64,000 bases of DNA, taken from assembly GCF_900290195.1 (NCBI RefSeq), contig NZ_OLMF01000004.1, forward strand, positions 733,501-797,500, given 5' to 3'. Of this stretch, positions 1 through 64,000 are shown one piece after another. How positions within the stretch are numbered: the first letter of the stretch is position 1; every line of letters begins with the position of its first letter. The translations under genes were made by a program, and so were the position numbers. The notes below the pieces were generated by a model, which was not told where the DNA came from, did no database searches, and saw only the letters and a list, made by a program, of their open reading frames with translations. The DNA comes from Anaerococcus marasmi. Its GTDB lineage: Bacteria; Bacillota; Clostridia; Tissierellales; Peptoniphilaceae.

Positions 1-612
1 TGCAAAGTCATCCAAGGAGTAGGTCAAGGCCATGAAAAATCCTGTGAGTACCCCGCTTGTAATATTTGGCAGGATGATTTTGTTAAGGATAGTTATATCA
101 CTTGCCCCCAAATCTTCTGCCGCAAGAATCATCGAAGGATTTAGACTATAAAGTCTTGGTAAAACCATAAGGACCACAATGGGAATCGAGAAGGCTATAT
201 GAGAGAGTAAAACCGTCATAAAGCCCATTGGTATCTTTATAAGAAAGGTAAAGAGAACCAAAAAGCTTGCTCCCATCATTACATCAGGCATAACCATAAG
301 GACCGAGTTTAAGTTTAGGACCCTTTTTCTAATCCTTTCATTTCTTAGATAATAGATTGCTATGGCTCCACAAGTGCCAATAATAGTAGCTATAAGGCTT
401 GACAAAAGCCCCAAGACTATGGTATTTATTACAATCGTCCAAAGCCTAGTATCCTGGAAGACCTCCTTATAATGATCTAGGGAAAATCCCACGAAGGTAT
501 TCATATTAGTCCCACTATTGAAGGAATAAAATATTAGATAGGCTATGGGTAGGTATAAGAGGATAAAGATAAATATTAAGTATAAATCTGAAATTTTAAA
601 TTTTTTCTTCAT
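1..612 (-). CDS. potC: Spermidine/putrescine ABC transporter permease PotC (C-terminus cut by window edge)
   Basis: Reads [16 protein letters not shown] at its start and continues in frame to base 1, so the C-terminus lies outside the window. It is an integral membrane permease of the polyamine importer. The EAA-loop sequence AAEDLGASDITILNKIILP, which docks on the ATPase, is visible about residues 165-183. The start codon shares one base with the potB stop (TAATG), which shows translational coupling. The PotD binding protein would be expected just beyond the window. Function follows from family and operon order; the exact polyamine is not shown by sequence. Confidence 0.88.
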   Translation of the reverse strand, partial: MKKKFKISDLYLIFIFILLYLPIAYLIFYSFNSGTNMNTFVGFSLDHYKEVFQDTRLWTIVINTIVLGLLSSLIATIIGTCGAIAIYYLRNERIRKRVLNLNSVLMVMPDVMMGASFLVLFTFLIKIPMGFMTVLLSHIAFSIPIVVLMVLPRLYSLNPSMILAAEDLGASDITILNKIILPNITSGVLTGFFMALTYSLDDFA

Positions 613-1409
613 TAATTTTTATCCTTTCTAGCATTTAGGCCACTCATTACCACAAACATAAGTAGGATTAAGACAAGACCTATAGTTGCTCCCATGCCCC
701 AGTTTTGTGTAACCAGATAATGCTCCTCAACCGCAGTTCCCAAAGTTATAATCTTATTTCCTCCTATGATTCTTGTAATTAGAAAGAGTGATAAGGAGGG
801 GATAAATACGGCCTGACTCCCTGCTATTACTCCATCCATAGAAAGGGGAAGGATAATTTTTCTAAAAGTCTGCCACTTACTCGCTCCTAGATCCTCGCTT
901 GCTATTAGGTACTCATTTGGTATAGAATCAAGGGCCCTAAAGATTGGAAGAATCATAAAGGGAAGCTCCACGTAAGATGCTACCAAGACGAAGGCAGGAT
1001 TTGTAAACAAAAGCCCTTCGCTTACTAGAGAAAATACCTGGGCAATTGGTCCATGCTTGCTCAAAAGTCCGATAAAGGCATAGGCCTTTAGCAATAGATT
1101 AATCCAAGTAGGTAGTGTTACCAAAAGGAGGAAGAACTCCTTGTTTCTTGAATTAGTCAGAAAATATGCAAAGGGATAGGCCAAAATCAGGGTCGTTATA
1201 GTTATCAAAAAGGCCGTCAAGAATGAATTTAGGGTCATCTTGATATAATTTGCTGAGCTAAAGTAAGAAATATAATTGTCAAAGGTAAAGTTGCCATATA
1301 TATCAAAAAATGATTGATACAAAAGCATGGCTATGGGAGCAATAATAAAAAGTACAATCCACAAATAATATACACTAGATAGGGCCCTGTATTTTTTATT
1401 CATCATCAT
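612..1409 (-). CDS. potB: Spermidine/putrescine ABC transporter permease PotB
   Basis: A 265-residue membrane permease with about six hydrophobic segments and a typical EAA loop ([19 protein letters not shown]) around residues 168-186 for contact with PotA. It overlaps the end of potA by 14 bases and ends in the TAATG that starts potC, so the three genes form one transcript. Three consecutive Met codons (1409, 1406, 1403) leave the exact start open. It imports polyamines across the cytoplasmic membrane together with PotA, PotC and a binding protein. Confidence 0.9.
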
Positions 1410-2508
1410 CTCCTATAGAATATTTCTCTATCCTCTTATCGAAATCGTCTTCAGATTCGTTAAATCTCATTACATGAATATCGCTAGGATCTATAGAAAT
1501 GCCCACAACATCACCTTCTTCAAAGCTCTGGGTGGTGTGAATCTTCCATCTGAAATTATCTTCATCAAAACAAATTAGCTCATTAAAGACTCCCCTGAAC
1601 AAGACATTGTCCACACTCACCTTGATATCAGCTTGCCCCTCCTTTGAGACATTGATATCCTCAGGCCTTATAACTACTTCAACCTTCTCTCCCTTAGGAA
1701 TTCCTGCATCCTCACAGGCAAAGTCCTTGTTGGAAAACTCTACTAGATAGTCATCTTTCATCACGGCACTTAGGATATTGCTCTCTCCGATAAATTCTGC
1801 AACATACCTATTAATTGGCTCATCGTAGATATCTGTAGGCGTTCCTGATTGGACAATCTCGCCCTTATCCATTACGAAAATCTCATCAGATAGGGCAAGG
1901 GCTTCTTCCTGATCGTGGGTTACAAAGACAAAGGTAATACCAAGCTCCCACTGGATATTTGAAAGAAGGACCTGCATGGACTTTCTTAGCTTCATATCAA
2001 GAGCAGATAAAGGCTCATCTAAGAGCAAGACGTCAGGTCTATTAACAATAGCACGAGCTATAGCGACCCTCTGCCTCTGACCACCTGACATTTGGGAGAT
2101 TTTTCTTTTCTCAAAACCTGATAGGTTTACCATATCGAGCGCCTTTTCGACCTCTTCTTTGATCAGCTTCTTATCCATCTTCTTAATATTTAAGCCGAAG
2201 GCAACATTATCGTAGACATTCATATGAGGAAAGAGAGAATAATTTTGGAAAACAGTATTTACCTTTCTCTTATTGGCTGGGGTATCACTTACCTCTTCCC
2301 CATTTATAAATACATCCCCACTAGTTTGTTCGACAAAGCCTGCTATTATATTAAGTATTGTAGTTTTCCCGCAACCTGAAGGTCCTAAAAGCGTATAAAA
2401 CTTCCCCTTCTCAAGCGTTAGATCTACAGTTTTTAAAACTAGTTCGTCATCATAAGACTTACTTACATTTCTTAAGACGACACTTTTGTTAGAAAAATTA
2501 TTTTCCAT
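1396..2508 (-). CDS. potA: Polyamine ABC transporter ATP-binding protein PotA
   Basis: A 370-residue ABC ATPase. Visible motifs are Walker [10 protein letters not shown] (about residues 43-51), the Q-loop in [11 protein letters not shown], signature [14 protein letters not shown], Walker B DVLLLDEP and the switch His in FVTHDQEEA. The C-terminal 130 residues have the TOBE-like layout of the MalK/PotA group, which usually carries regulation. It is the first gene of the minus-strand potABC operon and energises PotB/PotC. The AGGAtgtgag sequence before the ATG is a usable ribosome site. Other CUT-type substrates are possible, but permease similarity favours polyamines. Confidence 0.92.
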
Positions 2509-2656
2509 CTCACATCCTACTTTCTTCTTATCTTATAGAAAAGTATACCATAAAATCATAATCTTTTTATAGCTTTATTAATTATTTTTACAATAGATGA
2601 AAATAATCTCACGAATAAGTTTTCTAATACTAAACTTAGTCTATGAAAACTTTTTC

Positions 2657-2685
2657 TTGACCGAAAATTTCCTATAGCTTATAAT
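2657..2685 (+). promoter_or_regulatory. Sigma-A type promoter for the symporter/desulfidase operon
   Basis: TTGACC (2657-2662), a 17-base spacer and TATAAT (2680-2685) lie 34 bases before the start of the symporter gene, whose ribosome site TAGGAGG follows. The match is close to the vegetative consensus. Confidence 0.7.
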
Positions 2686-2718
2686 TTATTTATAAATATA
2701 TTTATTTAGGAGGTCTTT

Positions 2719-3912
2719 ATGTCAGACGCAAAAGTTAAAAAATCGTTTCTTAACAGCCTGCTTTTCAAGTTAATTATAGCTATTGCTATAGGAATTTTCC
2801 TAGGTAATATTGCTAACGAAGGTGCAATCCAGGTTATTTCTACAATCAAAAACATTCTAAGTAACCTAATTAACTACATAGTGCCAATAATAATCCTAGC
2901 CTTCATTACTCCGGCTATAGTTTCCTTAAATGAAAGTGCAGGCAGAGTTTTATCTCTCACCCTAATCATATGCTATCTTTCATCAGTGGGAGCTGCACTA
3001 TTCTCCTTTGTTGCCGGAACTGCAATTATACCTCACCTTAACATAGTAAGTGCCACAGAAGCCGGAAAAAAGATTCCAGAGATCTTATTCCAAATGGATA
3101 TCCCTTCCATCATGCCTGTAATGACAGCTCTAGTAACAGCAATTCTTTTCGGCCTTGCAGTAATTTGGACCAAATCTGAAACTTGGGCAAATCTTTTACG
3201 AGAGTTCAATAATATGGTTCTTGAGATAGTAAATCGTGTAATCATTAAAGTGTTACCTTTTTATATTGCGACAACCTTCGCAGAACTTTCCTATGAAGGA
3301 GTAATCCTAAGCCAATTTCCAGTATTTCTCAAGGTCATAGTGATCGTAATTTTAGGCCACTATATTTGGTTATTCCTCCTTTATGCCCTCGGCGGAATGT
3401 TTTCTAAGACTAATCCTATGGAAGTTTTAAAATACTACCCACCAGCATACGTTACAGCCCTTGGCACAATGTCTTCAGCTGCAACACTTTCAGTTTCACT
3501 TCAATGCTCAAGAAAGGCCAAGACCCTAGATCCTAAGATAAGAGACTTCGTAGTTTCACTTTGCTCCAACACCCACCTTTGTGGATCAGTTCTTACAGAA
3601 ACATTTTTCGTAATGATTGTAAGCCAAGTCCTCTACGGTGCTCTTCCAAGCACAGGAAATATGATTCTTTTCATTCTCCTTCTTGGAATATTTGCTATAG
3701 GAGCACCAGGAGTTCCAGGAGGAACTGTAATGGCCTCTCTCGGTCTTATCACTTCTATTCTTGGATTTGATGCGACAGGAACTGCCCTTATCCTTTCCAT
3801 ATTCGCCCTCCAAGATTCCTTCGGAACGGCTTGCAATATCACAGGAGATGGAGCTATTGCCCTAATGGTTACTGGACTTTTAGGTAAGGTTCCAAAAGAG
3901 GCGAGGTCCTAG
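2719..3912 (+). CDS. Dicarboxylate/amino acid:cation symporter (DAACS family)
   Basis: A 397-residue polytopic membrane protein with about eight hydrophobic helices and the family's helical-hairpin region rich in small residues (LGTMSSAATLSVSLQCS about 245-261; GAPGVPGGTVMASLG about 332-346). It follows an AGGAGG site. The stop lies two bases before the next gene, a cysteine/serine desulfidase, so the likely cargo is a small neutral or sulfur amino acid (serine, threonine or cysteine) rather than dicarboxylates. That substrate call is inference from context; SstT-like serine/threonine transport is the nearest known precedent. Confidence 0.85.
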   Translation: MSDAKVKKSFLNSLLFKLIIAIAIGIFLGNIANEGAIQVISTIKNILSNLINYIVPIIILAFITPAIVSLNESAGRVLSLTLIICYLSSVGAALFSFVAGTAIIPHLNIVSATEAGKKIPEILFQMDIPSIMPVMTALVTAILFGLAVIWTKSETWANLLREFNNMVLEIVNRVIIKVLPFYIATTFAELSYEGVILSQFPVFLKVIVIVILGHYIWLFLLYALGGMFSKTNPMEVLKYYPPAYVTALGTMSSAATLSVSLQCSRKAKTLDPKIRDFVVSLCSNTHLCGSVLTETFFVMIVSQVLYGALPSTGNMILFILLLGIFAIGAPGVPGGTVMASLGLITSILGFDATGTALILSIFALQDSFGTACNITGDGAIALMVTGLLGKVPKEARS

Positions 3913-3914
3913 TT

Positions 3915-5183
3915 ATGACTGATTTTAAAGAACTAATCAAAGAAGAGCTAATCCCAGCCACAGGTTGCACTGAACCAATTGCTATCGCCTACGCATCAGC
4001 TAAGGCAAGAGAGGTTCTAGGATCTGACCCAGAAAAGATTATCGCAAATCTTTCTAGCAATATCATTAAAAACGCCAACTCTGTAACCGTACCTTCCACC
4101 ATGGGTAGGAAGGGAATAGAGATATCAGTAGTTGCTGGTATATATTTAGGGGACCCTAATAGGGAACTTGAAGTCCTAGCAGATGTTGACAAGACTAAGC
4201 TTGATTACTGCGATAAGATTATAGAAGAAGGCCTGGTAAGGGTAAATCTTGCCACAGAAAAGGAAGGACTTTTTATCGAAATTATATTAGAGAATGAAAA
4301 ATCAACGGCAAGTGTTACTATAGCTGATAGCCATACTAATATTATAGAAATAAAAAAGGACGACAAGATAATCTATCAAAAGGAAAAGGAAGAAGAAGTA
4401 AAAGAAGATATAGATTTTTCTTTCGATAAAGTTTATGATTTTGCTAGAACTTGTGATTATGCTGATATCAAGGAAATTCTCGATAGACAAATTTCTTTTA
4501 ATGAAAAAATCGCAGAAGAAGGAATCAAAAACGACTGGGGAGCTAATATAGGAAAACTCATCCTAAATAATGACCCATCAAACTACTATGAGAAGCTCGC
4601 TGCCTTTGCTGCAGCAGGATCTGATGCTAGGATGAACGGCTGTGAGCTGCCTGTAATCATTAACTCAGGATCAGGAAACCAAGGAATTACTACCTCAGTC
4701 CCTGTAATCTTATACGCCAGAGACAATGATTTCTCAGAAGATGAGCTCTACAGGGCCCTTATATTTTCTAATCTAATTGCCTTATATATCAAAAACAAAA
4801 TAGGCAAGCTATCTGCTTACTGTGGGGTAGTATCTGCCTCTGCTGCAGCTATCGCTTCCATTGCTTTTCTAAACAAAGAAGATAAGAAGATTGTAGAAGA
4901 TACTATAACTAACGCCCTAGCCGTAAACTCGGGCATAATATGTGACGGTGCCAAATCCTCTTGTGCTATGAAGATCGCTTCAAGCCTAAGAAATGCGAGC
5001 CTTTCTTATATGCAGGCCAAAACAGACAATTCCTTTGAAGTAGGAGATGGCATAGTCAAAGAAAATATTGACAAAACGATCGATACAGTTGCAAGAATTG
5101 CAAAATACGGAATGAAAAAGACTGACGAGGTCGTCCTAAGCGAGATGATAGGCAAGGACGACTATCTCAAAGACTTTGAATAA
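3915..5183 (+). CDS. cyuA: L-cysteine desulfidase / L-serine dehydratase-like protein (CyuA, UPF0597 type)
   Basis: A 422-residue cytosolic protein of the serine dehydratase-alpha superfamily. It starts with the conserved block ELIPATGCTEPIAIAYA (about residues 10-26). It also contains GSGNQGITTSVPV (about 252-264) and the Cys-bearing segments SAYCGVVSA and GIICDGAKSSCAMK (about 338-351) that in the family ligate a 4Fe-4S cluster. The predicted reaction is conversion of L-cysteine to pyruvate, ammonia and sulfide. Co-transcription with the upstream symporter suggests uptake and catabolism of the same amino acid. Serine as a substrate cannot be excluded. Confidence 0.85.
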   Translation: MTDFKELIKEELIPATGCTEPIAIAYASAKAREVLGSDPEKIIANLSSNIIKNANSVTVPSTMGRKGIEISVVAGIYLGDPNRELEVLADVDKTKLDYCDKIIEEGLVRVNLATEKEGLFIEIILENEKSTASVTIADSHTNIIEIKKDDKIIYQKEKEEEVKEDIDFSFDKVYDFARTCDYADIKEILDRQISFNEKIAEEGIKNDWGANIGKLILNNDPSNYYEKLAAFAAAGSDARMNGCELPVIINSGSGNQGITTSVPVILYARDNDFSEDELYRALIFSNLIALYIKNKIGKLSAYCGVVSASAAAIASIAFLNKEDKKIVEDTITNALAVNSGIICDGAKSSCAMKIASSLRNASLSYMQAKTDNSFEVGDGIVKENIDKTIDTVARIAKYGMKKTDEVVLSEMIGKDDYLKDFE

Positions 5184-5186
5184 AAT

Positions 5187-5228
5187 AAGCTCCTGACTAG
5201 GCTTTCCTAATCGGGAGCTTTAATTATT
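5187..5228 (+). terminator. Intrinsic terminator after the cyuA-like gene
   Basis: A 15-bp stem (AAGCTCCTGACTAGG paired with CCTAATCGGGAGCTT, two G-U pairs) with a short loop, followed by TTTAATTATT. It starts four bases after the stop codon. Confidence 0.8.
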
Positions 5229-5254
5229 ACTTAAGTTTATTCTAATTAATCTTC

Positions 5255-6202
5255 TTATCTATTTCTCTTTAAATCTGCCAATAAGAAGTTTTCCTTAAGG
5301 TCCCTACATGACTTATCAAACATTTCTTGTTCCCTCTTATCTATTGGCATCTCTAGGATTTTCTCTGCACCATTTTTGCCGATTACGGTAGGCACTCCTG
5401 TATAGAGTCCTTCGTTCTTATACTCTCCACTAAGCCTCGCAGAAGCCATAAGGATTCTCTTCTCGTCAAGAAGGATTGCTCTTGTAAAGGCTAAGAGACA
5501 ATTAGCTATACCAAAATGAGTTGCACCCTTTCCTTTAATAATCCTAAAGGCCTTATCTCTAATCATCTCTCCTACTTTATCCTTGTAGGAATCGTCTATA
5601 TTGTCGATAAATTGATCGATTCCAATCCCATTAATATTGGCATTTGACCAAACAGCTACAGAAGAATTACCGTGCTCTCCTATAACATAAGCATTGATAT
5701 CAGCTACATTAAAACCTGTTTCAAGGGCCAGGTATTGGGCAAATCTTGCTGAGTCGAGGCTAGTTCCAGTTCCTACGATTCTTTCAGAAGGAAAGCCTGA
5801 AACTTCCTCAACAACCCTTGCTATAACATCAACTGGATTTGTTGCAAGAAGGATTACCCCGTCGTAGCCATCTTCTACAACTTTTGGAACTGTATCTAGG
5901 ACCATTTCTGTTGCAATCTTGATATCATCAAGCCTATTTACGAGATTTTTCTGACTATTTCCATAGGCGAGTACTATAAGGTCAGCGTCTTTACAATCTT
6001 CATAGCTTCCGCTTCTAACGATGGTTGCAGATGATGTTAGGACTGTCGCATCCAAAAGGTCGTTGACATCAGCTACTTCCTTATCTTTTCTTATATCTAT
6101 AATTACAAGCTCACTTGCAAGAGTTGAGTTTACTAGAGCAAAAGCGTAGGAGCTTCCTACAAAACCATCCCCTATCAAGACAACTTTATTTCTATTATTC
6201 AT
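5255..6202 (-). CDS. ldh: L-lactate dehydrogenase
   Basis: A 315-residue NAD-dependent enzyme with the Rossmann motif GDGFVGSSYAF (about residues 12-22). The catalytic His is in GEHGNSSVAVWS and the substrate-loop segment is NSQKNLVNRLDDI. The Gln of the loop, rather than Arg, fits lactate over malate dehydrogenase; this rests on the known LDH/MDH specificity switch. It reduces pyruvate to L-lactate and regenerates NAD. It starts after a TAGGAGG site and appears monocistronic. The loop departs from the usual QKPGET pattern, so a related 2-hydroxyacid (for example branched-chain) remains possible. Confidence 0.85.
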   Translation of the reverse strand: MNNRNKVVLIGDGFVGSSYAFALVNSTLASELVIIDIRKDKEVADVNDLLDATVLTSSATIVRSGSYEDCKDADLIVLAYGNSQKNLVNRLDDIKIATEMVLDTVPKVVEDGYDGVILLATNPVDVIARVVEEVSGFPSERIVGTGTSLDSARFAQYLALETGFNVADINAYVIGEHGNSSVAVWSNANINGIGIDQFIDNIDDSYKDKVGEMIRDKAFRIIKGKGATHFGIANCLLAFTRAILLDEKRILMASARLSGEYKNEGLYTGVPTVIGKNGAEKILEMPIDKREQEMFDKSCRDLKENFLLADLKRNR

Positions 6203-6327
6203 AATTTCCTCCTAATATTTTCTACCTATACACTTTACACCTTTTAATTTCTCTATAAAGCAAATTGAAAATTAAGATATAAAACGAATAATAATCTGAT
6301 TTATCGATTAAAAATAGGCAAATAAAA

Positions 6328-6416
6328 AGCCAAAATCTCCATTCTAAACTTGTAAAGCTGAGCTAATGGGAAGATATAAACTACCAACCTAAAGTCTATC
6401 CCAAGAGATTTTGGCT
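6328..6416 (-). other. Candidate structured RNA or long-loop terminator between the small Cys protein and ldh
   Basis: A perfect 12-bp inverted repeat (AGCCAAAATCTC / GAGATTTTGGCT) encloses 65 bases. On the minus strand the distal arm is followed directly by TTTTT. The enclosed segment contains smaller self-complementary stretches. It could be a terminator with an unusually large loop for the upstream gene, or a leader-type RNA before ldh. I recognise no known riboswitch class. Confidence 0.4.
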
Positions 6417-6429
6417 ATAATTATTTATT

Positions 6430-6582
6430 TTATTTGTCAGGATTCTTGTATCCTTCTTCTACTATTTCTTCGCCTGTGCAAGTGTTGAATTTCTTTCCAT
6501 TAAACTTTTCAACTCCGCAATATTCACCGTCTTTTATATTCTTTTCTTCTTTTTTGATATCTTTTTCTTTCTTTTCAGTCAT
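6430..6582 (-). CDS. Small charged protein with two Cys, unknown function
   Basis: Fifty residues beginning MTEKKEKDIKKEEKNIKDG. The start at 6582 is chosen because an AGGAGG site lies six bases upstream; a Met 36 bases earlier in frame lacks one. The first 18 residues are almost all Lys/Glu/Asp/Ile. The rest holds GEYCGVEKFNGKKFNTCTGEE with two Cys 15 residues apart, which could bind a metal or form a small beta hairpin. It follows the alpha/beta hydrolase gene by 39 bases on the same strand and may be co-transcribed. No family recognised. Confidence 0.55.
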   Translation of the reverse strand: MTEKKEKDIKKEEKNIKDGEYCGVEKFNGKKFNTCTGEEIVEEGYKNPDK

Positions 6583-6621
6583 AATAGCCTCCTCTACTAT
6601 TATTCTACCCATGTTCAATAA

Positions 6622-7629
6622 TTAGTCTTCTAATATTTTTAGGATATCTTCATAAACAATATCTTTATCTGTTTCATTTAGTATCTCATGGCGCATCTTG
6701 TCGTAGGTTTTGCTTCCTATATTTTTATATCCCAAATCCTTTAGGAGCTTTAGAGATCTACTTACTCCCTTCTCACCCTTTGTTACCATGTCATCTCTTC
6801 CAGTTAAGTTATATATTGGAAGATTTTTGTTTTTCATCTTATATTTTGATTTTTGTGCTAATTTTTTATTTATTTCTATCAAAACCTTAGTATAACCGAT
6901 GGTGAAGTTAAATACCCTCATCGAATCATTGTATTTATCTGCTCTATTTTTTTCATCATAAGATATAAAGTCTAGAGAATCGTCCCCTGGCCCTACTATA
7001 TAATTTATAACATTTGATCTTTGATGACTTCCTATATAGAAGCAAAATACATTTGCAAAGAAAACGGCAACTTTTGCAAATCCGTCTTGTGGTGGCGTTC
7101 CAGTTAGGATAAGTTTACTTATCAAATCATCATGTTCTTGTAAAAATACCCTAGCAGTCATAGATCCCATTGAGTGGCCTAACATGTATATTGGCACATC
7201 TTTATATTTAGTCTTTATATATTTTGTAAGCTTAGATGTGTCATTTACAAGTTCACTTGCTCTTTGCATGTGGCCGTTGGGATATCTTTCGCTTAGGGAC
7301 TTGCCATGCCCCCTATGATCATGAATTACAACCGCATAACCATTATCATTTAGATATTTTGCAAAGTCCATATAGTTTCCGCCATGCTCACTCATACCGT
7401 GAACTAGTTGGACAACTGCCTTAGGATTTTCATTTTCTAACTCTCTTACAAAGCTATCGAAACCATCTGCTCCTGTTAGATAATATTCTCTATAGTTTGA
7501 TATACTTCTTACGTCAAACTTCTTGTAAAATTTCTCGCCTGTATCAATAGACCTATACCTTCTCTCTTGTATATAATAATATATTTGAGGTATAAGTAGG
7601 ATTAATACGATTATTAAAAAATATTTCAT
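6622..7629 (-). CDS. Alpha/beta hydrolase, monoacylglycerol-lipase/lysophospholipase-like
   Basis: A 335-residue protein with an N-terminal hydrophobic segment (MKYFLIIVLILLIPQIYYYI) that should anchor it in the membrane. The hydrolase domain shows the oxyanion motif VQLVHGMSEHGG, HDHRGHGKS, nucleophile elbow GHSMGSM, the acid in TGRDDMV and the catalytic His in KMRHEIL. The start at 7629 has AGGAGG six bases upstream. It probably cleaves acyl esters of glycerol or lysophospholipids at the membrane; the substrate is inferred from family only. Its 5' region is displaced by the group II intron immediately upstream. Confidence 0.82.
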   Translation of the reverse strand: MKYFLIIVLILLIPQIYYYIQERRYRSIDTGEKFYKKFDVRSISNYREYYLTGADGFDSFVRELENENPKAVVQLVHGMSEHGGNYMDFAKYLNDNGYAVVIHDHRGHGKSLSERYPNGHMQRASELVNDTSKLTKYIKTKYKDVPIYMLGHSMGSMTARVFLQEHDDLISKLILTGTPPQDGFAKVAVFFANVFCFYIGSHQRSNVINYIVGPGDDSLDFISYDEKNRADKYNDSMRVFNFTIGYTKVLIEINKKLAQKSKYKMKNKNLPIYNLTGRDDMVTKGEKGVSRSLKLLKDLGYKNIGSKTYDKMRHEILNETDKDIVYEDILKILED

Positions 7630-7658
7630 ACAAGCCCTCCTTAATATATTGATACCCA

Positions 7659-9129
7659 ATCGAGTAGGAGGTAGATGATTAATTCATCTACCGACCTCTC
7701 ACACCATCGTACGTACGGTTCCGTATACGGCGGTTCTACAGTTTAATTTGAACTTTATTGTAATAGCTGAATAGGGATATATACCCCCTTTCAGCTATTC
7801 TTTTGTTGTTAAGAGCTCTGCTTAGTATTGGGCTTTTGGCTATTCTCCAATAGGATTTGCGTGTATTTGCCCATTGCCAAGCTTGATATTTTGCTGTCCC
7901 TAATTTTACTAAGTTTGTAAATTTGGTTTTGACTTTCTTCCACCCTTTCCATGCACACATTCTGATTTTTCTTCTTAACCATTCGTCTAAAATTTGAAGG
8001 TGTTTTCTCATATTTGCAAGTTTGAAATATTTAATCCATCCTCTTGCGATTTGGTTAATTTTTATTCTTCTTTGCCTATAGCCTAGTGAATTACTTCTGC
8101 TTGTTACCGCTTTTAGTTTTGCCGTTAGTTTCTTTAGGCTTTCTTTGTGTACTTTTAATTGGGTTCCATTGTTATGGTAAAATCCATACCCTAGATATTT
8201 TGTTTGGCTTAATTTTCTTATTGAGGTCTTTTCCTCGTTTACTTTAAGTTTTAATTTTCCTTCTAACAGATTTTTGACTCTTTTGTAGTATCTTTCGGCT
8301 GCTTTCCTATTTCTTGCGAATATTAGCATGTCGTCTGCATATCTTACAAATTTGTATCCCCATTTTTCAAGTTCTTGATCAGCTTCATTTAGGTAGATGT
8401 TTGCGAGTAATGGACTTAGGGGACCACCTTGTGGTACGCCTTTGTCTGATTTTACTTTTATTCCATCTATCATTATTCCTGATTTTAGATATTTGTGTAT
8501 TAAGGATATTACATCTCCATCTTTTATTTCTTCTGATAGGATTTGTATTAGTTTGGATTGGTTTACTGTGTCGAAGTATTTTTCTAGGTCTAAATCTACT
8601 ACCCATGTGTATCCTTCATCTGCTATTTCTTTTATCCTTTTTAAGGCATCGTGTGCACTTCTATTTGGTCTAAATCCATAGCTGTTTTCTGAGAATTTAT
8701 TTTCATAGATGGGGCTTAGTATTTGTGCTATTGCTTGTTGTATTACCCTATCTGTTGTTGTGGGTATTCCTAGATTTCGTTTCTTACCATTTGATTTTGG
8801 TATTTGTACCCTTTTTACTGGTTTGGGCTTGTATTTCCTTGCTCTTATTTGTCCTAGTATTTTATCTTTGTTTTCTTTTAGATGTTCTAGGAGTTCTTCT
8901 GTTGATATTCCATCTATTCCTGCTGAACCTTTATTGGATTTTACTTTGTAATGCAAGCTTATCCTACGTAACTGCCTTATGTGATTTCTGTTCGTCAGAC
9001 CAAGAGTTTGCCTAGGGCTTCCTTCAGATTCCACCACACGATGGACACCCTTGCCTTTGGCTATGTGTTTCCCACTACCGGGCACACTTAGGACTTTCAC
9101 CTGTTAGATTATGTTCATGCCGAGCGCAC
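7659..9129 (-). mobile_element. Group II intron (IIC-like), apparently internally deleted
   Basis: On the minus strand the element begins GTGCGCTCGGCATG, directly after the T-run of the pcp terminator, which is the classical site of class C introns. The first ~190 bases read as domain I (GTGAAAGTCC, GAATCTGAAGGAAG and CTGACGAACAGAAATC blocks). The 3' end has a domain V-like hairpin (ACCGCCGTATACGG...CGTACGATGGT), a domain VI helix (GGTAGATG...CATCTACC) and ends ACTCGAT. Total length is about 1.47 kb. The RT-coding part follows domain I almost at once, so roughly 400-500 bases of domains I-IV seem lost. Splicing is therefore doubtful. Ends are placed by homology knowledge, good to a few bases. 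Confidence 0.82.
7736..9100 (-). pseudogene. ltrA: Group II intron reverse transcriptase/maturase, N-terminus replaced by translated domain I
   Basis: The open frame has 454 codons. From about residue 55 (KSNKGSAGIDG) it is a standard intron RT: RT1-3 (IPKSNGKKRNLGIPTTTDR), QQAIAQILSPIYE, SYGFRPNRSAHDAL, GVPQGGPLSPLLANI and catalytic YADD. The thumb and a group-II-maturase X domain follow (RGWIKYFKLANM). There is no HNH endonuclease domain, as in class C. Residues 1-50 are simply the intron's domain I read as protein and look unlike any RT N-terminus. The natural start and about 15-20 residues appear lost by the internal deletion. RT catalysis may survive if translated. Confidence 0.8.
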
Positions 9130-9136
9130 AAATAAA

Positions 9137-9166
9137 AATCCCTAAAGGTACTTGCCTCTAGGGATT
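9137..9166 (-). terminator. Intrinsic terminator of the pcp operon
   Basis: On the minus strand AATCCCTA...TAGGGATT forms a stem followed by TTTTATTT, seven bases after the pcp stop. The group II intron begins right after this T-run. Confidence 0.85.
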
Positions 9167-9172
9167 AATATT

Positions 9173-9817
9173 TTAGTGGGTTGCTCCACCTGTTATTTCT
9201 AAATCTTCTTTATCAGCGTATTTTACTATAGCTCTTACAGCAGCATTTAGTCCCTTAACTATATCGTCTAGGCTCATTGATGCTGTGTCTTTTTTGTCTA
9301 AGACTTGTTCTGGAAGGAAAGGTACGTGGATAAATCCTGCCTTGATATTTCCGTACTTTTCTGCCAAGTAGAGGTCTTGGTACATTACGTGGTTACATAC
9401 GAAGGTTCCAGCAGAGTTTGATACTGAGGCTGGGATATTTTCCTTCTTGATTTCTTCTACCATTGCCTTGATTGGAATTGTAGCAAAGTATGCATTCTTA
9501 CCATCTTCTCTGATTTTAACATCGATTGGTTGGTTTTCTTCGTTATCAGGGATTCTTGCATCGTCTTGGTTGATGGCAACTCTTTCTACTGTTAGATCAT
9601 ATCTACCACCAGCTTGTCCTATTGAAAGGATTGCATCTGGTTGGATTTCCTTGATTTTTTCCTCGATTTTATCAGCTGCCTTGTGGAATACTGTTGGTAT
9701 TTCTAGCTTATAGATTTCAGCTCCTTCGATATTTTCATCGATTCTCTTAACTGATTCTATGGCTGGGTTAGTTTTCTCTCCTCCAAATGGATCAAATCCT
9801 GTGATTAAAATTTTCAT
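9173..9817 (-). CDS. pcp: Pyrrolidone-carboxylate peptidase (pyroglutamyl peptidase I, family C15)
   Basis: A 214-residue cytosolic cysteine peptidase that removes N-terminal pyroglutamate. It starts [19 protein letters not shown], typical of the family. The catalytic Glu lies in [15 protein letters not shown], the Cys in [14 protein letters not shown] and the His in GFIHVPFLP. The start at 9817 is preceded by GGAGGA; a longer reading into DUF979 lacks support. It is the last gene of a DUF969-DUF979-pcp operon. The two membrane proteins upstream probably handle 5-oxoproline or a related product (inference). Confidence 0.93.
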
Positions 9818-9825
9818 ATTTCCTC

Positions 9826-10755
9826 CTAAAACGCCCAAAATCTCATAAGTAGTATGTGAACTACAATTAATATTATGGATAGTAGGGCTTGTTCTTTTAT
9901 TACTTTATTCTTATCTTTCATCTCTAGTAGGGCCACTGGCAAGAGGTTGAAGTTACCTGCCATTGGTGTAAGAAGTGTTCCACAATAACCTGATGTCATT
10001 GCAAGGGCTGCCGCTATGGCTGGGTCTGCTCCTTGAGCTATTACGAAAGGTACTCCTATTCCTGCAGTAATTACTGTAAAGGCTGCGAAGGCATTTCCCA
10101 TAATCATGGTAAATATTACCATACCCAAGACATAGGCAATAGCCCCGGTCCATGGATTGACTGTTGGGATAATTCCTCCGATAATCTTAGCAATTACATC
10201 ACCTACTCCTGCTGCAGCAAAGATTGCTCCAAGCGCTGCCAAAAGTTGTGGTAGGATTGCTACTGCACCTACTTGTTGAACCATCCTATCAGATGAGTCT
10301 AGCATATCCTTAAAGCTTGATTTGGTAAGGACCATGGCAAATACTACTGCTATTATTGCAGTAAGACCCAAGACTGAAGATGATGATTCCGGAATAATTT
10401 TTGCTATTGCTATAGCAAGGACTGCCATGATTATTACTGGCAAGAAGACCTTAAGTCCAAGCCTTTTGCTAGATGCGATTTGAATCTTCTCGCTTACTTC
10501 CTTACTTCCCTTAATCTTTATCCCATCGACAAGAGAAATTATAGCGATTAGGACAACGAGGATTCCGCTTATCTCTGAAGGAATGACTTTCCCTAGAGCA
10601 AATAGGATTCCAAGAATTATCCAGAAAACTATTGTTGTAAGTTTCTTTTCCTTGGAAGGATCTCTACTTACCCTATAGGCTGTGTAGAAGAATTGAAGGC
10701 CTATGATTACAAAGATAAACTCCAAAAACATTGGGAAAAATTCTGCTCTTGTCAT
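9826..10755 (-). CDS. DUF979 family membrane protein, putative 5-oxoproline transport component
   Basis: A 309-residue protein with about nine hydrophobic segments. The region [34 protein letters not shown] and the later [17 protein letters not shown] resemble the paired helical-hairpin motifs of ion-transporter-like permeases. The stop lies eight bases before pcp, and the start follows the DUF969 stop with no gap. DUF969, DUF979 and pcp occur together in many Firmicutes, which suggests import or export of pyroglutamate. No direct functional evidence is visible in the sequence. Confidence 0.78.
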
Positions 10756-11421
10756 CTACTTACCTCCCTTAATCTTCTTATCGTCTATGATATTTTTGAT
10801 AATACCAAGGACTAGGGTTATAAGAGCTATAGGGATTGAATATTGGCTAAGCTCGATATTTGTAACATTGTAGCCAAGCTCTGCCATAGTTCCCACCATC
10901 ATTAGGACTCCTGCCGCTCCAACGAAAGTATTTTGAGCAAAGAAGTTTCCGAAGTTTTCCATGGTGGCTCCCCTAGCCTTTAGGCTTTCTACTTCTTTCT
11001 CGCTAAGCTTACCCTTTTTCTTCTCGGCTGATGCCCTAGCCATTGGGAAGATTATTGGTCTAACGAATTGTACCAAACCATATATTCTCATTGACAAGAA
11101 ACCAGCAAGTTCCCTAAAAGCAAGGTATACTGAAAGAAGGGCACCTGATGAAAGGTTTTCTCTTTTCTTAACTATATTTTCAGCAACTTGCTTAAGTCCA
11201 TGCTCTTCCGATAGTCCTATTACTGGAAGAGTGATGATAAATATGGTTACTATTCTTTGGGAAACAAAACTATCACCTAAGATCGACAAGAATTCGCTTA
11301 CACTTAGTCCTGAGACCAAAGCTGTGATGAAACCTGATAGGACAACCGTAAAGATTATATTCAGTTTGAATATAAAACCTAATACGATAATCAGGATTCC
11401 TATTAATTTAATATATTCCAT
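10756..11421 (-). CDS. DUF969 family membrane protein, partner of DUF979
   Basis: A 221-residue membrane protein with about six hydrophobic segments. It has the conserved cytosolic stretch MARASAEKKKGKLSEKEVE and the motif ENFGNFFAQNTFVGAAGVLMM (about residues 155-175). It starts after a TAGGAGG site. It is the first gene of the three-gene operon, ending exactly where DUF979 starts. Together the two proteins look like split halves of one transporter. The link to 5-oxoproline rests on the downstream pcp. Confidence 0.78.
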   Translation of the reverse strand: MEYIKLIGILIIVLGFIFKLNIIFTVVLSGFITALVSGLSVSEFLSILGDSFVSQRIVTIFIITLPVIGLSEEHGLKQVAENIVKKRENLSSGALLSVYLAFRELAGFLSMRIYGLVQFVRPIIFPMARASAEKKKGKLSEKEVESLKARGATMENFGNFFAQNTFVGAAGVLMMVGTMAELGYNVTNIELSQYSIPIALITLVLGIIKNIIDDKKIKGGK

Positions 11422-11530
11422 AAAACCTCCTATGATTTATCTATACTTTACCCGAAGTCTTATATAAATTTAAGAATCATAAATTTTATACAAATTAATT
11501 TGTCGGTATAATAAAGGAAAGGAGAATAAG

Positions 11531-11827
11531 ATGTATAGTAAAATAATTTCTGGAAAAGACCTAGAAGAAAATTTAGATAATTTTGATATAATTGATGTGA
11601 GAACTGAAGAAGAATACAAGCTGGGCCATGTGGAAGGTGCAATCAATATTCCCTACGATGAGATTTTGGAAAATCTCGATAGAATCGATAAGGATAAGCC
11701 TACCATAGTCTACTGTAGGTCCAATGCTAGGGCGGAGATTGCAAGTCTTAGCCTAAAGTCCGCAGGCTTTCCTTATATTTATATTGGAGATGGGGTCGAT
11801 CTTTATGATTATAAGCTTGTAAAATAG
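11531..11827 (+). CDS. Single-domain rhodanese-like protein
   Basis: Ninety-eight residues with the rhodanese fold: IIDVRTEEEYKLGHVEGAINIPYDEI, then the active-site loop IVYCRSNARAEIAS with the catalytic Cys (about residue 67). It would carry persulfide in the cytosol. It stands alone, with GGAAAGGAG before the ATG and a TATAAT at 11506-11511. Sulfur-transfer partner unknown; the loop CRSNARA is that of general single-domain rhodaneses rather than Cdc25-type phosphatases. Confidence 0.85.
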   Translation: MYSKIISGKDLEENLDNFDIIDVRTEEEYKLGHVEGAINIPYDEILENLDRIDKDKPTIVYCRSNARAEIASLSLKSAGFPYIYIGDGVDLYDYKLVK

Positions 11828-11886
11828 CTTAGAATTCTAATAAACTCTATTAATTTAGTAAATAAAACTTAATAATAGACATATTA

Positions 11887-12109
11887 AAAGGGGATGTTGC
11901 AGAATGAATAAATCGTACCATTATCGTTAGAAGAACCTCCACGGAAAGTCTCACGAAGCCGACGGGCTAATAGCCTCCATCAGCTGGCAGGCGCGCCTCC
12001 TTCTGCCGGCGGGCATTTCTTGGCCCACCGGCCATGGGAGGTAAAATTTCCTAAGAGAACCTTCTAACAATGGTACGATGATTATTCATAATTTTGCAAC
12101 AGCCCCTTT
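11887..12109. repeat. GC-rich palindromic MITE-like element abutting csp
   Basis: About 223 bp bounded by imperfect ~50 bp terminal inverted repeats. The left arm starts AAAGGGGATGTTGCAGAA and the right arm, reverse-complemented, starts AAAGGGGCTGTTGCAAAA; both continue through CGTACCATT and TTAGAAG. The interior (about 11945-12035) is far richer in GC than the surroundings and contains nested short hairpins (GGCAG/CTGCC, GCCGG/CCGGC, GGCTAATAGCC). No transposase gene is present. The outer TGTTGCAAA resembles ends of IS6-type elements (from memory). It ends three bases from the csp stop and may serve as its terminator. Confidence 0.65.
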
Positions 12110-12112
12110 CTT

Positions 12113-12316
12113 TTATTCTATTACCCTTACCTTAACGGCTTGGGCGCCTCTTGGGGCGTCTATTTTTTCGAATTCTACGGCTTGGCCTGGGTAGAGTTTC
12201 TTAAAGCTATTATCGCTTTCTATGTCAGAATAGTGGACAAAGAGGTCCTCTCCTTCCCATTCTATGAAACCAAAACCTCTTTTGTTGTCAAATGTTTTAA
12301 CTTTTCCTCTATTCAT
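12113..12316 (-). CDS. Cold-shock domain protein
   Basis: Sixty-seven residues with RNP1-like KRGFGFIEWEG and RNP2-like LFVHYSDI, the RNA/ssDNA-binding face of CspA-type proteins. It starts two bases after the methyltransferase stop, so it is the third gene of the valS-methyltransferase-csp operon. It has Trp/Tyr in place of the usual aromatic pattern at some positions but is otherwise typical. It acts as an RNA chaperone in the cytosol. Confidence 0.88.
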   Translation of the reverse strand: MNRGKVKTFDNKRGFGFIEWEGEDLFVHYSDIESDNSFKKLYPGQAVEFEKIDAPRGAQAVKVRVIE

Positions 12317-12317
12317 A

Positions 12318-13046
12318 TTACTCCTTTGTCTGTGAGAAAAGTATCCTTAAACTCTCCTCTTTGACACTTCCCATATCATCTTCATCAAAGATTTCTACAT
12401 TCTTAAAGCCAATATCTTCGATTATTTCTTTAACTTCTTCTATCTCGTAGAGTCTTTCCTGCTGGAATTCTGATATTCTCCTGTAAGATCCATCTTCATT
12501 TTCCACGAAAAACTCCAAATGCATATCACAAAGCTCATCTTCATAGAAGTTATCCCAAGTGTAGAAGATATCCTCATATTCATAGACATAACACTCATTG
12601 CCAAAAACTTCCCTAATCTTGTAAGGCGAATTGATATCAAAGACCAAAAGTCCGCCCTTTTTTAGGCTAGCATAGCAATTTCTAAAAAGCTTCGTCAGGT
12701 CCTCTTTCTCTGTCACATAATTTACAGAATCTAGGAGGATTACTATGAGATCATAGGTATCTTCCTTGACATATTCAACCATATCATAGTGGATGAGATT
12801 TACATTAGAAGGGTCGTATTTGTTTGCAAAAACTTCTAGCATCTTCCCCGATATATCTAGGGCGTCGATATTTTCGAATTCATCAAAGAAATATCTGGTA
12901 AGCATTCCAGAGCCTGCTGCAAGCTCTAGCATGTTTTCCTTCTCTATCCCGTGTTTTTTAACAAGAGATTTTATATTCCCTGCATATTTTTCATAATCTA
13001 GGTCAAAGCTTAGTTTGTCATAGATGTAAGAAAAGTCGTCGTACAT
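12318..13046 (-). CDS. Class I SAM-dependent methyltransferase, substrate unknown
   Basis: A 242-residue protein with SAM motif I LELAAGSGMLTRYF (about residues 40-53), the acidic motif II in IDALDISGKML, and motif IV LIVILLDSVNYV. The fold is that of the YqeM/UbiE-type family that follows synthetase genes in several Firmicutes. Its ATG shares one base with the valS stop (TAATG), which indicates coupling. The methyl acceptor cannot be read from the sequence. Confidence 0.8.
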   Translation of the reverse strand: MYDDFSYIYDKLSFDLDYEKYAGNIKSLVKKHGIEKENMLELAAGSGMLTRYFFDEFENIDALDISGKMLEVFANKYDPSNVNLIHYDMVEYVKEDTYDLIVILLDSVNYVTEKEDLTKLFRNCYASLKKGGLLVFDINSPYKIREVFGNECYVYEYEDIFYTWDNFYEDELCDMHLEFFVENEDGSYRRISEFQQERLYEIEEVKEIIEDIGFKNVEIFDEDDMGSVKEESLRILFSQTKE

Positions 13047-15685
13047 TATTTATCCTTGATTTCTTCTAGGGAAGCCTTAGTTTTTGCTAGTAGGTCTTCG
13101 TAGCCCGCTAGTTTCTCACGTTCTTCATTCACTACCTTCTCTGGAGCTTTTTCGACAAAGCCCTTGTTAGAAAGCTTGCCACTAGCTCTTTTAATTTCAC
13201 CTTCTAGACGCTTGATCTCATCTTTTAGTCTAGCTCTTTCCTTCTCATAATCTACCAACTCATCAAGGCTCATTAGGACAGAAAATTCATTGAATACTAA
13301 CCTTACTATGCCTTCTTCATCAGCAATTTCACTATCTTCCTTGGCCAAAACTTCAACTCCACTTGCCTTAGCAAGATTTACAAATTGATCCTTGATTTCT
13401 TCGATTAGGGAGATATTTTCCTTATTTTCTACTAGGATTGTAAGTTTTTGAGAAGTCTTAGCTGGTACATTTAAGGTAGCTCTTTGGTTTCTTATGGCTG
13501 TTATTGCTTCGATTACAGAGTTGACATTGCTTTCTTCATTGACAAAGTCAAAATCTTTATTAAACTCAGGCCAGTTTTCTACTATCAAGAGGTCCTTCTT
13601 GTTTGGAAGGGATGAATAGATTTCTTCTGTTATAAATGGCATAAATGGATGGAGGAGAACTAGCATGTTCTTTAAAACATAAAGAAGAACTTTCTTTACA
13701 TTAGCTTTTGCCGCATCGTCATCTCCGTAAAGTCTAATCTTAGCAAATTCTATATACCAATCGCAATACTCATTCCAGATAAAATCCTCAATCCTATCTG
13801 CTGCAAGACCGATTTCGTATTTGTCGAGGTTCTTGCTGACATCTACTATTACATCGTTAAGTCTCTTAAGGATCCACTTATCTTCAAGCTCAAGATTTTC
13901 CCCTTTAAAGTCTAGGTCATCTCCTTCTTCTATATTCATTAGGACAAATCTTGAAGCATTCCACAACTTGTTGGCGAAGTTTCTGCTAGCAAGGATTCTC
14001 TTTTCATCATAACGCATATCATTTCCAGGAGAGTTTCCTGTTATTAGGGTAAATCTTAGGGCATCTGCTCCGTATTCATTTACAACATCGATTGGATCTA
14101 CACCATTTCCTAAGGACTTACTCATCTTTCTACCTTGAGGGTCTCTGATTAGTCCTGTAAATAGAACGTGGTGGAAAGGAACCTTGCCTGTGTTATAAAT
14201 TGAAGAGAAGATCATTCTAATTACCCAGAAGAAGATTATATCGTAACCTGTAACTAGGATATCTGTTGGGAAGAAATAATCTAATTCTTCGTTTTCATCT
14301 GGCCAACCAAGAGTTGCAAAAGGCCATAGGGCTGATGAGAACCAGGTATCTAGGGTATCTTCATCTTGAGTTACATGGACTCCTTCGAGCATGCCATTTT
14401 CGTCTGGTTCATCCTCAGATACAATAATTTCTCCATCATCTGTATAGAAAACTGGAAGTCTGTGTCCCCACCATAGTTGACGGGAGATGGTCCAGTCCCT
14501 GATGTTATTTAGCCAGTTCATATATGTCTTAGATAGGGAATCTGGTATAAGTTTTACCTCACCCTTATCGTAGGCATCTATACACATCTTGGCAAATTCA
14601 TCCATCTTGACAAACCATTGCTTGGATATTAATGGCTCAATTACTACCTTTGTCCTTTCGGAATAACCTACAGAGTGCTCGATTTCTTCGATTTTTTCAA
14701 GCTGACCAGCTTCTTCTAAATCCTTTATCATCTCCTTACGGGCCTCATACCTATCCATGCCGGAGTATTTGCCGTAACCATCTACAATATGAGCCTTGGT
14801 ATCTATGACTACACATTGGCCAAGGTCGTGACGTGCCCCTACTTCGAAGTCGTTAGGGTCGTGGGATGGAGTAATCTTAACAAGACCTGTACCATATTCC
14901 ATATCTACATAGGAATCTTCTATGAGAGGAATTTTCCTGCCAATTAGAGGAAGGATCAAGTTCTTGCCTATCTTATCCTTAAAGCGAGGATCTTCTGGGT
15001 TTACTGCAACTGCCAAGTCTCCCAGCATAGTTTCTGGCCTAGTTGTGGCTATTGTCACATATTCATCGCTATCTTCAAAGAAATACTTGATATACCATAA
15101 GTGTCCTACTTGGTCTTCGTGATATACTTCTGCATCTGATATAGCAGTTTCTGCCTTAGGGTCCCAGTTAACTATCCTATTTCCCCTATAGATTAGGCCA
15201 TCGTCATACATCTTCTTGAAGACTCTCTTTACCGCCTTGGTTAAATTTTCATCCATAGTGAAGGAATCATGGTCCCAATCACAGGATACACCGATTGTAC
15301 GAAGTTGTTCCTTAATTCTTCCGCCATACTTATCTGTCCAGTCCCAAGCTTCTTTAAGAAAGCCTTCACGACCTAAGTCAGCCTTAGTCTTTCCCTCGCT
15401 AGATATCTTATCTACGACCTTACTTTCGGTAGATATAGAAGCGTGGTCCGTTCCAGGTATCCATAAGGCTTCAAAGCCTGCCATCCTCTTATAACGAATG
15501 ATGATATCTTGGATAGTGTTATTTAGGGCGTGGCCTAGGTGGAGGTAGCCTGTAACATTTGGAGGTGGCATAACTATAGTATAAGGCTTCTTGTCAGGAT
15601 TTACCTTGGCCTTAAAGTAACCACCCTTCTCCCATTTTTCATAGATTTCTTTTTCAAACTGATTTGGATTATATTTTGTATCCAT
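13046..15685 (-). CDS. valS: Valyl-tRNA synthetase
   Basis: An 879-residue class Ia synthetase. It starts with the ValRS signature PNVTGYLHLGHALN containing the HIGH-type motif (about residues 40-53). The editing domain contains TTRPETMLGD, KMSKS appears as [11 protein letters not shown] (about 518-528), and the C-terminal coiled coil runs through EKERARLKDEIKRLEGE. It charges tRNA-Val in the cytosol. Expression is controlled by the T-box leader directly upstream. First gene of an operon with a methyltransferase and csp. Confidence 0.96.
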   Translation of the reverse strand: MDTKYNPNQFEKEIYEKWEKGGYFKAKVNPDKKPYTIVMPPPNVTGYLHLGHALNNTIQDIIIRYKRMAGFEALWIPGTDHASISTESKVVDKISSEGKTKADLGREGFLKEAWDWTDKYGGRIKEQLRTIGVSCDWDHDSFTMDENLTKAVKRVFKKMYDDGLIYRGNRIVNWDPKAETAISDAEVYHEDQVGHLWYIKYFFEDSDEYVTIATTRPETMLGDLAVAVNPEDPRFKDKIGKNLILPLIGRKIPLIEDSYVDMEYGTGLVKITPSHDPNDFEVGARHDLGQCVVIDTKAHIVDGYGKYSGMDRYEARKEMIKDLEEAGQLEKIEEIEHSVGYSERTKVVIEPLISKQWFVKMDEFAKMCIDAYDKGEVKLIPDSLSKTYMNWLNNIRDWTISRQLWWGHRLPVFYTDDGEIIVSEDEPDENGMLEGVHVTQDEDTLDTWFSSALWPFATLGWPDENEELDYFFPTDILVTGYDIIFFWVIRMIFSSIYNTGKVPFHHVLFTGLIRDPQGRKMSKSLGNGVDPIDVVNEYGADALRFTLITGNSPGNDMRYDEKRILASRNFANKLWNASRFVLMNIEEGDDLDFKGENLELEDKWILKRLNDVIVDVSKNLDKYEIGLAADRIEDFIWNEYCDWYIEFAKIRLYGDDDAAKANVKKVLLYVLKNMLVLLHPFMPFITEEIYSSLPNKKDLLIVENWPEFNKDFDFVNEESNVNSVIEAITAIRNQRATLNVPAKTSQKLTILVENKENISLIEEIKDQFVNLAKASGVEVLAKEDSEIADEEGIVRLVFNEFSVLMSLDELVDYEKERARLKDEIKRLEGEIKRASGKLSNKGFVEKAPEKVVNEEREKLAGYEDLLAKTKASLEEIKDK

Positions 15686-15705
15686 AATAACTCCTTTAAA
15701 AATAA

Positions 15706-15900
15706 AAAAGGTGATAACAACATAGGACGAATGACCGTGTTACCACCTAATTTTCTTAATTAAGACTCTCTTTGCACCAATGCGTGCGACATGAAACATT
15801 TACAAAAGCAACCTTCAAAAGTTCATACTAGAAACTTCCAGCTCCCGTTTCCTCTCTAGAAATAATCCCTTCCTACTCCTCTTTTATTGTTTCGATATTG
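15706..15900 (-). promoter_or_regulatory. T-box riboswitch leader of valS
   Basis: On the minus strand the conserved T-box AGGTGGTAACACGG pairs at 15709-15749 with a downstream GTTATCACCT followed by TTTTTTATTTTT, forming the terminator/antiterminator switch. Upstream, stem I features (AGAGAGGAAACGGGAGCTGG) are visible. In the specifier region, CTAGTATGAACTTTTGAAG, the codon GTA (15826-15828) is in the specifier position and fits valine. Uncharged tRNA-Val should therefore permit read-through into valS. Confidence 0.9.
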
Positions 15901-16069
15901 TATTTATTATATTTTCTTTATCTATTTTGTCAATCTATCCCTTCTAGGATAATTCGTCCTAAATTTATTCTCTGATTTGTCATATTTTTTCATATTCTTA
16001 CATTTCTGAAAGTATTTTCATAGATTAAACCTTGCATTTTACTTAATATATAAAAATTTAATGGAAAAG

Positions 16070-16098
16070 TTTTCATATCGTGAAAAATTTGATATAAT
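16070..16098 (+). promoter_or_regulatory. Probable promoter of the PPDK operon
   Basis: TTTTCA (16070-16075), a 17-base spacer and TATAAT (16093-16098) lie 34 bases upstream of the TTG start of the PPDK regulator. The -35 is weak. Confidence 0.5.
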
Positions 16099-16131
16099 AT
16101 ATCTAGGATCGCACAAAGGAGTGAAGGAAAT

Positions 16132-16947
16132 TTGGATATTTATATTATTTCAGATACAGCTGGCCTTGCTATATCAGAGATAGTCCATTTCTCCTTGAGC
16201 AAGTTTGATATAAATTCTAATATTATTATCAAATCTCAAGTCAAGGAAATAGACGAGCTTTCTGATTTATTAGCGAGTATTAAGACCGACAATATAATAA
16301 TTTATCACTCTTTCCAAGATTCTAAGATGAGTGCCTATATTGAAACTTTTGCCCAGACTAAAGAGATTGAGACAATTGACCTTATGGCTTATTCTATCAA
16401 CAGCCTCTCAAAGATTCTTAATCAAAAGCCCTGTGATAAGCAAAGACTTATCAATGCCTATGATTCAAATCATATGAGAAGGCTAGATGCCCTAGATTTC
16501 GCCATCAAATATGACGACGGGGCAGACTTTAGGGGTATTAAGTTTTGTGATATAGCTATTATAGGAGTTTCTAGATCTTCTAAGACTCCCCTATCCATGT
16601 ATTTGGCAAGTAAGGGCCTAAGGGTATCCAACATACCCTTGATTGTGGACTCGCAGGCTCCAAGAGAGCTTTTTGAAATCGATCCCAGACGCATAATAGG
16701 CCTTACAATCGATAAGGATAGACTTAAAAGTGTAAGGGATGAAAGACTTAAGTCGCTTAAGTTAATTGGCGATTCAATCTACTCTAGTAGGGAAAGGATT
16801 GAAGCTGAGCTAAAATATGCAGAAGATTTGATGAAGGATTTGGACTGTTTTGTAATCGACGTGACTAACAGGTCTATAGAGGAAACTTCAGATATCATTA
16901 TCAATTATTTAAACAAAAATAAGTTATTGGAAAGGAAAGAAAAATGA
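16132..16947 (+). CDS. Pyruvate, phosphate dikinase regulatory protein (bifunctional kinase/pyrophosphorylase)
   Basis: A 271-residue DUF299 protein. It begins DIYIISDTAGLAISEIVHFSLSKF and has the P-loop-like IGVSRSSKTPLSMYLASKG (about residues 143-161) and the nearby VSNIPLIVDSQAP. Family members inactivate PPDK by ADP-dependent phosphorylation of a Thr near the catalytic His and reverse this by phosphorolysis. The start is TTG, preceded by GGAGTGAAGGAA. Its stop overlaps the ppdK start by four bases, so regulator and target are translationally coupled. Confidence 0.92.
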   Translation: MDIYIISDTAGLAISEIVHFSLSKFDINSNIIIKSQVKEIDELSDLLASIKTDNIIIYHSFQDSKMSAYIETFAQTKEIETIDLMAYSINSLSKILNQKPCDKQRLINAYDSNHMRRLDALDFAIKYDDGADFRGIKFCDIAIIGVSRSSKTPLSMYLASKGLRVSNIPLIVDSQAPRELFEIDPRRIIGLTIDKDRLKSVRDERLKSLKLIGDSIYSSRERIEAELKYAEDLMKDLDCFVIDVTNRSIEETSDIIINYLNKNKLLERKEK

Positions 16948-19574
16948 CAAACAAATACGTTTATAACTTTAACGAAGGAAACATGTCAATGAGAGCCCTC
17001 TTGGGTGGTAAGGGTGCAAACCTTGCAGAGATGACCAACCTCGGTATCAGAGTACCATATGGTTTTACAATCACTACAGAGGCTTGTACCAGATTTTACA
17101 AAGAAGATAAGAAGCTTTGGGATGATCTAAACAAGGAAGTTACAGAACATATCAAAGACTTGGAAGAAGCAAACGAAAAAACTTTCGGTTCTACAGAAGA
17201 TCCTCTTCTAGTTTCAGTTAGATCTGGAGCACCAATTTCCATGCCAGGTATGATGGATACTATCCTTAACTTAGGTCTTAATGATGATGCTGTAATAGGC
17301 CTTGCTAAGAAAACTGACAACGAAAGATTCGCCTATGACTCTTACAGACGTTTTATCCAAATGTTTGCTGACGTTGCTATGGAGCTTGACAAAAACAACT
17401 TCGAAAAACTCCTTACTGCCAAAAAAGAAGCCAAAGGTGTCGACCTTGATACAGAACTTGATGCAAATGACCTCAAAGAATTAGTAGAAGAATATAAGGC
17501 AAAATACAAAGAGCTAATGGGAGAAGACTTCCCACAAGAGCCTAGAGAGCAACTTGATCTTGCAATATCTGCTGTATTTAGATCTTGGGGTAACGAAAGA
17601 GCAATCCTTTACAGAAAACTAAACGATATAGATGATGCTATGGGAACAGCCGTTAACGTACAATCCATGGTATTTGGTAACATGGGCGACTCATCAGGTA
17701 CTGGTGTAGCCTTCTCAAGAAACCCAGCTACTGGAGAAAATGTCCTATTCGGTGAATACCTAATCAATGCCCAAGGTGAAGACGTAGTAGCAGGTGTAAG
17801 GACTCCTCAAGAGATAGCTACCCTAGAAAAAGCTATGCCAGAAGTATACAAGGAATTCTTCGAAACATCTGAAAAGCTAGAAGCCCACTACAAAGACATG
17901 CAAGATATGGAATTTACTATCCAAGATGGTAAGCTCTTCCTCCTCCAAACAAGAAACGGTAAAAGAACTGCCCAAGCAGCAGTTAAGGTTGCAGTTGATC
18001 TTGTAGAAGAAGGCCTAATAGATGAAAAAGAAGCAGTCCTAAGAGTTAATCCAAAGGACCTTGACGGCCTCCTCCACCCTACCTTTACACAAGAGGCTGA
18101 AGAAGCAAATGAACCTATCGCAAAAGGACTTGCCGCATCTCCTGGAGCTGCAGTAGGTAAAATTGCCTTCTCTGCCAAAGAAGCAGCCAAAAGAGCAGCT
18201 GACGGTGAAGCAGTAATCCTCGTCCGTGAAGAAACATCACCAGAAGACCTTGAAGGAATGGTATCTGCTGAGGGAATCCTTACAGCTCGTGGAGGAATGA
18301 CAAGCCACGCTGCAGTAGTTGCCAGAGGTATGGGAAAATGCTGTGTTGCAGGAGCTGGAGAACTTCACGTTGACGAATTAGAACATACAGTAAGAGTTGC
18401 TGGCGAAATACTTACAGCAGACGATGTTATTTCTATCGACGGAACAACAGGTGCCATCTATAAGGGAAGTCTCGAAACTCAACCACCTCAACTCCACGGT
18501 GCCTTCGGTACATTTATGGGTTGGGTTGACAAATTTAGAGACATGAAAGTAAGAACAAATGCAGATACACCAAGAGATGTAGCCCAAGCCCTAGACTTCG
18601 GTGCTGAAGGAATCGGTCTATGTAGAACAGAGCACATGTTCTTTAAAGAAGACAGAATCTTCCAAGTAAGAAAGATGATCCTAGCAAGTGATCTTGAAAC
18701 AAGAGAAGCTGCCCTAGAGAAAATCCTTCCAATGCAAGAAGACGACTTCTACCAAATCTACTCACTCATGAAAGAAAGACCAGTAACAGTTAGACTCCTT
18801 GACCCACCTCTTCACGAATTCCTACCAAAGGGAGAAGGAGAAATCAAAGACCTTGCCCTTGAACTAAACATCCAACCAGCAAGAGTTAAGGAAAGAATAG
18901 AAGAACTTCAAGAAGTAAACCCAATGCTCGGATTTAGAGGACTAAGACTTGCTATAATCTATCCAGAGATTGCAAAAATGCAAGCTCGTGCCATCATCCA
19001 AGCAGCTCTCCACTGCCACGAAGATGGAATAAAGGTAGTTCCAGAAATCATGATTCCACTATCAAGTGATGTAGTAGAATTATCTAGAGTAAAAGAGACT
19101 GTTAAAGAAGAAATAGAAAAAGTATTTGAAGAAAAAGGAAAGAAAATAGACTATCTATTAGGTACAATGATAGAAATACCAAGAGCTGCAATCACTGCAG
19201 ATGAGATTGCAGAAGTAACTGACTTCTTCAGTTTCGGTACAAACGACCTTACACAAATGACCTTCGGTCTATCAAGAGATGACGCAGGTAAGTTCCTACC
19301 AGCCTACATCGAAAAGGACATCTTCGAAAAAGATCCTTTCCAAGTACTTGACCAAAAGGGTGTAGGATTCTTAGTTGAAACTGCAGTAGAAAAGGGAAGA
19401 AAAGCAAACGACAAACTCCACGTCGGTATCTGCGGTGAGCACGGTGGTGAACCATCCACAGTTAAATACCTATACGGAGTAGGACTAGACTATGTATCAT
19501 GCTCTCCATATAGAGTACCAATAGCAAAACTTGCCGCTGCCCAAGCTTCAATAGAAAACCCAAGAAACAAATAA
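16944..19574 (+). CDS. ppdK: Pyruvate, phosphate dikinase
   Basis: An 876-residue enzyme interconverting pyruvate + ATP + phosphate and PEP + AMP + PPi. The ATP-grasp part starts with YNFNEGNMSMRALLGGKGANLAEMT-like sequence. The swivelling domain carries catalytic His in GGMTSHAAVVARGMGK, where the Thr two residues before His is the regulator's target. The C-terminal PEP domain ends with the catalytic Cys in HVGICGEHGG. The length is typical. In fermenting anaerobes it usually serves glycolysis or PEP supply. The regulator gene directly upstream controls it by phosphorylation. Confidence 0.96.
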   Translation: MTNKYVYNFNEGNMSMRALLGGKGANLAEMTNLGIRVPYGFTITTEACTRFYKEDKKLWDDLNKEVTEHIKDLEEANEKTFGSTEDPLLVSVRSGAPISMPGMMDTILNLGLNDDAVIGLAKKTDNERFAYDSYRRFIQMFADVAMELDKNNFEKLLTAKKEAKGVDLDTELDANDLKELVEEYKAKYKELMGEDFPQEPREQLDLAISAVFRSWGNERAILYRKLNDIDDAMGTAVNVQSMVFGNMGDSSGTGVAFSRNPATGENVLFGEYLINAQGEDVVAGVRTPQEIATLEKAMPEVYKEFFETSEKLEAHYKDMQDMEFTIQDGKLFLLQTRNGKRTAQAAVKVAVDLVEEGLIDEKEAVLRVNPKDLDGLLHPTFTQEAEEANEPIAKGLAASPGAAVGKIAFSAKEAAKRAADGEAVILVREETSPEDLEGMVSAEGILTARGGMTSHAAVVARGMGKCCVAGAGELHVDELEHTVRVAGEILTADDVISIDGTTGAIYKGSLETQPPQLHGAFGTFMGWVDKFRDMKVRTNADTPRDVAQALDFGAEGIGLCRTEHMFFKEDRIFQVRKMILASDLETREAALEKILPMQEDDFYQIYSLMKERPVTVRLLDPPLHEFLPKGEGEIKDLALELNIQPARVKERIEELQEVNPMLGFRGLRLAIIYPEIAKMQARAIIQAALHCHEDGIKVVPEIMIPLSSDVVELSRVKETVKEEIEKVFEEKGKKIDYLLGTMIEIPRAAITADEIAEVTDFFSFGTNDLTQMTFGLSRDDAGKFLPAYIEKDIFEKDPFQVLDQKGVGFLVETAVEKGRKANDKLHVGICGEHGGEPSTVKYLYGVGLDYVSCSPYRVPIAKLAAAQASIENPRNK

Positions 19575-19582
19575 TAAAAATA

Positions 19583-19614
19583 AGGCCTATAAGCAAATGC
19601 TTGTAGGTCTTTTC
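19583..19614 (+). terminator. Terminator of the ppdK operon
   Basis: AGGCCTATAAGC pairs with GCTTGTAGGTCTT (two G-U pairs) around the loop AAAT, followed by TTTTCC. Nine bases after the ppdK stop. Confidence 0.75.
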
Positions 19615-19639
19615 CTTTGCCCTCCCCTTCCCCTTATTT

Positions 19640-20440
19640 CGACTGAACGCAGTGAGTGGAGAAGCCTCATGAGAAATAGTAAAATTATAATTATTTTAAA
19701 ACTCATAATTAAATCAAAACTTCCATTAACGCCATCTCTAATGGATGTTAGAGATCTGCAGTCTATGATGACATGTGGGTATAAAAGTTCAAGTTATCTA
19801 CTAGAATACATAAATAACAAAGTCTCAGACCATACACGCCCCAAAGTTCTGTAGACCTCTCACTTAAAGTTCGAGGTGGTTATCTGTGGGAATGTTTAAT
19901 AAAAAATATATTAAATGATAAGAGATGTCTCGACTACGCTCGACATAAGGGGAAAGAAAACAAAGTTTTCTCTCCATATCCCTTGTTTCGAAGCAAGCCC
20001 GTCCGGCTCATGGAGGACTGGAGAAATCTCTCAGAGTTACCAATATCAAAACAGCAAGGTATGTACCTTAAGATAAACTCAAAAAAGCTAAGCCATCTCG
20101 AACGAATGTGAGAGATCTACAGTCTATGATGACATTCGGTAATGAAAGTTAAAGCTATCTACATAAATAATTAGATAGCAAAATCTTAAATCAAACATGT
20201 CCCAAAGTTCTATAGACCTCTCACCTAGTCCTCTCAGAGCCGGACGGGCTTTTTTCGAGGCGGAGAGTAGAATTTTTAATATGAGATATTTCGACCTTGC
20301 GAAGAAATCTATTCAGGAAGTTTCTAAGTCAATACGAAGCAAATTTACAACTTACCATATCTAAGACAGCAGTTATCCAAACTAGACCTTTCGACTTCGC
20401 TATTGTTCCGCTCAAGGAAGTCCACTTCGTTTTACTTTTT
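19640..20440. repeat. Mosaic intergenic repeat array A
   Basis: No gene is supported here. It holds two copies of the ~150-180 bp unit found throughout the window (19731-19879 and 20092-20263). Each opens GCCATCTC...GAGAGATCTACAG and closes CTGTAGACCTCTCAC...TCGAGG. A spacer module has TCTCGACTACGCTCGACATAAGGGG and a GAAAAC/GTTTTC hairpin (around 19925-19975). An inverted pair GCCCGTCCGGCTC / GAGCCGGACGGGC (about 19998 and 20236) encloses the second unit, making a long nested stem. The array lies between two convergent genes. Confidence 0.85.
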
Positions 20441-20455
20441 CCTCTAATTTTCCAA

Positions 20456-20485
20456 ATAAAAAACCCACAATTAATACTGTGGGTT
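20456..20485 (-). terminator. Terminator of the secreted His/Cys-rich protein gene
   Basis: AACCCACA and TGTGGGTT form an 8-bp stem with an 8-base loop. On the minus strand it is followed by TTTTTTATTT, six bases after the stop codon. Confidence 0.8.
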
Positions 20486-20490
20486 CTAGA

Positions 20491-20874
20491 TTATCTCATA
20501 TGTTTCTTACATTCATCATTTCTATTAGAAAATTTCCTTGACATATGATGATGGTTTTTATTTCTTTTCTCTTTTCCTACTCTATGGCAAGTATCATAAG
20601 AGTTTTTATTGGTGGAGTGCTTGCATGTTTGCATATCCATGTAGCTTTCGTTCATAAAATCTTTGCAAGCTTGGTAGCCTTCACTTTTGTATGTTTCATC
20701 ACAATAGTCTGCCATATGGTTTTCGCAGTCTCTGTGCATGTGATTGTGATAATAAGAATCTTCATTTATACATATATTTGATTCAGTTTCATTTTGCGGA
20801 TTGTCCATGTTTTTAGCATATCCCGCACCGCCTACTAGGCTTGTTGCTAATAATATTGCAAATATTTTATTCAT
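20491..20874 (-). CDS. Secreted His/Cys/Met-rich protein, putative metal-binding
   Basis: A 127-residue protein with a signal peptide (MNKIFAILLATSLVGG, cleavage likely near GYA-KN). The mature part is strongly enriched in His, Cys, Met, Asp and Tyr: HNHMHRDCENHMADYC, ACKDFMNESYMDMQTC, DTCHRVG and a C-terminal HHHMSRK. The repeated Cys/His spacing suggests metal binding outside the membrane. It lies 213 bp from the end of a zinc-type P-ATPase operon on the same strand, separated by terminators, so it has its own promoter. Role as a metal buffer or chaperone is inference; no family recognised. Confidence 0.7.
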   Translation of the reverse strand: MNKIFAILLATSLVGGAGYAKNMDNPQNETESNICINEDSYYHNHMHRDCENHMADYCDETYKSEGYQACKDFMNESYMDMQTCKHSTNKNSYDTCHRVGKEKRNKNHHHMSRKFSNRNDECKKHMR

Positions 20875-20943
20875 ATATTTCTCCCTTTATTCATTTCTAC
20901 TCCTAAACTATACCTCGATTTTATATTTTATCATAATTTTGTC

Positions 20944-20968
20944 CAAAAAATCAGACAAAGTTGTCTGA
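20944..20968 (-). terminator. Perfect-stem terminator downstream of the metal ATPase operon
   Basis: TCAGACAA and TTGTCTGA form a perfect 8-bp stem with a two-base loop. On the minus strand it is followed by TTTTTT. A second hairpin (AAGACAA/TTGTCTT at 20977-21010) precedes it and is T-flanked on the plus strand. The pair could isolate the ATPase operon from the gene downstream. Confidence 0.6.
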
Positions 20969-21047
20969 TCAGACCGAAGACAACCCCCAGCATAAACTGG
21001 CGTTTGTCTTTATTTTTTTATCGTTTTAAGCTATTTTTGCAAATAAA

Positions 21048-21082
21048 AATCCCTAGTTAAGTTCATGACTTTCCTAGGGAAT
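21048..21082 (-). terminator. Terminator of the metal-export operon
   Basis: On the minus strand ATTCCCTAG pairs with CTAGGGATT and is followed by TTTATTTG, five bases after the ATPase stop. Confidence 0.75.
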
Positions 21083-21086
21083 GTAT

Positions 21087-22934
21087 TTATATTTTCTTTT
21101 TTAGTATCCTCATTGCCCATAGGACTGCTATTATTGTAACTCCAACATCTCCAAATATTGCTAGCCACATATTTGCGTATCCTAGTAGTCCTGCTATTAG
21201 GATTCCTATTTTGACTGCCATTATGAAAGTCACGTTTTGCCTTACTGTTCTATTGGTAAGATCTGAGATTTTCATTAGCTTGCTCATCTCTCTAAATTCT
21301 CCGTTAACTACGAGTATATCGGATGATTCTATAGCAAGATCAGATGCTGTTTCTCCCATTGATATACCAACATCTGCATTGGTAAGGACTGGGGCGTCGT
21401 TGATACCATCTCCTACAAAGACTGTAGGAAGTCCTTTATCTTGGTAGCCTTTCATAATTTCTAGCTTCTGGTCTGGCATGACTTCTGCGTAGTAGTCATC
21501 TAGGCCAAGTTCTTTGGCTGTTTCTTCAACTGCATTTTTGCCATCGCCTGATACTACAGCTATATTTTCAAAATGCTTGCGAAGATCTTCTATAGTTTCA
21601 AATGATTGGTCTTTGATTTCATCTTCGATTATTACTTTTGCAGCAAGTTTGTCATCTATAGATACATAGATTGCCCTGTCATTTTCTTCTCCATCATAGC
21701 CAATAAATCTAGCAGAACCTATCTTGATTAGGTCGCCATCCTTGCTAGTAGCTCTTACACCAAGGCCCTTTTCATTGGTCACTTCTTCAAACAAATCATG
21801 TTTTTCATCACGGTCTAGACTTTTTACTATCCCTTTTGCGATAGGATGGGTACTCATTAGCTCGATATTGTATATATAATCGAGGATTTTTTCCCTATCA
21901 TGGTCAGTAAAATATTCTATATCTTTTACTTTGAAATTCCCTGTAGTAAGGGTTCCGGTCTTATCTGATAATAGGACTTTGGCATTTTTTAGTCCTTCAA
22001 AATACTGGCTTCCTTTTATAAGGATTCCATTTTCACTAGCTAGTCCTAGGCCTGACATAAAGCTTAGTGGGACTGATAATACTAGGCCACATGGGCATGA
22101 TATTACTAAAAATGTAGCTGCCAAGAATATAGAGTCATACCAATCTACTCCAAAAAATAGGGGAGGGATGATAGCTACTATAAGCGCAATAGCTACAACA
22201 ATTGGGGTATAGATTTTGGCAAACCTTGTTACCATCTTTTCACTTTGAGATTTACTTTCTGCGGAATCTTCTATAATCTCCATAATCTTTGCTGCAACAG
22301 AATCATCAAATTCTTTTTGGGCGCGTATTTTGATAATACCCTCAGTAAGAAGCGATGAAGATATAACCTCAGACCCTACTTCGGCTTCTACTGGCATGGA
22401 TTCTCCAGTGACAGAGGATGTATCAAGGAGGCCATGACCTTCTATAACGACACCATCCACACCAATTTTCTCACCATCACGAACCAGGAGGATATCTCCT
22501 ACTTCTACATCATCTAGGTCGATTTCTGTAGTAGAACCATCTGGGTTTACCTTATTGGCCACATCAGGCACTAAGTCTAGGAGTCCTTCTATGTTTTGGC
22601 GGGACTTATGGCTTGCTATATTTTCAAATAAATCACCAAAATTATAAAAAAGTATTACAGCAATTGCTTCTATATATTGGCCCAAGAGAAAGGCTGCAAT
22701 TGATGCTATAGACAAAAGGAAGTTCTCATCCATGGCCTGGCCACGGATGATTCCCTTAAACCCTTTTATCAAAACATTCCATGCGGATAGCAAGTAGGCT
22801 AATAAAAACCCACCCACAATCCATATATTTTCACCTATAGTATTACTTAATACTGCTAATATAGCAGTAAAAATACCTATAGCTATAAGTTTACTAAGCT
22901 CCTTTTTGTGAGCATCTGTCATAGACTCAAACAT
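21087..22934 (-). CDS. Heavy-metal P1B-type ATPase (zinc/cadmium exporter type), without N-terminal HMA domain
   Basis: A 615-residue membrane ATPase. The metal-site helix has SCPCGLVLS (about residues 278-286). Other motifs are phosphorylation motif SDKTGTLTTG, the HP motif STHPIAKG, TGES in VTGESMPVEAE, and hinge VGDGINDAPVL. The last transmembrane helix region ends GDVGVTIIAVLWAMRIL, where the Asp fits the Zn/Cd subgroup. There is no N-terminal HMA repeat; that domain is instead encoded by the gene just upstream (three-base gap). Control by the SmtB-like repressor of the same operon supports zinc or cobalt efflux. Confidence 0.9.
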   Translation of the reverse strand: MFESMTDAHKKELSKLIAIGIFTAILAVLSNTIGENIWIVGGFLLAYLLSAWNVLIKGFKGIIRGQAMDENFLLSIASIAAFLLGQYIEAIAVILFYNFGDLFENIASHKSRQNIEGLLDLVPDVANKVNPDGSTTEIDLDDVEVGDILLVRDGEKIGVDGVVIEGHGLLDTSSVTGESMPVEAEVGSEVISSSLLTEGIIKIRAQKEFDDSVAAKIMEIIEDSAESKSQSEKMVTRFAKIYTPIVVAIALIVAIIPPLFFGVDWYDSIFLAATFLVISCPCGLVLSVPLSFMSGLGLASENGILIKGSQYFEGLKNAKVLLSDKTGTLTTGNFKVKDIEYFTDHDREKILDYIYNIELMSTHPIAKGIVKSLDRDEKHDLFEEVTNEKGLGVRATSKDGDLIKIGSARFIGYDGEENDRAIYVSIDDKLAAKVIIEDEIKDQSFETIEDLRKHFENIAVVSGDGKNAVEETAKELGLDDYYAEVMPDQKLEIMKGYQDKGLPTVFVGDGINDAPVLTNADVGISMGETASDLAIESSDILVVNGEFREMSKLMKISDLTNRTVRQNVTFIMAVKIGILIAGLLGYANMWLAIFGDVGVTIIAVLWAMRILKKKI

Positions 22935-22937
22935 ATC

Positions 22938-23162
22938 CTACCTCACTAAGACAGTCCCTGGCTCAAGCTTATCAGCAAGTCTATTAGCCTCATCAAAGAT
23001 AGCATCTTCATTAGCACCATCAGCTAAGTCCATCTTTAGTTTCAAAGTTAGGAATGATAGGTTGGCATCATTCACTCCATCTATTTTTTTAACAGCCTCT
23101 TCAATCTTTGCTGCACAATTTGGGCATAGGTCATCACTTTCTACTTTATATTTAACTTTCAT
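22938..23162 (-). CDS. Stand-alone heavy-metal-associated (HMA) domain protein
   Basis: Seventy-four residues with a ferredoxin-like HMA pattern: a beta strand, the metal motif LCPNCAAKIEEAVKKIDGV (Cys-x-x-Cys at about residues 13-16), then ANLSFLTLKLKM. The usual GMTCxxC is replaced by DLCPNC, so the metal site has an Asp-rich approach that may favour zinc over copper. It starts 17 bases after the repressor stop and ends three bases before the ATPase. It probably delivers metal to, or regulates, that ATPase as a detached N-terminal domain. Confidence 0.82.
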   Translation of the reverse strand: MKVKYKVESDDLCPNCAAKIEEAVKKIDGVNDANLSFLTLKLKMDLADGANEDAIFDEANRLADKLEPGTVLVR

Positions 23163-23179
23163 TATATTCTCCTATTCTT

Positions 23180-23473
23180 TTATTCTTTAATATGTTCTAA
23201 TCCTGTCATAAAAATCGTCTTGACGTGGTCATCGGCAAGTTCGTAGTATATTGACTTGCCACTTCTCTTGGAACTGACCAAATTGTTATCCTTCAAGCTC
23301 TTTAGCTGGTGGCTTATAGCCGACTGGCTCATATCCAAGATTTCTGCAATTTCGCCTACAGAAGTAGGCCCACTAAAAAGCACATTCATGATTCTAATCC
23401 TAGTCGAATCACCAAAAACCTTAAAAAGATCAGCTAAATCAAATAAAATTTCCTCATCTTTGATAGTTATCAT
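23180..23473 (-). CDS. ArsR/SmtB-family metal-responsive repressor
   Basis: A 97-residue winged-helix protein (DSTRIRIMNVLF...SVGEIAEILDMSQSAISHQLKSL). The C-terminal helix DDHVKTIFMTGLEHIKE reproduces the SmtB alpha-5 zinc site: Asp-x-His, then His 11 residues later and Glu three after that. The Cys pair of CadC-type alpha-3N sites is absent. This predicts zinc (or cobalt) sensing. The ATG at 23473 has GGAGG five bases upstream; a GTG two codons earlier is less likely. First gene of the repressor-HMA-ATPase operon, probably autoregulated. Confidence 0.87.
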   Translation of the reverse strand: MITIKDEEILFDLADLFKVFGDSTRIRIMNVLFSGPTSVGEIAEILDMSQSAISHQLKSLKDNNLVSSKRSGKSIYYELADDHVKTIFMTGLEHIKE

Positions 23474-23483
23474 TATCACCTCC

Positions 23484-23511
23484 GTTCATATGAATATATG
23501 CTTATATGAAC
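23484..23511. promoter_or_regulatory. Probable SmtB/ArsR operator
   Basis: GTTCATAT and ATATGAAC flank a 12-base AT-rich centre, immediately upstream of the repressor's ribosome site. This matches the ATAT-TGAA type dyads bound by SmtB-family repressors. A further ATATGAATATTTGA lies at about 23563-23576. Confidence 0.6.
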
Positions 23512-23667
23512 ATTATAGCATATGTCTTTCTAATGTCAAATTTATATGTGAATAATTTTAATATATGAATATTTGACTTCTGTCTTTGTTTTAAGTCTAA
23601 TAATCCTATCAATAGTTCTAATTTTGAGTATAAAGTAAATATATGATAATATAAGAAAAGAATAAAT

Positions 23668-23841
23668 ATGGATAAAGCAAAAATTGAAAAAATTATTGGT
23701 ATTATAGCTATGCTATTCTCTGTTTATATGTTTTTTGATAAGAGAGGCGGACTTGGTTTTATCGTACTTCTAATAGGTGCCGTAGTTTATGGACTAGACA
23801 AAAAGGAAGAAGATGGCAATCAAAGATACGTACCTAATTAA
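23668..23841 (+). CDS. Small two-helix membrane protein
   Basis: Fifty-seven residues starting MDKAKIEKIIGIIAML. Two hydrophobic segments (IIGIIAMLFSVYMFF and GFIVLLIGAVVYGL) are separated by DKRGGL, with a charged tail KKEEDGNQRYVPN. The ribosome site is weak (AAGAAAAG), but a strong terminator follows nine bases after the stop, and the codon use is that of neighbouring genes. Function unknown. Confidence 0.6.
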   Translation: MDKAKIEKIIGIIAMLFSVYMFFDKRGGLGFIVLLIGAVVYGLDKKEEDGNQRYVPN

Positions 23842-23849
23842 GTTGACTA

Positions 23850-23875
23850 ATCTCCCAAGAAAGGGAGATTTTTTA
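23850..23875 (+). terminator. Terminator after the small membrane protein
   Basis: ATCTCCC and GGGAGAT form a 7-bp stem with a short A-rich loop, followed by TTTTTATA. Confidence 0.85.
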
Positions 23876-23884
23876 TATATTCAT

Positions 23885-24810
23885 AAACCTATAGGCAAAA
23901 AGCTAAAGCGAAAAAAGCTTCCTTGGCTGGAGTGAGTGTAAATGAACGTAAACAAGAGGTCCATATAAAACATCCTTCCTCGAATGTATCATATAAAAAA
24001 TCAGAGATGCCAAAACAAAGATCCTTCCTCGACTGGAGTGGATGTAATAAACGCAATGGAGAAGCCTCTTGAGATATAGTAAAAGTATAATTCTTTTAGA
24101 CCCAGCATTATAGTAATTCTCATAATTACCCCCATCTCGAAGGAGGCACGACTGAGAGATCTACAGTCTGTGATGACATGCGGGTATAAAAGTTCAAGTT
24201 ATCTACTTAAATAACTAAATAACAAAAACTCAAATCAAGCACGTCTCAAGGTTCTGTAGACCTCTCACATAGTCCTCTATGAGCCGGACGGGCTTTTTTC
24301 GAGGTGGCGTAACTAGGGGATTTTTAATAAGAATAAAGATTATGTTAAGAGGTGCCTCGACTACGCTAGACATAAGGGGAAAGAAAACGAAGTTTTCTCT
24401 CCCCTTCCCTTGCTTCGACCAAGGTGGAGAAGCCTCTAGCATTTACAAATATCAAAACAGTATATACCTTCAGATAAACTTAAACAGAAACTACGCCATC
24501 TCGAGCTTGTCGAGAGATCTACAGTATATGATGACATGTAGATATAAAAGTTCAAGTTATCTACGTAAATAACTAAATAACTAAATCTCCAATAAAACAC
24601 GTAGACCTCTCGTCGCTTCCCTATATAAGCTCTGTCGAGGTCGCGGAATGAGGAAATTTCTAATAAAAAATTATATGGTAGGAGATGTCTCGACTACGCT
24701 CGACATAAGGGGTAAGAAAACGGAGTTTTCTCTCCCCTTCTATTATTTAGAAGCAAGCCCGTCCGGCTCAAGAAGGACTGTCGAAACCTCGTGCAATTAA
24801 ATATATTATA
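23885..24810. repeat. Mosaic intergenic repeat array B
   Basis: Non-coding. It contains two ~150-180 bp units (24131-24307 and 24495-24645). Spacer modules with ACTACGCTCGACATAAGGGG and GAAAAC(G)GAGTTTTC hairpins lie around 24355-24405 and 24690-24735. The GAGCCGGACGGGC sequence is at about 24280 and its inverse GCCCGTCCGGCTC at about 24758. The second unit ends in GTCGCTTCCctatataAGC rather than the usual closing palindrome, so copies decay differently. The array separates the small membrane protein from the aldehyde dehydrogenase. Confidence 0.85.
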
Positions 24811-24968
24811 AGAACATCAAACATAAGTTGATAACATAGTCAAAATAGTATCATTTACAAAATATTTTCTTAGGATTTTATCCACCTATAGTAAATAATT
24901 GTTTATTAACTATCCCACTTGGGTATTATTTTTACTAGTAAGAAAGAATAATAATTTAAGGAGTTTTT

Positions 24969-26441
24969 ATGAAAATTCAAGATAGATATGATTTGTATAT
25001 TAATGGCGAATGGATTAAGCCAGCATCAGGCGAGTATATTGATGCGATAAATCCTGCTACAGGTGAGAAAATTGCTGAGTTTGCTACTGCAAACAATGAA
25101 GATGTAGATAGGGCGATTTCCGCTGCTAGGGCATGTTTTGAAGGAGAATACGGATCTTTCTCTAAGGAAGAACGTGCAAGCCTCCTATTTAAGATAGCCG
25201 ATAGGATCGAGGAAAACTTAGAAGACCTTGCCACAATCGAGACTATGGATAACGGTAAGGCAATTCGTGAGACTAAGACAGTTGACCTTCCTTGGGTTGT
25301 AGATCATTTTAGATATTTCGCTTCCCTCTTAAGAGCTGATGAAGATGAAATTTCTAAGCTAGACGGAAGATTTGTTTCAATTAGAAAAAGAGAGCCACTT
25401 GGAGTTGTAGCTCAAATGATTCCTTGGAACTTCCCACTTCTTATGGCTGCCTGGAAGCTTGCGCCAGCTATAGCCGGAGGAAACACTATAGTAATCTCCC
25501 CTTCTTCAAATACATCTATAGGTCTACTTGAGATGATCAGAAGAATCGAAGACCTCCTTCCAAAGGGACTTATCAATGTTGTAAGTGGTAGGGGTTCTGT
25601 TACTGGGGAATACCTCCAACACCACAAGGGCGTGGATAAGCTTGCCTTTACAGGTTCTACAAGTGTTGGCCGCCATATTGGTATTTCTGCAGCAGAAAAC
25701 TTGATTCCTTCAACACTCGAGCTTGGTGGAAAGTCAGCTCATATCATCTTTGACGATGCCGATATAGAAAAGGCCCTAGAAGGTGCGCAAGTTGGAATCC
25801 TATTCAATCAAGGAGAAGTTTGCTCAGCAGGATCTAGACTCTTTATTCAAGAAGGAATCTACGATGAATTTGTAGAAAAACTTGTTAAAGCCTTCGAAAA
25901 TGTAAAAGTAGGCAACCCTCTAGAAGAAGGCACACAAATGGGTGCTCTAAGAGATGAGAAGAGAATCCCAGTTATAGAAGAATTCATCAAAAAAGCAAGA
26001 GATGCTGGAGCAAAAGTTCTTACAGGTGGTAAGAGACTTACAGAAAATGGCCTAGATAAGGGAGCCTTTTTCGCACCTACTATCCTTGCCGACGTTCCAG
26101 AAGATAATGATGCTTACAGAGAAGAGATTTTTGGACCAGTTGTTGTAATAAAGAAATTCAAGGACGAGGACGATGTTATTAGAATGGCTAATGACTCCCA
26201 CTACGGCCTTGGTGGAGGAATCTACTCCAACGACCTATATAGGATAATGGATGTTTCAAATAGACTCAAAACCGGAAGAATTTGGGTTAACACCTACAAC
26301 CAATTCCCAGCAGGCGCACCATTTGGTGGCTACAAGGATTCTGGTATAGGTAGGGAAACAGATAAGCTTGCCCTCGATGCCTACAGCCAAGTTAAAAATA
26401 TCATCATAGATTCTTCCAAAGAAAAATTGGGTTTCTATTAA
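24969..26441 (+). CDS. Aldehyde dehydrogenase (NAD(P)-dependent, ALDH superfamily)
   Basis: A 490-residue cytosolic enzyme. Motifs: MIPWNFPLLMAAWKLAPA (cofactor and substrate pocket), TGSTSVGRHI (cofactor loop), the general base Glu in LELGGKSAH, and the catalytic Cys in FNQGEVCSAGSR (about residue 300). The C-terminal FGGYKDSGIGRE is typical. It oxidises an aldehyde to the acid; the substrate (acetaldehyde, betaine aldehyde or another) cannot be told. AAGGAG lies before the ATG. It appears monocistronic, between two repeat-bearing intergenic regions. Confidence 0.9.
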   Translation: MKIQDRYDLYINGEWIKPASGEYIDAINPATGEKIAEFATANNEDVDRAISAARACFEGEYGSFSKEERASLLFKIADRIEENLEDLATIETMDNGKAIRETKTVDLPWVVDHFRYFASLLRADEDEISKLDGRFVSIRKREPLGVVAQMIPWNFPLLMAAWKLAPAIAGGNTIVISPSSNTSIGLLEMIRRIEDLLPKGLINVVSGRGSVTGEYLQHHKGVDKLAFTGSTSVGRHIGISAAENLIPSTLELGGKSAHIIFDDADIEKALEGAQVGILFNQGEVCSAGSRLFIQEGIYDEFVEKLVKAFENVKVGNPLEEGTQMGALRDEKRIPVIEEFIKKARDAGAKVLTGGKRLTENGLDKGAFFAPTILADVPEDNDAYREEIFGPVVVIKKFKDEDDVIRMANDSHYGLGGGIYSNDLYRIMDVSNRLKTGRIWVNTYNQFPAGAPFGGYKDSGIGRETDKLALDAYSQVKNIIIDSSKEKLGFY

Positions 26442-26545
26442 AATACTGAAATTAAAATACGCATGTTAAAAGCCAACCCTTTATTAGATTTGCTCAGAGG
26501 GTAGGCAAAGTAGATTTGATTGAAACTTATCCTATCGTGAAGCTA

Positions 26546-26711
26546 CCCTTATCTCGACTAAGCGAGCGAAGCGAACGCATGGAGAGATCTCATTAGATTT
26601 CTCCACTCACTACGTACTCTGACTCGTTACTTAGTAACTTTTCCGTGCTTTCGCACTAGTCAGAGGGGTAAATAGCCAATTCAATGGCTATTTACCTGGT
26701 CGAAATAAGGG
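26546..26711. repeat. Multi-branched palindromic element between ald and the first NSS transporter
   Basis: An outer inverted repeat (CCCTTATCTCGAC / GTCGAAATAAGGG) encloses several nested hairpins. These are CTCTGACT...AGTCAGAG containing GTTACTTAGTAAC and GTGCTTTCGCAC, then GGTAAATAGCC...GGCTATTTACC with a 7-base loop. The outer arms use the same TCGAC/TAAGGG vocabulary as the intergenic arrays. No coding frame. It resembles a structured RNA or a compact MITE. Confidence 0.6.
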
Positions 26712-26736
26712 CGATTTTTACTTTTGTCTACAGTTT

Positions 26737-26762
26737 AAGCCAACCCCTTAGTGGATTGGCTT
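26737..26762. terminator. Bidirectional terminator between convergent ald and NSS genes
   Basis: AAGCCAAcCC pairs with GGaTTGGCTT around a short loop. It is followed by TTTTACTTTT on the plus strand and lies seven bases after the NSS stop on the minus strand. Confidence 0.65.
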
Positions 26763-26768
26763 TTACTT

Positions 26769-28073
26769 TTAGAATGAAACTTTAAATATCAAGGCTATGA
26801 CGCAAAGTATAATAGCAATTGGTGTATAGATATATTTTCCAATCTTGTACCAGCTATCACCGTATTTTTTAGAAGACCCTTGATTGATCTCACCTATTAG
26901 CTTATCCTTAGCCAATACATAAAACCAAGTCACAGCTCCTATAGAAGCTCCAATTGGAATGATGTAGATTGAGATTATGTCCATAAATGGTCCCCATTGG
27001 CTAATCATTTCCATATTGACTCCCAAGCCAAAAACGAAAATTCCAATTAAGACTAGGGCGATATTTCTTTTTATCTTTGGATACCTGTTCATAAGCGACT
27101 CTGCTACTACTTCAAACATATTTTGTAGGGATGAAATACCTGCAAGGATCACCGCAAGATATAAGATTATTGCAAATAATCTACCTAAGAACATATCTTG
27201 TAGGATGGTTGGTAAGACTTGGAACAATAAACCTGGCCCTCCCGCCTGATCCATCTTGTAGACCATTATAGCAGGGATTATAACGCAGGATGATAATAAG
27301 GCCGCTATAGTATCTAGAAGACCAGTCATTTTTGATGAAGATACAATATCTTCGTCCTTGCTTAGGTAGGCTCCACAAACTATCATTCCAGACCCTGTTA
27401 CAGAAAGGGAGAAAAAGGCCTGGCCCATTGCTTGGACTATGGTATTTATATTAAGAGCATCACTGTCATATCTAAACATATATTTGTAACCTTCGATTGC
27501 CCCATCTAGAGTTAAAATCTTAATTGCCAAAATAACAAAAAGAACAAAGAAAGTAGGCATCATGAACTTATTAGATTTCTCTATCGTCCTAGCCCCTCCT
27601 ATACAGGTAATTAATGTTAGCACAATAATGGCAAGGTGAAATCCAACTACTGAGTAAGGATTTTGGGAGAAGCTATCAAACCAAGTCGCTGTATCAGCTT
27701 CCATCAATGATCCAGTAAGAGAATCGATTAAGGCCTTACTTATATAAGAAACAATTACAGCATAGCCTACTGCTATAAGCAAGGAACCCAATAGAGGGAT
27801 AAATCCTATATATTTTCCTATAAGGGTATCCTTATTCTTACTTTTAAAAGATTTATAATAAGCACCCAAGGTTCCAGTCCCTGCAAGTCTACCAACAGCA
27901 AACTCACTAGATAGTCCAACATAGGAGAAAATAACTATAAATACCAAATAAGCTAGGAAAAATACTAGACCTCCTTGCTGGAACTTGTAAGGAAAACCCC
28001 AGACGTTTGCCATGCCGACAGCAGAACCAACCGCTGTCAATATAAAACCAATTTTTGAATTAAATTTATTCAT
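26769..28073 (-). CDS. Sodium-dependent amino-acid transporter, NSS (SLC6/LeuT-like) family, copy 1
   Basis: A 434-residue membrane protein with about 11 hydrophobic helices. The N-terminal SKIGFILTAVGSAVGMANVWGFPY carries the unwound TM1 sodium/substrate site (GSAVG-NVW) of LeuT-like transporters. TM6-type sequence AFFSLSVTGSGMIVCGAYL is also present. Eleven helices, rather than 12, are typical of bacterial TnaT/MhsT relatives. It likely imports a hydrophobic or aromatic amino acid with sodium. It follows its paralogue 28193-29485 on the same strand after a terminator. Confidence 0.9.
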   Translation of the reverse strand: MNKFNSKIGFILTAVGSAVGMANVWGFPYKFQQGGLVFFLAYLVFIVIFSYVGLSSEFAVGRLAGTGTLGAYYKSFKSKNKDTLIGKYIGFIPLLGSLLIAVGYAVIVSYISKALIDSLTGSLMEADTATWFDSFSQNPYSVVGFHLAIIVLTLITCIGGARTIEKSNKFMMPTFFVLFVILAIKILTLDGAIEGYKYMFRYDSDALNINTIVQAMGQAFFSLSVTGSGMIVCGAYLSKDEDIVSSSKMTGLLDTIAALLSSCVIIPAIMVYKMDQAGGPGLLFQVLPTILQDMFLGRLFAIILYLAVILAGISSLQNMFEVVAESLMNRYPKIKRNIALVLIGIFVFGLGVNMEMISQWGPFMDIISIYIIPIGASIGAVTWFYVLAKDKLIGEINQGSSKKYGDSWYKIGKYIYTPIAIILCVIALIFKVSF

Positions 28074-28174
28074 ATAAACTCCTTAACTTTAATATGTCTA
28101 TATCGCTTTAAAGTATGTTAGTATTATATCCCAAACTTTATATAAGTAAAGTTTTTTCTAAAATTTCCATTTAA

Positions 28175-28194
28175 AAAATCCCCGAGGGGATTTT
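28175..28194 (-). terminator. Terminator of NSS copy 2
   Basis: AAAATCCCC and GGGGATTTT form a tight hairpin followed on the minus strand by TTTTAAAT. It starts within the stop codon of the gene. Confidence 0.8.
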
Positions 28195-29485
28195 ACATTA
28201 TTATTGTCAAAAGACAAATCACTATAACAAGTGGTGTATAGAGATACTTTCCTATCCTATACCAACTCCCACCATATCTTCTAGTAGAACCTAGGTTGAT
28301 CTCTTCTATTAGAGTCTTCTTGTCCAGAACATAAAACCAAGTTATAGCACCAATCATAGCCCCTATAGGAATGATGTAGATTGATATAATATCCATAAAA
28401 GGACCCCACTGGCTTATTTTTTCTATATTCATACCTACTAGAAATACCAAGGTCGCTATTGCTATTAGGACAATTTTTCTATCCAATTTTTTAAATACAT
28501 AAGTCACTGACTCTACTACTACCTCAAACATTATTTGAAGTGAAGAAATACCTGCAAATAATACAGCAAGATAGAGGATGATTGAAAAGAACCTTCCTCC
28601 TTCTATATTTTGTAGGATGGTAGGTAAAACTTGGAACAAGAGCCCCGGACCTCCTGCCTGATCCATAGAGAAAACTATGACAGAAGGAATCATCACAAAG
28701 GCAGCAACCATTGCAGCTATTGTATCGAGAAGTCCTGTCATCTTAGATGAATATATTATATCCTCGTCCTTGTGAAGATAGGCCCCACAGATCATCATAG
28801 CAGAGCCTGTAATAGATAAGGAAAAGAAGGCCTGACCCATGGCTGATACTACATTTCCAGTACTTATCATCGACCTATCCATCCTAAACATATACTTATA
28901 ACCTTCGATAGCGTTTGGTAGGCTGATGATCTTGATAGCAATAACAATAAAAAGGATGAAAAAGGCTGGCATCATAAATTTACTTGATTTCTCTAAAGTT
29001 TTGGCAGAACCAAGACAGTTAATCAAGGTCAAAATAATTACTAAAAGATGATAAGGCCAAACTGAAAAGTCCCTTTCAGATAAGTCCCTGTACCAACTTC
29101 CTACATCAACATTCATCAAAGTCCCAGTAGCAGAATCAACCAAGGCCTTGAAAATATAGGCAACTACAACTGCATAACCAATTGTAAGAAGTATAAGGCC
29201 AATAAGAGGAAAAATTGATATGGCTCGTCCAAGCCTAGGGCTTTTTCCCTTGCTTTCAAAGGCCTTCTCGTAAGATCCGATAGTGCCTGCCTCAGCAATT
29301 CTTCCTATAGCAAACTCACTTGAAAGCCCTACATAGGAAAAAAGACCTATAAAGAAGATATAGATTAAGAGGAAAAAAAGTCCCCCTTCCTGGAGCTTGT
29401 AAGGAAAGCCCCACACATTGGCCATACCAACAGCAGATCCCACCGCCGTTAGTATAAAGCCAAGTCTAGAATTAAATTTGTTCAT
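28193..29485 (-). CDS. Sodium-dependent amino-acid transporter, NSS family, copy 2
   Basis: A 430-residue paralogue of the preceding transporter. It has the same start (MNKFNSRLGFILTAVGSAVGMANVWGFPYK-type), TM6 AFFSLSITGSAMMICGAYL and C-terminal ending GSWYRIGKYLYTP. The two genes align along their entire length with scattered substitutions, so this is an older tandem duplication, not a recent assembly repeat. Different substrates are likely. Upstream lies a 1.6 kb repeat array, so its promoter must be within about 60 bases or inside the array. Confidence 0.9.
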   Translation of the reverse strand: MNKFNSRLGFILTAVGSAVGMANVWGFPYKLQEGGLFFLLIYIFFIGLFSYVGLSSEFAIGRIAEAGTIGSYEKAFESKGKSPRLGRAISIFPLIGLILLTIGYAVVVAYIFKALVDSATGTLMNVDVGSWYRDLSERDFSVWPYHLLVIILTLINCLGSAKTLEKSSKFMMPAFFILFIVIAIKIISLPNAIEGYKYMFRMDRSMISTGNVVSAMGQAFFSLSITGSAMMICGAYLHKDEDIIYSSKMTGLLDTIAAMVAAFVMIPSVIVFSMDQAGGPGLLFQVLPTILQNIEGGRFFSIILYLAVLFAGISSLQIMFEVVVESVTYVFKKLDRKIVLIAIATLVFLVGMNIEKISQWGPFMDIISIYIIPIGAMIGAITWFYVLDKKTLIEEINLGSTRRYGGSWYRIGKYLYTPLVIVICLLTIIM

Positions 29486-29639
29486 ATTATTCCTTTCTAT
29501 AAATAAGCTAGTAAAAGTAAAGATTAAACAAAATCTCTACCCATTAATGCCTATGGCTTAATAATCATTAAGAGATCTCTCGACTGCGCTCGAGACTAGG
29601 GTATGTAAGAAAACGAAGTTTTCTAAAATTATTAGAACT

Positions 29640-29733
29640 CCATTCGGCCTTCTTTTGACCTTTGTTTCTACAAAACAAAGGTCACTACACTATTTGTCTA
29701 TAAGACAAACAGTAGCCCAACAGGAGGGCGACC
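29640..29733. repeat. Cloverleaf-like structured element, copy 1
   Basis: GACCTTTGTTT ctac AAAACAAAGGTC and TTTGTCT ata AGACAAA form two hairpins. GGCCTTCT and AGGAGGGC can close an outer stem. Near-identical copies are at 30660-30759 and 46981-47076. Confidence 0.6.
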
Positions 29734-30659
29734 TTATTTCGACTGAACGAAGTGAATGGAGAAATCTAATTGTATTAAAGATATCAGAATATAATCGTGT
29801 ATACATTTATATAATAGTTAAACAACGAATACGCCATCTCGAAGGAGGTACGACTGAGAGATCTACAGTCTATGATGACATGTAGATATAAAATTTCAAG
29901 TTATCTACTAGAATACCTGACTAACAAAGTCTCAGACCATACACGTCCCAAGGTTCTGTAGACCTCTCACCTAAAGTTCGAGGTGGAGGAATTGGGAATT
30001 TTTAATAAAATATATTATATAGTAAGAGATATCTCGACTTACGCTCGACATAAGGAGAACTTGATGAGATATCTCGACTACGCTCGATATAAGGGCAATG
30101 TGGGAAAGCTAGCTTTCCTACCCCTTCCCTTGCTTCGACCAACGTGGAGAAGCCTCTAGCTTTTACCAATATCAAAACAGAAAAGTATAACCTTGAGATA
30201 AACTTAAACAGGATTTACGCCATCTCTAATGGAATTGTCACAGTAAGCATAGCTAACTGATGAAACCGTGCCGGGCGGTCGGGCTTCGATTTGGAAAAAA
30301 TCGAATTAGTGGGACTTATTTGAAAAATAAGTTCCAAGAACTCGAAGAGTTCAAAATCGAGGCTTTGCGAGGCGAAGTCCTCCTAGAGCCGGACGGGCTA
30401 GTCTCTGAGCCCGAAAACTACCGTCGACAGAGCGCAGCGACGAGAGGTCTAAAGTCTATGATGGCATGTGCATTATAAAGATTAACCTATCTACGAGAAT
30501 ACCTATCTAACAAAGTCTCAGACCATACATGTCCCATAGTTCTGTAGACCTCTCACATAAAGTTCGATCTACTGTAGATTATAGTTTTCTATATTAAGAG
30601 ATATCTCGACTACGCTCGAGATAAGGGAATGTAAGAAAACGAAGTTTTCTAAAATTATT

Positions 30660-30759
30660 AGAACGCCATTCGGCCTTCTTTTGACCTTTGTTTCTACAAA
30701 ACAAAGGTCACTACACTATTTGTCTTTCAGACAAACAGTGGCCCAACAGGAGGGCGACC
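30660..30759. repeat. Cloverleaf-like structured element, copy 2
   Basis: Same plan as copy 1. The second hairpin loop is TTC instead of TATA (TTTGTCT ttc AGACAAA), so only the loop differs. Confidence 0.6.
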
Positions 30760-30849
30760 TTATTTCGACCGAACGAAGTGAATGGAGAAATCTCATGAGA
30801 AATAGTAAAAGTATAATTCTTTTAGTCCCAGTATTATAGCTAGATACAG

Positions 30850-31017
30850 CCACCTCGACAGAGCGCAGCGACGAGAGGTCTCCAGTCTAAGATGACATGT
30901 AGATATAAAAGTTCAAGTTATCTACGCAGACACCTAAATATCCAAATCTCCAACCAAACATGTCCCAAGGTTCTGTAGACCTCTCGTCGCTTCCACGTGG
31001 AAGCTCTGTCGAGGTGG
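30850..31017. repeat. Reference copy of the ~168 bp intergenic unit with terminal inverted repeats
   Basis: The left arm is CCACCTCGACAGAGC followed by GCGACGAGAGGTCT(C)CAG. The right arm is CTGTAGACCTCTCGTCGC, an inserted palindrome TTCCACGTGGAA, then GCTCTGTCGAGGTGG. The centre carries GATGACATGTAGATATAAAAG and TTCAAGTTATCTACG, shared with the other copies. About 35-45 bp of each end are inverted repeats, as in a MITE. Confidence 0.75.
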
Positions 31018-31112
31018 ATAACTGGAAAAATACCCTCTCGCCAATTATTATACATAAACTGTAGTTATGAGATGTCTCGACTTAAGCCATCCATAAGGCT
31101 AGAGGGAAACTC

Positions 31113-32195
31113 TTATTTATATTTTTCCTGCAAGCTTTGTACTAGCTTATCATCTTCGAAGTAGTTGATGCCCATGGCTTTTTTTACTTCTTCGACCTTT
31201 TCTCTTCCAGCTTCTCTTGCTTTTGCTGTTCCTTCTTCTAGGATTTTAAATACTTTTTCTAGGTCTTTTTCGTATTCGGCACGTCTTTTTCTAATTGGCT
31301 CTAGTTCATCTTCTAGGACCTTGATTAGGAATTTCTTTACCTTGACATCTCCCAGACCTCCCCTTCTGTAATGGTCTTTGAGGGCGTCTAGGTTTTCGTA
31401 ATCTGGAAGGAATTCCTTAAAGTGCTCAGGTTTTGAGAATACATCTAGGTAGGTAAAGACGATATTTCCTTCAACCTTACCTGGATCTTCTATATTGATA
31501 TGGTTAGGGTCTGTGTACATGCTCATTACCTTTTTTTTGACAGTTTTTTTGTCATCTGCTAGATAGATTGCATTTCCCAAGGATTTACTCATCTTAGCCC
31601 CTCCATCGATTCCTGGCATACGTCTTGCGATTTTCGCTTCTGGAAGAACTGCCTTAGGTTCTACGAAAGTCTCTCCATAGATGTGGTTGAAGCTTCTAGC
31701 AATCTCTCTTGCTTGCTCAAGCATTGGCTCTTGATCTTCTCCTACTGGAACTATATTAGCATCAAAAAGAAGGATATCAGCGGCTTGGCTTACAGGATAT
31801 ATTAGAAATCCTGCTGGTAGGGATGTTTCGAAGTCCCTTAGTTTAATTTCTGACTTAACTGTTGGATTTCTCTCAAGTCTTGATAGGGTTACTAGATTTA
31901 GGAAGTAGAAGGTAAGCTCTGTTAGCTCTGAGACTTGAGATTGGACGAAGAATGTGACCTTTTCTGGATCAAGTCCCACACTTAGATAGTCTAGGGCTAC
32001 TTCAATGAGATTTTCCCTGATTTTTCCAGGGTTGTCGAAGTTATCTGTGAGGGCTTGACTGTCTGCGATCATGATATACATCCTATCGTAATTACCCTCA
32101 TTTTGCATAACGACTCTGTTTTTTAAGCTTCCTACGTAGTGTCCTAGGTGAAGTCTGCCTGTTGGTCTGTCACCTGTTAGTATTATATCTTTCAA
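31113..32195 (-). CDS. trpS: Tryptophanyl-tRNA synthetase
   Basis: A 360-residue class Ic synthetase, starting [22 protein letters not shown] with HIGH as HLGH. KMSKS appears as [15 protein letters not shown] (about residues 199-213). The longer length and TGDRPTG opening put it in the TrpRS-II-like group. AGGAGG precedes the ATG. No T-box was seen upstream. It charges tRNA-Trp in the cytosol. Confidence 0.94.
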
Positions 32196-32304
32196 AATTC
32201 CTCCTTATTTTAAAAAAACGGGCCTGCCCTATGAAAGCGCCCCATCAGAGAACTTCCTATAATTCTCTGACAGGATGCAGCTATCATTTTATAAACAGTC
32301 CCGA

Positions 32305-33409
32305 TTATTTATCAGCAAGGAAAGCATCTATAAAGCCTTGGATGTCTCCATCCATCACAGCTTCCACATTTCCCATCTCAAATCCCGTCCTGTGGTCTTT
32401 GACCATGGTATAAGGTTGGAAAACATAGGATCTGATTTGACTTCCCCAAGCAATTTGGGAATAGCTTCCTTGTATGTCTTCGATTTTTTCTCTTTGCTCT
32501 TCTTCTTTGATCTGAACAAGCTTACTTTTCAAAAGATTCATTGCTGTCTGTCTATTTTGGATTTGGCTACGCTCTGCCTGACTTGTCGCAACTACTCCAG
32601 TTGGTATGTGGGTGATTCTTACGGCAGAGTCGGTCTTGTTTACGTGCTGACCTCCTGCTCCACTTGCCCTGTAGGTATCTATTCTTAGGTCTGATGGGTC
32701 GATATCAAGTTCTATATTATCATCAAGCTCTGGGAATACATCCACAGATGCAAAGGAAGTATGTCTTCTGGATTGGCTGTCGAAAGGGGAAATCCTCACA
32801 AGTCTGTGGACTCCCTTCTCCGCCCTAAGATATCCGTAAGCATAAGGACCAGTAACATGCATGGTGGCTGACTTGATTCCACCTGCTTCTTCATTGTTTA
32901 AATCTTTGATCTCATACTTAAAGCCGATGCTGTCGAAGTATCTCTTATACATCCTAAAGAGCATATCCGCCCAGTCTGTAGCCTCAAGCCCACCTGCACC
33001 TGCATTGATTGATATATAGGCATTGTTCTTGTCATATTCCCCATCAAGTTGGGTCCTAAGCTTCATCTGAGTGGCAAGCTTATTAAGCTTTTTTAGGGAA
33101 TCTTCGACTTCTTCTATTGTATCTGTCTCTTTCTCTTCGCTCATCTCCACAAGATCAAGCATATCGGTATTGTCTACTATTCCACTTTCAAGCTTCTTGT
33201 AGTCAGCAAGTTCATCTTTTTTATTTGATAGGTCCGCCATTATCTTTTGGGCCTTATCAGAATCATTCCAGAAATCAGGGCTAGCAGATTGTTTCTCGAG
33301 TTCTTTTATCTCTTTTTCCAAGCTAGCTGGGTCAAAGAGAGTCTCCGATTAGTTTTAGTTTTTGGCTTAGATCTTCTATATCAGATCTTAATTCAAATAT
33401 TTCCTTCAT
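32305..33409 (-). CDS. prfB: Peptide chain release factor 2, programmed +1 frameshift
   Basis: The gene starts at ATG 33409 and reads 25 codons (MKEIFELRSDIEDLSQKLK...GDSL) to an in-frame TGA at 33332-33334. Translation then continues in the +1 frame as DPASLEKEIKELEKQS. The slip sequence is CTTTGAC, as in nearly all bacterial RF2 genes. The long second part has the GGQ loop in ASGAGGQHVNKTDSAVRITHIPTGV and the SPFDS motif that recognises UGA. RF2 ends translation at UAA/UGA. It directly follows secA (start one base from the secA stop), the usual Firmicutes order. Confidence 0.95.
33329..33350 (-). promoter_or_regulatory. RF2 autoregulatory frameshift site
   Basis: On the minus strand GGAGACTCTCTTTGACC contains the slippery CTT-T before the TGA-C stop. 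The upstream GGAG is a partial Shine-Dalgarno-like stimulator, further from the slip and weaker than the canonical AGGGGG. Low RF2 favours the +1 shift. Confidence 0.85.
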
Positions 33410-33410
33410 A

Positions 33411-36134
33411 TTATTTCTTTATATTACCCTTTTTAGCTTCACGTTCGAGTCTTCTGCGTTCTGCTCTATTAAGACCTTCCAAGTCTTCTTCCTCTTGGTC
33501 TTCTAGGCGTTCTTCGCTAGGTCTTAGGACTTGTTTCCTTTCAATGTTTTGTCTGATCTCAACGCTTAGCATGTACTTAACAGTGTCTTCTTGGATTGAT
33601 CTTGTCATATCTTCATACATGTCGAAACCTTCGTTAGTGTAGGCTCTTACTGGGTCTTCTTGTCCCATAGCTCTTACACCGATTTCTTTTCTCATTTGAT
33701 CCATAGCATCGATATGATCCATCCATTTTTGATCTATTACCCTAAGTAGGATTACCCTTTCTACCTCTCTCATATTCTCAGATCCGAAGGTCGCTTCCTT
33801 GTCTTCGTATTTGGCAAGAGTCGCATCTGTAATATAATCGATTAGGTCTTGTTGGCTGTAAGAGTTGATGTTTTCGAAGTGAAGGCTCTTTACAGGCATA
33901 GCAAGTCCATGGAGATAGTTTAGTAGGGCTGTCATCTCCCAGTTTTCTGGTTTGATCTCTGGGTTAGTAAAGGTGTAAACAGCATTTGCTATTACATCTT
34001 TCATCATTGCTACAATAGTCTCTTTCATATCTTGACCAAAGAGAACTTCTCTTCTTTCGTTGTAGATGATAGTTCTTTGCTTGTTCATAACATCGTCATA
34101 TTGGAGGACTCTTTTTCTTGTAGCGAAGTTGTTAGCTTCAACCCTTGTTTGGGCACGTTCTACAGACTTAGATACCATCCTAGAAACTATTGGCTCATTT
34201 TCGTCATAGTTGTATTTTTCAACAAACTTAGCCACTGCTTCCCCACCATTAAGTCTAATTAGATCATCTTCAAGTGATATGAAGAATCTTGACTTACCTG
34301 GGTCTCCTTGACGTCCTGAACGACCTCTAAGCTGGTTATCTATACGACGAGATTCATGTCTTTCTGAACCTATGATATAAAGTCCGCCCGCTTCCTTAAC
34401 CTTCTCAGCTTCAGCCTTGATTTCAGGTCTAAAGACATCCTTGTAGTGTCTATATTTCTTTCTAGCATCAAGGACAGCTTGGTCGGTAGTTTCTGCAAAT
34501 GAATCTACTTGTTCAAGCACATCCTCTGCCACACCCTCTCTTTTTAGCTTAGTCATAGCCATATGGTCCACGTTACCACCGAGCATAATATCTGTACCAC
34601 GTCCTGCCATGTTGGTTGCGATAGTAACTTGGTTTAATCTACCAGCTTGGGCAACAATATCAGCCTCTCTCTCGTGGTTTTTCGCATTGAGGACTGTATG
34701 AGAAATACCAGCCTTTCTTAGGGCATTGGACAATCTCTCACTTGCTTCTATAGAGATAGTACCTACAAGTATTGGTTGACCTGTAGCGTGCACCTTGTTA
34801 ATCTCATCTATAATTGCGTTAAACTTACCTGTTTCGTTGATATATACATAGTCTACATCATCTTGTCTTTGAATAGGTCTGTTGGTTGGGATTTCAACAA
34901 CGTCAAGCTTGTAGATTTCGCTAAACTCGTCTTCTTCTGTCATAGCTGTACCTGTCATACCAGATAGCTTGTCATACATCCTAAAGTAGTTTTGGAAGGT
35001 AATTGTAGCAAGAGTCTTGCTTTCTGCCTTAACCTCAACTCCTTCTTTGGCCTCTATGGCTTGGTGAAGACCATCTGAGAATCTCCTACCTTGCATGATA
35101 CGACCAGTAAACTCATCTACGATTTCAACCTCGCCGTGATTTACTACATAGTCGATATCTCTTGTCATAGTAGTATTTGCCTTTAGGGCATTGTTGATAT
35201 AGTGGGCAAGCTCGATATTATCAGTATCGGATAAGTTTTCTATGCCAAAGAACTTCTCTGCCTTGGCAGTTCCCTTTTCTGTAAGGTTGGATGATTTTCT
35301 CTTCTCATCTACTAGGAAATCAACATCTTCTACCTTAAACTCCCTGTCGAATGGGTCGATATCAGCATCCTCATTAGGATCAAGGATTCTTCCTTCTAGG
35401 GTTTGGATAAACTCATTTGCCTTAACGTAAGTATCTGTAGACTCATCTCCTTGGCCAGAAATAATAAGTGGAGTTCTAGCCTCATCGATTAAGATTGAGT
35501 CGACCTCGTCAACTATTGCATAGTGAAGGTCTCTTTGAACCATATCGTCCTTGTAGATTACCATGTTATCTCTTAGATAATCGAAACCAAATTGGTTGTT
35601 AGTTCCGTAAGTGATGTCTGCAAGGTAATTCTTTCTTCTTTCAGAATTAGTTAGACCATAAACAATACATCCTACAGTAAGACCGAGGAAGGTATGTACC
35701 TTACCCATCCACTCTTGGTCACGCTTAGCTAGGTAGTCGTTTACTGTAACTACATGGACTCCCCTACCAGTTAGGGCATTAAGATAAGAAGGAAGGGTTG
35801 CAACAAGTGTCTTACCTTCACCTGTCTTCATCTCTGCGATCTGTCCATTGTGAAGAACAATACCACCTAAGAGTTGGACAGGATAGTGCTTCATTCCAAG
35901 AACTCTAGAACTTGCTTCTCTAACAACAGCAAAAGCCTCAACCAAAAGGTCATCAACAGTCTCGCCTTGGCTTAGTCTTTGCTTAAATTCACTAGTTTTG
36001 TTTTGTAATTGTACATCTGTCAGTTTTTGCATTGATTCATCTAGGGCAAGAATTTGATCGACAAGTTTCATATTTTGATCAATTTCTTTTTGGCTAAATG
36101 ACTTAAAAAAATTAAATAATGCCAAATTATTCAC
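33411..36134 (-). CDS. secA: Preprotein translocase ATPase SecA
   Basis: A 907-residue motor protein. Motifs are Walker A MKTGEGKTLVATLP (about residues 101-114), DEAD-box-like VDEVDSILIDEARTPLIISG, TNMAGRGTDIMLGG and helicase motif RGRSGRQGDPG. The C-terminus ends in a basic stretch (AERRRLEREAKKGN) without the Cys-rich zinc domain found in many SecA proteins. It drives export through SecYEG. It is upstream of prfB. Normally hpf lies directly upstream; here 2.8 kb of repeats and an IS110 element intervene. Confidence 0.96.
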   Translation of the reverse strand: MNNLALFNFFKSFSQKEIDQNMKLVDQILALDESMQKLTDVQLQNKTSEFKQRLSQGETVDDLLVEAFAVVREASSRVLGMKHYPVQLLGGIVLHNGQIAEMKTGEGKTLVATLPSYLNALTGRGVHVVTVNDYLAKRDQEWMGKVHTFLGLTVGCIVYGLTNSERRKNYLADITYGTNNQFGFDYLRDNMVIYKDDMVQRDLHYAIVDEVDSILIDEARTPLIISGQGDESTDTYVKANEFIQTLEGRILDPNEDADIDPFDREFKVEDVDFLVDEKRKSSNLTEKGTAKAEKFFGIENLSDTDNIELAHYINNALKANTTMTRDIDYVVNHGEVEIVDEFTGRIMQGRRFSDGLHQAIEAKEGVEVKAESKTLATITFQNYFRMYDKLSGMTGTAMTEEDEFSEIYKLDVVEIPTNRPIQRQDDVDYVYINETGKFNAIIDEINKVHATGQPILVGTISIEASERLSNALRKAGISHTVLNAKNHEREADIVAQAGRLNQVTIATNMAGRGTDIMLGGNVDHMAMTKLKREGVAEDVLEQVDSFAETTDQAVLDARKKYRHYKDVFRPEIKAEAEKVKEAGGLYIIGSERHESRRIDNQLRGRSGRQGDPGKSRFFISLEDDLIRLNGGEAVAKFVEKYNYDENEPIVSRMVSKSVERAQTRVEANNFATRKRVLQYDDVMNKQRTIIYNERREVLFGQDMKETIVAMMKDVIANAVYTFTNPEIKPENWEMTALLNYLHGLAMPVKSLHFENINSYSQQDLIDYITDATLAKYEDKEATFGSENMREVERVILLRVIDQKWMDHIDAMDQMRKEIGVRAMGQEDPVRAYTNEGFDMYEDMTRSIQEDTVKYMLSVEIRQNIERKQVLRPSEERLEDQEEEDLEGLNRAERRRLEREAKKGNIKK

Positions 36135-36349
36135 TCTCCAATTCTCCTACGAAAGCAAATTATGTAGCTTCCTATAGGTTTTTCTATATCTTAAAGCATA
36201 AATGTGATTTATCAAATGTTTACACTTCAAATATTCGCTCCTACTACTATACCAGTTAATTTCGATAAAAAAATACTTCTTTGACATTTTTCACAAAATT
36301 TAAATACACTATTAATTATAAGGAAATTATAGATGAAAATAGGTAAAAA

Positions 36350-36480
36350 CAAGAAGAGATGTCTCGACTTCACTCTACGGTAGGTGTATTAAATAGATCT
36401 CTCGACTTACGCTCGAGATAAGGGATTGAAAGAAAACGAAGTTTTCTCTCTCCTTCTCCCTTACCTCGACCGCAGCGGAG
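36350..36480. repeat. Left remnant of repeat array D, interrupted by the IS110 element
   Basis: Contains CTCGACTTACGCTCGAGATAAGGG, the AGAAAACGAAGTTTTCT hairpin (36430-36446) and CTCGACCGCAGCGGAGA. It stops where intact copies elsewhere continue GGTCTCCCGAG. The continuation resumes at about 37968 after the IS. Confidence 0.75.
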
Positions 36481-36489
36481 ACTAACTAT

Positions 36490-36582
36490 CGGAAGTCAAG
36501 TCGAAAATTAAAAAAATTAACAAATTAAAATTCATAAAAAGTTGAATAAAAACTTAATTTATTCATCAAGAATTGACTTCCG
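36490..36582. other. Structured non-coding end of the IS110 element, candidate bridge-RNA region
   Basis: CGGAAGTCAA and TTGACTTCCG form a perfect 10-bp stem enclosing a 73-base AU-rich loop with an inner TGAATAAA/TTTATTCA hairpin. A separate hairpin TAAGCTATC/GATAGCTTA follows at 36616-36639, downstream of the transposase. IS110-family elements are known to encode a guide (bridge) RNA in a non-coding end. Which end applies here is not settled. Confidence 0.35.
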
Positions 36583-36665
36583 TTAGGTTAAATAACGAAT
36601 TATTGGCATGACAAATAAGCTATCGTTTTTGATAGCTTAAAATTTTCTTTAAATTTCATATCTTT

Positions 36666-37835
36666 TTAGGACGTTTGGCTTACAAATTTCTGATTTCTAT
36701 TTAGAAGGTGAAATATTACTCTAGTTAATTTCCTGGCTACGTGTGTCAGGGCTACGTAATGGTGTTTACCTTCATTTTTCTTTTTCTCATAGTAAATCCT
36801 AAATGTTTCGTCATTTTGGCATATTAAAAATGCGGCTATGAATAGAGCATCTCTTAAGTATGAACTACCTCTTTTGCTCATACTACTATAGTTTGAATGC
36901 ATTGTTCCTGATTGACTGATTGATGGATCTAGACCTGCATAAGCCAATAGTTTACTTGGATTTTCAAATTTTTCTATGTTTCCAATCTCAGCTATTAGAC
37001 TAGGGCCTATCTCTATTCCTACACCAGGTATACTCATTATTGGACTATCTAAACAATCTAAGAGAGGCTTAATTTCCTCATTAACTTCTTTGATTTGTTT
37101 ACATAAGAATTCCAAGGATTTAATATCTTGAACTAATCTAAAAGATACAGCAGATGAATCAATCCCTATTGACCTTCTTGCAGCATTCCTAATCTCTATT
37201 GCCTTGTCTTTAGAGTGACTTCCTTTAGAAGCTTTTTTAATTATGTTGCTTAACCTTGTTAAGTTTGCCTTAGCAATCTTATCTGCAGATGGATATTCTT
37301 TTAATACCTCTAGAGTGTATTTACAAAATACATCATTGCAGATGCTACTTAATTCAGGAAATACTAAATCTAAGTGGCTTACAATAGCATTCTTTAACTT
37401 AACCCTATCACTTTTTAAAGAAGATTTGTATCTAGTTAGTGACTTAAGTTCGTAATTATGATACAATTCATTGTGAGTAGGATTAGAGTCAGTAGCTCTT
37501 AGAAGCTTTGCAATGAAGAAAGCATCAACCTTATCGGTTTTTGTATTTCTAAAACTATCAGCCTTTCTGTAAAGACTAGTTTGATAAGGGTTAAAGAAAT
37601 GAATGTTAAAATTCAAATCTAGTAGAAATCTTGAAAGATTGAGATGATAGTGACCGGTGGATTCTAATCCTATTCTAATTTTATCCTTATCAAAATCAGA
37701 AAGTTTTTTTAGTAAAAAATCAAAACCATCTCTTGAATTCTTAATTTCAAAATGACACCCTTTATCAAAATTATCCTCAACAGCAAGATAGCAGTTATGC
37801 TTAAATTTAGAAACATCAATACCCAAATAGATCAT
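36666..37835 (-). CDS. IS110-family transposase (DEDD recombinase)
   Basis: A 389-residue protein. The N-terminal RuvC-like domain starts MIYLGIDVSKFKHNCYLAV with the first Asp. GLESTGHYHLNLSRFL gives the Glu, and KTDKVDAFFIAKLL gives the two further Asp. The C-terminal Transposase_20 domain reads IMSIPGVGIEIGPSLIAEIG and LLAYAGLDPSISQSG. The family's catalytic Ser is expected in SSMSKRGSSYLRDALF. The ATG at 37835 has GGAGT upstream; a longer frame lacks a ribosome site. The protein appears intact. Confidence 0.92.
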   Translation of the reverse strand: MIYLGIDVSKFKHNCYLAVEDNFDKGCHFEIKNSRDGFDFLLKKLSDFDKDKIRIGLESTGHYHLNLSRFLLDLNFNIHFFNPYQTSLYRKADSFRNTKTDKVDAFFIAKLLRATDSNPTHNELYHNYELKSLTRYKSSLKSDRVKLKNAIVSHLDLVFPELSSICNDVFCKYTLEVLKEYPSADKIAKANLTRLSNIIKKASKGSHSKDKAIEIRNAARRSIGIDSSAVSFRLVQDIKSLEFLCKQIKEVNEEIKPLLDCLDSPIMSIPGVGIEIGPSLIAEIGNIEKFENPSKLLAYAGLDPSISQSGTMHSNYSSMSKRGSSYLRDALFIAAFLICQNDETFRIYYEKKKNEGKHHYVALTHVARKLTRVIFHLLNRNQKFVSQTS

Positions 37836-37967
37836 AGAAAACTCCTTTAAAATTATTGTTGTGCTTCCACATAAGTTATGTCTCGTATCCTTGTACAATA
37901 AATCGTCTAGCGATATCTAACTAATTAACAAAAAAACATAGTTATGTGGTTGTAGTCTCCGCGAAAT

Positions 37968-38840
37968 AGTCAAAGCTATAGAGATCTCACACATTCCACA
38001 ACACTATGTTTAATGTATAGTATTCCATTGTTTTTTCCATAGAATGACTATAGTTATATGATACAAGAGGTCTCCCGAGAAATAGTGAAAGTATAATTCT
38101 TTTAAGCCTAGAATTAAAGCAAGCTATACTATTACCGCCATCTCGACAGAGCAAATGAAATGAGCGACGAGAGATCTACAGTCTAAGATGACGCATAAAT
38201 ATAAAAGTCAAAGTTATTTACGTAAATAAATAACTACCACACTCTCCAACCAAACATGTCCCAAAGTTCTGTAGACCTTTCACCTAAAGTTCGAGGTGGA
38301 GGAATTGGGAATTTTTAATAAAAAATACATTATATGGTAAGAGATATCTCGACTTCACTCTACGGTAGGTATATTAAATAGATCTCTCGACTTACGCTCG
38401 AGATAAGGGATAGGAGAATATACGCTTGAGATAAGGGATTGAAAGAAAACGAAGTTTTCTCTCTCCTTCCCTTGCTTCGACCAAGGTGGAGAAGCCTCCC
38501 ACTTTTACCAATATCAAAACAGAAAAGTATAACCTTGAGATAAACTTAAACAGGATTTACGCCATCTCTAATGGAGTTGTCACAGTGAGCATAGCGAACT
38601 GATGAAAATCCTTAATCGAGGATTTGCGAGGCGAAGTTTAGCTGAGCCCGCAAACTACCGTCGAACGAATGTGAGAGATCTACAGTTTAAGATGACACGT
38701 AAATATTAAAGTCAAAGTTATCTACGTAAATACATAACTAACAAAGTCCAAAGAGATGTCTCGACTTCGCTCGACATAAGGGGAACGTGATGAGATCTCT
38801 CGACTACGCTCGAGATAAGGGTGGGTAGGGAAGCTAAATA
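37968..38840. repeat. Repeat array D, right part
   Basis: Non-coding. It resumes the interrupted family sequence (TCTCCGCGAAATAGT) and then shows a ~130 bp stretch not seen elsewhere. Next come GGTCTCCCGAGAAATAGTGAAAG, a full unit (38137-38299), hairpin modules (38380-38470) and a second unit (38571-38750). The second unit carries the TGTCACAGTGAGC...GAACTGATGA insertion also present at 30219-30450. It ends about 20 bases before the hpf terminator. Confidence 0.8.
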
Positions 38841-38859
38841 TCACAAAAGAAAATCCCTC

Positions 38860-38887
38860 AAGAAAAGAAGGCCCCTAGGGGCCTTCC
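38860..38887 (-). terminator. Terminator of hpf
   Basis: The perfect palindrome GAAGGCCCCTAGGGGCCTTC is followed on the minus strand by TTTTCTT, about 43 bases after the hpf stop. Confidence 0.75.
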
Positions 38888-38930
38888 TTCCATCTATAAG
38901 TTTTATAATGTATAAGTTATCTTCTATATA

Positions 38931-39470
38931 TTATTTAAGCCTAGGAATGATTTGTCCGTAGTCTCCTTTTCTTCTCTTGTATACTACTCTTACGTCTGCA
39001 TCTTCACTGTCTAGATATACGAAGAAATTGTGGTCTAGAAGTTCCATTTGTAGGATTGCTTCCTCGGCTGACATTGGCTTAACGTGGATTTCCTTTACTC
39101 TTTTGATGTTTATATTATCATCGTTTTCCTCTTGTTCATAAGGCTCTAGATTTTCGAACTTTATGCTTTCTCCGCTTTGCCTATCTCTCATAAGTTTTGT
39201 CTTATTCTTCCTTATTTGGCGGAGCAGACCGTCGATATTTCTATCGATTGCTGTTGGATAAGTTTCATCACTGGTTTCAGATCTTAGGATTCTACCATTA
39301 TCTAGGAAGGCTGTAGTTTCAACTACGAAGTCATTTCCTTCTTTGGCAAACCTAACATCCATTTCTTGTTGGTCATGGAAGTATTTATCTAGCCTATCAA
39401 ATTTCTTTATAGATTCATTTCTGATATCGTCTGTTAGTGTAAAATTCTTGGCTATTAAATTTAATTTCAT
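38931..39470 (-). CDS. hpf: Ribosome hibernation promoting factor, long form
   Basis: A 179-residue protein. The N-terminal domain (MKLNLIAKNFTLTDDIRNESIKKFDRLDKYF) binds the ribosome decoding region. The C-terminal domain (IHVKPMSAEEAILQMELLDHNFFVYLDSE) mediates 100S dimerisation. This makes it the long HPF of Firmicutes. AGGAGG precedes the ATG. It is separated from secA by the IS110-bearing repeat array and ends in its own terminator, so it is transcribed alone. Confidence 0.93.
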   Translation of the reverse strand: MKLNLIAKNFTLTDDIRNESIKKFDRLDKYFHDQQEMDVRFAKEGNDFVVETTAFLDNGRILRSETSDETYPTAIDRNIDGLLRQIRKNKTKLMRDRQSGESIKFENLEPYEQEENDDNINIKRVKEIHVKPMSAEEAILQMELLDHNFFVYLDSEDADVRVVYKRRKGDYGQIIPRLK

Positions 39471-39638
39471 AATACCCTCCTATTGTCTTTTTATTATTTT
39501 ACCCATAATTACAATTAATAAACGTTTTCTTAGAATAATTAATCACTTTTTTTATGATTTCTATCCTTAATATTACTAATAATAGTGTTTGATATTTTTA
39601 ATAAAGTATAATGAAGAAAGATATGTAAAGGAGTAAGA

Positions 39639-41561
39639 ATGAAAGATACAAAATTAAGAGATATCTTAGACTATGAATTCTTATCTAGCCTAGATATTTC
39701 AGATGATTATAGAAAAATTTCCTACAAGAAGACTATAGGAAATTATAAGGAAAATAGATACGATAGCAATTTATGGATTTATGATACCGAAACTAAGGAG
39801 AACTATCAGATTACTGATGACAACAAGTCACAAATTTCTACCTTTAACAAGGATTCTAATATTGTCTACAAGAAAGAATCCACAGACGAGTCTGATATTT
39901 TCTATGTAAAAGACGGTACGGGTCTAGGACATAAGTACTTTGCTATTGACAAGGATGTCGATATGATAAAACACTTAGGAGATGACCTTTTTCTCCTAAA
40001 GGCTAAGGATAAAATAAGTAAGGAAGATAAGGAAAAGGATAAGGAAGACTCCTACTTTAAGGAAATCGACAAGCTACCTTTTTACCTAAATGGCGCTGGC
40101 TTTATTAAAGACAGGGACTCTGCCCTATATTTTTATGATAGAGAAAATGATAAGCTTGAATTGATTAAAGACCTTAAGGCAAAGGATAATCTATACTTTG
40201 TCGATATAAATGAGGATAATAGCAAAATCCTTCTCCTTGGGGGTAATTACACAGATAATTCTGTAATGGAGCTTAAGGAAGACCTCCTTCTTCTCGATAC
40301 AAAATCAGGGGAAACAACTCTTCTAATAGAGAACGAATTCTCCTACTATACTGCGAGATTTATCGAAGATAGGATAATCTTTGTGGCAAGTAATATGAAA
40401 AAGGGCGGGGTCAATGAAGATTGTTTTATTTATTCATGTGACTTTGAGGGAGCTTATGAAAAAATAAGCCCAGACGATTTCGATATGGCCTTTGGTAATT
40501 CTATAGGTACTGATGCAAGATTCGGCTCATCTAAGACCTTCGCTGTAAAGGACGACAGGCTATATTTTGTAGTTACTGACTGTGAGAAGTCCAAACTTTT
40601 ATCTATTAGTCATGCTGGTGATATCAGAGAAGAAATCTTAGAAGGCGTTGAAGACTTCGTCCTAGCAGATAATGATATATACTACCTTGCTATGGGAGCT
40701 AGTAGTCTATCTGAGCTTAAGAAAAAGTCTACAGGTGAAACTCTTATAACAAACAAAGTGCCAACAGAAGTCCTCCCTATTGAGACTTTTGACTTCATAT
40801 CAAATGGAGACGAACTTACCGGATACGTCCTCCTACCAAAAGACTTCGATAAGAATAAGAAATATCCAACCCTTCTTTCTGTCCATGGTGGACCAAAGAC
40901 AGAGTTTTCTGACATCTTCCACCACGAGCACCAAATGTTTGCAGCAGCAGGCTACATGGTAATCTACACCAACCCACACGGATCAAGCGGTAGAGGGGTC
41001 AAGTTCTCCGACATCCGTGGTAGATACGGAGATATCGACTACGATGACCTCATGACCTTTACCGACCTTGCCATAGAAAAATACCCACAAATTGATACAG
41101 ACAAAATGGGAGTCTATGGAGGAAGTTACGGTGGATTTATGACAAATTGGATCATAGGTCACACCGACCGTTTCTCGGCAGCTTGTAGCCAAAGATCTAT
41201 CTCAAACTGGACAAGCTTTTATGGAGTATCAGATATTGGATATTACTTCGCTCCTGATCAGACAGCAAGCGATATGTGGGACAATCTAGATAAAATGTGG
41301 GACCAATCTCCAATCAAATACGCCCCAAAGGTCACAACTCCGACCTTATTCATCCACTCTGACGAAGACTACAGATGTCCACTAGAGCAAGGGCTTCAAA
41401 TGTATACTAGAATCAAGGAAAATGGCACAGATACTAAGATGTATATCTTCCATGGCGAAAATCACGAACTATCTCGATCTGGAAAACCAAAGGGCAGGAT
41501 CAAGAGACTAGAATCGATCAAAGAGTGGTTTGATAAGTATCTCAAAGATGAGTCAAAATAA
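39639..41561 (+). CDS. S9-family serine peptidase (acylaminoacyl/dipeptidyl peptidase type)
   Basis: A 640-residue protein with an N-terminal beta-propeller (about residues 1-370; repeated strands such as NLWIYDTETKENYQITDD) and a C-terminal alpha/beta hydrolase domain. The catalytic Ser is in GVYGGSYGGFMTNW, the Asp in IHSDEDYRCPLEQG and the His in HGENHELSRSGKP. No signal peptide, so it is cytosolic and probably trims imported peptides for amino-acid fermentation. AAAGGAG precedes the ATG. It overlaps the following yihY gene by 14 bases. Confidence 0.92.
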   Translation: MKDTKLRDILDYEFLSSLDISDDYRKISYKKTIGNYKENRYDSNLWIYDTETKENYQITDDNKSQISTFNKDSNIVYKKESTDESDIFYVKDGTGLGHKYFAIDKDVDMIKHLGDDLFLLKAKDKISKEDKEKDKEDSYFKEIDKLPFYLNGAGFIKDRDSALYFYDRENDKLELIKDLKAKDNLYFVDINEDNSKILLLGGNYTDNSVMELKEDLLLLDTKSGETTLLIENEFSYYTARFIEDRIIFVASNMKKGGVNEDCFIYSCDFEGAYEKISPDDFDMAFGNSIGTDARFGSSKTFAVKDDRLYFVVTDCEKSKLLSISHAGDIREEILEGVEDFVLADNDIYYLAMGASSLSELKKKSTGETLITNKVPTEVLPIETFDFISNGDELTGYVLLPKDFDKNKKYPTLLSVHGGPKTEFSDIFHHEHQMFAAAGYMVIYTNPHGSSGRGVKFSDIRGRYGDIDYDDLMTFTDLAIEKYPQIDTDKMGVYGGSYGGFMTNWIIGHTDRFSAACSQRSISNWTSFYGVSDIGYYFAPDQTASDMWDNLDKMWDQSPIKYAPKVTTPTLFIHSDEDYRCPLEQGLQMYTRIKENGTDTKMYIFHGENHELSRSGKPKGRIKRLESIKEWFDKYLKDESK

Positions 41562-42522
41562 GCCTAAGACAAAAAAGTTTTTCCTAAATCTAATAAACAG
41601 GGTAGCAAATCATGACATAATGACCTACTCTGCAGGTCTATCCTTCTACCTCTTACAAGCATCCATACCACTTATGATGGTTCTCGTAAGTGTACTGTCC
41701 TACTTTATATCAGGTAGAGAGGATATCATATATAGATTTTTGGACTTTTTACCCAATACAACAATAGAGCTAATAGCGGAAGTGATAGATATCCTACTTA
41801 TCTCCTCCCAATCTCCAACAGTAACCACCTTGACGATACTTTTTGCCCTATGGTCTGCGACAAGTGGTATCAACAAGCTAGTAAATGCGATAAATCATGC
41901 CTATGGACTCCACAAACAAAAACAAGCCATCAAACAAAGACTAATGAGCGTAATCTTTACCCTCATCTTTATAATTTTGATAGTCTTTATGTTGATATTT
42001 CAAATATATGGAACTAGTATATTGAAAATATTTAATGCCCATATCATAGGCAAACTCAACATCCACTTGGGCACAAATATCCAAAAAGCCCTAGATATGA
42101 TATCATCGCCAATATTTAAGCTAATAACCTTTGTCCTTCCCTTTCTCATAATGGCCATAGCTGTCGGAGTATTCTACAGATACTCCCCTTCCAAGGCCAA
42201 CAACAGAATAAGCGTCAAGGAAGCCTTCTGTGGAGGATTATTTGCAACAGTCGCCATATTTATAGCAAGCTTTATCTATTCCTACTTCGTAAACAACTTC
42301 TCCAACCAATCGCTTGTCTACGGAGCACTTGCAGGAATCCTTGCCCTATTTATCTGGCTACTAATGGTATCAACCATTCTAATCCTAGGAGCAGAATGTA
42401 TAGCAGCCTACAGGGAAGGATACAAGGAAGACTATTTTGACAAAAACACCAATGCAAAAGAGAAATCTTCCCTTAAGGATAAAATAATCAAATTGATAAG
42501 GAAAAATAAGAATGAAAAATGA
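41548..42522 (+). CDS. YihY/BrkB-family inner membrane protein
   Basis: About 324 residues with six hydrophobic segments and the family signature HDIMTYSAGLSFYLLQASIPLMM near the N-terminus. The conserved segment LVYGALAGILALFIWL comes later. The ATG at 41548 is preferred; an upstream TTG (41530) is in frame. It overlaps the peptidase end and, at its 3' end, the cyclo-ligase start by 11 bases, so three genes form one operon. Family role is uncertain: despite old naming it is not RNase BN. Confidence 0.85.
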   Translation: MSQNKPKTKKFFLNLINRVANHDIMTYSAGLSFYLLQASIPLMMVLVSVLSYFISGREDIIYRFLDFLPNTTIELIAEVIDILLISSQSPTVTTLTILFALWSATSGINKLVNAINHAYGLHKQKQAIKQRLMSVIFTLIFIILIVFMLIFQIYGTSILKIFNAHIIGKLNIHLGTNIQKALDMISSPIFKLITFVLPFLIMAIAVGVFYRYSPSKANNRISVKEAFCGGLFATVAIFIASFIYSYFVNNFSNQSLVYGALAGILALFIWLLMVSTILILGAECIAAYREGYKEDYFDKNTNAKEKSSLKDKIIKLIRKNKNEK

Positions 42523-43045
42523 AATGCGAAGATTCTTCCTAAACCTCCGTCGTGAGATGGGAAAGGAAAAAATCGAGGAATATTCAGAGAAAATCTACCA
42601 AAACCTAATAAAAACCGACCTTTACAAAAATGCAAACACAATCTTTGTCTATGTATCGATGGATAAAGAAATAAATACAGAAAAAATCATCCGAAAATCC
42701 CTAGAAGACGGCAAGGAAATCTACGTGCCTTTCATAGAAGGAAAAGAAATGAAGGCAAAAAAACTAGAAAAATACGAAGACCTAGTAGAGGGAAAATTCA
42801 AAATAAAAACCACAAGATCAGATATCTCAATAGAAAACCCAGACCTAAGCCTAATCCCAGGACTCACTTTCGACAAAAGCAAACATAGGATAGGCTACGG
42901 AGGAGGCTACTACGACAAGTTCCTAGAAAAGAGCAAAACAACAAGCCTAGGCCTATTCATGAGCCCCTTCGAATCAATAGAAATCCCAACAGAAGAATAC
43001 GACATGGCCCTGGACTATATACTTACAGAAGAAGGATTGTTCTAA
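42512..43045 (+). CDS. 5-formyltetrahydrofolate cyclo-ligase
   Basis: A 177-residue ATP-dependent enzyme converting 5-formyl-THF to 5,10-methenyl-THF. N-terminal RRFFLNLRREM matches the ATP/phosphate-binding start of the family. The C-terminal signature DKSKHRIGYGGGYYDKFLEK (about 128-147) binds substrate, and the preceding DLSLIPGLTF is conserved. It overlaps the end of the yihY gene. A repeat array follows directly, with no clear terminator seen. Confidence 0.93.
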   Translation: MKNEMRRFFLNLRREMGKEKIEEYSEKIYQNLIKTDLYKNANTIFVYVSMDKEINTEKIIRKSLEDGKEIYVPFIEGKEMKAKKLEKYEDLVEGKFKIKTTRSDISIENPDLSLIPGLTFDKSKHRIGYGGGYYDKFLEKSKTTSLGLFMSPFESIEIPTEEYDMALDYILTEEGLF

Positions 43046-43054
43046 GAAAGATAT

Positions 43055-44075
43055 CAAAGGAGATGTCTATACTAGGCTTGACAGTAGGTAATTTAAATAG
43101 ATCTCTCGACATGCTCGAGACTAGGGTAAGGTGGGAAAGCTAGCTTTCCTTCTTTTTTCCCTTATTTCGACTGAACGAAGTGAATGGAGAAATCTCTTAA
43201 GAAATAGTAAAATAATAATTCTTTCAGGACCAGAATTGTAGTAATTCTCACAATTACCGCCACCTCGACAGAGCGTAGCGACGAGAGGTCTACAGTCTAT
43301 AATGACACGTGGATACAAAAGTTCAAGTTATCTACGAAATCCAAAGAGATATCTCGATTTGCGCTCGATCTAAGGGGGAAGAAAACGAAGTTTTCTCTCC
43401 TTTTCCCTTGCTTCGAAGAAAGCCCGTCCGGCTAATAGAGGACTGGAGAAGCCTCCCGAGTAGAAGTAAAATCATAATTATTTTAAAACTCATAATTAAA
43501 TCAAAACTACAATTACTGCCATCTCGACAGAGCGAATGGAATGAGCGACGAGAGATCTCCAGTCTATGATGACACTTGGATATAAAAGTACAAGTTATCT
43601 ACGTAAATAACTAATTAACCAGATCTCCAACCAAACACGTCCCGAAGTTCCGTAGACCTCTCGTCGCTTCCCAGTGGAAGCTCTGTCGAGGTGGCAGAAT
43701 AAGGAAACTTCTAATAAAAAGGAAACTATATTGTAAGAGATGTCTCGACTACGCTCGACACTAGGGAAGGGGGGGGAAAGCTTGCTTTCCTTCTTTTTCC
43801 TTATTTCGACTGAACGAAGTGAATGGAGAAATCTCACACAGTTACCAATATCAAAACAACAAAGTACATATCTTGAGGTAGACTTAAACAGAAATTACCG
43901 CCATCTCGAACGTATGTGAGAGATCTACAGTCTAAGATGACATTTAGATATAAAGGTTCATCTTATCTACGTAAATAAGAAAATAACAAAATCCATAGAG
44001 ATGTCTCGACTACGCTCGACATAAGGGTAATGTGAATGAGATATATCGACTTCGGTCTAGATAAGTCCATAAAAA
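43055..44075. repeat. Mosaic intergenic repeat array E
   Basis: About 1 kb without a gene. It contains one complete ~175 bp unit (43518-43694) and two units cut after TTATCTACG (43259-43345 and 43900-43997). Each cut copy runs straight into AATCCA(A/T)AGAGATRTCTCGA, a recurring junction. Hairpin stems here vary: GGGAAAGCTAGCTTTCC (about 43132), GAAAACGAAGTTTTC (about 43382) and GGAAAGCTTGCTTTCC (about 43776). A CGGCTAATAGAGGACT copy lies near 43430. Confidence 0.85.
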
Positions 44076-44131
44076 AACAAATCCCTTTATCTCAATCTTC
44101 CTATCCCCCCCTTTTTTTATTTCATTTTTAT

Positions 44132-44160
44132 TTGACAAGTTCCAAAAGCCCATGTATAAT
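44132..44160 (+). promoter_or_regulatory. Consensus sigma-A promoter for the Met T-box operon
   Basis: TTGACA (44132-44137), a 17-base spacer and TATAAT (44155-44160). Both boxes match consensus exactly. It lies just upstream of the T-box leader. Confidence 0.9.
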
Positions 44161-44179
44161 TTGAATCAAGAAAACAAAC

Positions 44180-44425
44180 TATGATAAGAAAAGTAGATTT
44201 GATGGACCTACACAGAGAGGCTATGGTTGGTGAGAATAGTCTAGAAAAGTCGAATTGAAAATGGCCTTTGAGTTTCTTGCCCGATATTTAAGGCAAGACG
44301 TGTTCGCACGTTATAGCGATAGGGTATGTTTGTACCCGATGAGTTATTAATCGCAAGATTAATATAAATTAAGGTGGTAACACGAGCTTTAAGCTTCGTC
44401 CTTTGGGGACGGAGCTTTTTTTGAT
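44180..44425 (+). promoter_or_regulatory. T-box riboswitch, methionine specifier
   Basis: The T-box AAGGTGGTAACACG (44371-44384) is followed by a strong terminator, AAGCTTCGTCC/GGGACGGAGCTT plus TTTTTTT (44391-44423). Stem I shows CAGAGAGGC...GGTGAGAATAG. In the specifier region, GAATTGAAAATGGCCTTTGAG, the codon ATG at 44261-44263 is in specifier position before GCCTTTGAG, predicting tRNA-Met. The downstream MetE-like gene fits methionine limitation. Confidence 0.9.
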
Positions 44426-44544
44426 ATAAGGATACATAGTTAAATTTTCTAATGGCGCCAAATTGTTAACCTGTCCCTTCCTATATACCAAATATATTAT
44501 GCATGGTATAAAATTATTAGAAAATATTAAAGAGGTAAATTAAT

Positions 44545-45705
44545 ATGTCAAAAAGATTTTTAACTGTTGGATCATTACTAAGAAACGAAGAACTACTAAA
44601 ATACAAGAGAGAAATTGAAGGAAGAGAAGATATCACCTATCCTTTCTACGACGACCTTCCAGGTTACAAGGAATGTGAAGATAAGTCGGTAGCAGAGATT
44701 GTCGAAAAAGAACTCGACCACGGGCTCGTTCAAGTAACAGATGGTGAATATTCTAAGTCCCTCTGGCACCTTGACTTCGTTTGGGGACTAGATGGATGCG
44801 AGAGATTCATCAACAAGACTGGATATTTCTTCAGAGAAAAAGATTCTGATGAGAAGTTTGAGACAAGAAAAGATATTGGGATTAAAATCACCGGCAAGAT
44901 TTCTGGCAAAAACCACGTCTTTATCGACCATTTCAAAAGATTAAAGGACCTTGTCGATGGAAGAGCTGAGGTTAAACAATGCATCCCTTCCCCATCTCAT
45001 ATCTATGGCGAGTTAACAAACTTTGGATTTGTGGAAGAGTCTTCTTACTACAAGTCAGAAGAAGACTTCATCAAGGATTTAATCCAAGCCTACAAGGAAT
45101 TCCTAAACGACTACAAAAACGCTGGTGGAGAAATTATCCAATTTGATGACTGTCTTTGGGAACAATTCGCAAAGGAAAACAAGGAAAACCAATACGATAA
45201 CAACCAAACTGACCTTGATAAGGACCTAGCCCTTGCCCAAAAATACATCGACATCAACAACGAACTAATCGATTACGGTCACGAGCATGGCCTTACAGTC
45301 TACACCCACAACTGTAGAGGTAACTACTCATCTAGAAACTTCTCAGATGGAACATATGAATCAATCGCCGACCTATTTTTCAAAAATCTAAAATACGATA
45401 GGTTCTACCTAGAATGGGACGACGAAAGAGCTGGATCAGTTAAGGCACTCGAAGCCTTCAACAACAGAGACAACGTAGAAATCGTCCTAGGCTTTCTATC
45501 AAGCAAGACCAACACCCTAGACGATGAGAAAAGAGCCATTAACCTTCTAGAAGAAGCTAGCAAAATCATCGACAAAGACAGACTCTACCTCTCCCACCAA
45601 TGTGGTTTCGCTTCATGTGACTGTGGAAACGAGCTTACAGAAGAAGAACAATGGGCCAAAATCGATCAAGGACACAGGATTGCAGAAGAATTCTGGGGTG
45701 AATAA
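44545..45705 (+). CDS. MetE-like cobalamin-independent methionine synthase domain protein (YxjG/YxjH type)
   Basis: A 386-residue single-domain homologue of the catalytic half of MetE. The zinc ligands can be traced: His-x-Cys in YTHNCRGNYSS, Glu near FYLEWDDERAGS, and a C-terminal Cys in SHQCGFASCDCG. It should transfer a methyl group to homocysteine or a related thiol; the methyl donor in these short forms is not settled. Start follows AAAGAGG. It ends TAATG with the next gene. Regulation by the Met T-box upstream supports a role in methionine supply. Confidence 0.85.
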   Translation: MSKRFLTVGSLLRNEELLKYKREIEGREDITYPFYDDLPGYKECEDKSVAEIVEKELDHGLVQVTDGEYSKSLWHLDFVWGLDGCERFINKTGYFFREKDSDEKFETRKDIGIKITGKISGKNHVFIDHFKRLKDLVDGRAEVKQCIPSPSHIYGELTNFGFVEESSYYKSEEDFIKDLIQAYKEFLNDYKNAGGEIIQFDDCLWEQFAKENKENQYDNNQTDLDKDLALAQKYIDINNELIDYGHEHGLTVYTHNCRGNYSSRNFSDGTYESIADLFFKNLKYDRFYLEWDDERAGSVKALEAFNNRDNVEIVLGFLSSKTNTLDDEKRAINLLEEASKIIDKDRLYLSHQCGFASCDCGNELTEEEQWAKIDQGHRIAEEFWGE

Positions 45706-46439
45706 TGACAGATACTTCCAAGCTATTAAGAGAACTAAAAGATAAGAAGTGGATAAGCCTAAGTCATGTCGTAACAAGTGACATCCCCCACTTCGAGGCC
45801 TTTAACGAACTAAGAACTAAAGACATAGCTACAATAGATGAAGACGGATTTTGGGGTAACGAAATTACAATAGGAAGCCAATACGGCACCCACATCGACG
45901 CCCCAAACCACTTCGCCAAAGGCACAAGAGATCTCCTCCAAATCCCCTTTGCCGAAAGATTCCTTCCCCTATATGTAATAGATATCTCTAATAAAGTAGG
46001 AGAAAACCCTGACTACGAGATCACAAAAGAAGACATCCAAGAATTCGAAAAAGAAAATGGAAAGATCGAAGCTAAGTCCTTCGTAGCCCTAAGGACCGAC
46101 TGGTCCAAGAAGTTTGGCGACAAAGACGCCTTCATAAACAAGGACGATAAAGGAATCGAGCATACTCCTGGCTGGTCCCTAGAAGCCTTACAGTTCCTAA
46201 ACGAAGAAAGAAACGTCACAGCCATAGGCCACGAAACCCTAAACACCGACTCAGGCCTCAAACTCTACGAAAACAAGGCCCTAGAAGCAGAATACTACTG
46301 GCTAAGCCAAGACAAATACCAAGTTGAAGTCCTAACAAATCTAGACAAACTCCCACAAACAGGAGCAATAATAACAATCTCCTACCCACAAATATCAGAA
46401 GTCTCAGGATTTTCCGCAGAAGTTAACGCAATATACTAA
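45705..46439 (+). CDS. Cyclase-family (kynurenine formamidase-like) metal-dependent hydrolase
   Basis: A 244-residue protein with the family motif YGTHIDAPNHFAKG (about residues 65-78), whose His/Asp residues bind a divalent metal. A second conserved part reads AIGHETLNTDSG. Its ATG shares a base with the stop of the MetE-like gene, so it is under the same Met T-box. A formamidase on tryptophan catabolites would not explain this control. An amide or ester hydrolysis linked to methionine or folate metabolism is more plausible, but this is inference. Confidence 0.83.
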   Translation: MTDTSKLLRELKDKKWISLSHVVTSDIPHFEAFNELRTKDIATIDEDGFWGNEITIGSQYGTHIDAPNHFAKGTRDLLQIPFAERFLPLYVIDISNKVGENPDYEITKEDIQEFEKENGKIEAKSFVALRTDWSKKFGDKDAFINKDDKGIEHTPGWSLEALQFLNEERNVTAIGHETLNTDSGLKLYENKALEAEYYWLSQDKYQVEVLTNLDKLPQTGAIITISYPQISEVSGFSAEVNAIY

Positions 46440-46469
46440 ACAATTACAAACATTTAATATCTCCTACAA

Positions 46470-46495
46470 GGCCCGGCAAAGCCCGGGCTTTTCAT
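46470..46495 (+). terminator. Terminator of the Met T-box operon
   Basis: GCCCGG and CCGGGC form a GC stem around AAAG, followed by TTTTC. About 30 bases after the stop. Confidence 0.65.
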
Positions 46496-46554
46496 GTGGG
46501 GAAAAATGAAAAGAAAAAATACATATGACTCCACTAAGCTAGAAGTTATATAAA

Positions 46555-47120
46555 TTATATGAGATCTCTCGACTACGCTCGAGATAAGGGGTAAGAAAAC
46601 GAAGTTTTCTCTCCTCTTCCCTTACCTCGACCGAAGCGGAGAGGTCTCCCGAGAAATAGTAAAAGAATAATTCTTTTAAACCTAGAATTATAGCAAGCTA
46701 TACTATTACCGCCATCTCGAACGAATGTGAGAGATCTACAGTCTATGAAGACATGTAGATATAAAAGTTCAAGTTATCTACGTGAATACCTAAATAACAT
46801 ATTCTAAAACCATACACGTCCCAAGGTTCTGTATACCTCTCGTCGCTTCCTTGTGGAAGCTCTGTCGAGGTGGGGAAATAAGGAAATTTCTAATAAAAAA
46901 GAATTTATATTATAAGAGATGTCTCGACTACGCTCGACACTAGGGTAAGGTGGGAAAGCTAGCTTTCTAAATAATTAGAACGCCATTCGGCCTTCTTTTG
47001 CCCTTTGTTCCTACGAAACAAAGGGCACTACACTATTTGTCTTTCAGACAAACAGTGGCCCATCAGGAGGGCAACCTTGCTTCGAAAAAAGCCCGTCCGG
47101 CTCATGGAGGACTGGAGAAG
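46555..47120. repeat. Mosaic intergenic repeat array F
   Basis: Holds one full unit (46711-46873) and the uninterrupted palindrome context GCGGAGAGGTCTCCCGAGAAATAGT (about 46635-46660), which shows the IS110 target as it was before insertion. It also has hairpin modules GAAAACGAAGTTTTC and GGGAAAGCTAGCTTTC and the third cloverleaf element (46981-47076). An open frame runs through the last part into the next gene but has no plausible start there. Confidence 0.85.
46981..47076. repeat. Cloverleaf-like structured element, copy 3
   Basis: Compared with copies 1 and 2 the first hairpin changes on both sides (GACC...GGTC becomes GCCC...GGGC), which keeps pairing intact. This is a compensatory change. 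Confidence 0.6.
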
Positions 47121-47253
47121 CCTCCCGAGTTATAGTAAAATCATAATTATTTTAAATCTTACAATTAAATCAAAATTACAATTAACAGATTGTTATTCAA
47201 AACATCATTTCAAGTACATTTTTTCAAGCATATCCCTTATCTTGTTATCTATA

Positions 47254-47282
47254 TTGACAAATAACCCCATCACTGATATCAT
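47254..47282 (+). promoter_or_regulatory. Promoter of the XRE-sugar dehydrogenase gene
   Basis: TTGACA (47254-47259), a 17-base spacer and TATCAT (47277-47282), 28 bases before the ATG, which has AGGAGG. Confidence 0.75.
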
Positions 47283-47310
47283 ATATCCATCAGAAAAGTT
47301 AGGAGGCAAA

Positions 47311-48786
47311 ATGAAAAAATTATCTATAGAAAAATTGGCAGATACTGTCATTAACAAGAGAAAAGAAAAAGGAATAACTCAAAAAAGTCTTGCTGATACT
47401 ACTGGTATCAACAGGGCTATGATCAGTCGTTTGGAATCATGCGACTACACACCTTCTATCGACCAGCTTCAAGCCATAGGAGGAGTCTTGGACTTTGAAG
47501 TAGTCGATATGTTTGAGGAAGAAACATACGAAAAAGAGATTAAAGCTAACAAGAGCTACAAAATTGCCGTTGCAGGAACTGGATATGTAGGAATATCCAT
47601 TGCGACTCTCCTATCCCAACACAATGAAGTTACTGCAGTTGATATTGTAGAAGAAAAGGTAGAGAAGATTAATAATAAGATCTCCCCTATCCAGGATGAT
47701 TATATAGAAAAATATCTCAAAGAAAAGGACTTAAATTTAAGAGCAACCCTAGATGGCGAAGCTGCCTATAAGGATGCAGACTTTGTAGTAATCGCAGCCC
47801 CTACTAACTACGATAGCAAGAAGAACTTCTTCGATTGCTCTGCTGTAGAGGATGTAATAGAACTTGTCCTTAAGGTAAACCCAGAAGCTACTATGATTAT
47901 CAAATCCACCATCCCAGTTGGTTACACTAGAGAGATTAGAGAAAGATATAAGAGTAATAATATTATCTTTAGCCCAGAGTTCCTCCGTGAATCCAAAGCC
48001 CTTTATGACAATCTCTATCCTTCAAGAATCATTGTATCCTGTGATGATCAAAGTAGGGACAAGGCAGAAATCTTTGCCTCCCTTCTTACAGAAGGCGCCA
48101 TCAAAAAGGACATCCCTACCCTCTTTATGGGCTTTACAGAAGCTGAAGCAGTCAAGCTTTTCGCAAACACCTACCTCGCCCTTCGCGTATCCTACTTCAA
48201 CGAACTTGATACCTACGCTGAAAGCAAGGGACTAAATACAGAAGAGATCATCAACGGAGTATGTCTCGATCCAAGAATCGGCACCCACTACAACAACCCT
48301 TCCTTTGGTTATGGTGGATACTGCTTGCCGAAAGATACTAAACAGCTTCTAGCAAACTTCGACAAGGTCCCACAAAACATGATCTCCGCAATTGTCGATT
48401 CCAACAGGACCAGAAAGGACTTCATAGCAGATCAAGTTCTAAACATAGCAGGCTACTACGATTACAATTCAGACGACCAGTACCAACCAGAAATGGAAAA
48501 AGACTGCGTCATAGGAGTCTACAGACTAACCATGAAGTCAAACTCAGACAACTTCCGCCAATCCTCCATCCAAGGAGTTATGAAAAGAATCAAGGCCAAG
48601 GGAGCAAAGGTAATAATCTACGAACCAACCCTAGAAGACGGAGACACCTTCTTCGGATCTTTAGTAGTCAACAACCTAAGCAAATTCAAAAAAATGAGCC
48701 AGGCAATAATAGCTAACAGATACGACGACAGCCTGGACGATGTGATAGATAAGGTATATACTAGGGATATATTTAAGAGAGACTAG
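47311..48786 (+). CDS. XRE helix-turn-helix fused to UDP-glucose/GDP-mannose-type 6-dehydrogenase
   Basis: A 491-residue fusion. Residues about 1-70 are a Cro/CI-type HTH ([35 protein letters not shown]). Residues about 85-491 are a nucleotide-sugar dehydrogenase with Rossmann motif [16 protein letters not shown], the family stretch [15 protein letters not shown] and catalytic Cys in [15 protein letters not shown]. The start at 47311 has AGGAGG. It should oxidise a UDP- or GDP-sugar to the uronate for capsule, while the HTH may bind DNA. It lies about 4 kb from the capsule locus. There is no stop, linker break or frameshift between the domains. Confidence 0.9.
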
Positions 48787-48789
48787 AAG

Positions 48790-49425
48790 ATTTTTGAGAT
48801 GTCTCGACTAGGCTCGACGGTAGGTAAATTAAATAGATCTCTCGACTTACGCTCGATATAAGAGGAAAGAAAACAAAGTTTTCTCTCCTTTTCCCTTACC
48901 TCGACCGAAGCGGAGAGGTCTCATGTGTTGTACTAAAATTACAAATAATTAAAAACTTGTAATTATAGCAAGCAAACAATTACCGCCATCTCGAGCTTGT
49001 CGAGAGATCTCCAGTCTATGATGACATGTAGTTATAAAAGTTAAAGTTATCTACGTAAATATCTAAATAACCAAATCTCCAACCAAACATGTCCCAAGGT
49101 TCTGTAGACCTCTCGTCGCTTCCTCGTGGAAGCTCTGTCGAGGTGGCATGTAAGGAAATTTTTTTTAAAAAAAATACAGATTATGGTACGAGATATCTCG
49201 ACTACGCTCGACGGTAGTTTGCGGATTCGACTTCGTCTCATGCTCGCAAAGCCTCGATTAAGGTCTGTCATCAATTCACTAACGTTCATTGTGACCAGAA
49301 CCATTAGATATAAGGGGTAAGAAAATGAAGTTTTCTCTCCTCTTCCCTTATTTCGACTGAACGAAGTGAATGGAGAAATCTCTAGCATTTACCAATATCA
49401 AAATAACAAAGAATATACCTTGAGA
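48790..49425. repeat. Mosaic intergenic repeat array G
   Basis: Contains one full unit (48985-49146) and hairpin modules at about 48855 and 49320. At about 49200-49315 it has an inverted copy of the TGTCACAGTGAGC...GATTTGCGAGG...CAAACTACCGTCGA insertion module found in plus orientation at 30219-30450 and 38571-38670. Tail sequence TTATTTCGACTGAACGAAGTGAATGGAG is shared with arrays A, C and E. Confidence 0.85.
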
Positions 49426-49478
49426 TAAACTCAAACAATAGCTCCACCTTCAGTGGCCCAATAGAAGACTTCCCCATC

Positions 49479-49510
49479 AAAAAACACCAGCCCGCAGGCT
49501 GGTGTTTTTT
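49479..49510. terminator. Bidirectional terminator after DUF2922
   Basis: AAAACACCAGCC CGCA GGCTGGTGTTTT forms a 12-bp stem with T-runs on both strands. Nine bases from the DUF2922 stop. Confidence 0.9.
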
Positions 49511-49518
49511 CCTTTCAC

Positions 49519-49737
49519 TTATCCAATATTAAATTCTTGAGTTTCTACATTTTCCAAGTAGGCTTTTACTTTTCTACTTACCTTGCCGTCTTTGGTGGCG
49601 AGTGTTTCTGATGCTATGATTTCATCCATAGCTTGGTTTACTCCTGCATCATCGATGTTCTCTTTTGGGTTGTCGATTGAAATCATTCTTTTTGTTCCTT
49701 TTTCGTCTGCGAATTGTAGTTTTAGTCTTTTAGTCAT
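49519..49737 (-). CDS. DUF2922 family protein
   Basis: Seventy-two residues: MTKRLKLQFADEKGTKRMIS, then DNPKENIDDAGVNQAMDEII and a C-terminal KAYLENVETQEFNIG. This matches the small DUF2922 pattern. It follows the DUF1659 gene by 14 bases with an AGGAGG site. The two families usually occur as a pair in Firmicutes. No catalytic residues are evident, and the size and beta/alpha alternation suggest a small structural or adaptor protein. Part of the sigma-factor/amidase cassette. Confidence 0.8.
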   Translation of the reverse strand: MTKRLKLQFADEKGTKRMISIDNPKENIDDAGVNQAMDEIIASETLATKDGKVSRKVKAYLENVETQEFNIG

Positions 49738-49751
49738 ATGCTATTACCTCC

Positions 49752-49943
49752 TTAAGCTAGTTCTCTTGTTTCTATCTTGTATGCCTTGTGCTCGTTCGCA
49801 TTAGTCAAAGCCACATAGGCTTGGGCGAATTTCTTTAGGCCTTCGTCTGCTACTCCTTCTACTAGGCTTGAAAATGTCCTAGATAATGACTTTGCCTTCC
49901 CACTTATTTCTTCTACGATGTCATAAACAATTTTTAATTTCAT
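49752..49943 (-). CDS. DUF1659 family protein
   Basis: Sixty-three residues beginning MKLKIVYDIVEEISGKAKSLS with the typical ending NANEHKAYKIETREL. It is the first gene after the upstream special promoter site (49980-50015) and pairs with DUF2922. Function unknown. The shared TRTFSSL / FAQAYVALTN pattern is that of the family. Start follows AGGAG. Confidence 0.8.
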   Translation of the reverse strand: MKLKIVYDIVEEISGKAKSLSRTFSSLVEGVADEGLKKFAQAYVALTNANEHKAYKIETRELA

Positions 49944-49979
49944 ATTTTCTCCTTTAATTTTCTTATTTTGTAGGCCCTA

Positions 49980-50015
49980 CACTTATATATAGAATTTTTC
50001 GTCAAATCTTCCCGA
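49980..50015 (-). promoter_or_regulatory. Putative alternative-sigma promoter 1 (before DUF1659-DUF2922)
   Basis: On the minus strand TCGGGAAGATT lies 11 bases upstream of TCTATATATAAGTG. Both blocks and the spacing are identical to the site at 51044-51079, while the spacer bases differ. It sits in the 90-base gap between the amidase stop and DUF1659. Confidence 0.65.
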
Positions 50016-50033
50016 CTTTTTTGTTATTTTTTT

Positions 50034-50720
50034 CTAGATATCTATCCAAGTATTGCCATCGCTGTCTTTGTAGGCGACATATCTTCTAAGTCCACTGTCT
50101 TTTCCTATATAAGATAGCCAAAAATATCCTTCATTTTCTAACAGATAATCATAATATATCTTATCTCCAGGACAATAGTGGGTTATGATAGCACTATTTG
50201 TCGAGGGTCTCTCCCTAACATTAGTTATAGCATGGACTAGGGCACAGCCCTTCTTCCACACTCCCCTACTTGGAGAGATTTTCCCAACAGGTCTAAAGTA
50301 TCTCTCCTCGGCTGATCTCCTACAATCTAGATAATATCCTATAAAGGAAGTCTCATCGTTTATTGAAACACCATTGTTAGTGTAGTTGCAATGAATTATG
50401 GAGCCCTTCCTTAGAAATATCCCCGTATGGCCATAGGCCCCGGCGGAATGGCCCTCGATTCCTCTTATGAATATGTCTCCCCTTCTTACATCCCTATAAT
50501 CATAAATCTCCCTAAAAACTCTTCCCTTAAGCTTATATAGAGATTCAGTATTGCCAACCCTCGTCCCCCTTGGGAGAAAGCCTCCAGCTATCAAAGCATA
50601 ATAGACAAAGGACGAACAGTCCAAAGCCTCTGGCCCCAGCCTTTGGGGATAGGACATTGAGTAGGTCACCTTGTGATGCTTGGATAAGGCGAAGGCAATC
50701 ATTCTATCAACACTTGTCAT
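50034..50720 (-). CDS. Pal-like phage-type peptidoglycan amidase with C-terminal SH3-like domain
   Basis: A 228-residue protein. The N-terminal domain (about 1-145) follows the Amidase_5/NlpC-P60 layout of the pneumococcal phage Dp-1 lysin Pal: KVTYSMSY, catalytic Cys in ALDCSSFVYYAL, VGNTESLYKL, RGDIFIRGIEGHSAGAYGHTGIFL with the catalytic His, and IIHCNYTNNGVSIND. The C-terminal 75 residues resemble an SH3b cell-wall-binding module (ITNVRERPSTNSAIITHY, WLSYIG, RRYVAYKD). No signal peptide, so release needs a holin or lysis. It follows the YvrJ gene by 21 bases (GAGGAGG before the ATG). Confidence 0.85.
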   Translation of the reverse strand: MTSVDRMIAFALSKHHKVTYSMSYPQRLGPEALDCSSFVYYALIAGGFLPRGTRVGNTESLYKLKGRVFREIYDYRDVRRGDIFIRGIEGHSAGAYGHTGIFLRKGSIIHCNYTNNGVSINDETSFIGYYLDCRRSAEERYFRPVGKISPSRGVWKKGCALVHAITNVRERPSTNSAIITHYCPGDKIYYDYLLENEGYFWLSYIGKDSGLRRYVAYKDSDGNTWIDI

Positions 50721-50741
50721 AAATCCTCCTCTGACCTGGCC

Positions 50742-50873
50742 CTAGGCCAGGCTCTTCTTAATCTCATTAGTATCGATCAATATCCTGTCTATCTTCCCAT
50801 TGATTTGGAAGATTAAAATAAGACAAATGGCCACAGGAAAGCCTAGTTCACTAATAATTTTAATGATGTCCAT
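50742..50873 (-). CDS. YvrJ family small membrane protein (holin-like)
   Basis: Forty-three residues, MDIIKIISELGFPVAICLIL... then FQINGKIDRILIDTNEIKKSLA. One transmembrane helix is followed by an amphipathic charged tail, as in YvrJ proteins and in small holin-like peptides (BhlA/UviB type). It lies immediately upstream of the phage-type amidase, so a holin/endolysin pair is the simplest reading (inference). In Bacillus subtilis yvrJ is controlled by the neighbouring sigma factor YvrI/SigO, a parallel to the sigma gene here. Confidence 0.72.
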   Translation of the reverse strand: MDIIKIISELGFPVAICLILIFQINGKIDRILIDTNEIKKSLA

Positions 50874-50900
50874 ATCTTATTCGGCTTAGGATGTTCTGAT

Positions 50901-50980
50901 GATTATGCGATGGAAAATCCTTCCATAATCAAAAGACACAAGTCCTCTTCTTCTAGTCTCATAAGTCCAATGTTATGAGA
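50901..50980 (-). other. Structured 5' leader upstream of the YvrJ-amidase operon
   Basis: The 362-base gap between YvrJ and the sigma gene holds a promoter site and a ~170-base leader. The leader has two stem-loops: TCTCATAA/TTATGAGA (50957-50980, perfect 8 bp) and GATTATG..TGGAA/TTCCATAATC (50901-50930). No start codon with a ribosome site opens a gene in it. It may control translation or attenuation of the lysin operon. Confidence 0.45.
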
Positions 50981-51043
50981 GAAGACAGAAAGTGCGCCAC
51001 TCCTTTCTTTTTTATTTTTTTGCCTAAAGGCTAAACCTCCTTT

Positions 51044-51079
51044 CACTTATATATAGAAAAATAAGCCCAATCTTCCCGA
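51044..51079 (-). promoter_or_regulatory. Putative alternative-sigma promoter 2 (before YvrJ-amidase)
   Basis: TCGGGAAGATT and TCTATATATAAGTG with the same spacing as the site at 49980-50015. Here the upstream block also lies inside a hairpin (AAGCCTAATC/GATTGGGCTT). It reads away from the sigma-factor gene, into the YvrJ leader. Confidence 0.65.
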
Positions 51080-51235
51080 TTAGGCTTCTGGACTTTTATT
51101 GTCTGTTTTTATTTCATAAATGACTTTTAGGCAGATTAAGACCTAATAAGAGCACTTTATCCAATTAAACTTTTCTTTCCAAATAGTCTATTATGTAGGT
51201 GTCGACACAAAGAGAGCTCTCGGAAAGGAAATATT

Positions 51236-51751
51236 ATGAAAATAACTTTGGACAATTCCGAGAAAATACTAGCAGCCTACAAGCCGCTAATACTAAAGAC
51301 AGTCAAACAATTTGGTGCCTTTGAAGAAGAAGAATCCATAGACGAAGCAAGAATGATTCTTATAGATGCCATAGGGACATACGATGAGAGTAAAGGCACC
51401 TTCGGCAACTACCTCAAAAACCTCCTCCGCTACCATTTCTTAGACAAAGCCAAAACTCCAAGACCAGGCTCTATCTACGAAAAGAACGAGGAAAACAACT
51501 CAATAATAGACCTCCTCGAAGCAGAAGAAGATACAGAAGAAATAATAATGGCAGAAGAAAAGAAAAAGGAAATCCTAGAAAACTTAGAAAAAATAAACAA
51601 GAAAAACTCCCAAATCCTAAAACTAAAATTCTACAAAGACTTAACAAACAAAGAAATAGGCCAAATAATGAACATCTCCACCAAAACAGTCTTCAACAGA
51701 ATAAGCATGGGCCTAAAAGAAATGAGAGAAATAATGGTGGGAGAAAAATAA
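51236..51751 (+). CDS. Small sigma-70-family RNA polymerase sigma factor
   Basis: A 171-residue protein. A short region 2 (LILKTVKQFGAFEEEESIDEARMILIDAIGTYDESKGTFGNYL, then LRYHFLDKAK) is linked by an acidic stretch to region 4 (NSQILKLKFYKDLTNKEIGQIMNISTKTVFNRI). Size and layout resemble SigH/SigO-like and UviA/TcdR-like factors that act on few promoters. GGAAAGGA lies before the ATG. Divergent from the YvrJ-amidase operon, whose promoter site matches the one before DUF1659; these are its likely targets. No anti-sigma gene is visible next to it. Confidence 0.85.
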   Translation: MKITLDNSEKILAAYKPLILKTVKQFGAFEEEESIDEARMILIDAIGTYDESKGTFGNYLKNLLRYHFLDKAKTPRPGSIYEKNEENNSIIDLLEAEEDTEEIIMAEEKKKEILENLEKINKKNSQILKLKFYKDLTNKEIGQIMNISTKTVFNRISMGLKEMREIMVGEK

Positions 51752-51754
51752 AAA

Positions 51755-52140
51755 AAGATGTCACGACTCCACTCGATATAAGGGGTAAGAAAACGAAGTT
51801 TTCTCTCCCTCTCCCTTGTTTCGACCGCAGCGGAGAAACCTCTTGAAATTAATTCTATATTTAATTATAGAATATACACTGAGAGAAACTAAAATAACAG
51901 TTACGCCATCTCGAAGGAAGGAACGTAGTGACTGACTGAGAGATCTACAGTCTATGATGACATGTAGATTTAAAAGTTCCTGTTATTTACAAAATCCAAT
52001 GAGATATCTCGACTTACGCTCGACATAAGGGGTAAGAAAACGAAGTTTTCTCTCCCTCTCCCTTACCTCGACCGCAGCGGAGAGGTCTCAGGTGTTATAG
52101 TAAAATTGCAATTAATCACAACCTTTGAATTATAGAAATT
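51755..52140. repeat. Mosaic intergenic repeat array H
   Basis: One truncated unit (51905-51998), two CTCGAC...CGACATAAGGGG modules, two AGAAAACGAAGTTTTCT hairpins (about 51787-51803 and 52036-52052), and two uninterrupted CGACCGCAGCGGAG contexts like the IS110 target. It lies between the sigma factor and the ComK-like gene. Confidence 0.8.
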
Positions 52141-52180
52141 CACACATTCACACCATCTACAGGCAAGCCAACCCCCCCTC

Positions 52181-52209
52181 TTGAAAAGCCTTCCCTTCTC
52201 CTGTATAAT
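52181..52209 (+). promoter_or_regulatory. Promoter of the ComK-like gene
   Basis: TTGAAA (52181-52186), a 17-base spacer and TATAAT (52204-52209), a vegetative-type promoter. It does not carry the TCGGGAAGATT / TCTATATATAAGTG blocks. Confidence 0.7.
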
Positions 52210-52272
52210 TAAAGTACATTAACTGTCTTTTTATATTTTATAAAAACTATTAATGTCTGAAAGGAGGCTGCA

Positions 52273-52755
52273 ATGAAAAGAGAAATCTTGGCCATTCTGC
52301 CTGAACCTATGGAAAGAGTGGGGATAGTCTCTCGAATCTACTACACTGACACCACCGAAATAGACAAGAGAACCCCCACCCACTTCCTCAAAAACTCCTA
52401 CGACAGGAGGGGAAAGAGTAAGAAGCTCGTTGATAAGAAAATCAAAGCTAAAACCCAAATCAAAAGGAACTACCCCTACGTCATCGACAAGGACCACGTC
52501 TTCTTCGCCTTCAAGATCCGTGAGAGCAAATACGACGATCAACAAAGGGGCTTCGTCAACGTCAAATACGTAGACAAAATCCAAGGCTCAACCATAATCC
52601 TAACCACAGGAGAAGAAATCTCGAGCCTAAACACAGAAAAGACTCTCCTCTCCAACAGAAAAAACGCCCAACTCCTCTACTACATGAGCCTAGTAGAAAC
52701 CATGGCAGATAACTTCATGGCTATACAATATGTGCGTGAGAATTTGATGGACTAG
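52273..52755 (+). CDS. ComK-like transcription regulator
   Basis: A 160-residue protein that follows the ComK pattern along its length. An ILPEPME...IVSRIYY start aligns with AVLPE of ComK. HFLKNSYDRRGKSK aligns with the FFGSSYAGRK block. PYVIDKDHVFFAFKIRESKYDDQQRGFVNVKYVDKI matches the central region ending in W/FxxVxxV, and IILTTGEEISS matches the later beta strand. ComK activates DNA-uptake genes in bacilli by binding AT-box pairs. The C-terminus here is shorter. AGGAGG precedes the ATG. The call rests on motif layout, not on a search. Confidence 0.68.
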   Translation: MKREILAILPEPMERVGIVSRIYYTDTTEIDKRTPTHFLKNSYDRRGKSKKLVDKKIKAKTQIKRNYPYVIDKDHVFFAFKIRESKYDDQQRGFVNVKYVDKIQGSTIILTTGEEISSLNTEKTLLSNRKNAQLLYYMSLVETMADNFMAIQYVRENLMD

Positions 52756-52770
52756 AATGGATATCAAAAA

Positions 52771-52803
52771 TCCCGTAAATTATAACCAAAATAATTTACG
52801 GGA
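52771..52803. terminator. Bidirectional terminator between comK-like and capsule genes
   Basis: CCCGTAAATTAT and ATAATTTACGGG form a perfect 12-bp stem. AAAAAT lies upstream and AAAATATT downstream, serving both convergent transcripts. Confidence 0.75.
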
Positions 52804-52853
52804 AAATATTCCTAACATGTTATTAACTTTTAATTTTAACTTAACAATTATAT

Positions 52854-54050
52854 TTATATTTCTTCAAAAAATGTATCAGGTTTATCTGGATTGAATATCT
52901 CATTGCATGTCATAACTGTTACCAAATCTTCAGTTTCTGACAAGTTAATTATATTATGTGTCCAACCTGGGATCATATATATTGCTTCTATTTTATCTCC
53001 ACTAACTTCAAACTCTACAAACTCATCTGTATTGATGTTTCTTTCCTGTATTAATCCGTGCCCATGAACGACAATGAATTGCTCCCACTTTGAGTTATGC
53101 CAATGTTGGCCCTTGGTAATACCAGGTTTGCTGATGTTAATTGATACTTGACCGCAGTCTTTAGTATGGACCAGCTCGGTAAAGCTTCCTCTGTAATCCT
53201 CATTCATCTTAAGATTATATTTGAATTTATCTTTAGGAAGATATGTCAAATATAAACTAAATAGCTTCTTTGAAAATGAACCTTCGGGCATCTTAGGCAT
53301 AAGAAGACTAATAGGTTGATTCTTAAATTCTTCAAGTAAATCTACAATCTCTCCTAAAGTTATTTTGTGAGTTACTGGAACATAACAATATTTCCCCTCA
53401 TTATCAAATACTGTATCGGTACCATTAAATTCACATCTATGCTCTTTACCTTCTAGTAAATCGAACATACCTTCAATTAAATCATCGATATACAATACTT
53501 CAAGCTCAGTTTGTCTATCATTTACAGTGAATTCTTCATCATTAGCGACTGCCCAACAAAATGTACTAATAGCACTATTATATTTTGGTCTAGAATGACC
53601 CATGAGATTAGGGAATCTGTACACATACACAGGAGCTCCTGTTTCTTTTTGATATTCAAAGAATAATTCCTCACCAGCTTTTTTGCTCCTACCATACTCA
53701 CTGTCGGAAAATCGACCAGATAGTGTAGCTTGAATAGATGATGATAACATTATTCCAGCTTTATTATTATATTTCTTTAGAGTATCAAGGAGTGTACTTG
53801 CAAAGCCAAAATTACCTTTCATAAAATCCTCTTCATTTTCTGGCCTATTGACACCAGCTAGATTAAAGACAAAGTCAGCATTTTTGCAATATTCGTTTAA
53901 ATCTTTTTCACTGCTATCAATATCATATTCATATATGCCATGAATTTTAAGATTAGGTCTTGTCCTATTTTTATCATCTCTAATATTTTTTAGATTATTA
54001 ACAAGAGCTGTGCCAACCATACCTTTAGCACCAGTTACTAGAATATTCAT
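52854..54050 (-). CDS. capF: Bifunctional NDP-sugar reductase with cupin domain, CapF/WbjC/FnlB type
   Basis: A 398-residue protein. An N-terminal SDR domain (NILVTGAKGMVGTALVNNL; active-site YGRSKKAGEE, about residues 118-127) is followed by a C-terminal cupin domain (GQHWHNSKWEQFIVVHGHGLI, about 313-333). In CapF the cupin domain epimerises and the SDR domain reduces the 4-keto sugar in UDP-N-acetyl-L-fucosamine synthesis. Last gene of the minus-strand capsule block, 21 bases after the CapG-type gene. The neighbours CapE and CapG types confirm the pathway. Confidence 0.88.
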   Translation of the reverse strand: MNILVTGAKGMVGTALVNNLKNIRDDKNRTRPNLKIHGIYEYDIDSSEKDLNEYCKNADFVFNLAGVNRPENEEDFMKGNFGFASTLLDTLKKYNNKAGIMLSSSIQATLSGRFSDSEYGRSKKAGEELFFEYQKETGAPVYVYRFPNLMGHSRPKYNSAISTFCWAVANDEEFTVNDRQTELEVLYIDDLIEGMFDLLEGKEHRCEFNGTDTVFDNEGKYCYVPVTHKITLGEIVDLLEEFKNQPISLLMPKMPEGSFSKKLFSLYLTYLPKDKFKYNLKMNEDYRGSFTELVHTKDCGQVSINISKPGITKGQHWHNSKWEQFIVVHGHGLIQERNINTDEFVEFEVSGDKIEAIYMIPGWTHNIINLSETEDLVTVMTCNEIFNPDKPDTFFEEI

Positions 54051-54071
54051 TAAACTCCCCCTTTGAAGTAA

Positions 54072-55259
54072 TTAGTTTTTCCTCCAAACCATTTTGTTTA
54101 CAACATTAATATATCCTTGAATAATCCTTACAACTTTCATTGATACATTTTGATCTGTATAATCAGGGCATGGCTTACCAAATATAGCTCTATTTTTCAT
54201 ATCGATAGCCATATCAGTAGCATTTAATAATTCTTTTTTCGTAATTCCAGCTAATATGAAATTCCCTGATTCTAGAGCTTCTGGCCTTTCAGTAGACGTC
54301 CTGATACATACTGCTGCTATAGGATGATCTATGGATAGATAGAAGCTACTTTCTTCTGGTAGTGTTCCACTATCGCTTACAATAGCGAGCGCATTCATTT
54401 GTAGATTATTGTAATCATTAAACCCTAAAGGTTCATTTACCCTAACTCTAGAATCTAATTTAAATCCACTTTTCTCTAGCCTGTTTTTGGATCTAGGATG
54501 GCAGGAATAAAGTATTGGCATATCATATTTTTCAGCGAGAGAATTTATTGCAGTAAAAAGGCTGATAAAGTTCTCTTCTGAGTCAATATTCTCTTCTCTA
54601 TGAGCAGATAGCAAAATATATTTGTTCTTCTCTAGATGTAACCTATCCAATACATCGCTTTGCTTAATCTTATCTAAATTCATTGTTAATACTTCTGCCA
54701 TAGGAGAGCCTGTTACAAAAGTTCTCTCTTTAGGCATTCCCATTTCATTAAGATATCTTCTAGCAGCTTCAGAATATGGTAAGTTGACATCTGATATCAC
54801 GTCTACAATACGTCGATTAGTCTCTTCTGGGAGGCATTCATCCTTACATCTATTTCCTGCTTCCATATGAAATAAAGGAATGTGTAATCTTTTTGCTGAA
54901 ATTGCAGAAAGGCATGAATTAGTATCTCCTAATACTAAATAGCCATCTGGATTCAATTGATTCAAAACTCCATAGCTTCTTGCTATTATATTTCCACAAG
55001 TTACACCAAGATTATCTCCAACTACTGGCACTAGAATATCTGGACCAAATTCGCCGTTGTTATTTTTTAACTCAAAGTCTTTCCAAAATACGGTACTTAA
55101 ATTCTTATCCCAATTCTGATTATAGTATATCACGCAGGTATCAAAATACTCTCTACACCTTTTAATAACCGCTGCTAGTCTTATTATCTCTGGTCTAGTG
55201 CCAAGTCCTATACAAAGTTTTGTCTTTCCATTATTTTTCCATTTAAAATTATAATTCAT
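54072..55259 (-). CDS. capG: UDP-N-acetylglucosamine 2-epimerase-like, CapG/WbjD/FnlC type
   Basis: A 395-residue GT-B-fold epimerase: GLGTRPEIIRLAAVIKR at the start, LVLGDTNSCLSAISAKR, HMEAGNRCKDECLPEETNRR and SDSGTLPEESSF near the C-terminus. The divergence from WecB (for example NRCKDECLPEE instead of LRTGD) and its position between CapE and CapF types support the terminal 2-epimerisation giving UDP-L-FucNAc. The gap to the preceding gene is 11 bases. Confidence 0.87.
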   Translation of the reverse strand: MNYNFKWKNNGKTKLCIGLGTRPEIIRLAAVIKRCREYFDTCVIYYNQNWDKNLSTVFWKDFELKNNNGEFGPDILVPVVGDNLGVTCGNIIARSYGVLNQLNPDGYLVLGDTNSCLSAISAKRLHIPLFHMEAGNRCKDECLPEETNRRIVDVISDVNLPYSEAARRYLNEMGMPKERTFVTGSPMAEVLTMNLDKIKQSDVLDRLHLEKNKYILLSAHREENIDSEENFISLFTAINSLAEKYDMPILYSCHPRSKNRLEKSGFKLDSRVRVNEPLGFNDYNNLQMNALAIVSDSGTLPEESSFYLSIDHPIAAVCIRTSTERPEALESGNFILAGITKKELLNATDMAIDMKNRAIFGKPCPDYTDQNVSMKVVRIIQGYINVVNKMVWRKN

Positions 55260-55270
55260 AACTTATCTCT

Positions 55271-56341
55271 TTAATCTTCTAGAAGTCTTTCTTGAATATA
55301 GTCTAATTTTGCTATTTCTTGAATAGTTTCTTCAAGGTTTAATCTCCTAGTATTGTTGCTGTTAAAAGATGTAATTTTTTTTGTATCAGAATTACCATCA
55401 CTAAAGTACTTATCATAGTTAAGGCTTCTATTATCTGATGGAACTCTATAAAAGTCTCCCATATCTACTGCTTTCAAACATTCTTCACTTGTTAATAAAG
55501 TTTCATACATTTTTTCACCATGACGTATACCTATAACTTTTATATCTTCTTTTGTTCCTCCAAATAATTTACAAACTGCTTCAGCCTGTGTCTGAATAGT
55601 GCAGGCAGGTGCTTTTCTGATTAATAAATCTCCATTCTCACCATTTTCAAATGCAAAAATTACAAGATCAACCGCTTCTTCTAAGCTCATTATAAATCTA
55701 GTCATATATGGTTCAGTAACAGTAATAGGATTTCCGGATTTAATTTGATCAATCCAAAGTGGAATTACAGATCCTCTAGAACACATAACATTTCCATAAC
55801 GTGTGCAACAGATTTTAGTTTTCCCAGAATTTCTAGACTTTGCAATAGCTACTTTTTCTTCAATAGCTTTAGACATTCCCATAGCATTAATGGGATAAGC
55901 AGCTTTATCTGTTGATAGACAAATAACTGATTCAACCCCTTCTTCTATTGCGGCAGTAAGTACATTATCAGTTCCCACTACATTTGTCTTTACAGCCTCC
56001 ATTGGGAAAAACTCACATGATGGCACTTGCTTTAATGCAGCTGCATGAAATATTAAATCAACACCTCTAATAGCATTTCTACAAGATTCTAAATCTCTCA
56101 CATCGCCAATATAAAATTTAATTTTATCAGCGACCTCAGGCATAGTTACTTGAAAATGGTGCCTCATATCATCTTGTTTCTTCTCATCTCTTGAGAAAAT
56201 TCTAATTTCTCCAATATTCGTTTTTAAAAAACGATTTAAAACTACATTACCAAAAGATCCCGTACCGCCAGTTATCATTAAAATTTTATCATCAAATAGT
56301 TTGTTGTTCATTTCCTTAACTCCTTTATCATATTTTCCCAA
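55271..56341 (-). CDS. capE: UDP-GlcNAc inverting 4,6-dehydratase/5-epimerase, CapE/WbjB/FnlA type
   Basis: A 356-residue SDR enzyme: DKILMITGGTGSFGNVVLNRF (nucleotide-binding), STDKAAYPINAMGMSKAIEEKVAIA. The catalytic Met-x-x-x-Lys replaces Tyr-x-x-x-Lys, as in the inverting dehydratases. RYGNVMCSRGSVIPLW is conserved. It starts the UDP-L-FucNAc branch from UDP-GlcNAc. Residues before MNNKLFDD (nine codons) may not be translated: an AGGAG site (aaGGAGTTAAGGAA) precedes that second Met at about 56311. Confidence 0.88.
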   Translation of the reverse strand: MGKYDKGVKEMNNKLFDDKILMITGGTGSFGNVVLNRFLKTNIGEIRIFSRDEKKQDDMRHHFQVTMPEVADKIKFYIGDVRDLESCRNAIRGVDLIFHAAALKQVPSCEFFPMEAVKTNVVGTDNVLTAAIEEGVESVICLSTDKAAYPINAMGMSKAIEEKVAIAKSRNSGKTKICCTRYGNVMCSRGSVIPLWIDQIKSGNPITVTEPYMTRFIMSLEEAVDLVIFAFENGENGDLLIRKAPACTIQTQAEAVCKLFGGTKEDIKVIGIRHGEKMYETLLTSEECLKAVDMGDFYRVPSDNRSLNYDKYFSDGNSDTKKITSFNSNNTRRLNLEETIQEIAKLDYIQERLLED

Positions 56342-56402
56342 ACAAAATTATTATATTAATTAAGCACTTACACATAATAGCTACTATTAAGTTAGGTATC
56401 TA

Positions 56403-57554
56403 TCAATTAATCTCATTTTTAAAATATAAAACATAATTTCTTATTTTATCCTTATTAAATATATTACCATATGGGTAATTAATTGGATTAACCCAATGAT
56501 AATAGTTATCTTGTTCTATATATGCGTTAATGTTTTTTATCGTCTCAACGTTTAAAGACAGTATTATTGCAATTATTAATGGATAAACCTTAGTATTACC
56601 TAATTTAAGTCTAACTATTAGTTTTGTTTTGCTTTTCTCGTAATTATTAAATGCTAACGGTAGCAATATAGTTTCAATAGATTTCATAGGCATAGTTAGA
56701 CGTTGTGACAATGTACCAGAAAAAGATAATATTAAAAATAGAGAGAACCCTATAACATATATATAGTAGAGTAGATCTTCTACAACATCTTTTTCATCAT
56801 TTGATTTATGAAATTTGTATATCGTATACATTAACAACAATCTAATAAGAACTGCCATTATACTAAATGAATTATTTATATATATATAAAATCTAAAATC
56901 TCTAAAATATTTATCAATAATTCCACTATAAGCTATTACCATTCCTATAATTGAAAAAAATATCAAATATTTTTCTAATAGAATTTTCCTACAGCTAATT
57001 AATATTGGTATTATTATTAAAATCAGAGCTCCATTATGGATAAATGATAAAATAGATATCAGAATAAAATATTTAACATAATTTTTATTTAGCAAATATT
57101 TTATCCCAAAACCTATGAATATTGACATTACTAGCCCTTGTCTTAATGCAGAAAACATATATGTTAAATAATAGGTAGGATATAGAATTAGTAAACTAGT
57201 TACTATATAAGGTGAATAATTATAAATAGAGTAGCATACAGAGGACATCATAATAATTGACAACATTATGATAAATAGTTCAAAAGATATATTAGCCCTC
57301 TTAAGCAATACCATTATTGCATGCCATCCTATTTCACCGTGAGTTAGCTCATTTATAAACAAACTAGAATATGAATTTGTCTTAAGATATTGTGTGTAGT
57401 ATGCGAAGTAATCCGTGCCTTGACCATATCTGAATGAGAGAATTAATGTTAACACTATTGAAAGTATAATAAAAATAATTTTATTCTTTTTTAATTTATT
57501 CAATAATTCAACGATTGAAAATAAAGTAAGTATTATTAACAAAGCAACGTACAC
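56403..57554 (-). CDS. Capsule repeat-unit polymerase, EpsG/Wzy-like
   Basis: A 383-residue membrane protein with about 10-11 hydrophobic segments. The motif LSFRYGQGTDYFAYYTQYL (about residues 40-58) is characteristic of EpsG-type polymerases. Base composition is noticeably more AT-rich than in flanking housekeeping genes, as is usual for Wzy. It probably joins lipid-linked repeat units outside the membrane. Its position between the sugar-nucleotide genes and glycosyltransferases fits. Confidence 0.8.
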   Translation of the reverse strand: MYVALLIILTLFSIVELLNKLKKNKIIFIILSIVLTLILSFRYGQGTDYFAYYTQYLKTNSYSSLFINELTHGEIGWHAIMVLLKRANISFELFIIMLSIIMMSSVCYSIYNYSPYIVTSLLILYPTYYLTYMFSALRQGLVMSIFIGFGIKYLLNKNYVKYFILISILSFIHNGALILIIIPILISCRKILLEKYLIFFSIIGMVIAYSGIIDKYFRDFRFYIYINNSFSIMAVLIRLLLMYTIYKFHKSNDEKDVVEDLLYYIYVIGFSLFLILSFSGTLSQRLTMPMKSIETILLPLAFNNYEKSKTKLIVRLKLGNTKVYPLIIAIILSLNVETIKNINAYIEQDNYYHWVNPINYPYGNIFNKDKIRNYVLYFKNEIN

Positions 57555-57715
57555 AGTTCAACTCCAATTCCATGATTTTATATAATTTAAACATTTCTCA
57601 ACTCCATTAGTTAAGTTCTATAGTTGTTTTATATATTAGATTCTAATAAAATAGATATTATTAAAAAACAATTTACAATATATAATAATTGTATCCTTAA
57701 TTAAAGTAATCAAAT

Positions 57716-58882
57716 TTATATTTTAATACTTCGTTTTGCAATATTTTTATACGAAAAATATTTTTTAGAATTTTTTTCAGCTATATTTTTCATGTATTTA
57801 TATTTTTCTTTATTATTTACTAATTTTTCTATATTTGACTCAATCTCATCAGCTGAATCAGTTTCTAGATAAATTACGTTCCCTCCCATATCTATATGAT
57901 TTGTCCCTAACCATCTTTTAATAATCATAGGTTTGCCTAAACCAGCTGCCTGTTCCCAGTACACTGAATGTCTTCCTGGGAATATTACAAGATCACTAAT
58001 TGATAAATATAAATAAGATTTTTCTGTGTCTGCCCAATCTATATGATATATATTATTAGTTAATAAAGATTCAAATTTATCTTTCAGTTCATTAGATACT
58101 GGACCAAATATAAGGAGTTTAATATTTCTTTTATTATTCTTTACATTTATTCTATTTACTGCTTCCATTAGCAAAAGCGTCTGTGATTTAGCTATATCAA
58201 TTTTTCCACCAGTTACTATTAAAAAATCATTACTTTTAAGTTTCAAATCTAACCTAGCTTTACTTTTATTAGATTCTAATTCGAATTTTTCAACTAATTC
58301 ATCATCTGCACCCATAACTAATAGATCACACTTATCTTCTGGTATATTGTAAATATCAGCCATAAATTCAACTCGTGCTGGCAATACTCCATAAAATTTT
58401 CTAACATATGGAACTAGTTTTTGAGCATAGTGTCTCCAGATTAATTTATGAAGTATATTCTTTGAAACCCAATTTGTAGCACTATTTGAAAAGTCGGCAT
58501 GATTGTCAGCATTCGCGTTAACTCTAGGATGAGCTTTTAGATACTTCACAATTACTGAAGTATCCACAAATCCTAATCCATGAATAAATAAAAATTCTGG
58601 ATTTGTTTTTTCAATAGATTCATATAACGATGGATATTTCTTAATTTTTTTTGTGAAGTCGTCTTTTCCGCTCATTTCTATTCTCAATATTCTTATACCG
58701 TCTTCATTTACATACTCTTCTCTATCATCTCTAGCCAGCTCTCCGTACTGATTCCATACCCAGTGAGATGTAATAATAGTTACATCATGACCATTTTTTT
58801 TCTGATATTTTGGTAGTAGATTATCTTGATAATTCCATCCATCTGTTACAGGTGCTAACAAACATATATTGGTAATTCTCAT
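57716..58882 (-). CDS. Glycosyltransferase, GT-B fold (GT4-like)
   Basis: A 388-residue protein: MRITNICLLAPVTDGWNYQDN at the N-terminus, GHDVTIITSHWVWNQYGELA as the acceptor side, and a donor-side DLVIFPGRHSVYWEQAAGLGKPMIIKRW in place of the usual EPxGLxxxEAMA pattern. The acceptor and sugar are unknown. It follows the upstream glycosyltransferase by two bases. A 160-base AT-rich gap with nothing recognisable separates it from the polymerase gene. Confidence 0.78.
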   Translation of the reverse strand: MRITNICLLAPVTDGWNYQDNLLPKYQKKNGHDVTIITSHWVWNQYGELARDDREEYVNEDGIRILRIEMSGKDDFTKKIKKYPSLYESIEKTNPEFLFIHGLGFVDTSVIVKYLKAHPRVNANADNHADFSNSATNWVSKNILHKLIWRHYAQKLVPYVRKFYGVLPARVEFMADIYNIPEDKCDLLVMGADDELVEKFELESNKSKARLDLKLKSNDFLIVTGGKIDIAKSQTLLLMEAVNRINVKNNKRNIKLLIFGPVSNELKDKFESLLTNNIYHIDWADTEKSYLYLSISDLVIFPGRHSVYWEQAAGLGKPMIIKRWLGTNHIDMGGNVIYLETDSADEIESNIEKLVNNKEKYKYMKNIAEKNSKKYFSYKNIAKRSIKI

Positions 58883-58884
58883 TT

Positions 58885-60069
58885 TTATCCTTCCTCATAA
58901 AGCATCATATAATTTTTAATCATATACTTAATATCATTTTCTTGTCTATCGAAATTAAGTTCTATATGTTTGCCTCCCAATGCCTTTACTTCATTTATAA
59001 CACTATCTATGTCAAACTTATCAACAATTATCCCTCCATATTTTTCTATTATTTCAGGACTACCGCCTGTTTTGTAGGTTAAGACTGGCGTTCCACATGC
59101 CATTGATTCTATATTTACTGTTGGATAATTTTCGCAATAAGATAGATTCAAAAGCAAATCTGCTTCAGAATATATTTTTGCTAATTCCCCTACTGTATCT
59201 GTTTTTTTTATCCCTATTATATTGGAAGGTAAATTATTGCACTGTTCTTCTGAAAGACCAACTAATACTATCTTAAAGTTACTATCGAGTTTATCTGCTA
59301 ACTCATAATAATCTAATAGACCTTTATTTTTATCCCAGGCTGTAGCAACTCCTAATAATATTATCTCATTTTCTAACTTATATTCCTCTCTAAATTCACT
59401 ATCAGATTTTTTAAATATATTAGTATTAATACCATTATTTATTACTATTGTTCTGTAATCTTTTAAATATGATTTTTTCACCATATTTTTTAGCCATAAT
59501 GATGGTGTAACAATAGTTAAATTAGGTGTATTGATAAAAATACTTTTCTTTTTATTCCAATTTTGATTAGATCTATCAATGCAAGACTTTGGGTATTCAT
59601 TTAGCAAAGGACAATTATAACATCCATCTACCCATCTTGTACAATTTATAGAATCACAATATGCTGTATGACCCGTAAACGACCAACAATCATGTAAAGT
59701 CCATATAATTTTTTTTCCAGAAATCTTAAGATAATCAAACAAAACTTTTATATTTATATAATATCCATGTATATTGTGTAAATGAATGACATCCGGATCA
59801 TAGTCTTTTATCCGATCAATAAATCTCAATGTTACAAACTTACTACCAAATCCAGATGCATCGAATATTCTTGATTTAAATACGTGAGTATAAACATCTA
59901 AATCAAATCCAATCCTATATGATATATCCTTGTATTCGATTGGTACTTCACCCCTACCATAAGCAATTCTAACATCATGACCCTGTTCAATTAATTTATC
60001 TGCAAGATCCGAACATATCCTTCCGGTGCTCTTTATACCACTTACGACATTTATAAATAAAAACTTCAT
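58885..60069 (-). CDS. Glycosyltransferase family 4 (WcaC-like)
   Basis: A 394-residue GT-B enzyme: NVVSGIKSTGRICSDLADKL at the start and VIHLHNIHGYYINIKVLFDYL. WTLHDCWSFTGHTAYCD...CNGCPLL-type Cys cluster (CTRWVDGCYNCPLL) is typical of the colanic-acid WcaC/WcaL group. The donor site is SYCENYPTVNIESMACGTPVLTYKTGGSPEII. It acts on the cytosolic side on the lipid-linked repeat unit. Confidence 0.83.
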   Translation of the reverse strand: MKFLFINVVSGIKSTGRICSDLADKLIEQGHDVRIAYGRGEVPIEYKDISYRIGFDLDVYTHVFKSRIFDASGFGSKFVTLRFIDRIKDYDPDVIHLHNIHGYYINIKVLFDYLKISGKKIIWTLHDCWSFTGHTAYCDSINCTRWVDGCYNCPLLNEYPKSCIDRSNQNWNKKKSIFINTPNLTIVTPSLWLKNMVKKSYLKDYRTIVINNGINTNIFKKSDSEFREEYKLENEIILLGVATAWDKNKGLLDYYELADKLDSNFKIVLVGLSEEQCNNLPSNIIGIKKTDTVGELAKIYSEADLLLNLSYCENYPTVNIESMACGTPVLTYKTGGSPEIIEKYGGIIVDKFDIDSVINEVKALGGKHIELNFDRQENDIKYMIKNYMMLYEEG

Positions 60070-60086
60070 AATTTCCCTTTTAACAT

Positions 60087-61322
60087 CTAAATATTTTTTA
60101 CCTTACTTTCTATTCTCAAAAAAGCTTTATTTACATTAAAATTTTGATTTAGATAATCAAACGAGTTATTTTTTATCATATCTATATCCCCATAATCAAA
60201 TTCATTTTCTATTATTTTAAGAACCTTCTTGAAAGTAATAATACTGTTATCATTAATCCACCAGCCAGACCTACCTTCAACAATATCACTACCAATATCT
60301 GTATTGGGATCTGTTATAGCAAGTATTGGTAATTTCACTTGCATATATGTTATTATTCTGCTAGGATAATTAGGAATTGTAAACCTATGATCTAGCGATA
60401 TTATTCCTACATCAGAAGATGCAGCAACATTATCAAATTCATCTTTTTCTAATCTATCCATTAGTATAAGGTTTGATAGATTTTGATTCTCTTTAGCCTT
60501 CGAAATATATTCATATTCTGTACCATTACCAATAATCAAAAATATGATATTTTTAAATTCTTCGGCATTTTTTATACATTTAATCAAAAATTCAATTCCT
60601 TGGGGTTTTCCTAAATTTCCGCCATAAAGAAATATCTTCTTGTCTAAAGGTAAATTATACTTTTTTCTAATTTCATCAGATTTATCTTTAGTAATACTTA
60701 GATCAATAGGATTAATAGAATTTGGGAATATTTCAACTTTATCTTTAATAATATCGTTATTATTTATAATATAATCAACATTAGCCTGTGACATGCAACC
60801 AATATAATCAGAAATCCTATATAATTCTTTTTCTTTTTTTCTAAAATATTTATAAAAAATACTATTCTTACCAAAAAAACCTAAATCTACTGCATTTTGA
60901 GGAAATATATCCTTTAACATTAAGTAAGTTAGTGCATCATCCCTATTCTTTAGATATTTTATTACATTACTAAATGTTATAGGAGGTGTAGGGTAAAGTA
61001 CGATATCAAAATTTATATCTTTTAAATATTTTTTTACCGCATTAATATATAACCTTTCTATATTAATAGTTGATATTCCTTTTTCTATCTTATTTGTTTT
61101 AGTTATATTCCCAATTTTAATATTGATGTAATTAACTTTATCAACAATATAGAGCCCCTCTTTTTGTCCTGAATAATATCTCTTTTCTATTGGATTCATA
61201 ATATAAACATCATATTTATTATCAATAAATTTTTTTAGAACACTAGTATAAATATTGTTAGAATTTATATTTGCTGGTGTTATACTAATTAAAGATAAAA
61301 ATATAAGTTTTTTCTTTTTCAA
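60087..61322 (-). CDS. Glycosyltransferase family 4, possibly L-fucosamine transferase (WbuB/CapL-like)
   Basis: A 411-residue GT-B protein starting KKKKLIFLSLISITPANINSN. It has VEIFPNSINPI, FLYGGNLGKPQGIEFLIKCI and IISLDHRFTIPNYPSRIITYMQ, the last a donor-site variant found in the WbuB-type group. The adjacent UDP-L-FucNAc pathway makes L-FucNAc a plausible donor; this is inference from context. It is 35 bases downstream of the initiating transferase. Confidence 0.78.
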   Translation of the reverse strand: MKKKKLIFLSLISITPANINSNNIYTSVLKKFIDNKYDVYIMNPIEKRYYSGQKEGLYIVDKVNYINIKIGNITKTNKIEKGISTINIERLYINAVKKYLKDINFDIVLYPTPPITFSNVIKYLKNRDDALTYLMLKDIFPQNAVDLGFFGKNSIFYKYFRKKEKELYRISDYIGCMSQANVDYIINNNDIIKDKVEIFPNSINPIDLSITKDKSDEIRKKYNLPLDKKIFLYGGNLGKPQGIEFLIKCIKNAEEFKNIIFLIIGNGTEYEYISKAKENQNLSNLILMDRLEKDEFDNVAASSDVGIISLDHRFTIPNYPSRIITYMQVKLPILAITDPNTDIGSDIVEGRSGWWINDNSIITFKKVLKIIENEFDYGDIDMIKNNSFDYLNQNFNVNKAFLRIESKVKNI

Positions 61323-61357
61323 TTTTTCCTCCTTTAAGATCTACTGTCACTTATTGT

Positions 61358-61993
61358 TTAACTTATTTTTCCATTAACAAATAAAAAATTATTTTTAAGG
61401 TCTTCTATCTCATCTTCAATAGTATAATTCTCTCTGGTATTATCAGCATTATTTATAATAACCAATATCGTTCTACCTAATATTTTAAGGTCAGTTAGAA
61501 GACTAATATTATCCACATATTTTAAATCAAGGTTTATTCTATCTATAATATTTAAATCTTTTCTACCGCTAACTTGTGCAATTCCGGTTAATCCTGGACG
61601 AACTAAAAATCTCTTTTTCTGAGAATCTGTATAATATTTATTGAGTATAGGTAACCAAGGCCTAGGACCAATAAAGGACATATCACCTTTAAGTATATTT
61701 ATTAATTGAGGGAGTTCATCAAGTGAAGTTTTCCTTATAAATTTTCCAATTTTTGTAATTTTGTCAACAGTTTTGAAATCATATACGTTATTATCTGCCT
61801 CCATAGACCTAAATTTTAACAATATAAAGTCTGCACCATTTAGTCCTGTTCTAGATTGTTTGTATAAAACAGGTCCCTTGCTATCAATTTTTATTAATAT
61901 TGATAATATCAAAAATAATGGCAGCAATAGAATCATTAAGAACAAAGATAATATTATATCTAATAATCTTTTAAATTTTACATATACTCGCAT
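61358..61993 (-). CDS. Initiating phosphoglycosyl transferase (small monotopic, WcaJ/PglC-type domain)
   Basis: A 211-residue protein with one N-terminal hydrophobic re-entrant segment (LDIILSLFLMILLLPLFLILSILI). The catalytic block is RTGLNGADFILLKFRSME (Asp/Glu nearby), TSLDELPQLINILKGDMSFIGPRPWLP and VRPGLTGIAQVSGR. It transfers a sugar-1-phosphate to undecaprenyl phosphate to begin the repeat unit. Such enzymes usually use UDP-GalNAc, UDP-diNAcBac or UDP-FucNAc; the donor here is not determined. Confidence 0.9.
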   Translation of the reverse strand: MRVYVKFKRLLDIILSLFLMILLLPLFLILSILIKIDSKGPVLYKQSRTGLNGADFILLKFRSMEADNNVYDFKTVDKITKIGKFIRKTSLDELPQLINILKGDMSFIGPRPWLPILNKYYTDSQKKRFLVRPGLTGIAQVSGRKDLNIIDRINLDLKYVDNISLLTDLKILGRTILVIINNADNTRENYTIEDEIEDLKNNFLFVNGKIS

Positions 61994-62017
61994 TTATTCT
62001 TCCTTATAAGTATTTTA

Positions 62018-63553
62018 TTAATCATAATTATTTCTATTATTTCGTCTTTCAATATAGGAATTTATTAAATTTATAAACTCTGGTATTTTAAATAAATATA
62101 TTCCAACCAGATATATAACTCCAGCAACGAGTACAGAAACAAATAAGCTTATAGTGCTGTTATATGCTATTGTCATATAATCAAACAGCATTTTTGCAAT
62201 ATAAGAAATAGTCACTGATAATAATAGTATTTCAATCAAAGACTTAGTTGCAGCATTATTTCTAGGCTTACCTATCTTTTTATAAAATGCCAATAATAAT
62301 AATATCGAACCTATTATCGTTGAAATACTTGTTGATATCGCTAATCCATTCAATCCAATTTTTTTTGCTAAAAAGTAATTTAAAATCAAATTTAATAATT
62401 GCTGTATTAAAATTACAACCAGAGGCGTTTTTGAATCACCTAGTGAATAAAATGCATTTGATATCAATTTGATAAGCGAAGAAAATATTATAAATGGTGC
62501 ATAACAAACAAGTAAGGAAGCTACTATAACCGTATCTGAACCTGAAAATGCACTTCTTTCAAATGCCAAACTTATTATAGGTTGTGATAGCATCATCATT
62601 CCTAAAGTAAATGGAACCACTAATAGCATGGCAAAAATAATAGCAGAGCTAGTCATTTTTCTTAAATTTATTATATCACCCTTCTGACCTGCAGAAGCTA
62701 TATCTGGAAATGTTACAGTTGTTACAGATAGAGTTACTACTGACATGATAAAATTAAGCATTGTCTTTGCATAAAATATTTTCGATATACTCGATACTCC
62801 AAAAAAAGCAGACGCCATAGAATTATCTACAATAATAGATATTTGATCAGCAGCTGTCGATATTATAATTGGTATTACAATTCCCATAAGCTGTTTTATA
62901 TAATAGTTATTAAAATTTATCTCATTATTATATACAAATCCTAATTTTTTTGCAGCAAATGGAAACCTAATGAATTGAAAAATGAATGCAAGTAAAGCTC
63001 CAATTATTAATATATACGGATTCGAGAAAATCGCAGACAGTATTGTTGCAGTTATAATGAAAATATTTAGAATAATCCCTGATATTGCGGGATCTATAAA
63101 GTTACCTTTTATATTGAGGTACCCTCTTGTAACTGAAGCATATAGGAGTGCAAATATAGATATAATGATTATCCTAGTGTAGTTAACTGATATCCTTAAA
63201 TTATCACCATCTAAATCAGGAGATAAAACTAAATTAATAGATTTTGCAAAAATAAAAACTAATAAAAATATTATAGCTCCATAAATCATTAATATATTAA
63301 TGAGATTCGAAGTAAACTTAGACGCTTCATCGTGACCCTTGTCATTATTAATTCTATTATAAATAGGTATATATCCAGAAACAATACCAGTAGCTACAAC
63401 TCCAGTAAGCATTGTTGGAATTGTAGTAGCAGTAGTATAAATTGACTTGAGCTCCCCAGCTCCAATATAAGCAGCCATTACAGACTCTCTAACAAATCCT
63501 AATATTTTTGATAAAATTGTAATTAACATCAATACAATTGTCGTTTGTCCCAT
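62018..63553 (-). CDS. MurJ/MviN-like lipid-linked oligosaccharide flippase
   Basis: A 511-residue membrane protein with about 14 hydrophobic segments and the MurJ-type start MGQTTIVLMLITILSKILGFVRESVMAAYIGAG. Further family motifs are TRGYLNIKGNF and NAFYSLGDSKTPLVV. Within a capsule locus it probably flips the polysaccharide repeat unit instead of lipid II, taking the place of Wzx. A second copy lies just upstream, cut by the window edge. Confidence 0.85.
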   Translation of the reverse strand: MGQTTIVLMLITILSKILGFVRESVMAAYIGAGELKSIYTTATTIPTMLTGVVATGIVSGYIPIYNRINNDKGHDEASKFTSNLINILMIYGAIIFLLVFIFAKSINLVLSPDLDGDNLRISVNYTRIIIISIFALLYASVTRGYLNIKGNFIDPAISGIILNIFIITATILSAIFSNPYILIIGALLAFIFQFIRFPFAAKKLGFVYNNEINFNNYYIKQLMGIVIPIIISTAADQISIIVDNSMASAFFGVSSISKIFYAKTMLNFIMSVVTLSVTTVTFPDIASAGQKGDIINLRKMTSSAIIFAMLLVVPFTLGMMMLSQPIISLAFERSAFSGSDTVIVASLLVCYAPFIIFSSLIKLISNAFYSLGDSKTPLVVILIQQLLNLILNYFLAKKIGLNGLAISTSISTIIGSILLLLAFYKKIGKPRNNAATKSLIEILLLSVTISYIAKMLFDYMTIAYNSTISLFVSVLVAGVIYLVGIYLFKIPEFINLINSYIERRNNRNNYD

Positions 63554-63678
63554 TTTCTTTCCTTATTCTTATTCTTTTCTATTTTTTTAATTATGTAGTA
63601 AAAATGTTCTAAATGTACTATACTTAGGCTATGATATTTTACAATATATTTCCTATAAAGTTTACTTACTTAAAATAA

Positions 63679-64000
63679 TTATAAATTAATTTCATATAGT
63701 GTCTGCTCGATTATATCAGAAACTGGATTAATCTTTGATTTATACAAAATAAATAAGTATATAATGACTGATAATAATATTGATACAATTAATCCTAATC
63801 CTAGACCTATATATGATTCGAAAAATCCGTAACTAATATTAGCCACAAGTCCCATAAAGATCGCTGCTAGGGTGATTTTTCCTATGGACTTCATATTTCT
63901 TACATCTTTTACTTTACCAAACTTCTTGAAATAAACAAAGATTATTAACAAGCTTCCTACGGCAGTCGACACGGAAGTTGCTATTCCTATACCGTCTAGG
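63679..64000 (-). CDS. C-terminal part of a second MurJ/MviN-like flippase (cut by window edge)
   Basis: The open frame continues to the last base of the window. The visible C-terminus begins LDGIGIATSVSTAVGSLLIIFVYFKKFGK, which aligns with LNGLAISTSISTIIGSILLLLAFYKKIGK of the neighbouring flippase. It ends PVSDIIEQTLYEINL. The two are tandem paralogues about 125 bp apart. The N-terminal three-quarters lie outside the window. Confidence 0.75.
   Translation of the reverse strand, partial: LDGIGIATSVSTAVGSLLIIFVYFKKFGKVKDVRNMKSIGKITLAAIFMGLVANISYGFFESYIGLGLGLIVSILLSVIIYLFILYKSKINPVSDIIEQTLYEINL

Follow-up and report, generated by a model that had tools for sequence, protein, structure and literature searches.

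In the clostridial UviA/UviB and TcdR/TcdE pairs, a holin-like peptide is accompanied by a dedicated sigma factor. In phage holin-endolysin cassettes a small membrane peptide is encoded directly before a signal-less hydrolase, and the hydrolase families are interchangeable; in Lactococcus phage bIL286, the one phage inspected for this comparison, the holin gene immediately precedes the lysin gene. The known competence hydrolases are exported proteins, including streptococcal CbpD and LytF, which are controlled by ComX. The regulator ComK has been studied mostly in Bacillales, and in Bacillus subtilis the sigma factor SigO-RsoA consists of two separate proteins and has oxdC among its targets.

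CbpD and LytF are competence-tied peptidoglycan hydrolases, and LytF of Streptococcus sanguinis is induced in competence and aids pilus extrusion, with no sign of a fratricin role in the available portion of the report (PMC13192262). SigO-RsoA acts as a special sigma factor for the yvrJ operon, according to the accessible text (PMC8103513). In the accessible Table 1 of PMC7317962, rsoA and sigO are raised 8.7-fold and 3.9-fold, respectively, in competent B. subtilis cells, a likeness to a competence-tied cassette. In Staphylococcus aureus, the extracytoplasmic function (ECF) sigma factor SigS directly controls the small-protein pair SroA-SroB, and neither a lysin nor YvrJ is described in the available part of the source (PMC13192611).

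The locus of Anaerococcus marasmi analysed here departs from SigO-RsoA in its single-protein sigma factor, the apparent targets of which are a lysin and a DUF1659-DUF2922 pair. Unlike phage cassettes it is chromosomal and includes the sigma factor, the DUF pair and ComK, with no phage structural genes seen. It differs from UviA/UviB and TcdR/TcdE in its link to ComK and in that no toxin or bacteriocin gene was recognised beside it, and from CbpD and LytF in joining a signal-less enzyme to a holin-like peptide and ComK. With about as much belief as doubt, we regard it as a bacterial, non-phage, holin-endolysin-like cassette for lysis or wall opening, driven by a sigma factor and tied to ComK.

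Gene content and promoter-like sites

The locus occupies positions 49519-52755 of the window, i.e., of the whole stretch of 64,000 nucleotides that was analysed. Genes were called by Pfam, TIGR/NCBIfam and PHROG profile searches, which bear out the positions that a first-pass annotation had claimed for the sigma factor, YvrJ, Amidase_5 lysin, DUF1659-DUF2922 pair and ComK homologue. In window coordinates, the features are:

49519-49737, minus strand: DUF2922 protein, 72 aa, second gene of the DUF1659-DUF2922 operon (Pfam PF11148, E 5.6e-19)
49752-49943, minus strand: DUF1659 protein, 63 aa (Pfam PF07872, E 2.9e-8)
49969-49982, minus strand: short inverted repeat GTGTAGGGCCTACA, placed where the DUF1659 mRNA presumably begins (leader sequences, by eye)
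49980-50015, minus strand: promoter-like site CGGGAAGAT-N12-TCTATATATAAG upstream of the DUF1659-DUF2922 operon
50034-50720, minus strand: Amidase_5 endolysin-like enzyme with SH3_5 domain, 228 aa (Pfam E 9.8e-41, from residue 4)
50742-50873, minus strand: YvrJ peptide, holin-like, 43 aa (Pfam PF12841, E 1.3e-6)
50987-51009, minus strand: element AAGAAAGGAGTGGCGCACTTTCT within the long leader of yvrJ, also present in several congeners (by eye)
51044-51079, minus strand: promoter-like site CGGGAAGAT-N12-TCTATATATAAG upstream of the yvrJ-amidase operon
51236-51751, plus strand: small sigma-70 family factor (ECF-like) of 171 aa, encoded divergently from yvrJ (Pfam region 4, E 3.4e-9; TIGR02937, E 5.5e-21)
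52273-52755, plus strand: ComK homologue, 160 aa (Pfam E 0.0015, under the cut-off; profile comparison with ComK proteins)

The amidase gene starts 21 bp after the end of yvrJ. The two flanking genes that were scanned encode a UDP-glucose/GDP-mannose dehydrogenase and a polysaccharide epimerase (Pfam), i.e., sugar-metabolism functions.

The sigma factor matches a PHROG sigma factor family (E 3.6e-17) and is covered by TIGR02937 from residue 9 to 166, with a weak match to Pfam region 2 alone (0.032); this single protein rules out the SigO-RsoA type, where regions 2 and 4 reside on separate proteins. It probably reads both CGGGAAGAT-N12-TCTATATATAAG sites, which are identical in layout. A genome-wide scan that allowed up to three mismatches in 19 positions retrieved these two sites with no mismatch and three further sites with three mismatches, compared with three for the reversed-pattern control; one additional base in the spacer yielded one extra site with two mismatches, within coding sequence. 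The promoters claimed previously are upheld as predictions from sequence: both operons carry one promoter-like site and no third copy rises above the control.

A shorter form of the site was sought in 31 congeneric genomes, again with the reversed pattern as control, and was found 50 times versus 19. Of the 23 congeneric genomes with YvrJ, 19 have this form, against one of the eight without. Among 29 exact sites in the genus 27 were examined: 16 precede yvrJ or DUF1659, three of these 0.8-1.0 kb before yvrJ, and 11 lie elsewhere. In the upstream regions of 36 DUF1659 genes at phylum level, the layout did not occur, and ComK boxes numbered two versus 0.9 expected. The arms of GTGTAGGGCCTACA vary yet remain complementary in some congeners (by eye), and AAGAAAGGAGTGGCGCACTTTCT has no Rfam match.

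AlphaFold predicts a beta-beta-alpha-beta arrangement for both DUF2922 (pLDDT 93) and DUF1659 (pLDDT 82). At E ≤ 0.001, fold searches matched DUF2922 to nothing in the PDB or among viral folds, and DUF1659 to nothing in the PDB. Among NCBIfam models, S. aureus SroA comes nearest to DUF1659, and this equivalog (NF049869) was rejected as its identity at 18.7 bits, far below the curated cut-off of 80.

YvrJ recurrently pairs with signal-less hydrolases

Among 398 genomes from the phylum, 161 encode YvrJ, and from these we chose 39 phylum-level loci. The association of the cassette genes is order- and phylum-wide, not the restriction to one strain that the first-pass annotation had named as grounds for rejection. 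The DUF1659-DUF2922 pair lies within 2.5 kb of YvrJ in 35 of the 39 loci, the present sigma type in only five.

The window YvrJ scores 28.2 bits against PF12841, 1.3 bits under the cut-off of 29.5, and carries the F-P motif that is invariant among 67 aligned members, all of which match PF12841 at E ≤ 1. It contains one hydrophobic segment (hydropathy window 2.45). A phage family named holin, phrog_4898, is matched by 65 of the 67 proteins at E ≤ 0.1 (best 1.8e-9); the window protein alone reaches only 0.033, and homology to the holin family holds at the family level. The PHROG name is an annotation, and in small phages the YvrJ-like gene adjoins DNA polymerase or packaging genes, not a lysin. 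Pfam XhlA matches (4/67) are no better than those of unrelated families (Hda_lid, 9/67). The parallel to UviA/UviB drawn earlier holds for function and fails for homology: membership of the BhlA/UviB family was rejected, as this family is absent from the 20 Pfam families matched by the 67 YvrJ proteins at E ≤ 1. YvrJ may permeabilise membranes.

The neighbouring enzyme matches PHROG endolysins (E 3.9e-30), and its residues 1 to 127-151 are 45-50% identical to Lactococcus phage lysins. In all 23 congeneric loci the amidase is encoded on the yvrJ strand. At phylum level, a peptidoglycan hydrolase abuts YvrJ (<100 bp, same strand) in 15 of 39 loci, comprising Amidase_2 (11), M15_3 (3) and Amidase_3 (1), all confirmed by Pfam; together with the Amidase_5 of the genus, four unrelated families accompany YvrJ. 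According to hydropathy, none of 19 hydrolases and 23 amidases has a signal-peptide-like or hydrophobic start; the window amidase lacks one. In a blind neighbour tally Amidase_2 was the commonest Pfam family, with nine among 130 near neighbours and at most one among 130 far ones. Models built from the abutting hydrolases found no further copy beyond approximately 750 bp from YvrJ in 81 loci. No hydrolase was found beside YvrJ in 24 of 39 phylum-level and 13 of 14 order-level loci searched, and therefore, YvrJ acts either without one or with an enzyme encoded elsewhere.

Linkage to a ComK homologue

The window ComK reaches 18.8 bits in a single-sequence search, a weak result under the Pfam gathering cut-off of 22.3. 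A profile of 19 relatives, however, aligned by hhalign with ten proteins above the Pfam ComK cut-off (105-206 bits) over 144 columns, with a probability of 96.5 and an E of 7e-10. The phylum-level ComK-like profile gave a probability of 95.2, and DUF1659 versus ComK, the negative control, 0.1. Pfam ComK is matched at 0.01 by six of the 19 relatives and one of 17 phylum-level ComK-like proteins. Judged by profile comparison, the window protein is a full-length homologue of ComK.

A ComK-like gene lies within 2.5 kb of YvrJ in 13 of 39 phylum-level loci and is its direct neighbour in 10 of 19 order-level genomes, which span seven families. In five loci hydrolase and ComK genes are separated by -44 to 66 bp. 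The link to ComK is real and at times looks operonic; its proposal in the first-pass annotation is borne out by gene proximity, these close gaps and the rise of sigO and rsoA in competent B. subtilis. Among 61 genomes, 41 encode both YvrJ and ComK, nine ComK alone, five YvrJ alone and six neither.

Mechanism, alternatives and implications

In the proposed mechanism, the small sigma factor, perhaps together with or downstream of ComK, would turn on two operons through one promoter type. The first would supply YvrJ and a peptidoglycan hydrolase, which could leave the cytoplasm only once YvrJ lets it out. The second would supply DUF1659 and DUF2922; by analogy with SroA and SroB, we take these two to act on the sigma factor through feedback or timing. 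A sub-population would then lyse, the presumed outcome of the cassette, and release DNA and cell content in a manner coupled to the ComK state; DNA exchange, through release or fratricide, may be the benefit.

The earlier suggestion of programmed lysis linked to DNA release, fratricide or uptake fared unevenly. Its lysis half gains from the holin-family match and the pairing of YvrJ with four signal-less hydrolase families. The DNA step does not: the promoter-like site is absent at the ComEC, ComEA-like and T2SSE genes of the organism's own genome, inspection by eye of six genus loci, that of this organism included, showed no comG genes following the ATPase, and ComK is kept in seven of eight congeners without YvrJ.

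The main rival, which we consider unlikely, is a non-lethal opening of the wall: a hydrolase released by YvrJ would thin peptidoglycan locally for a competence pilus, a DNA uptake machine or a secretion apparatus. Against it speak the six genus loci in which no comG genes were seen following the ATPase, and the lack of signal-like starts, which sets these enzymes apart from exported competence hydrolases. Yet, the ComK linkage and the recD2-comFC neighbours in seven of eight order-level loci drawn (named by eye) suit DNA uptake more than lysis, the genome encodes a ComEA-like protein and ComEC, and LytF of S. sanguinis, in the accessible account, sets a precedent (PMC13192262).

Decidedly unlikely is an ordinary stress module under a sigma factor, of the SigS-SroAB or SigO-YvrJ kind, with the lysin as a passenger by chance or for wall repair. 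As far as the available texts go, SigS acts directly on sroAB, and sigS in turn is subject to feedback from SroA/SroB (PMC13192611), SigO-RsoA transcribes yvrJ (PMC8103513), and yvrJ is listed among stress genes (PMC9605947). SroA as the nearest model of DUF1659 and the 24 phylum-level loci without a hydrolase beside YvrJ point the same way. However, chance is hard to argue when four unrelated hydrolase families occur beside YvrJ, share its strand and in many cases adjoin it directly.

It is very improbable that the cassette serves mother-cell lysis in spore formers, with enzymes that act like CwlC and are freed by YvrJ late in sporulation. An Amidase_3 with SPOR domain in one locus (L164) and Amidase_2 with SPOR in five recall the amidase-SPOR layout of B. 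subtilis CwlC, but the cassette is linked to ComK and kept in a non-sporulating genus, and a crude test upstream of 36 DUF1659 genes found no sigma-K, sigma-E or sigma-G/F consensus (0 each). That the cassette is what remains of a domesticated prophage or of bacteriocin lysis genes, like those of UviA/UviB plasmids, is barely credible: the amidase is phage-type and YvrJ and the sigma factor match phrog_4898 and phrog_1740, but the neighbourhood is chromosomal and conserved across families, no phage structural family occurs among the first 25 of 181 near-neighbour families in relatives, the sigma factor has no tblastn match at 1e-5 in phage or plasmid collections, and YvrJ has no BhlA/UviB match.

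Extended to its widest form, the lysis cassette would be a ComK- and sigma-coupled host switch of many Bacillota, anaerobes included, in which the chromosomal holin YvrJ and interchangeable cytoplasmic endolysins, timed by DUF1659/DUF2922, lyse part of the population from within and feed DNA to ComK-positive sisters. This proposal is tentative and rather doubtful. If true, it would add a further route to streptococcal fratricide and prophage-driven lysis and assign a function to YvrJ, DUF1659 and DUF2922, three widespread families without settled function that now share one testable hypothesis. The analysis connects ComK to a cassette of lysis type in anaerobes, about whose natural transformation little is known. 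Should the reading be right, regulated self-lysis and competence would be genetically linked across a large share of the phylum, and B. subtilis, which has sigO, rsoA and yvrJ, would be the bench for testing it.

Composition and conservation of the cassette

Family searches established that the six genes named by the first-pass annotation are real and correctly placed:

50742-50873, minus strand: yvrJ, the first gene of the minus-strand run
50034-50720, minus strand: lysin with Amidase_5 and SH3_5 domains, 21 bp beyond yvrJ
49752-49943, minus strand: DUF1659 gene, after the lysin
49519-49737, minus strand: DUF2922 gene, after DUF1659
divergent from yvrJ: sigma-70 family factor, 171 aa
after the sigma factor gene: ComK-like gene, 160 aa

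The two flanking genes scanned both belong to sugar metabolism. The lysin shares 76% identity with an Anaerococcus tetradius relative, which marks the host as Anaerococcus-like. DUF1659 and DUF2922 have an identical order of elements; their profile comparison is weak (probability 17), and fold searches with either found no match at E ≤ 0.001. The sigma factor had no tblastn match among phages and plasmids at 1e-5, and PADLOC reported no defence system, the sigma factor giving one marginal match (0.0023). Rfam yielded no match in the window cassette; in eight relatives' loci its matches were confined to SAM riboswitches, tRNAs and one TwoAYGGAY RNA. The cassette and genes near it are bordered by MITE-like dispersed repeats of 42-172 nt and 62-91% identity (window 46532-46943, 48767-49451 and 51746-52158).

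Within the genus, YvrJ is encoded by 23 of 31 genomes, the window's own included, and each of these 23 loci has the same amidase on the strand of yvrJ, at most 41 bp away in 22 and about 750 bp in one. These loci (9-16 kb) contain a sigma factor of the window type in 12 and ComK in 14 cases. At the level of the order, 19/24 further genomes carry YvrJ. The order sig-DUF1659-DUF2922-yvrJ-comK recurs, and ComK is adjacent in 10 of the 19, spanning seven families. In seven of the eight order-level loci drawn, recD2 and comFC stand beside the cassette, with metK on the other side in six, all three being named from sequence by eye and not by family search. A hydrolase adjoins YvrJ in one of 14 order-level loci searched (Amidase_2, L071); two other genera of the window's own family harbour an Amidase_2 gene in the cassette, not directly at yvrJ (L060, L061).

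Across the phylum, YvrJ was detected in 161 of 398 evenly drawn genomes of Bacillota. From these positives, 39 loci were hand-picked for distinct families, long contigs and mostly high YvrJ scores, their neighbours still unseen (a 40th fetched locus repeated genome G031). Within 2.5 kb of YvrJ, 35 of the 39 loci contain DUF1659 and DUF2922, 13 a ComK-like gene and five a sigma factor of the window type. A Pfam-confirmed peptidoglycan hydrolase lies less than 100 bp from YvrJ in 15 of the 39 (Amidase_2 in 11, Peptidase_M15_3 in three, Amidase_3 in one), always on the same strand, downstream of YvrJ in 13 and upstream in two (L158, L159). Several overlap YvrJ by a few bases, and these small overlaps may be misread starts, since starts were set by the longest frames. 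At five loci (L161, L169, L170, L179, L180) ComK comes after the hydrolase, the two being separated by -44 to 66 bp.

Proximity to YvrJ was also apparent in a blind Pfam tally: nine of 130 near neighbours belonged to Amidase_2, more than to any other family, and three to M15_3, and among 130 far neighbours both fell outside the first 25 families, i.e. had at most one member each. The tally excluded frames shorter than 100 aa, cut by a locus end or 2-3 kb from yvrJ, and dropped proteins above 600 aa (nine near, eleven far); the far set comprised 130 of the remaining 162. The amidases of L169 and L170, masked here by longer overlapping frames, were found later. Hydrolase models built from the examples, and hence favouring close kin, were run on 81 loci (80 distinct) and picked up nothing farther than about 750 bp from YvrJ. 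The association of a holin-like peptide, a wall hydrolase, small DUF proteins, a sigma factor and ComK, for which the first-pass annotation had proposed a test of synteny across relatives, is real and widely conserved. No description of a YvrJ-hydrolase or YvrJ-ComK association was found in searches of one open-access library, judged from their listings.

YvrJ as a holin-like peptide

A 17-residue window with a mean hydropathy above 1.3 is present in 77 of 81 YvrJ sequences. The adjoining hydrolases show no hydrophobic start: the best 12-residue mean in their first 35 residues is at most 1.5, compared to 3.1-3.2 in two exported proteins, and in those scanned the catalytic domain starts within the first 21 residues, except in L159 (residue 39) and L169 (residue 56). 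A small membrane peptide repeatedly joined to unrelated wall hydrolases that lack a signal peptide reproduces the arrangement of phage lysis cassettes; in phage bIL286 a holin gene precedes the related lysin.

At E ≤ 0.1, 65 of 67 YvrJ proteins match phrog_4898, a family named holin in PHROGs (best 1.8e-9); the window's YvrJ reaches only 0.033, and the holin name is an annotation. In Pfam, YvrJ proteins match no holin family above noise, and their XhlA matches are not counted as support. Since matches to phages are weak and the YvrJ-like gene does not adjoin a lysin in the small-phage records opened (one Microviridae record being sparsely annotated), phage synteny argues neither for nor against a holin.

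Promoter-like sites and leaders

The sites upstream of yvrJ (51044-51079, minus strand) and of DUF1659 (49980-50015, minus strand) have the common layout CGGGAAGAT-N12-TCTATATATAAG, and a scan of the window's own genome found no third site better than control. A shorter form occurs 50 times in the 31 congeneric genomes, versus 19 for the reversed pattern, and at least once in 19 of 23 genomes with YvrJ versus one of eight without. Exact sites number 29: 16 were verified upstream of yvrJ or DUF1659, 11 lie elsewhere and two fell outside the check; three of the 16 are 0.8-1.0 kb upstream of yvrJ, with a possible microprotein in between. Five genomes have the DUF pair at a distance from yvrJ, and there the site precedes the pair (L090, L098, L100, L103, L104). 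As the site precedes both yvrJ and DUF1659, and the DUF pair even where it is remote, there is good evidence that a single factor reads both operons. We infer that this factor is the neighbouring sigma factor. The window's layout precedes none of 36 phylum-level DUF1659 genes.

Two congeners have many sites (G025, 11; G013, eight). Of their extra sites, some are coding-like by eye (L089, L096) and others have no clear downstream gene (L088, L091, L093, L094, L097); these were not accepted as a regulon. In G025, one site lies 168 bp ahead of a type I HsdM methylase gene (L085) and another 100 bp ahead of the gene of a D12-class adenine methylase, which is followed by another gene (L086); they recall competence-controlled DNA methylation, but may reflect chance or spread of the site. 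A site is also conserved between the two species G025 and G013 upstream of genes that, by eye, resemble a SAM hydrolase and an ECF-transporter operon (L087, L095).

Several leaders have further features. The first frame after the yvrJ promoter in several congeners encodes, by eye, a microprotein of about 16-26 residues (MTKILIYKEEKDDDK...) with a short hydrophobic start and an acidic tail:

8953-9030 of congeneric locus L044, minus strand: microprotein, with similar places in L043, L045, L047, L048, L050, L053, L055, L057 and L059

None was seen in the window. Order-level sigma leaders (for example in L067, L064 and L073) carry two palindrome-like stretches just before the sigma gene, e.g., CCTAGG and GGAAGGTACCTTCC, whose sequence varies between genomes while palindromy stays. 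DUF1659 leaders of the window (49969-49982) and congeners have a short putative stem where the mRNA is presumed to start; its arms, read by eye, stay complementary through changes (GTGTAGG..CTACA, GTGTAAGGCAACTTACA).

ComK and the proposed tie to DNA exchange

A single-sequence search with the window's ComK-like protein gave a weak result; of 19 close relatives, 6 matched Pfam ComK at 0.01, as did 1 of 17 distant ones. When relatives were combined into profiles, these aligned along their entire length with ten ComK proteins (105-206 bits to Pfam ComK; six source genomes) at E-values of 7e-10 and 2.6e-8, and the negative control was clean. Judged from these alignments, homology of the window gene to ComK is sound; functional equality is putative. 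Whole-genome searches found ComK in 30 of 31 congeners, including seven of the eight lacking YvrJ, and hence ComK does not need YvrJ. Among all 61 genomes, 41 have both, nine ComK alone, five YvrJ alone and six neither. ComK boxes upstream of the 36 phylum-level DUF1659 genes show no excess (two versus 0.9 expected).

Of the competence-related genes, the window's own genome has those for ComEC, a ComEA-like protein and, next to a comM-like gene, a T2SSE ATPase. These three are nearly universal in the 61 genomes (60, 61 and 61 for ComEC, T2SSE and ComEA-like protein), and their presence is therefore useless as a test of a competence link. In six loci examined within the genus, no comG genes were seen by eye behind the ATPase, nor does the sigma-type site stand at the ComEC, ComEA-like and T2SSE genes, which renders DNA uptake by this bacterium uncertain. 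In the own genome, some kb after comM and T2SSE, where one could look for comG genes, a toxin-antitoxin-like pair, a group II intron-like reverse transcriptase and an HNH gene were seen by eye (L105, C2:28000-44000).

Thin independent support for a ComK-sigma-YvrJ axis comes from published B. subtilis data, in which SigO-RsoA transcribes yvrJ (PMC8103513) and rsoA and sigO are up 8.7- and 3.9-fold in competent cells (PMC7317962); yvrJ is unnamed in the main text. In Staphylococcus aureus, SigS directly targets sroAB and SroA promotes sigS mRNA accumulation (PMC13192611). Streptococcus sanguinis LytF helps pili to extrude and shows no sign of acting in fratricide (PMC13192262), and this keeps non-lethal opening of the wall, for a pilus or DNA uptake, alive as an alternative to lysis. 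Sporulation control was rejected on promoter counts upstream of DUF1659 genes, a crude test.

The first-pass annotation had suggested programmed lysis, DNA release or fratricide linked to DNA uptake. Lysis or wall opening is the best reading of the cassette; a link with DNA exchange, for which experiments give one thin hint, is a good hypothesis.
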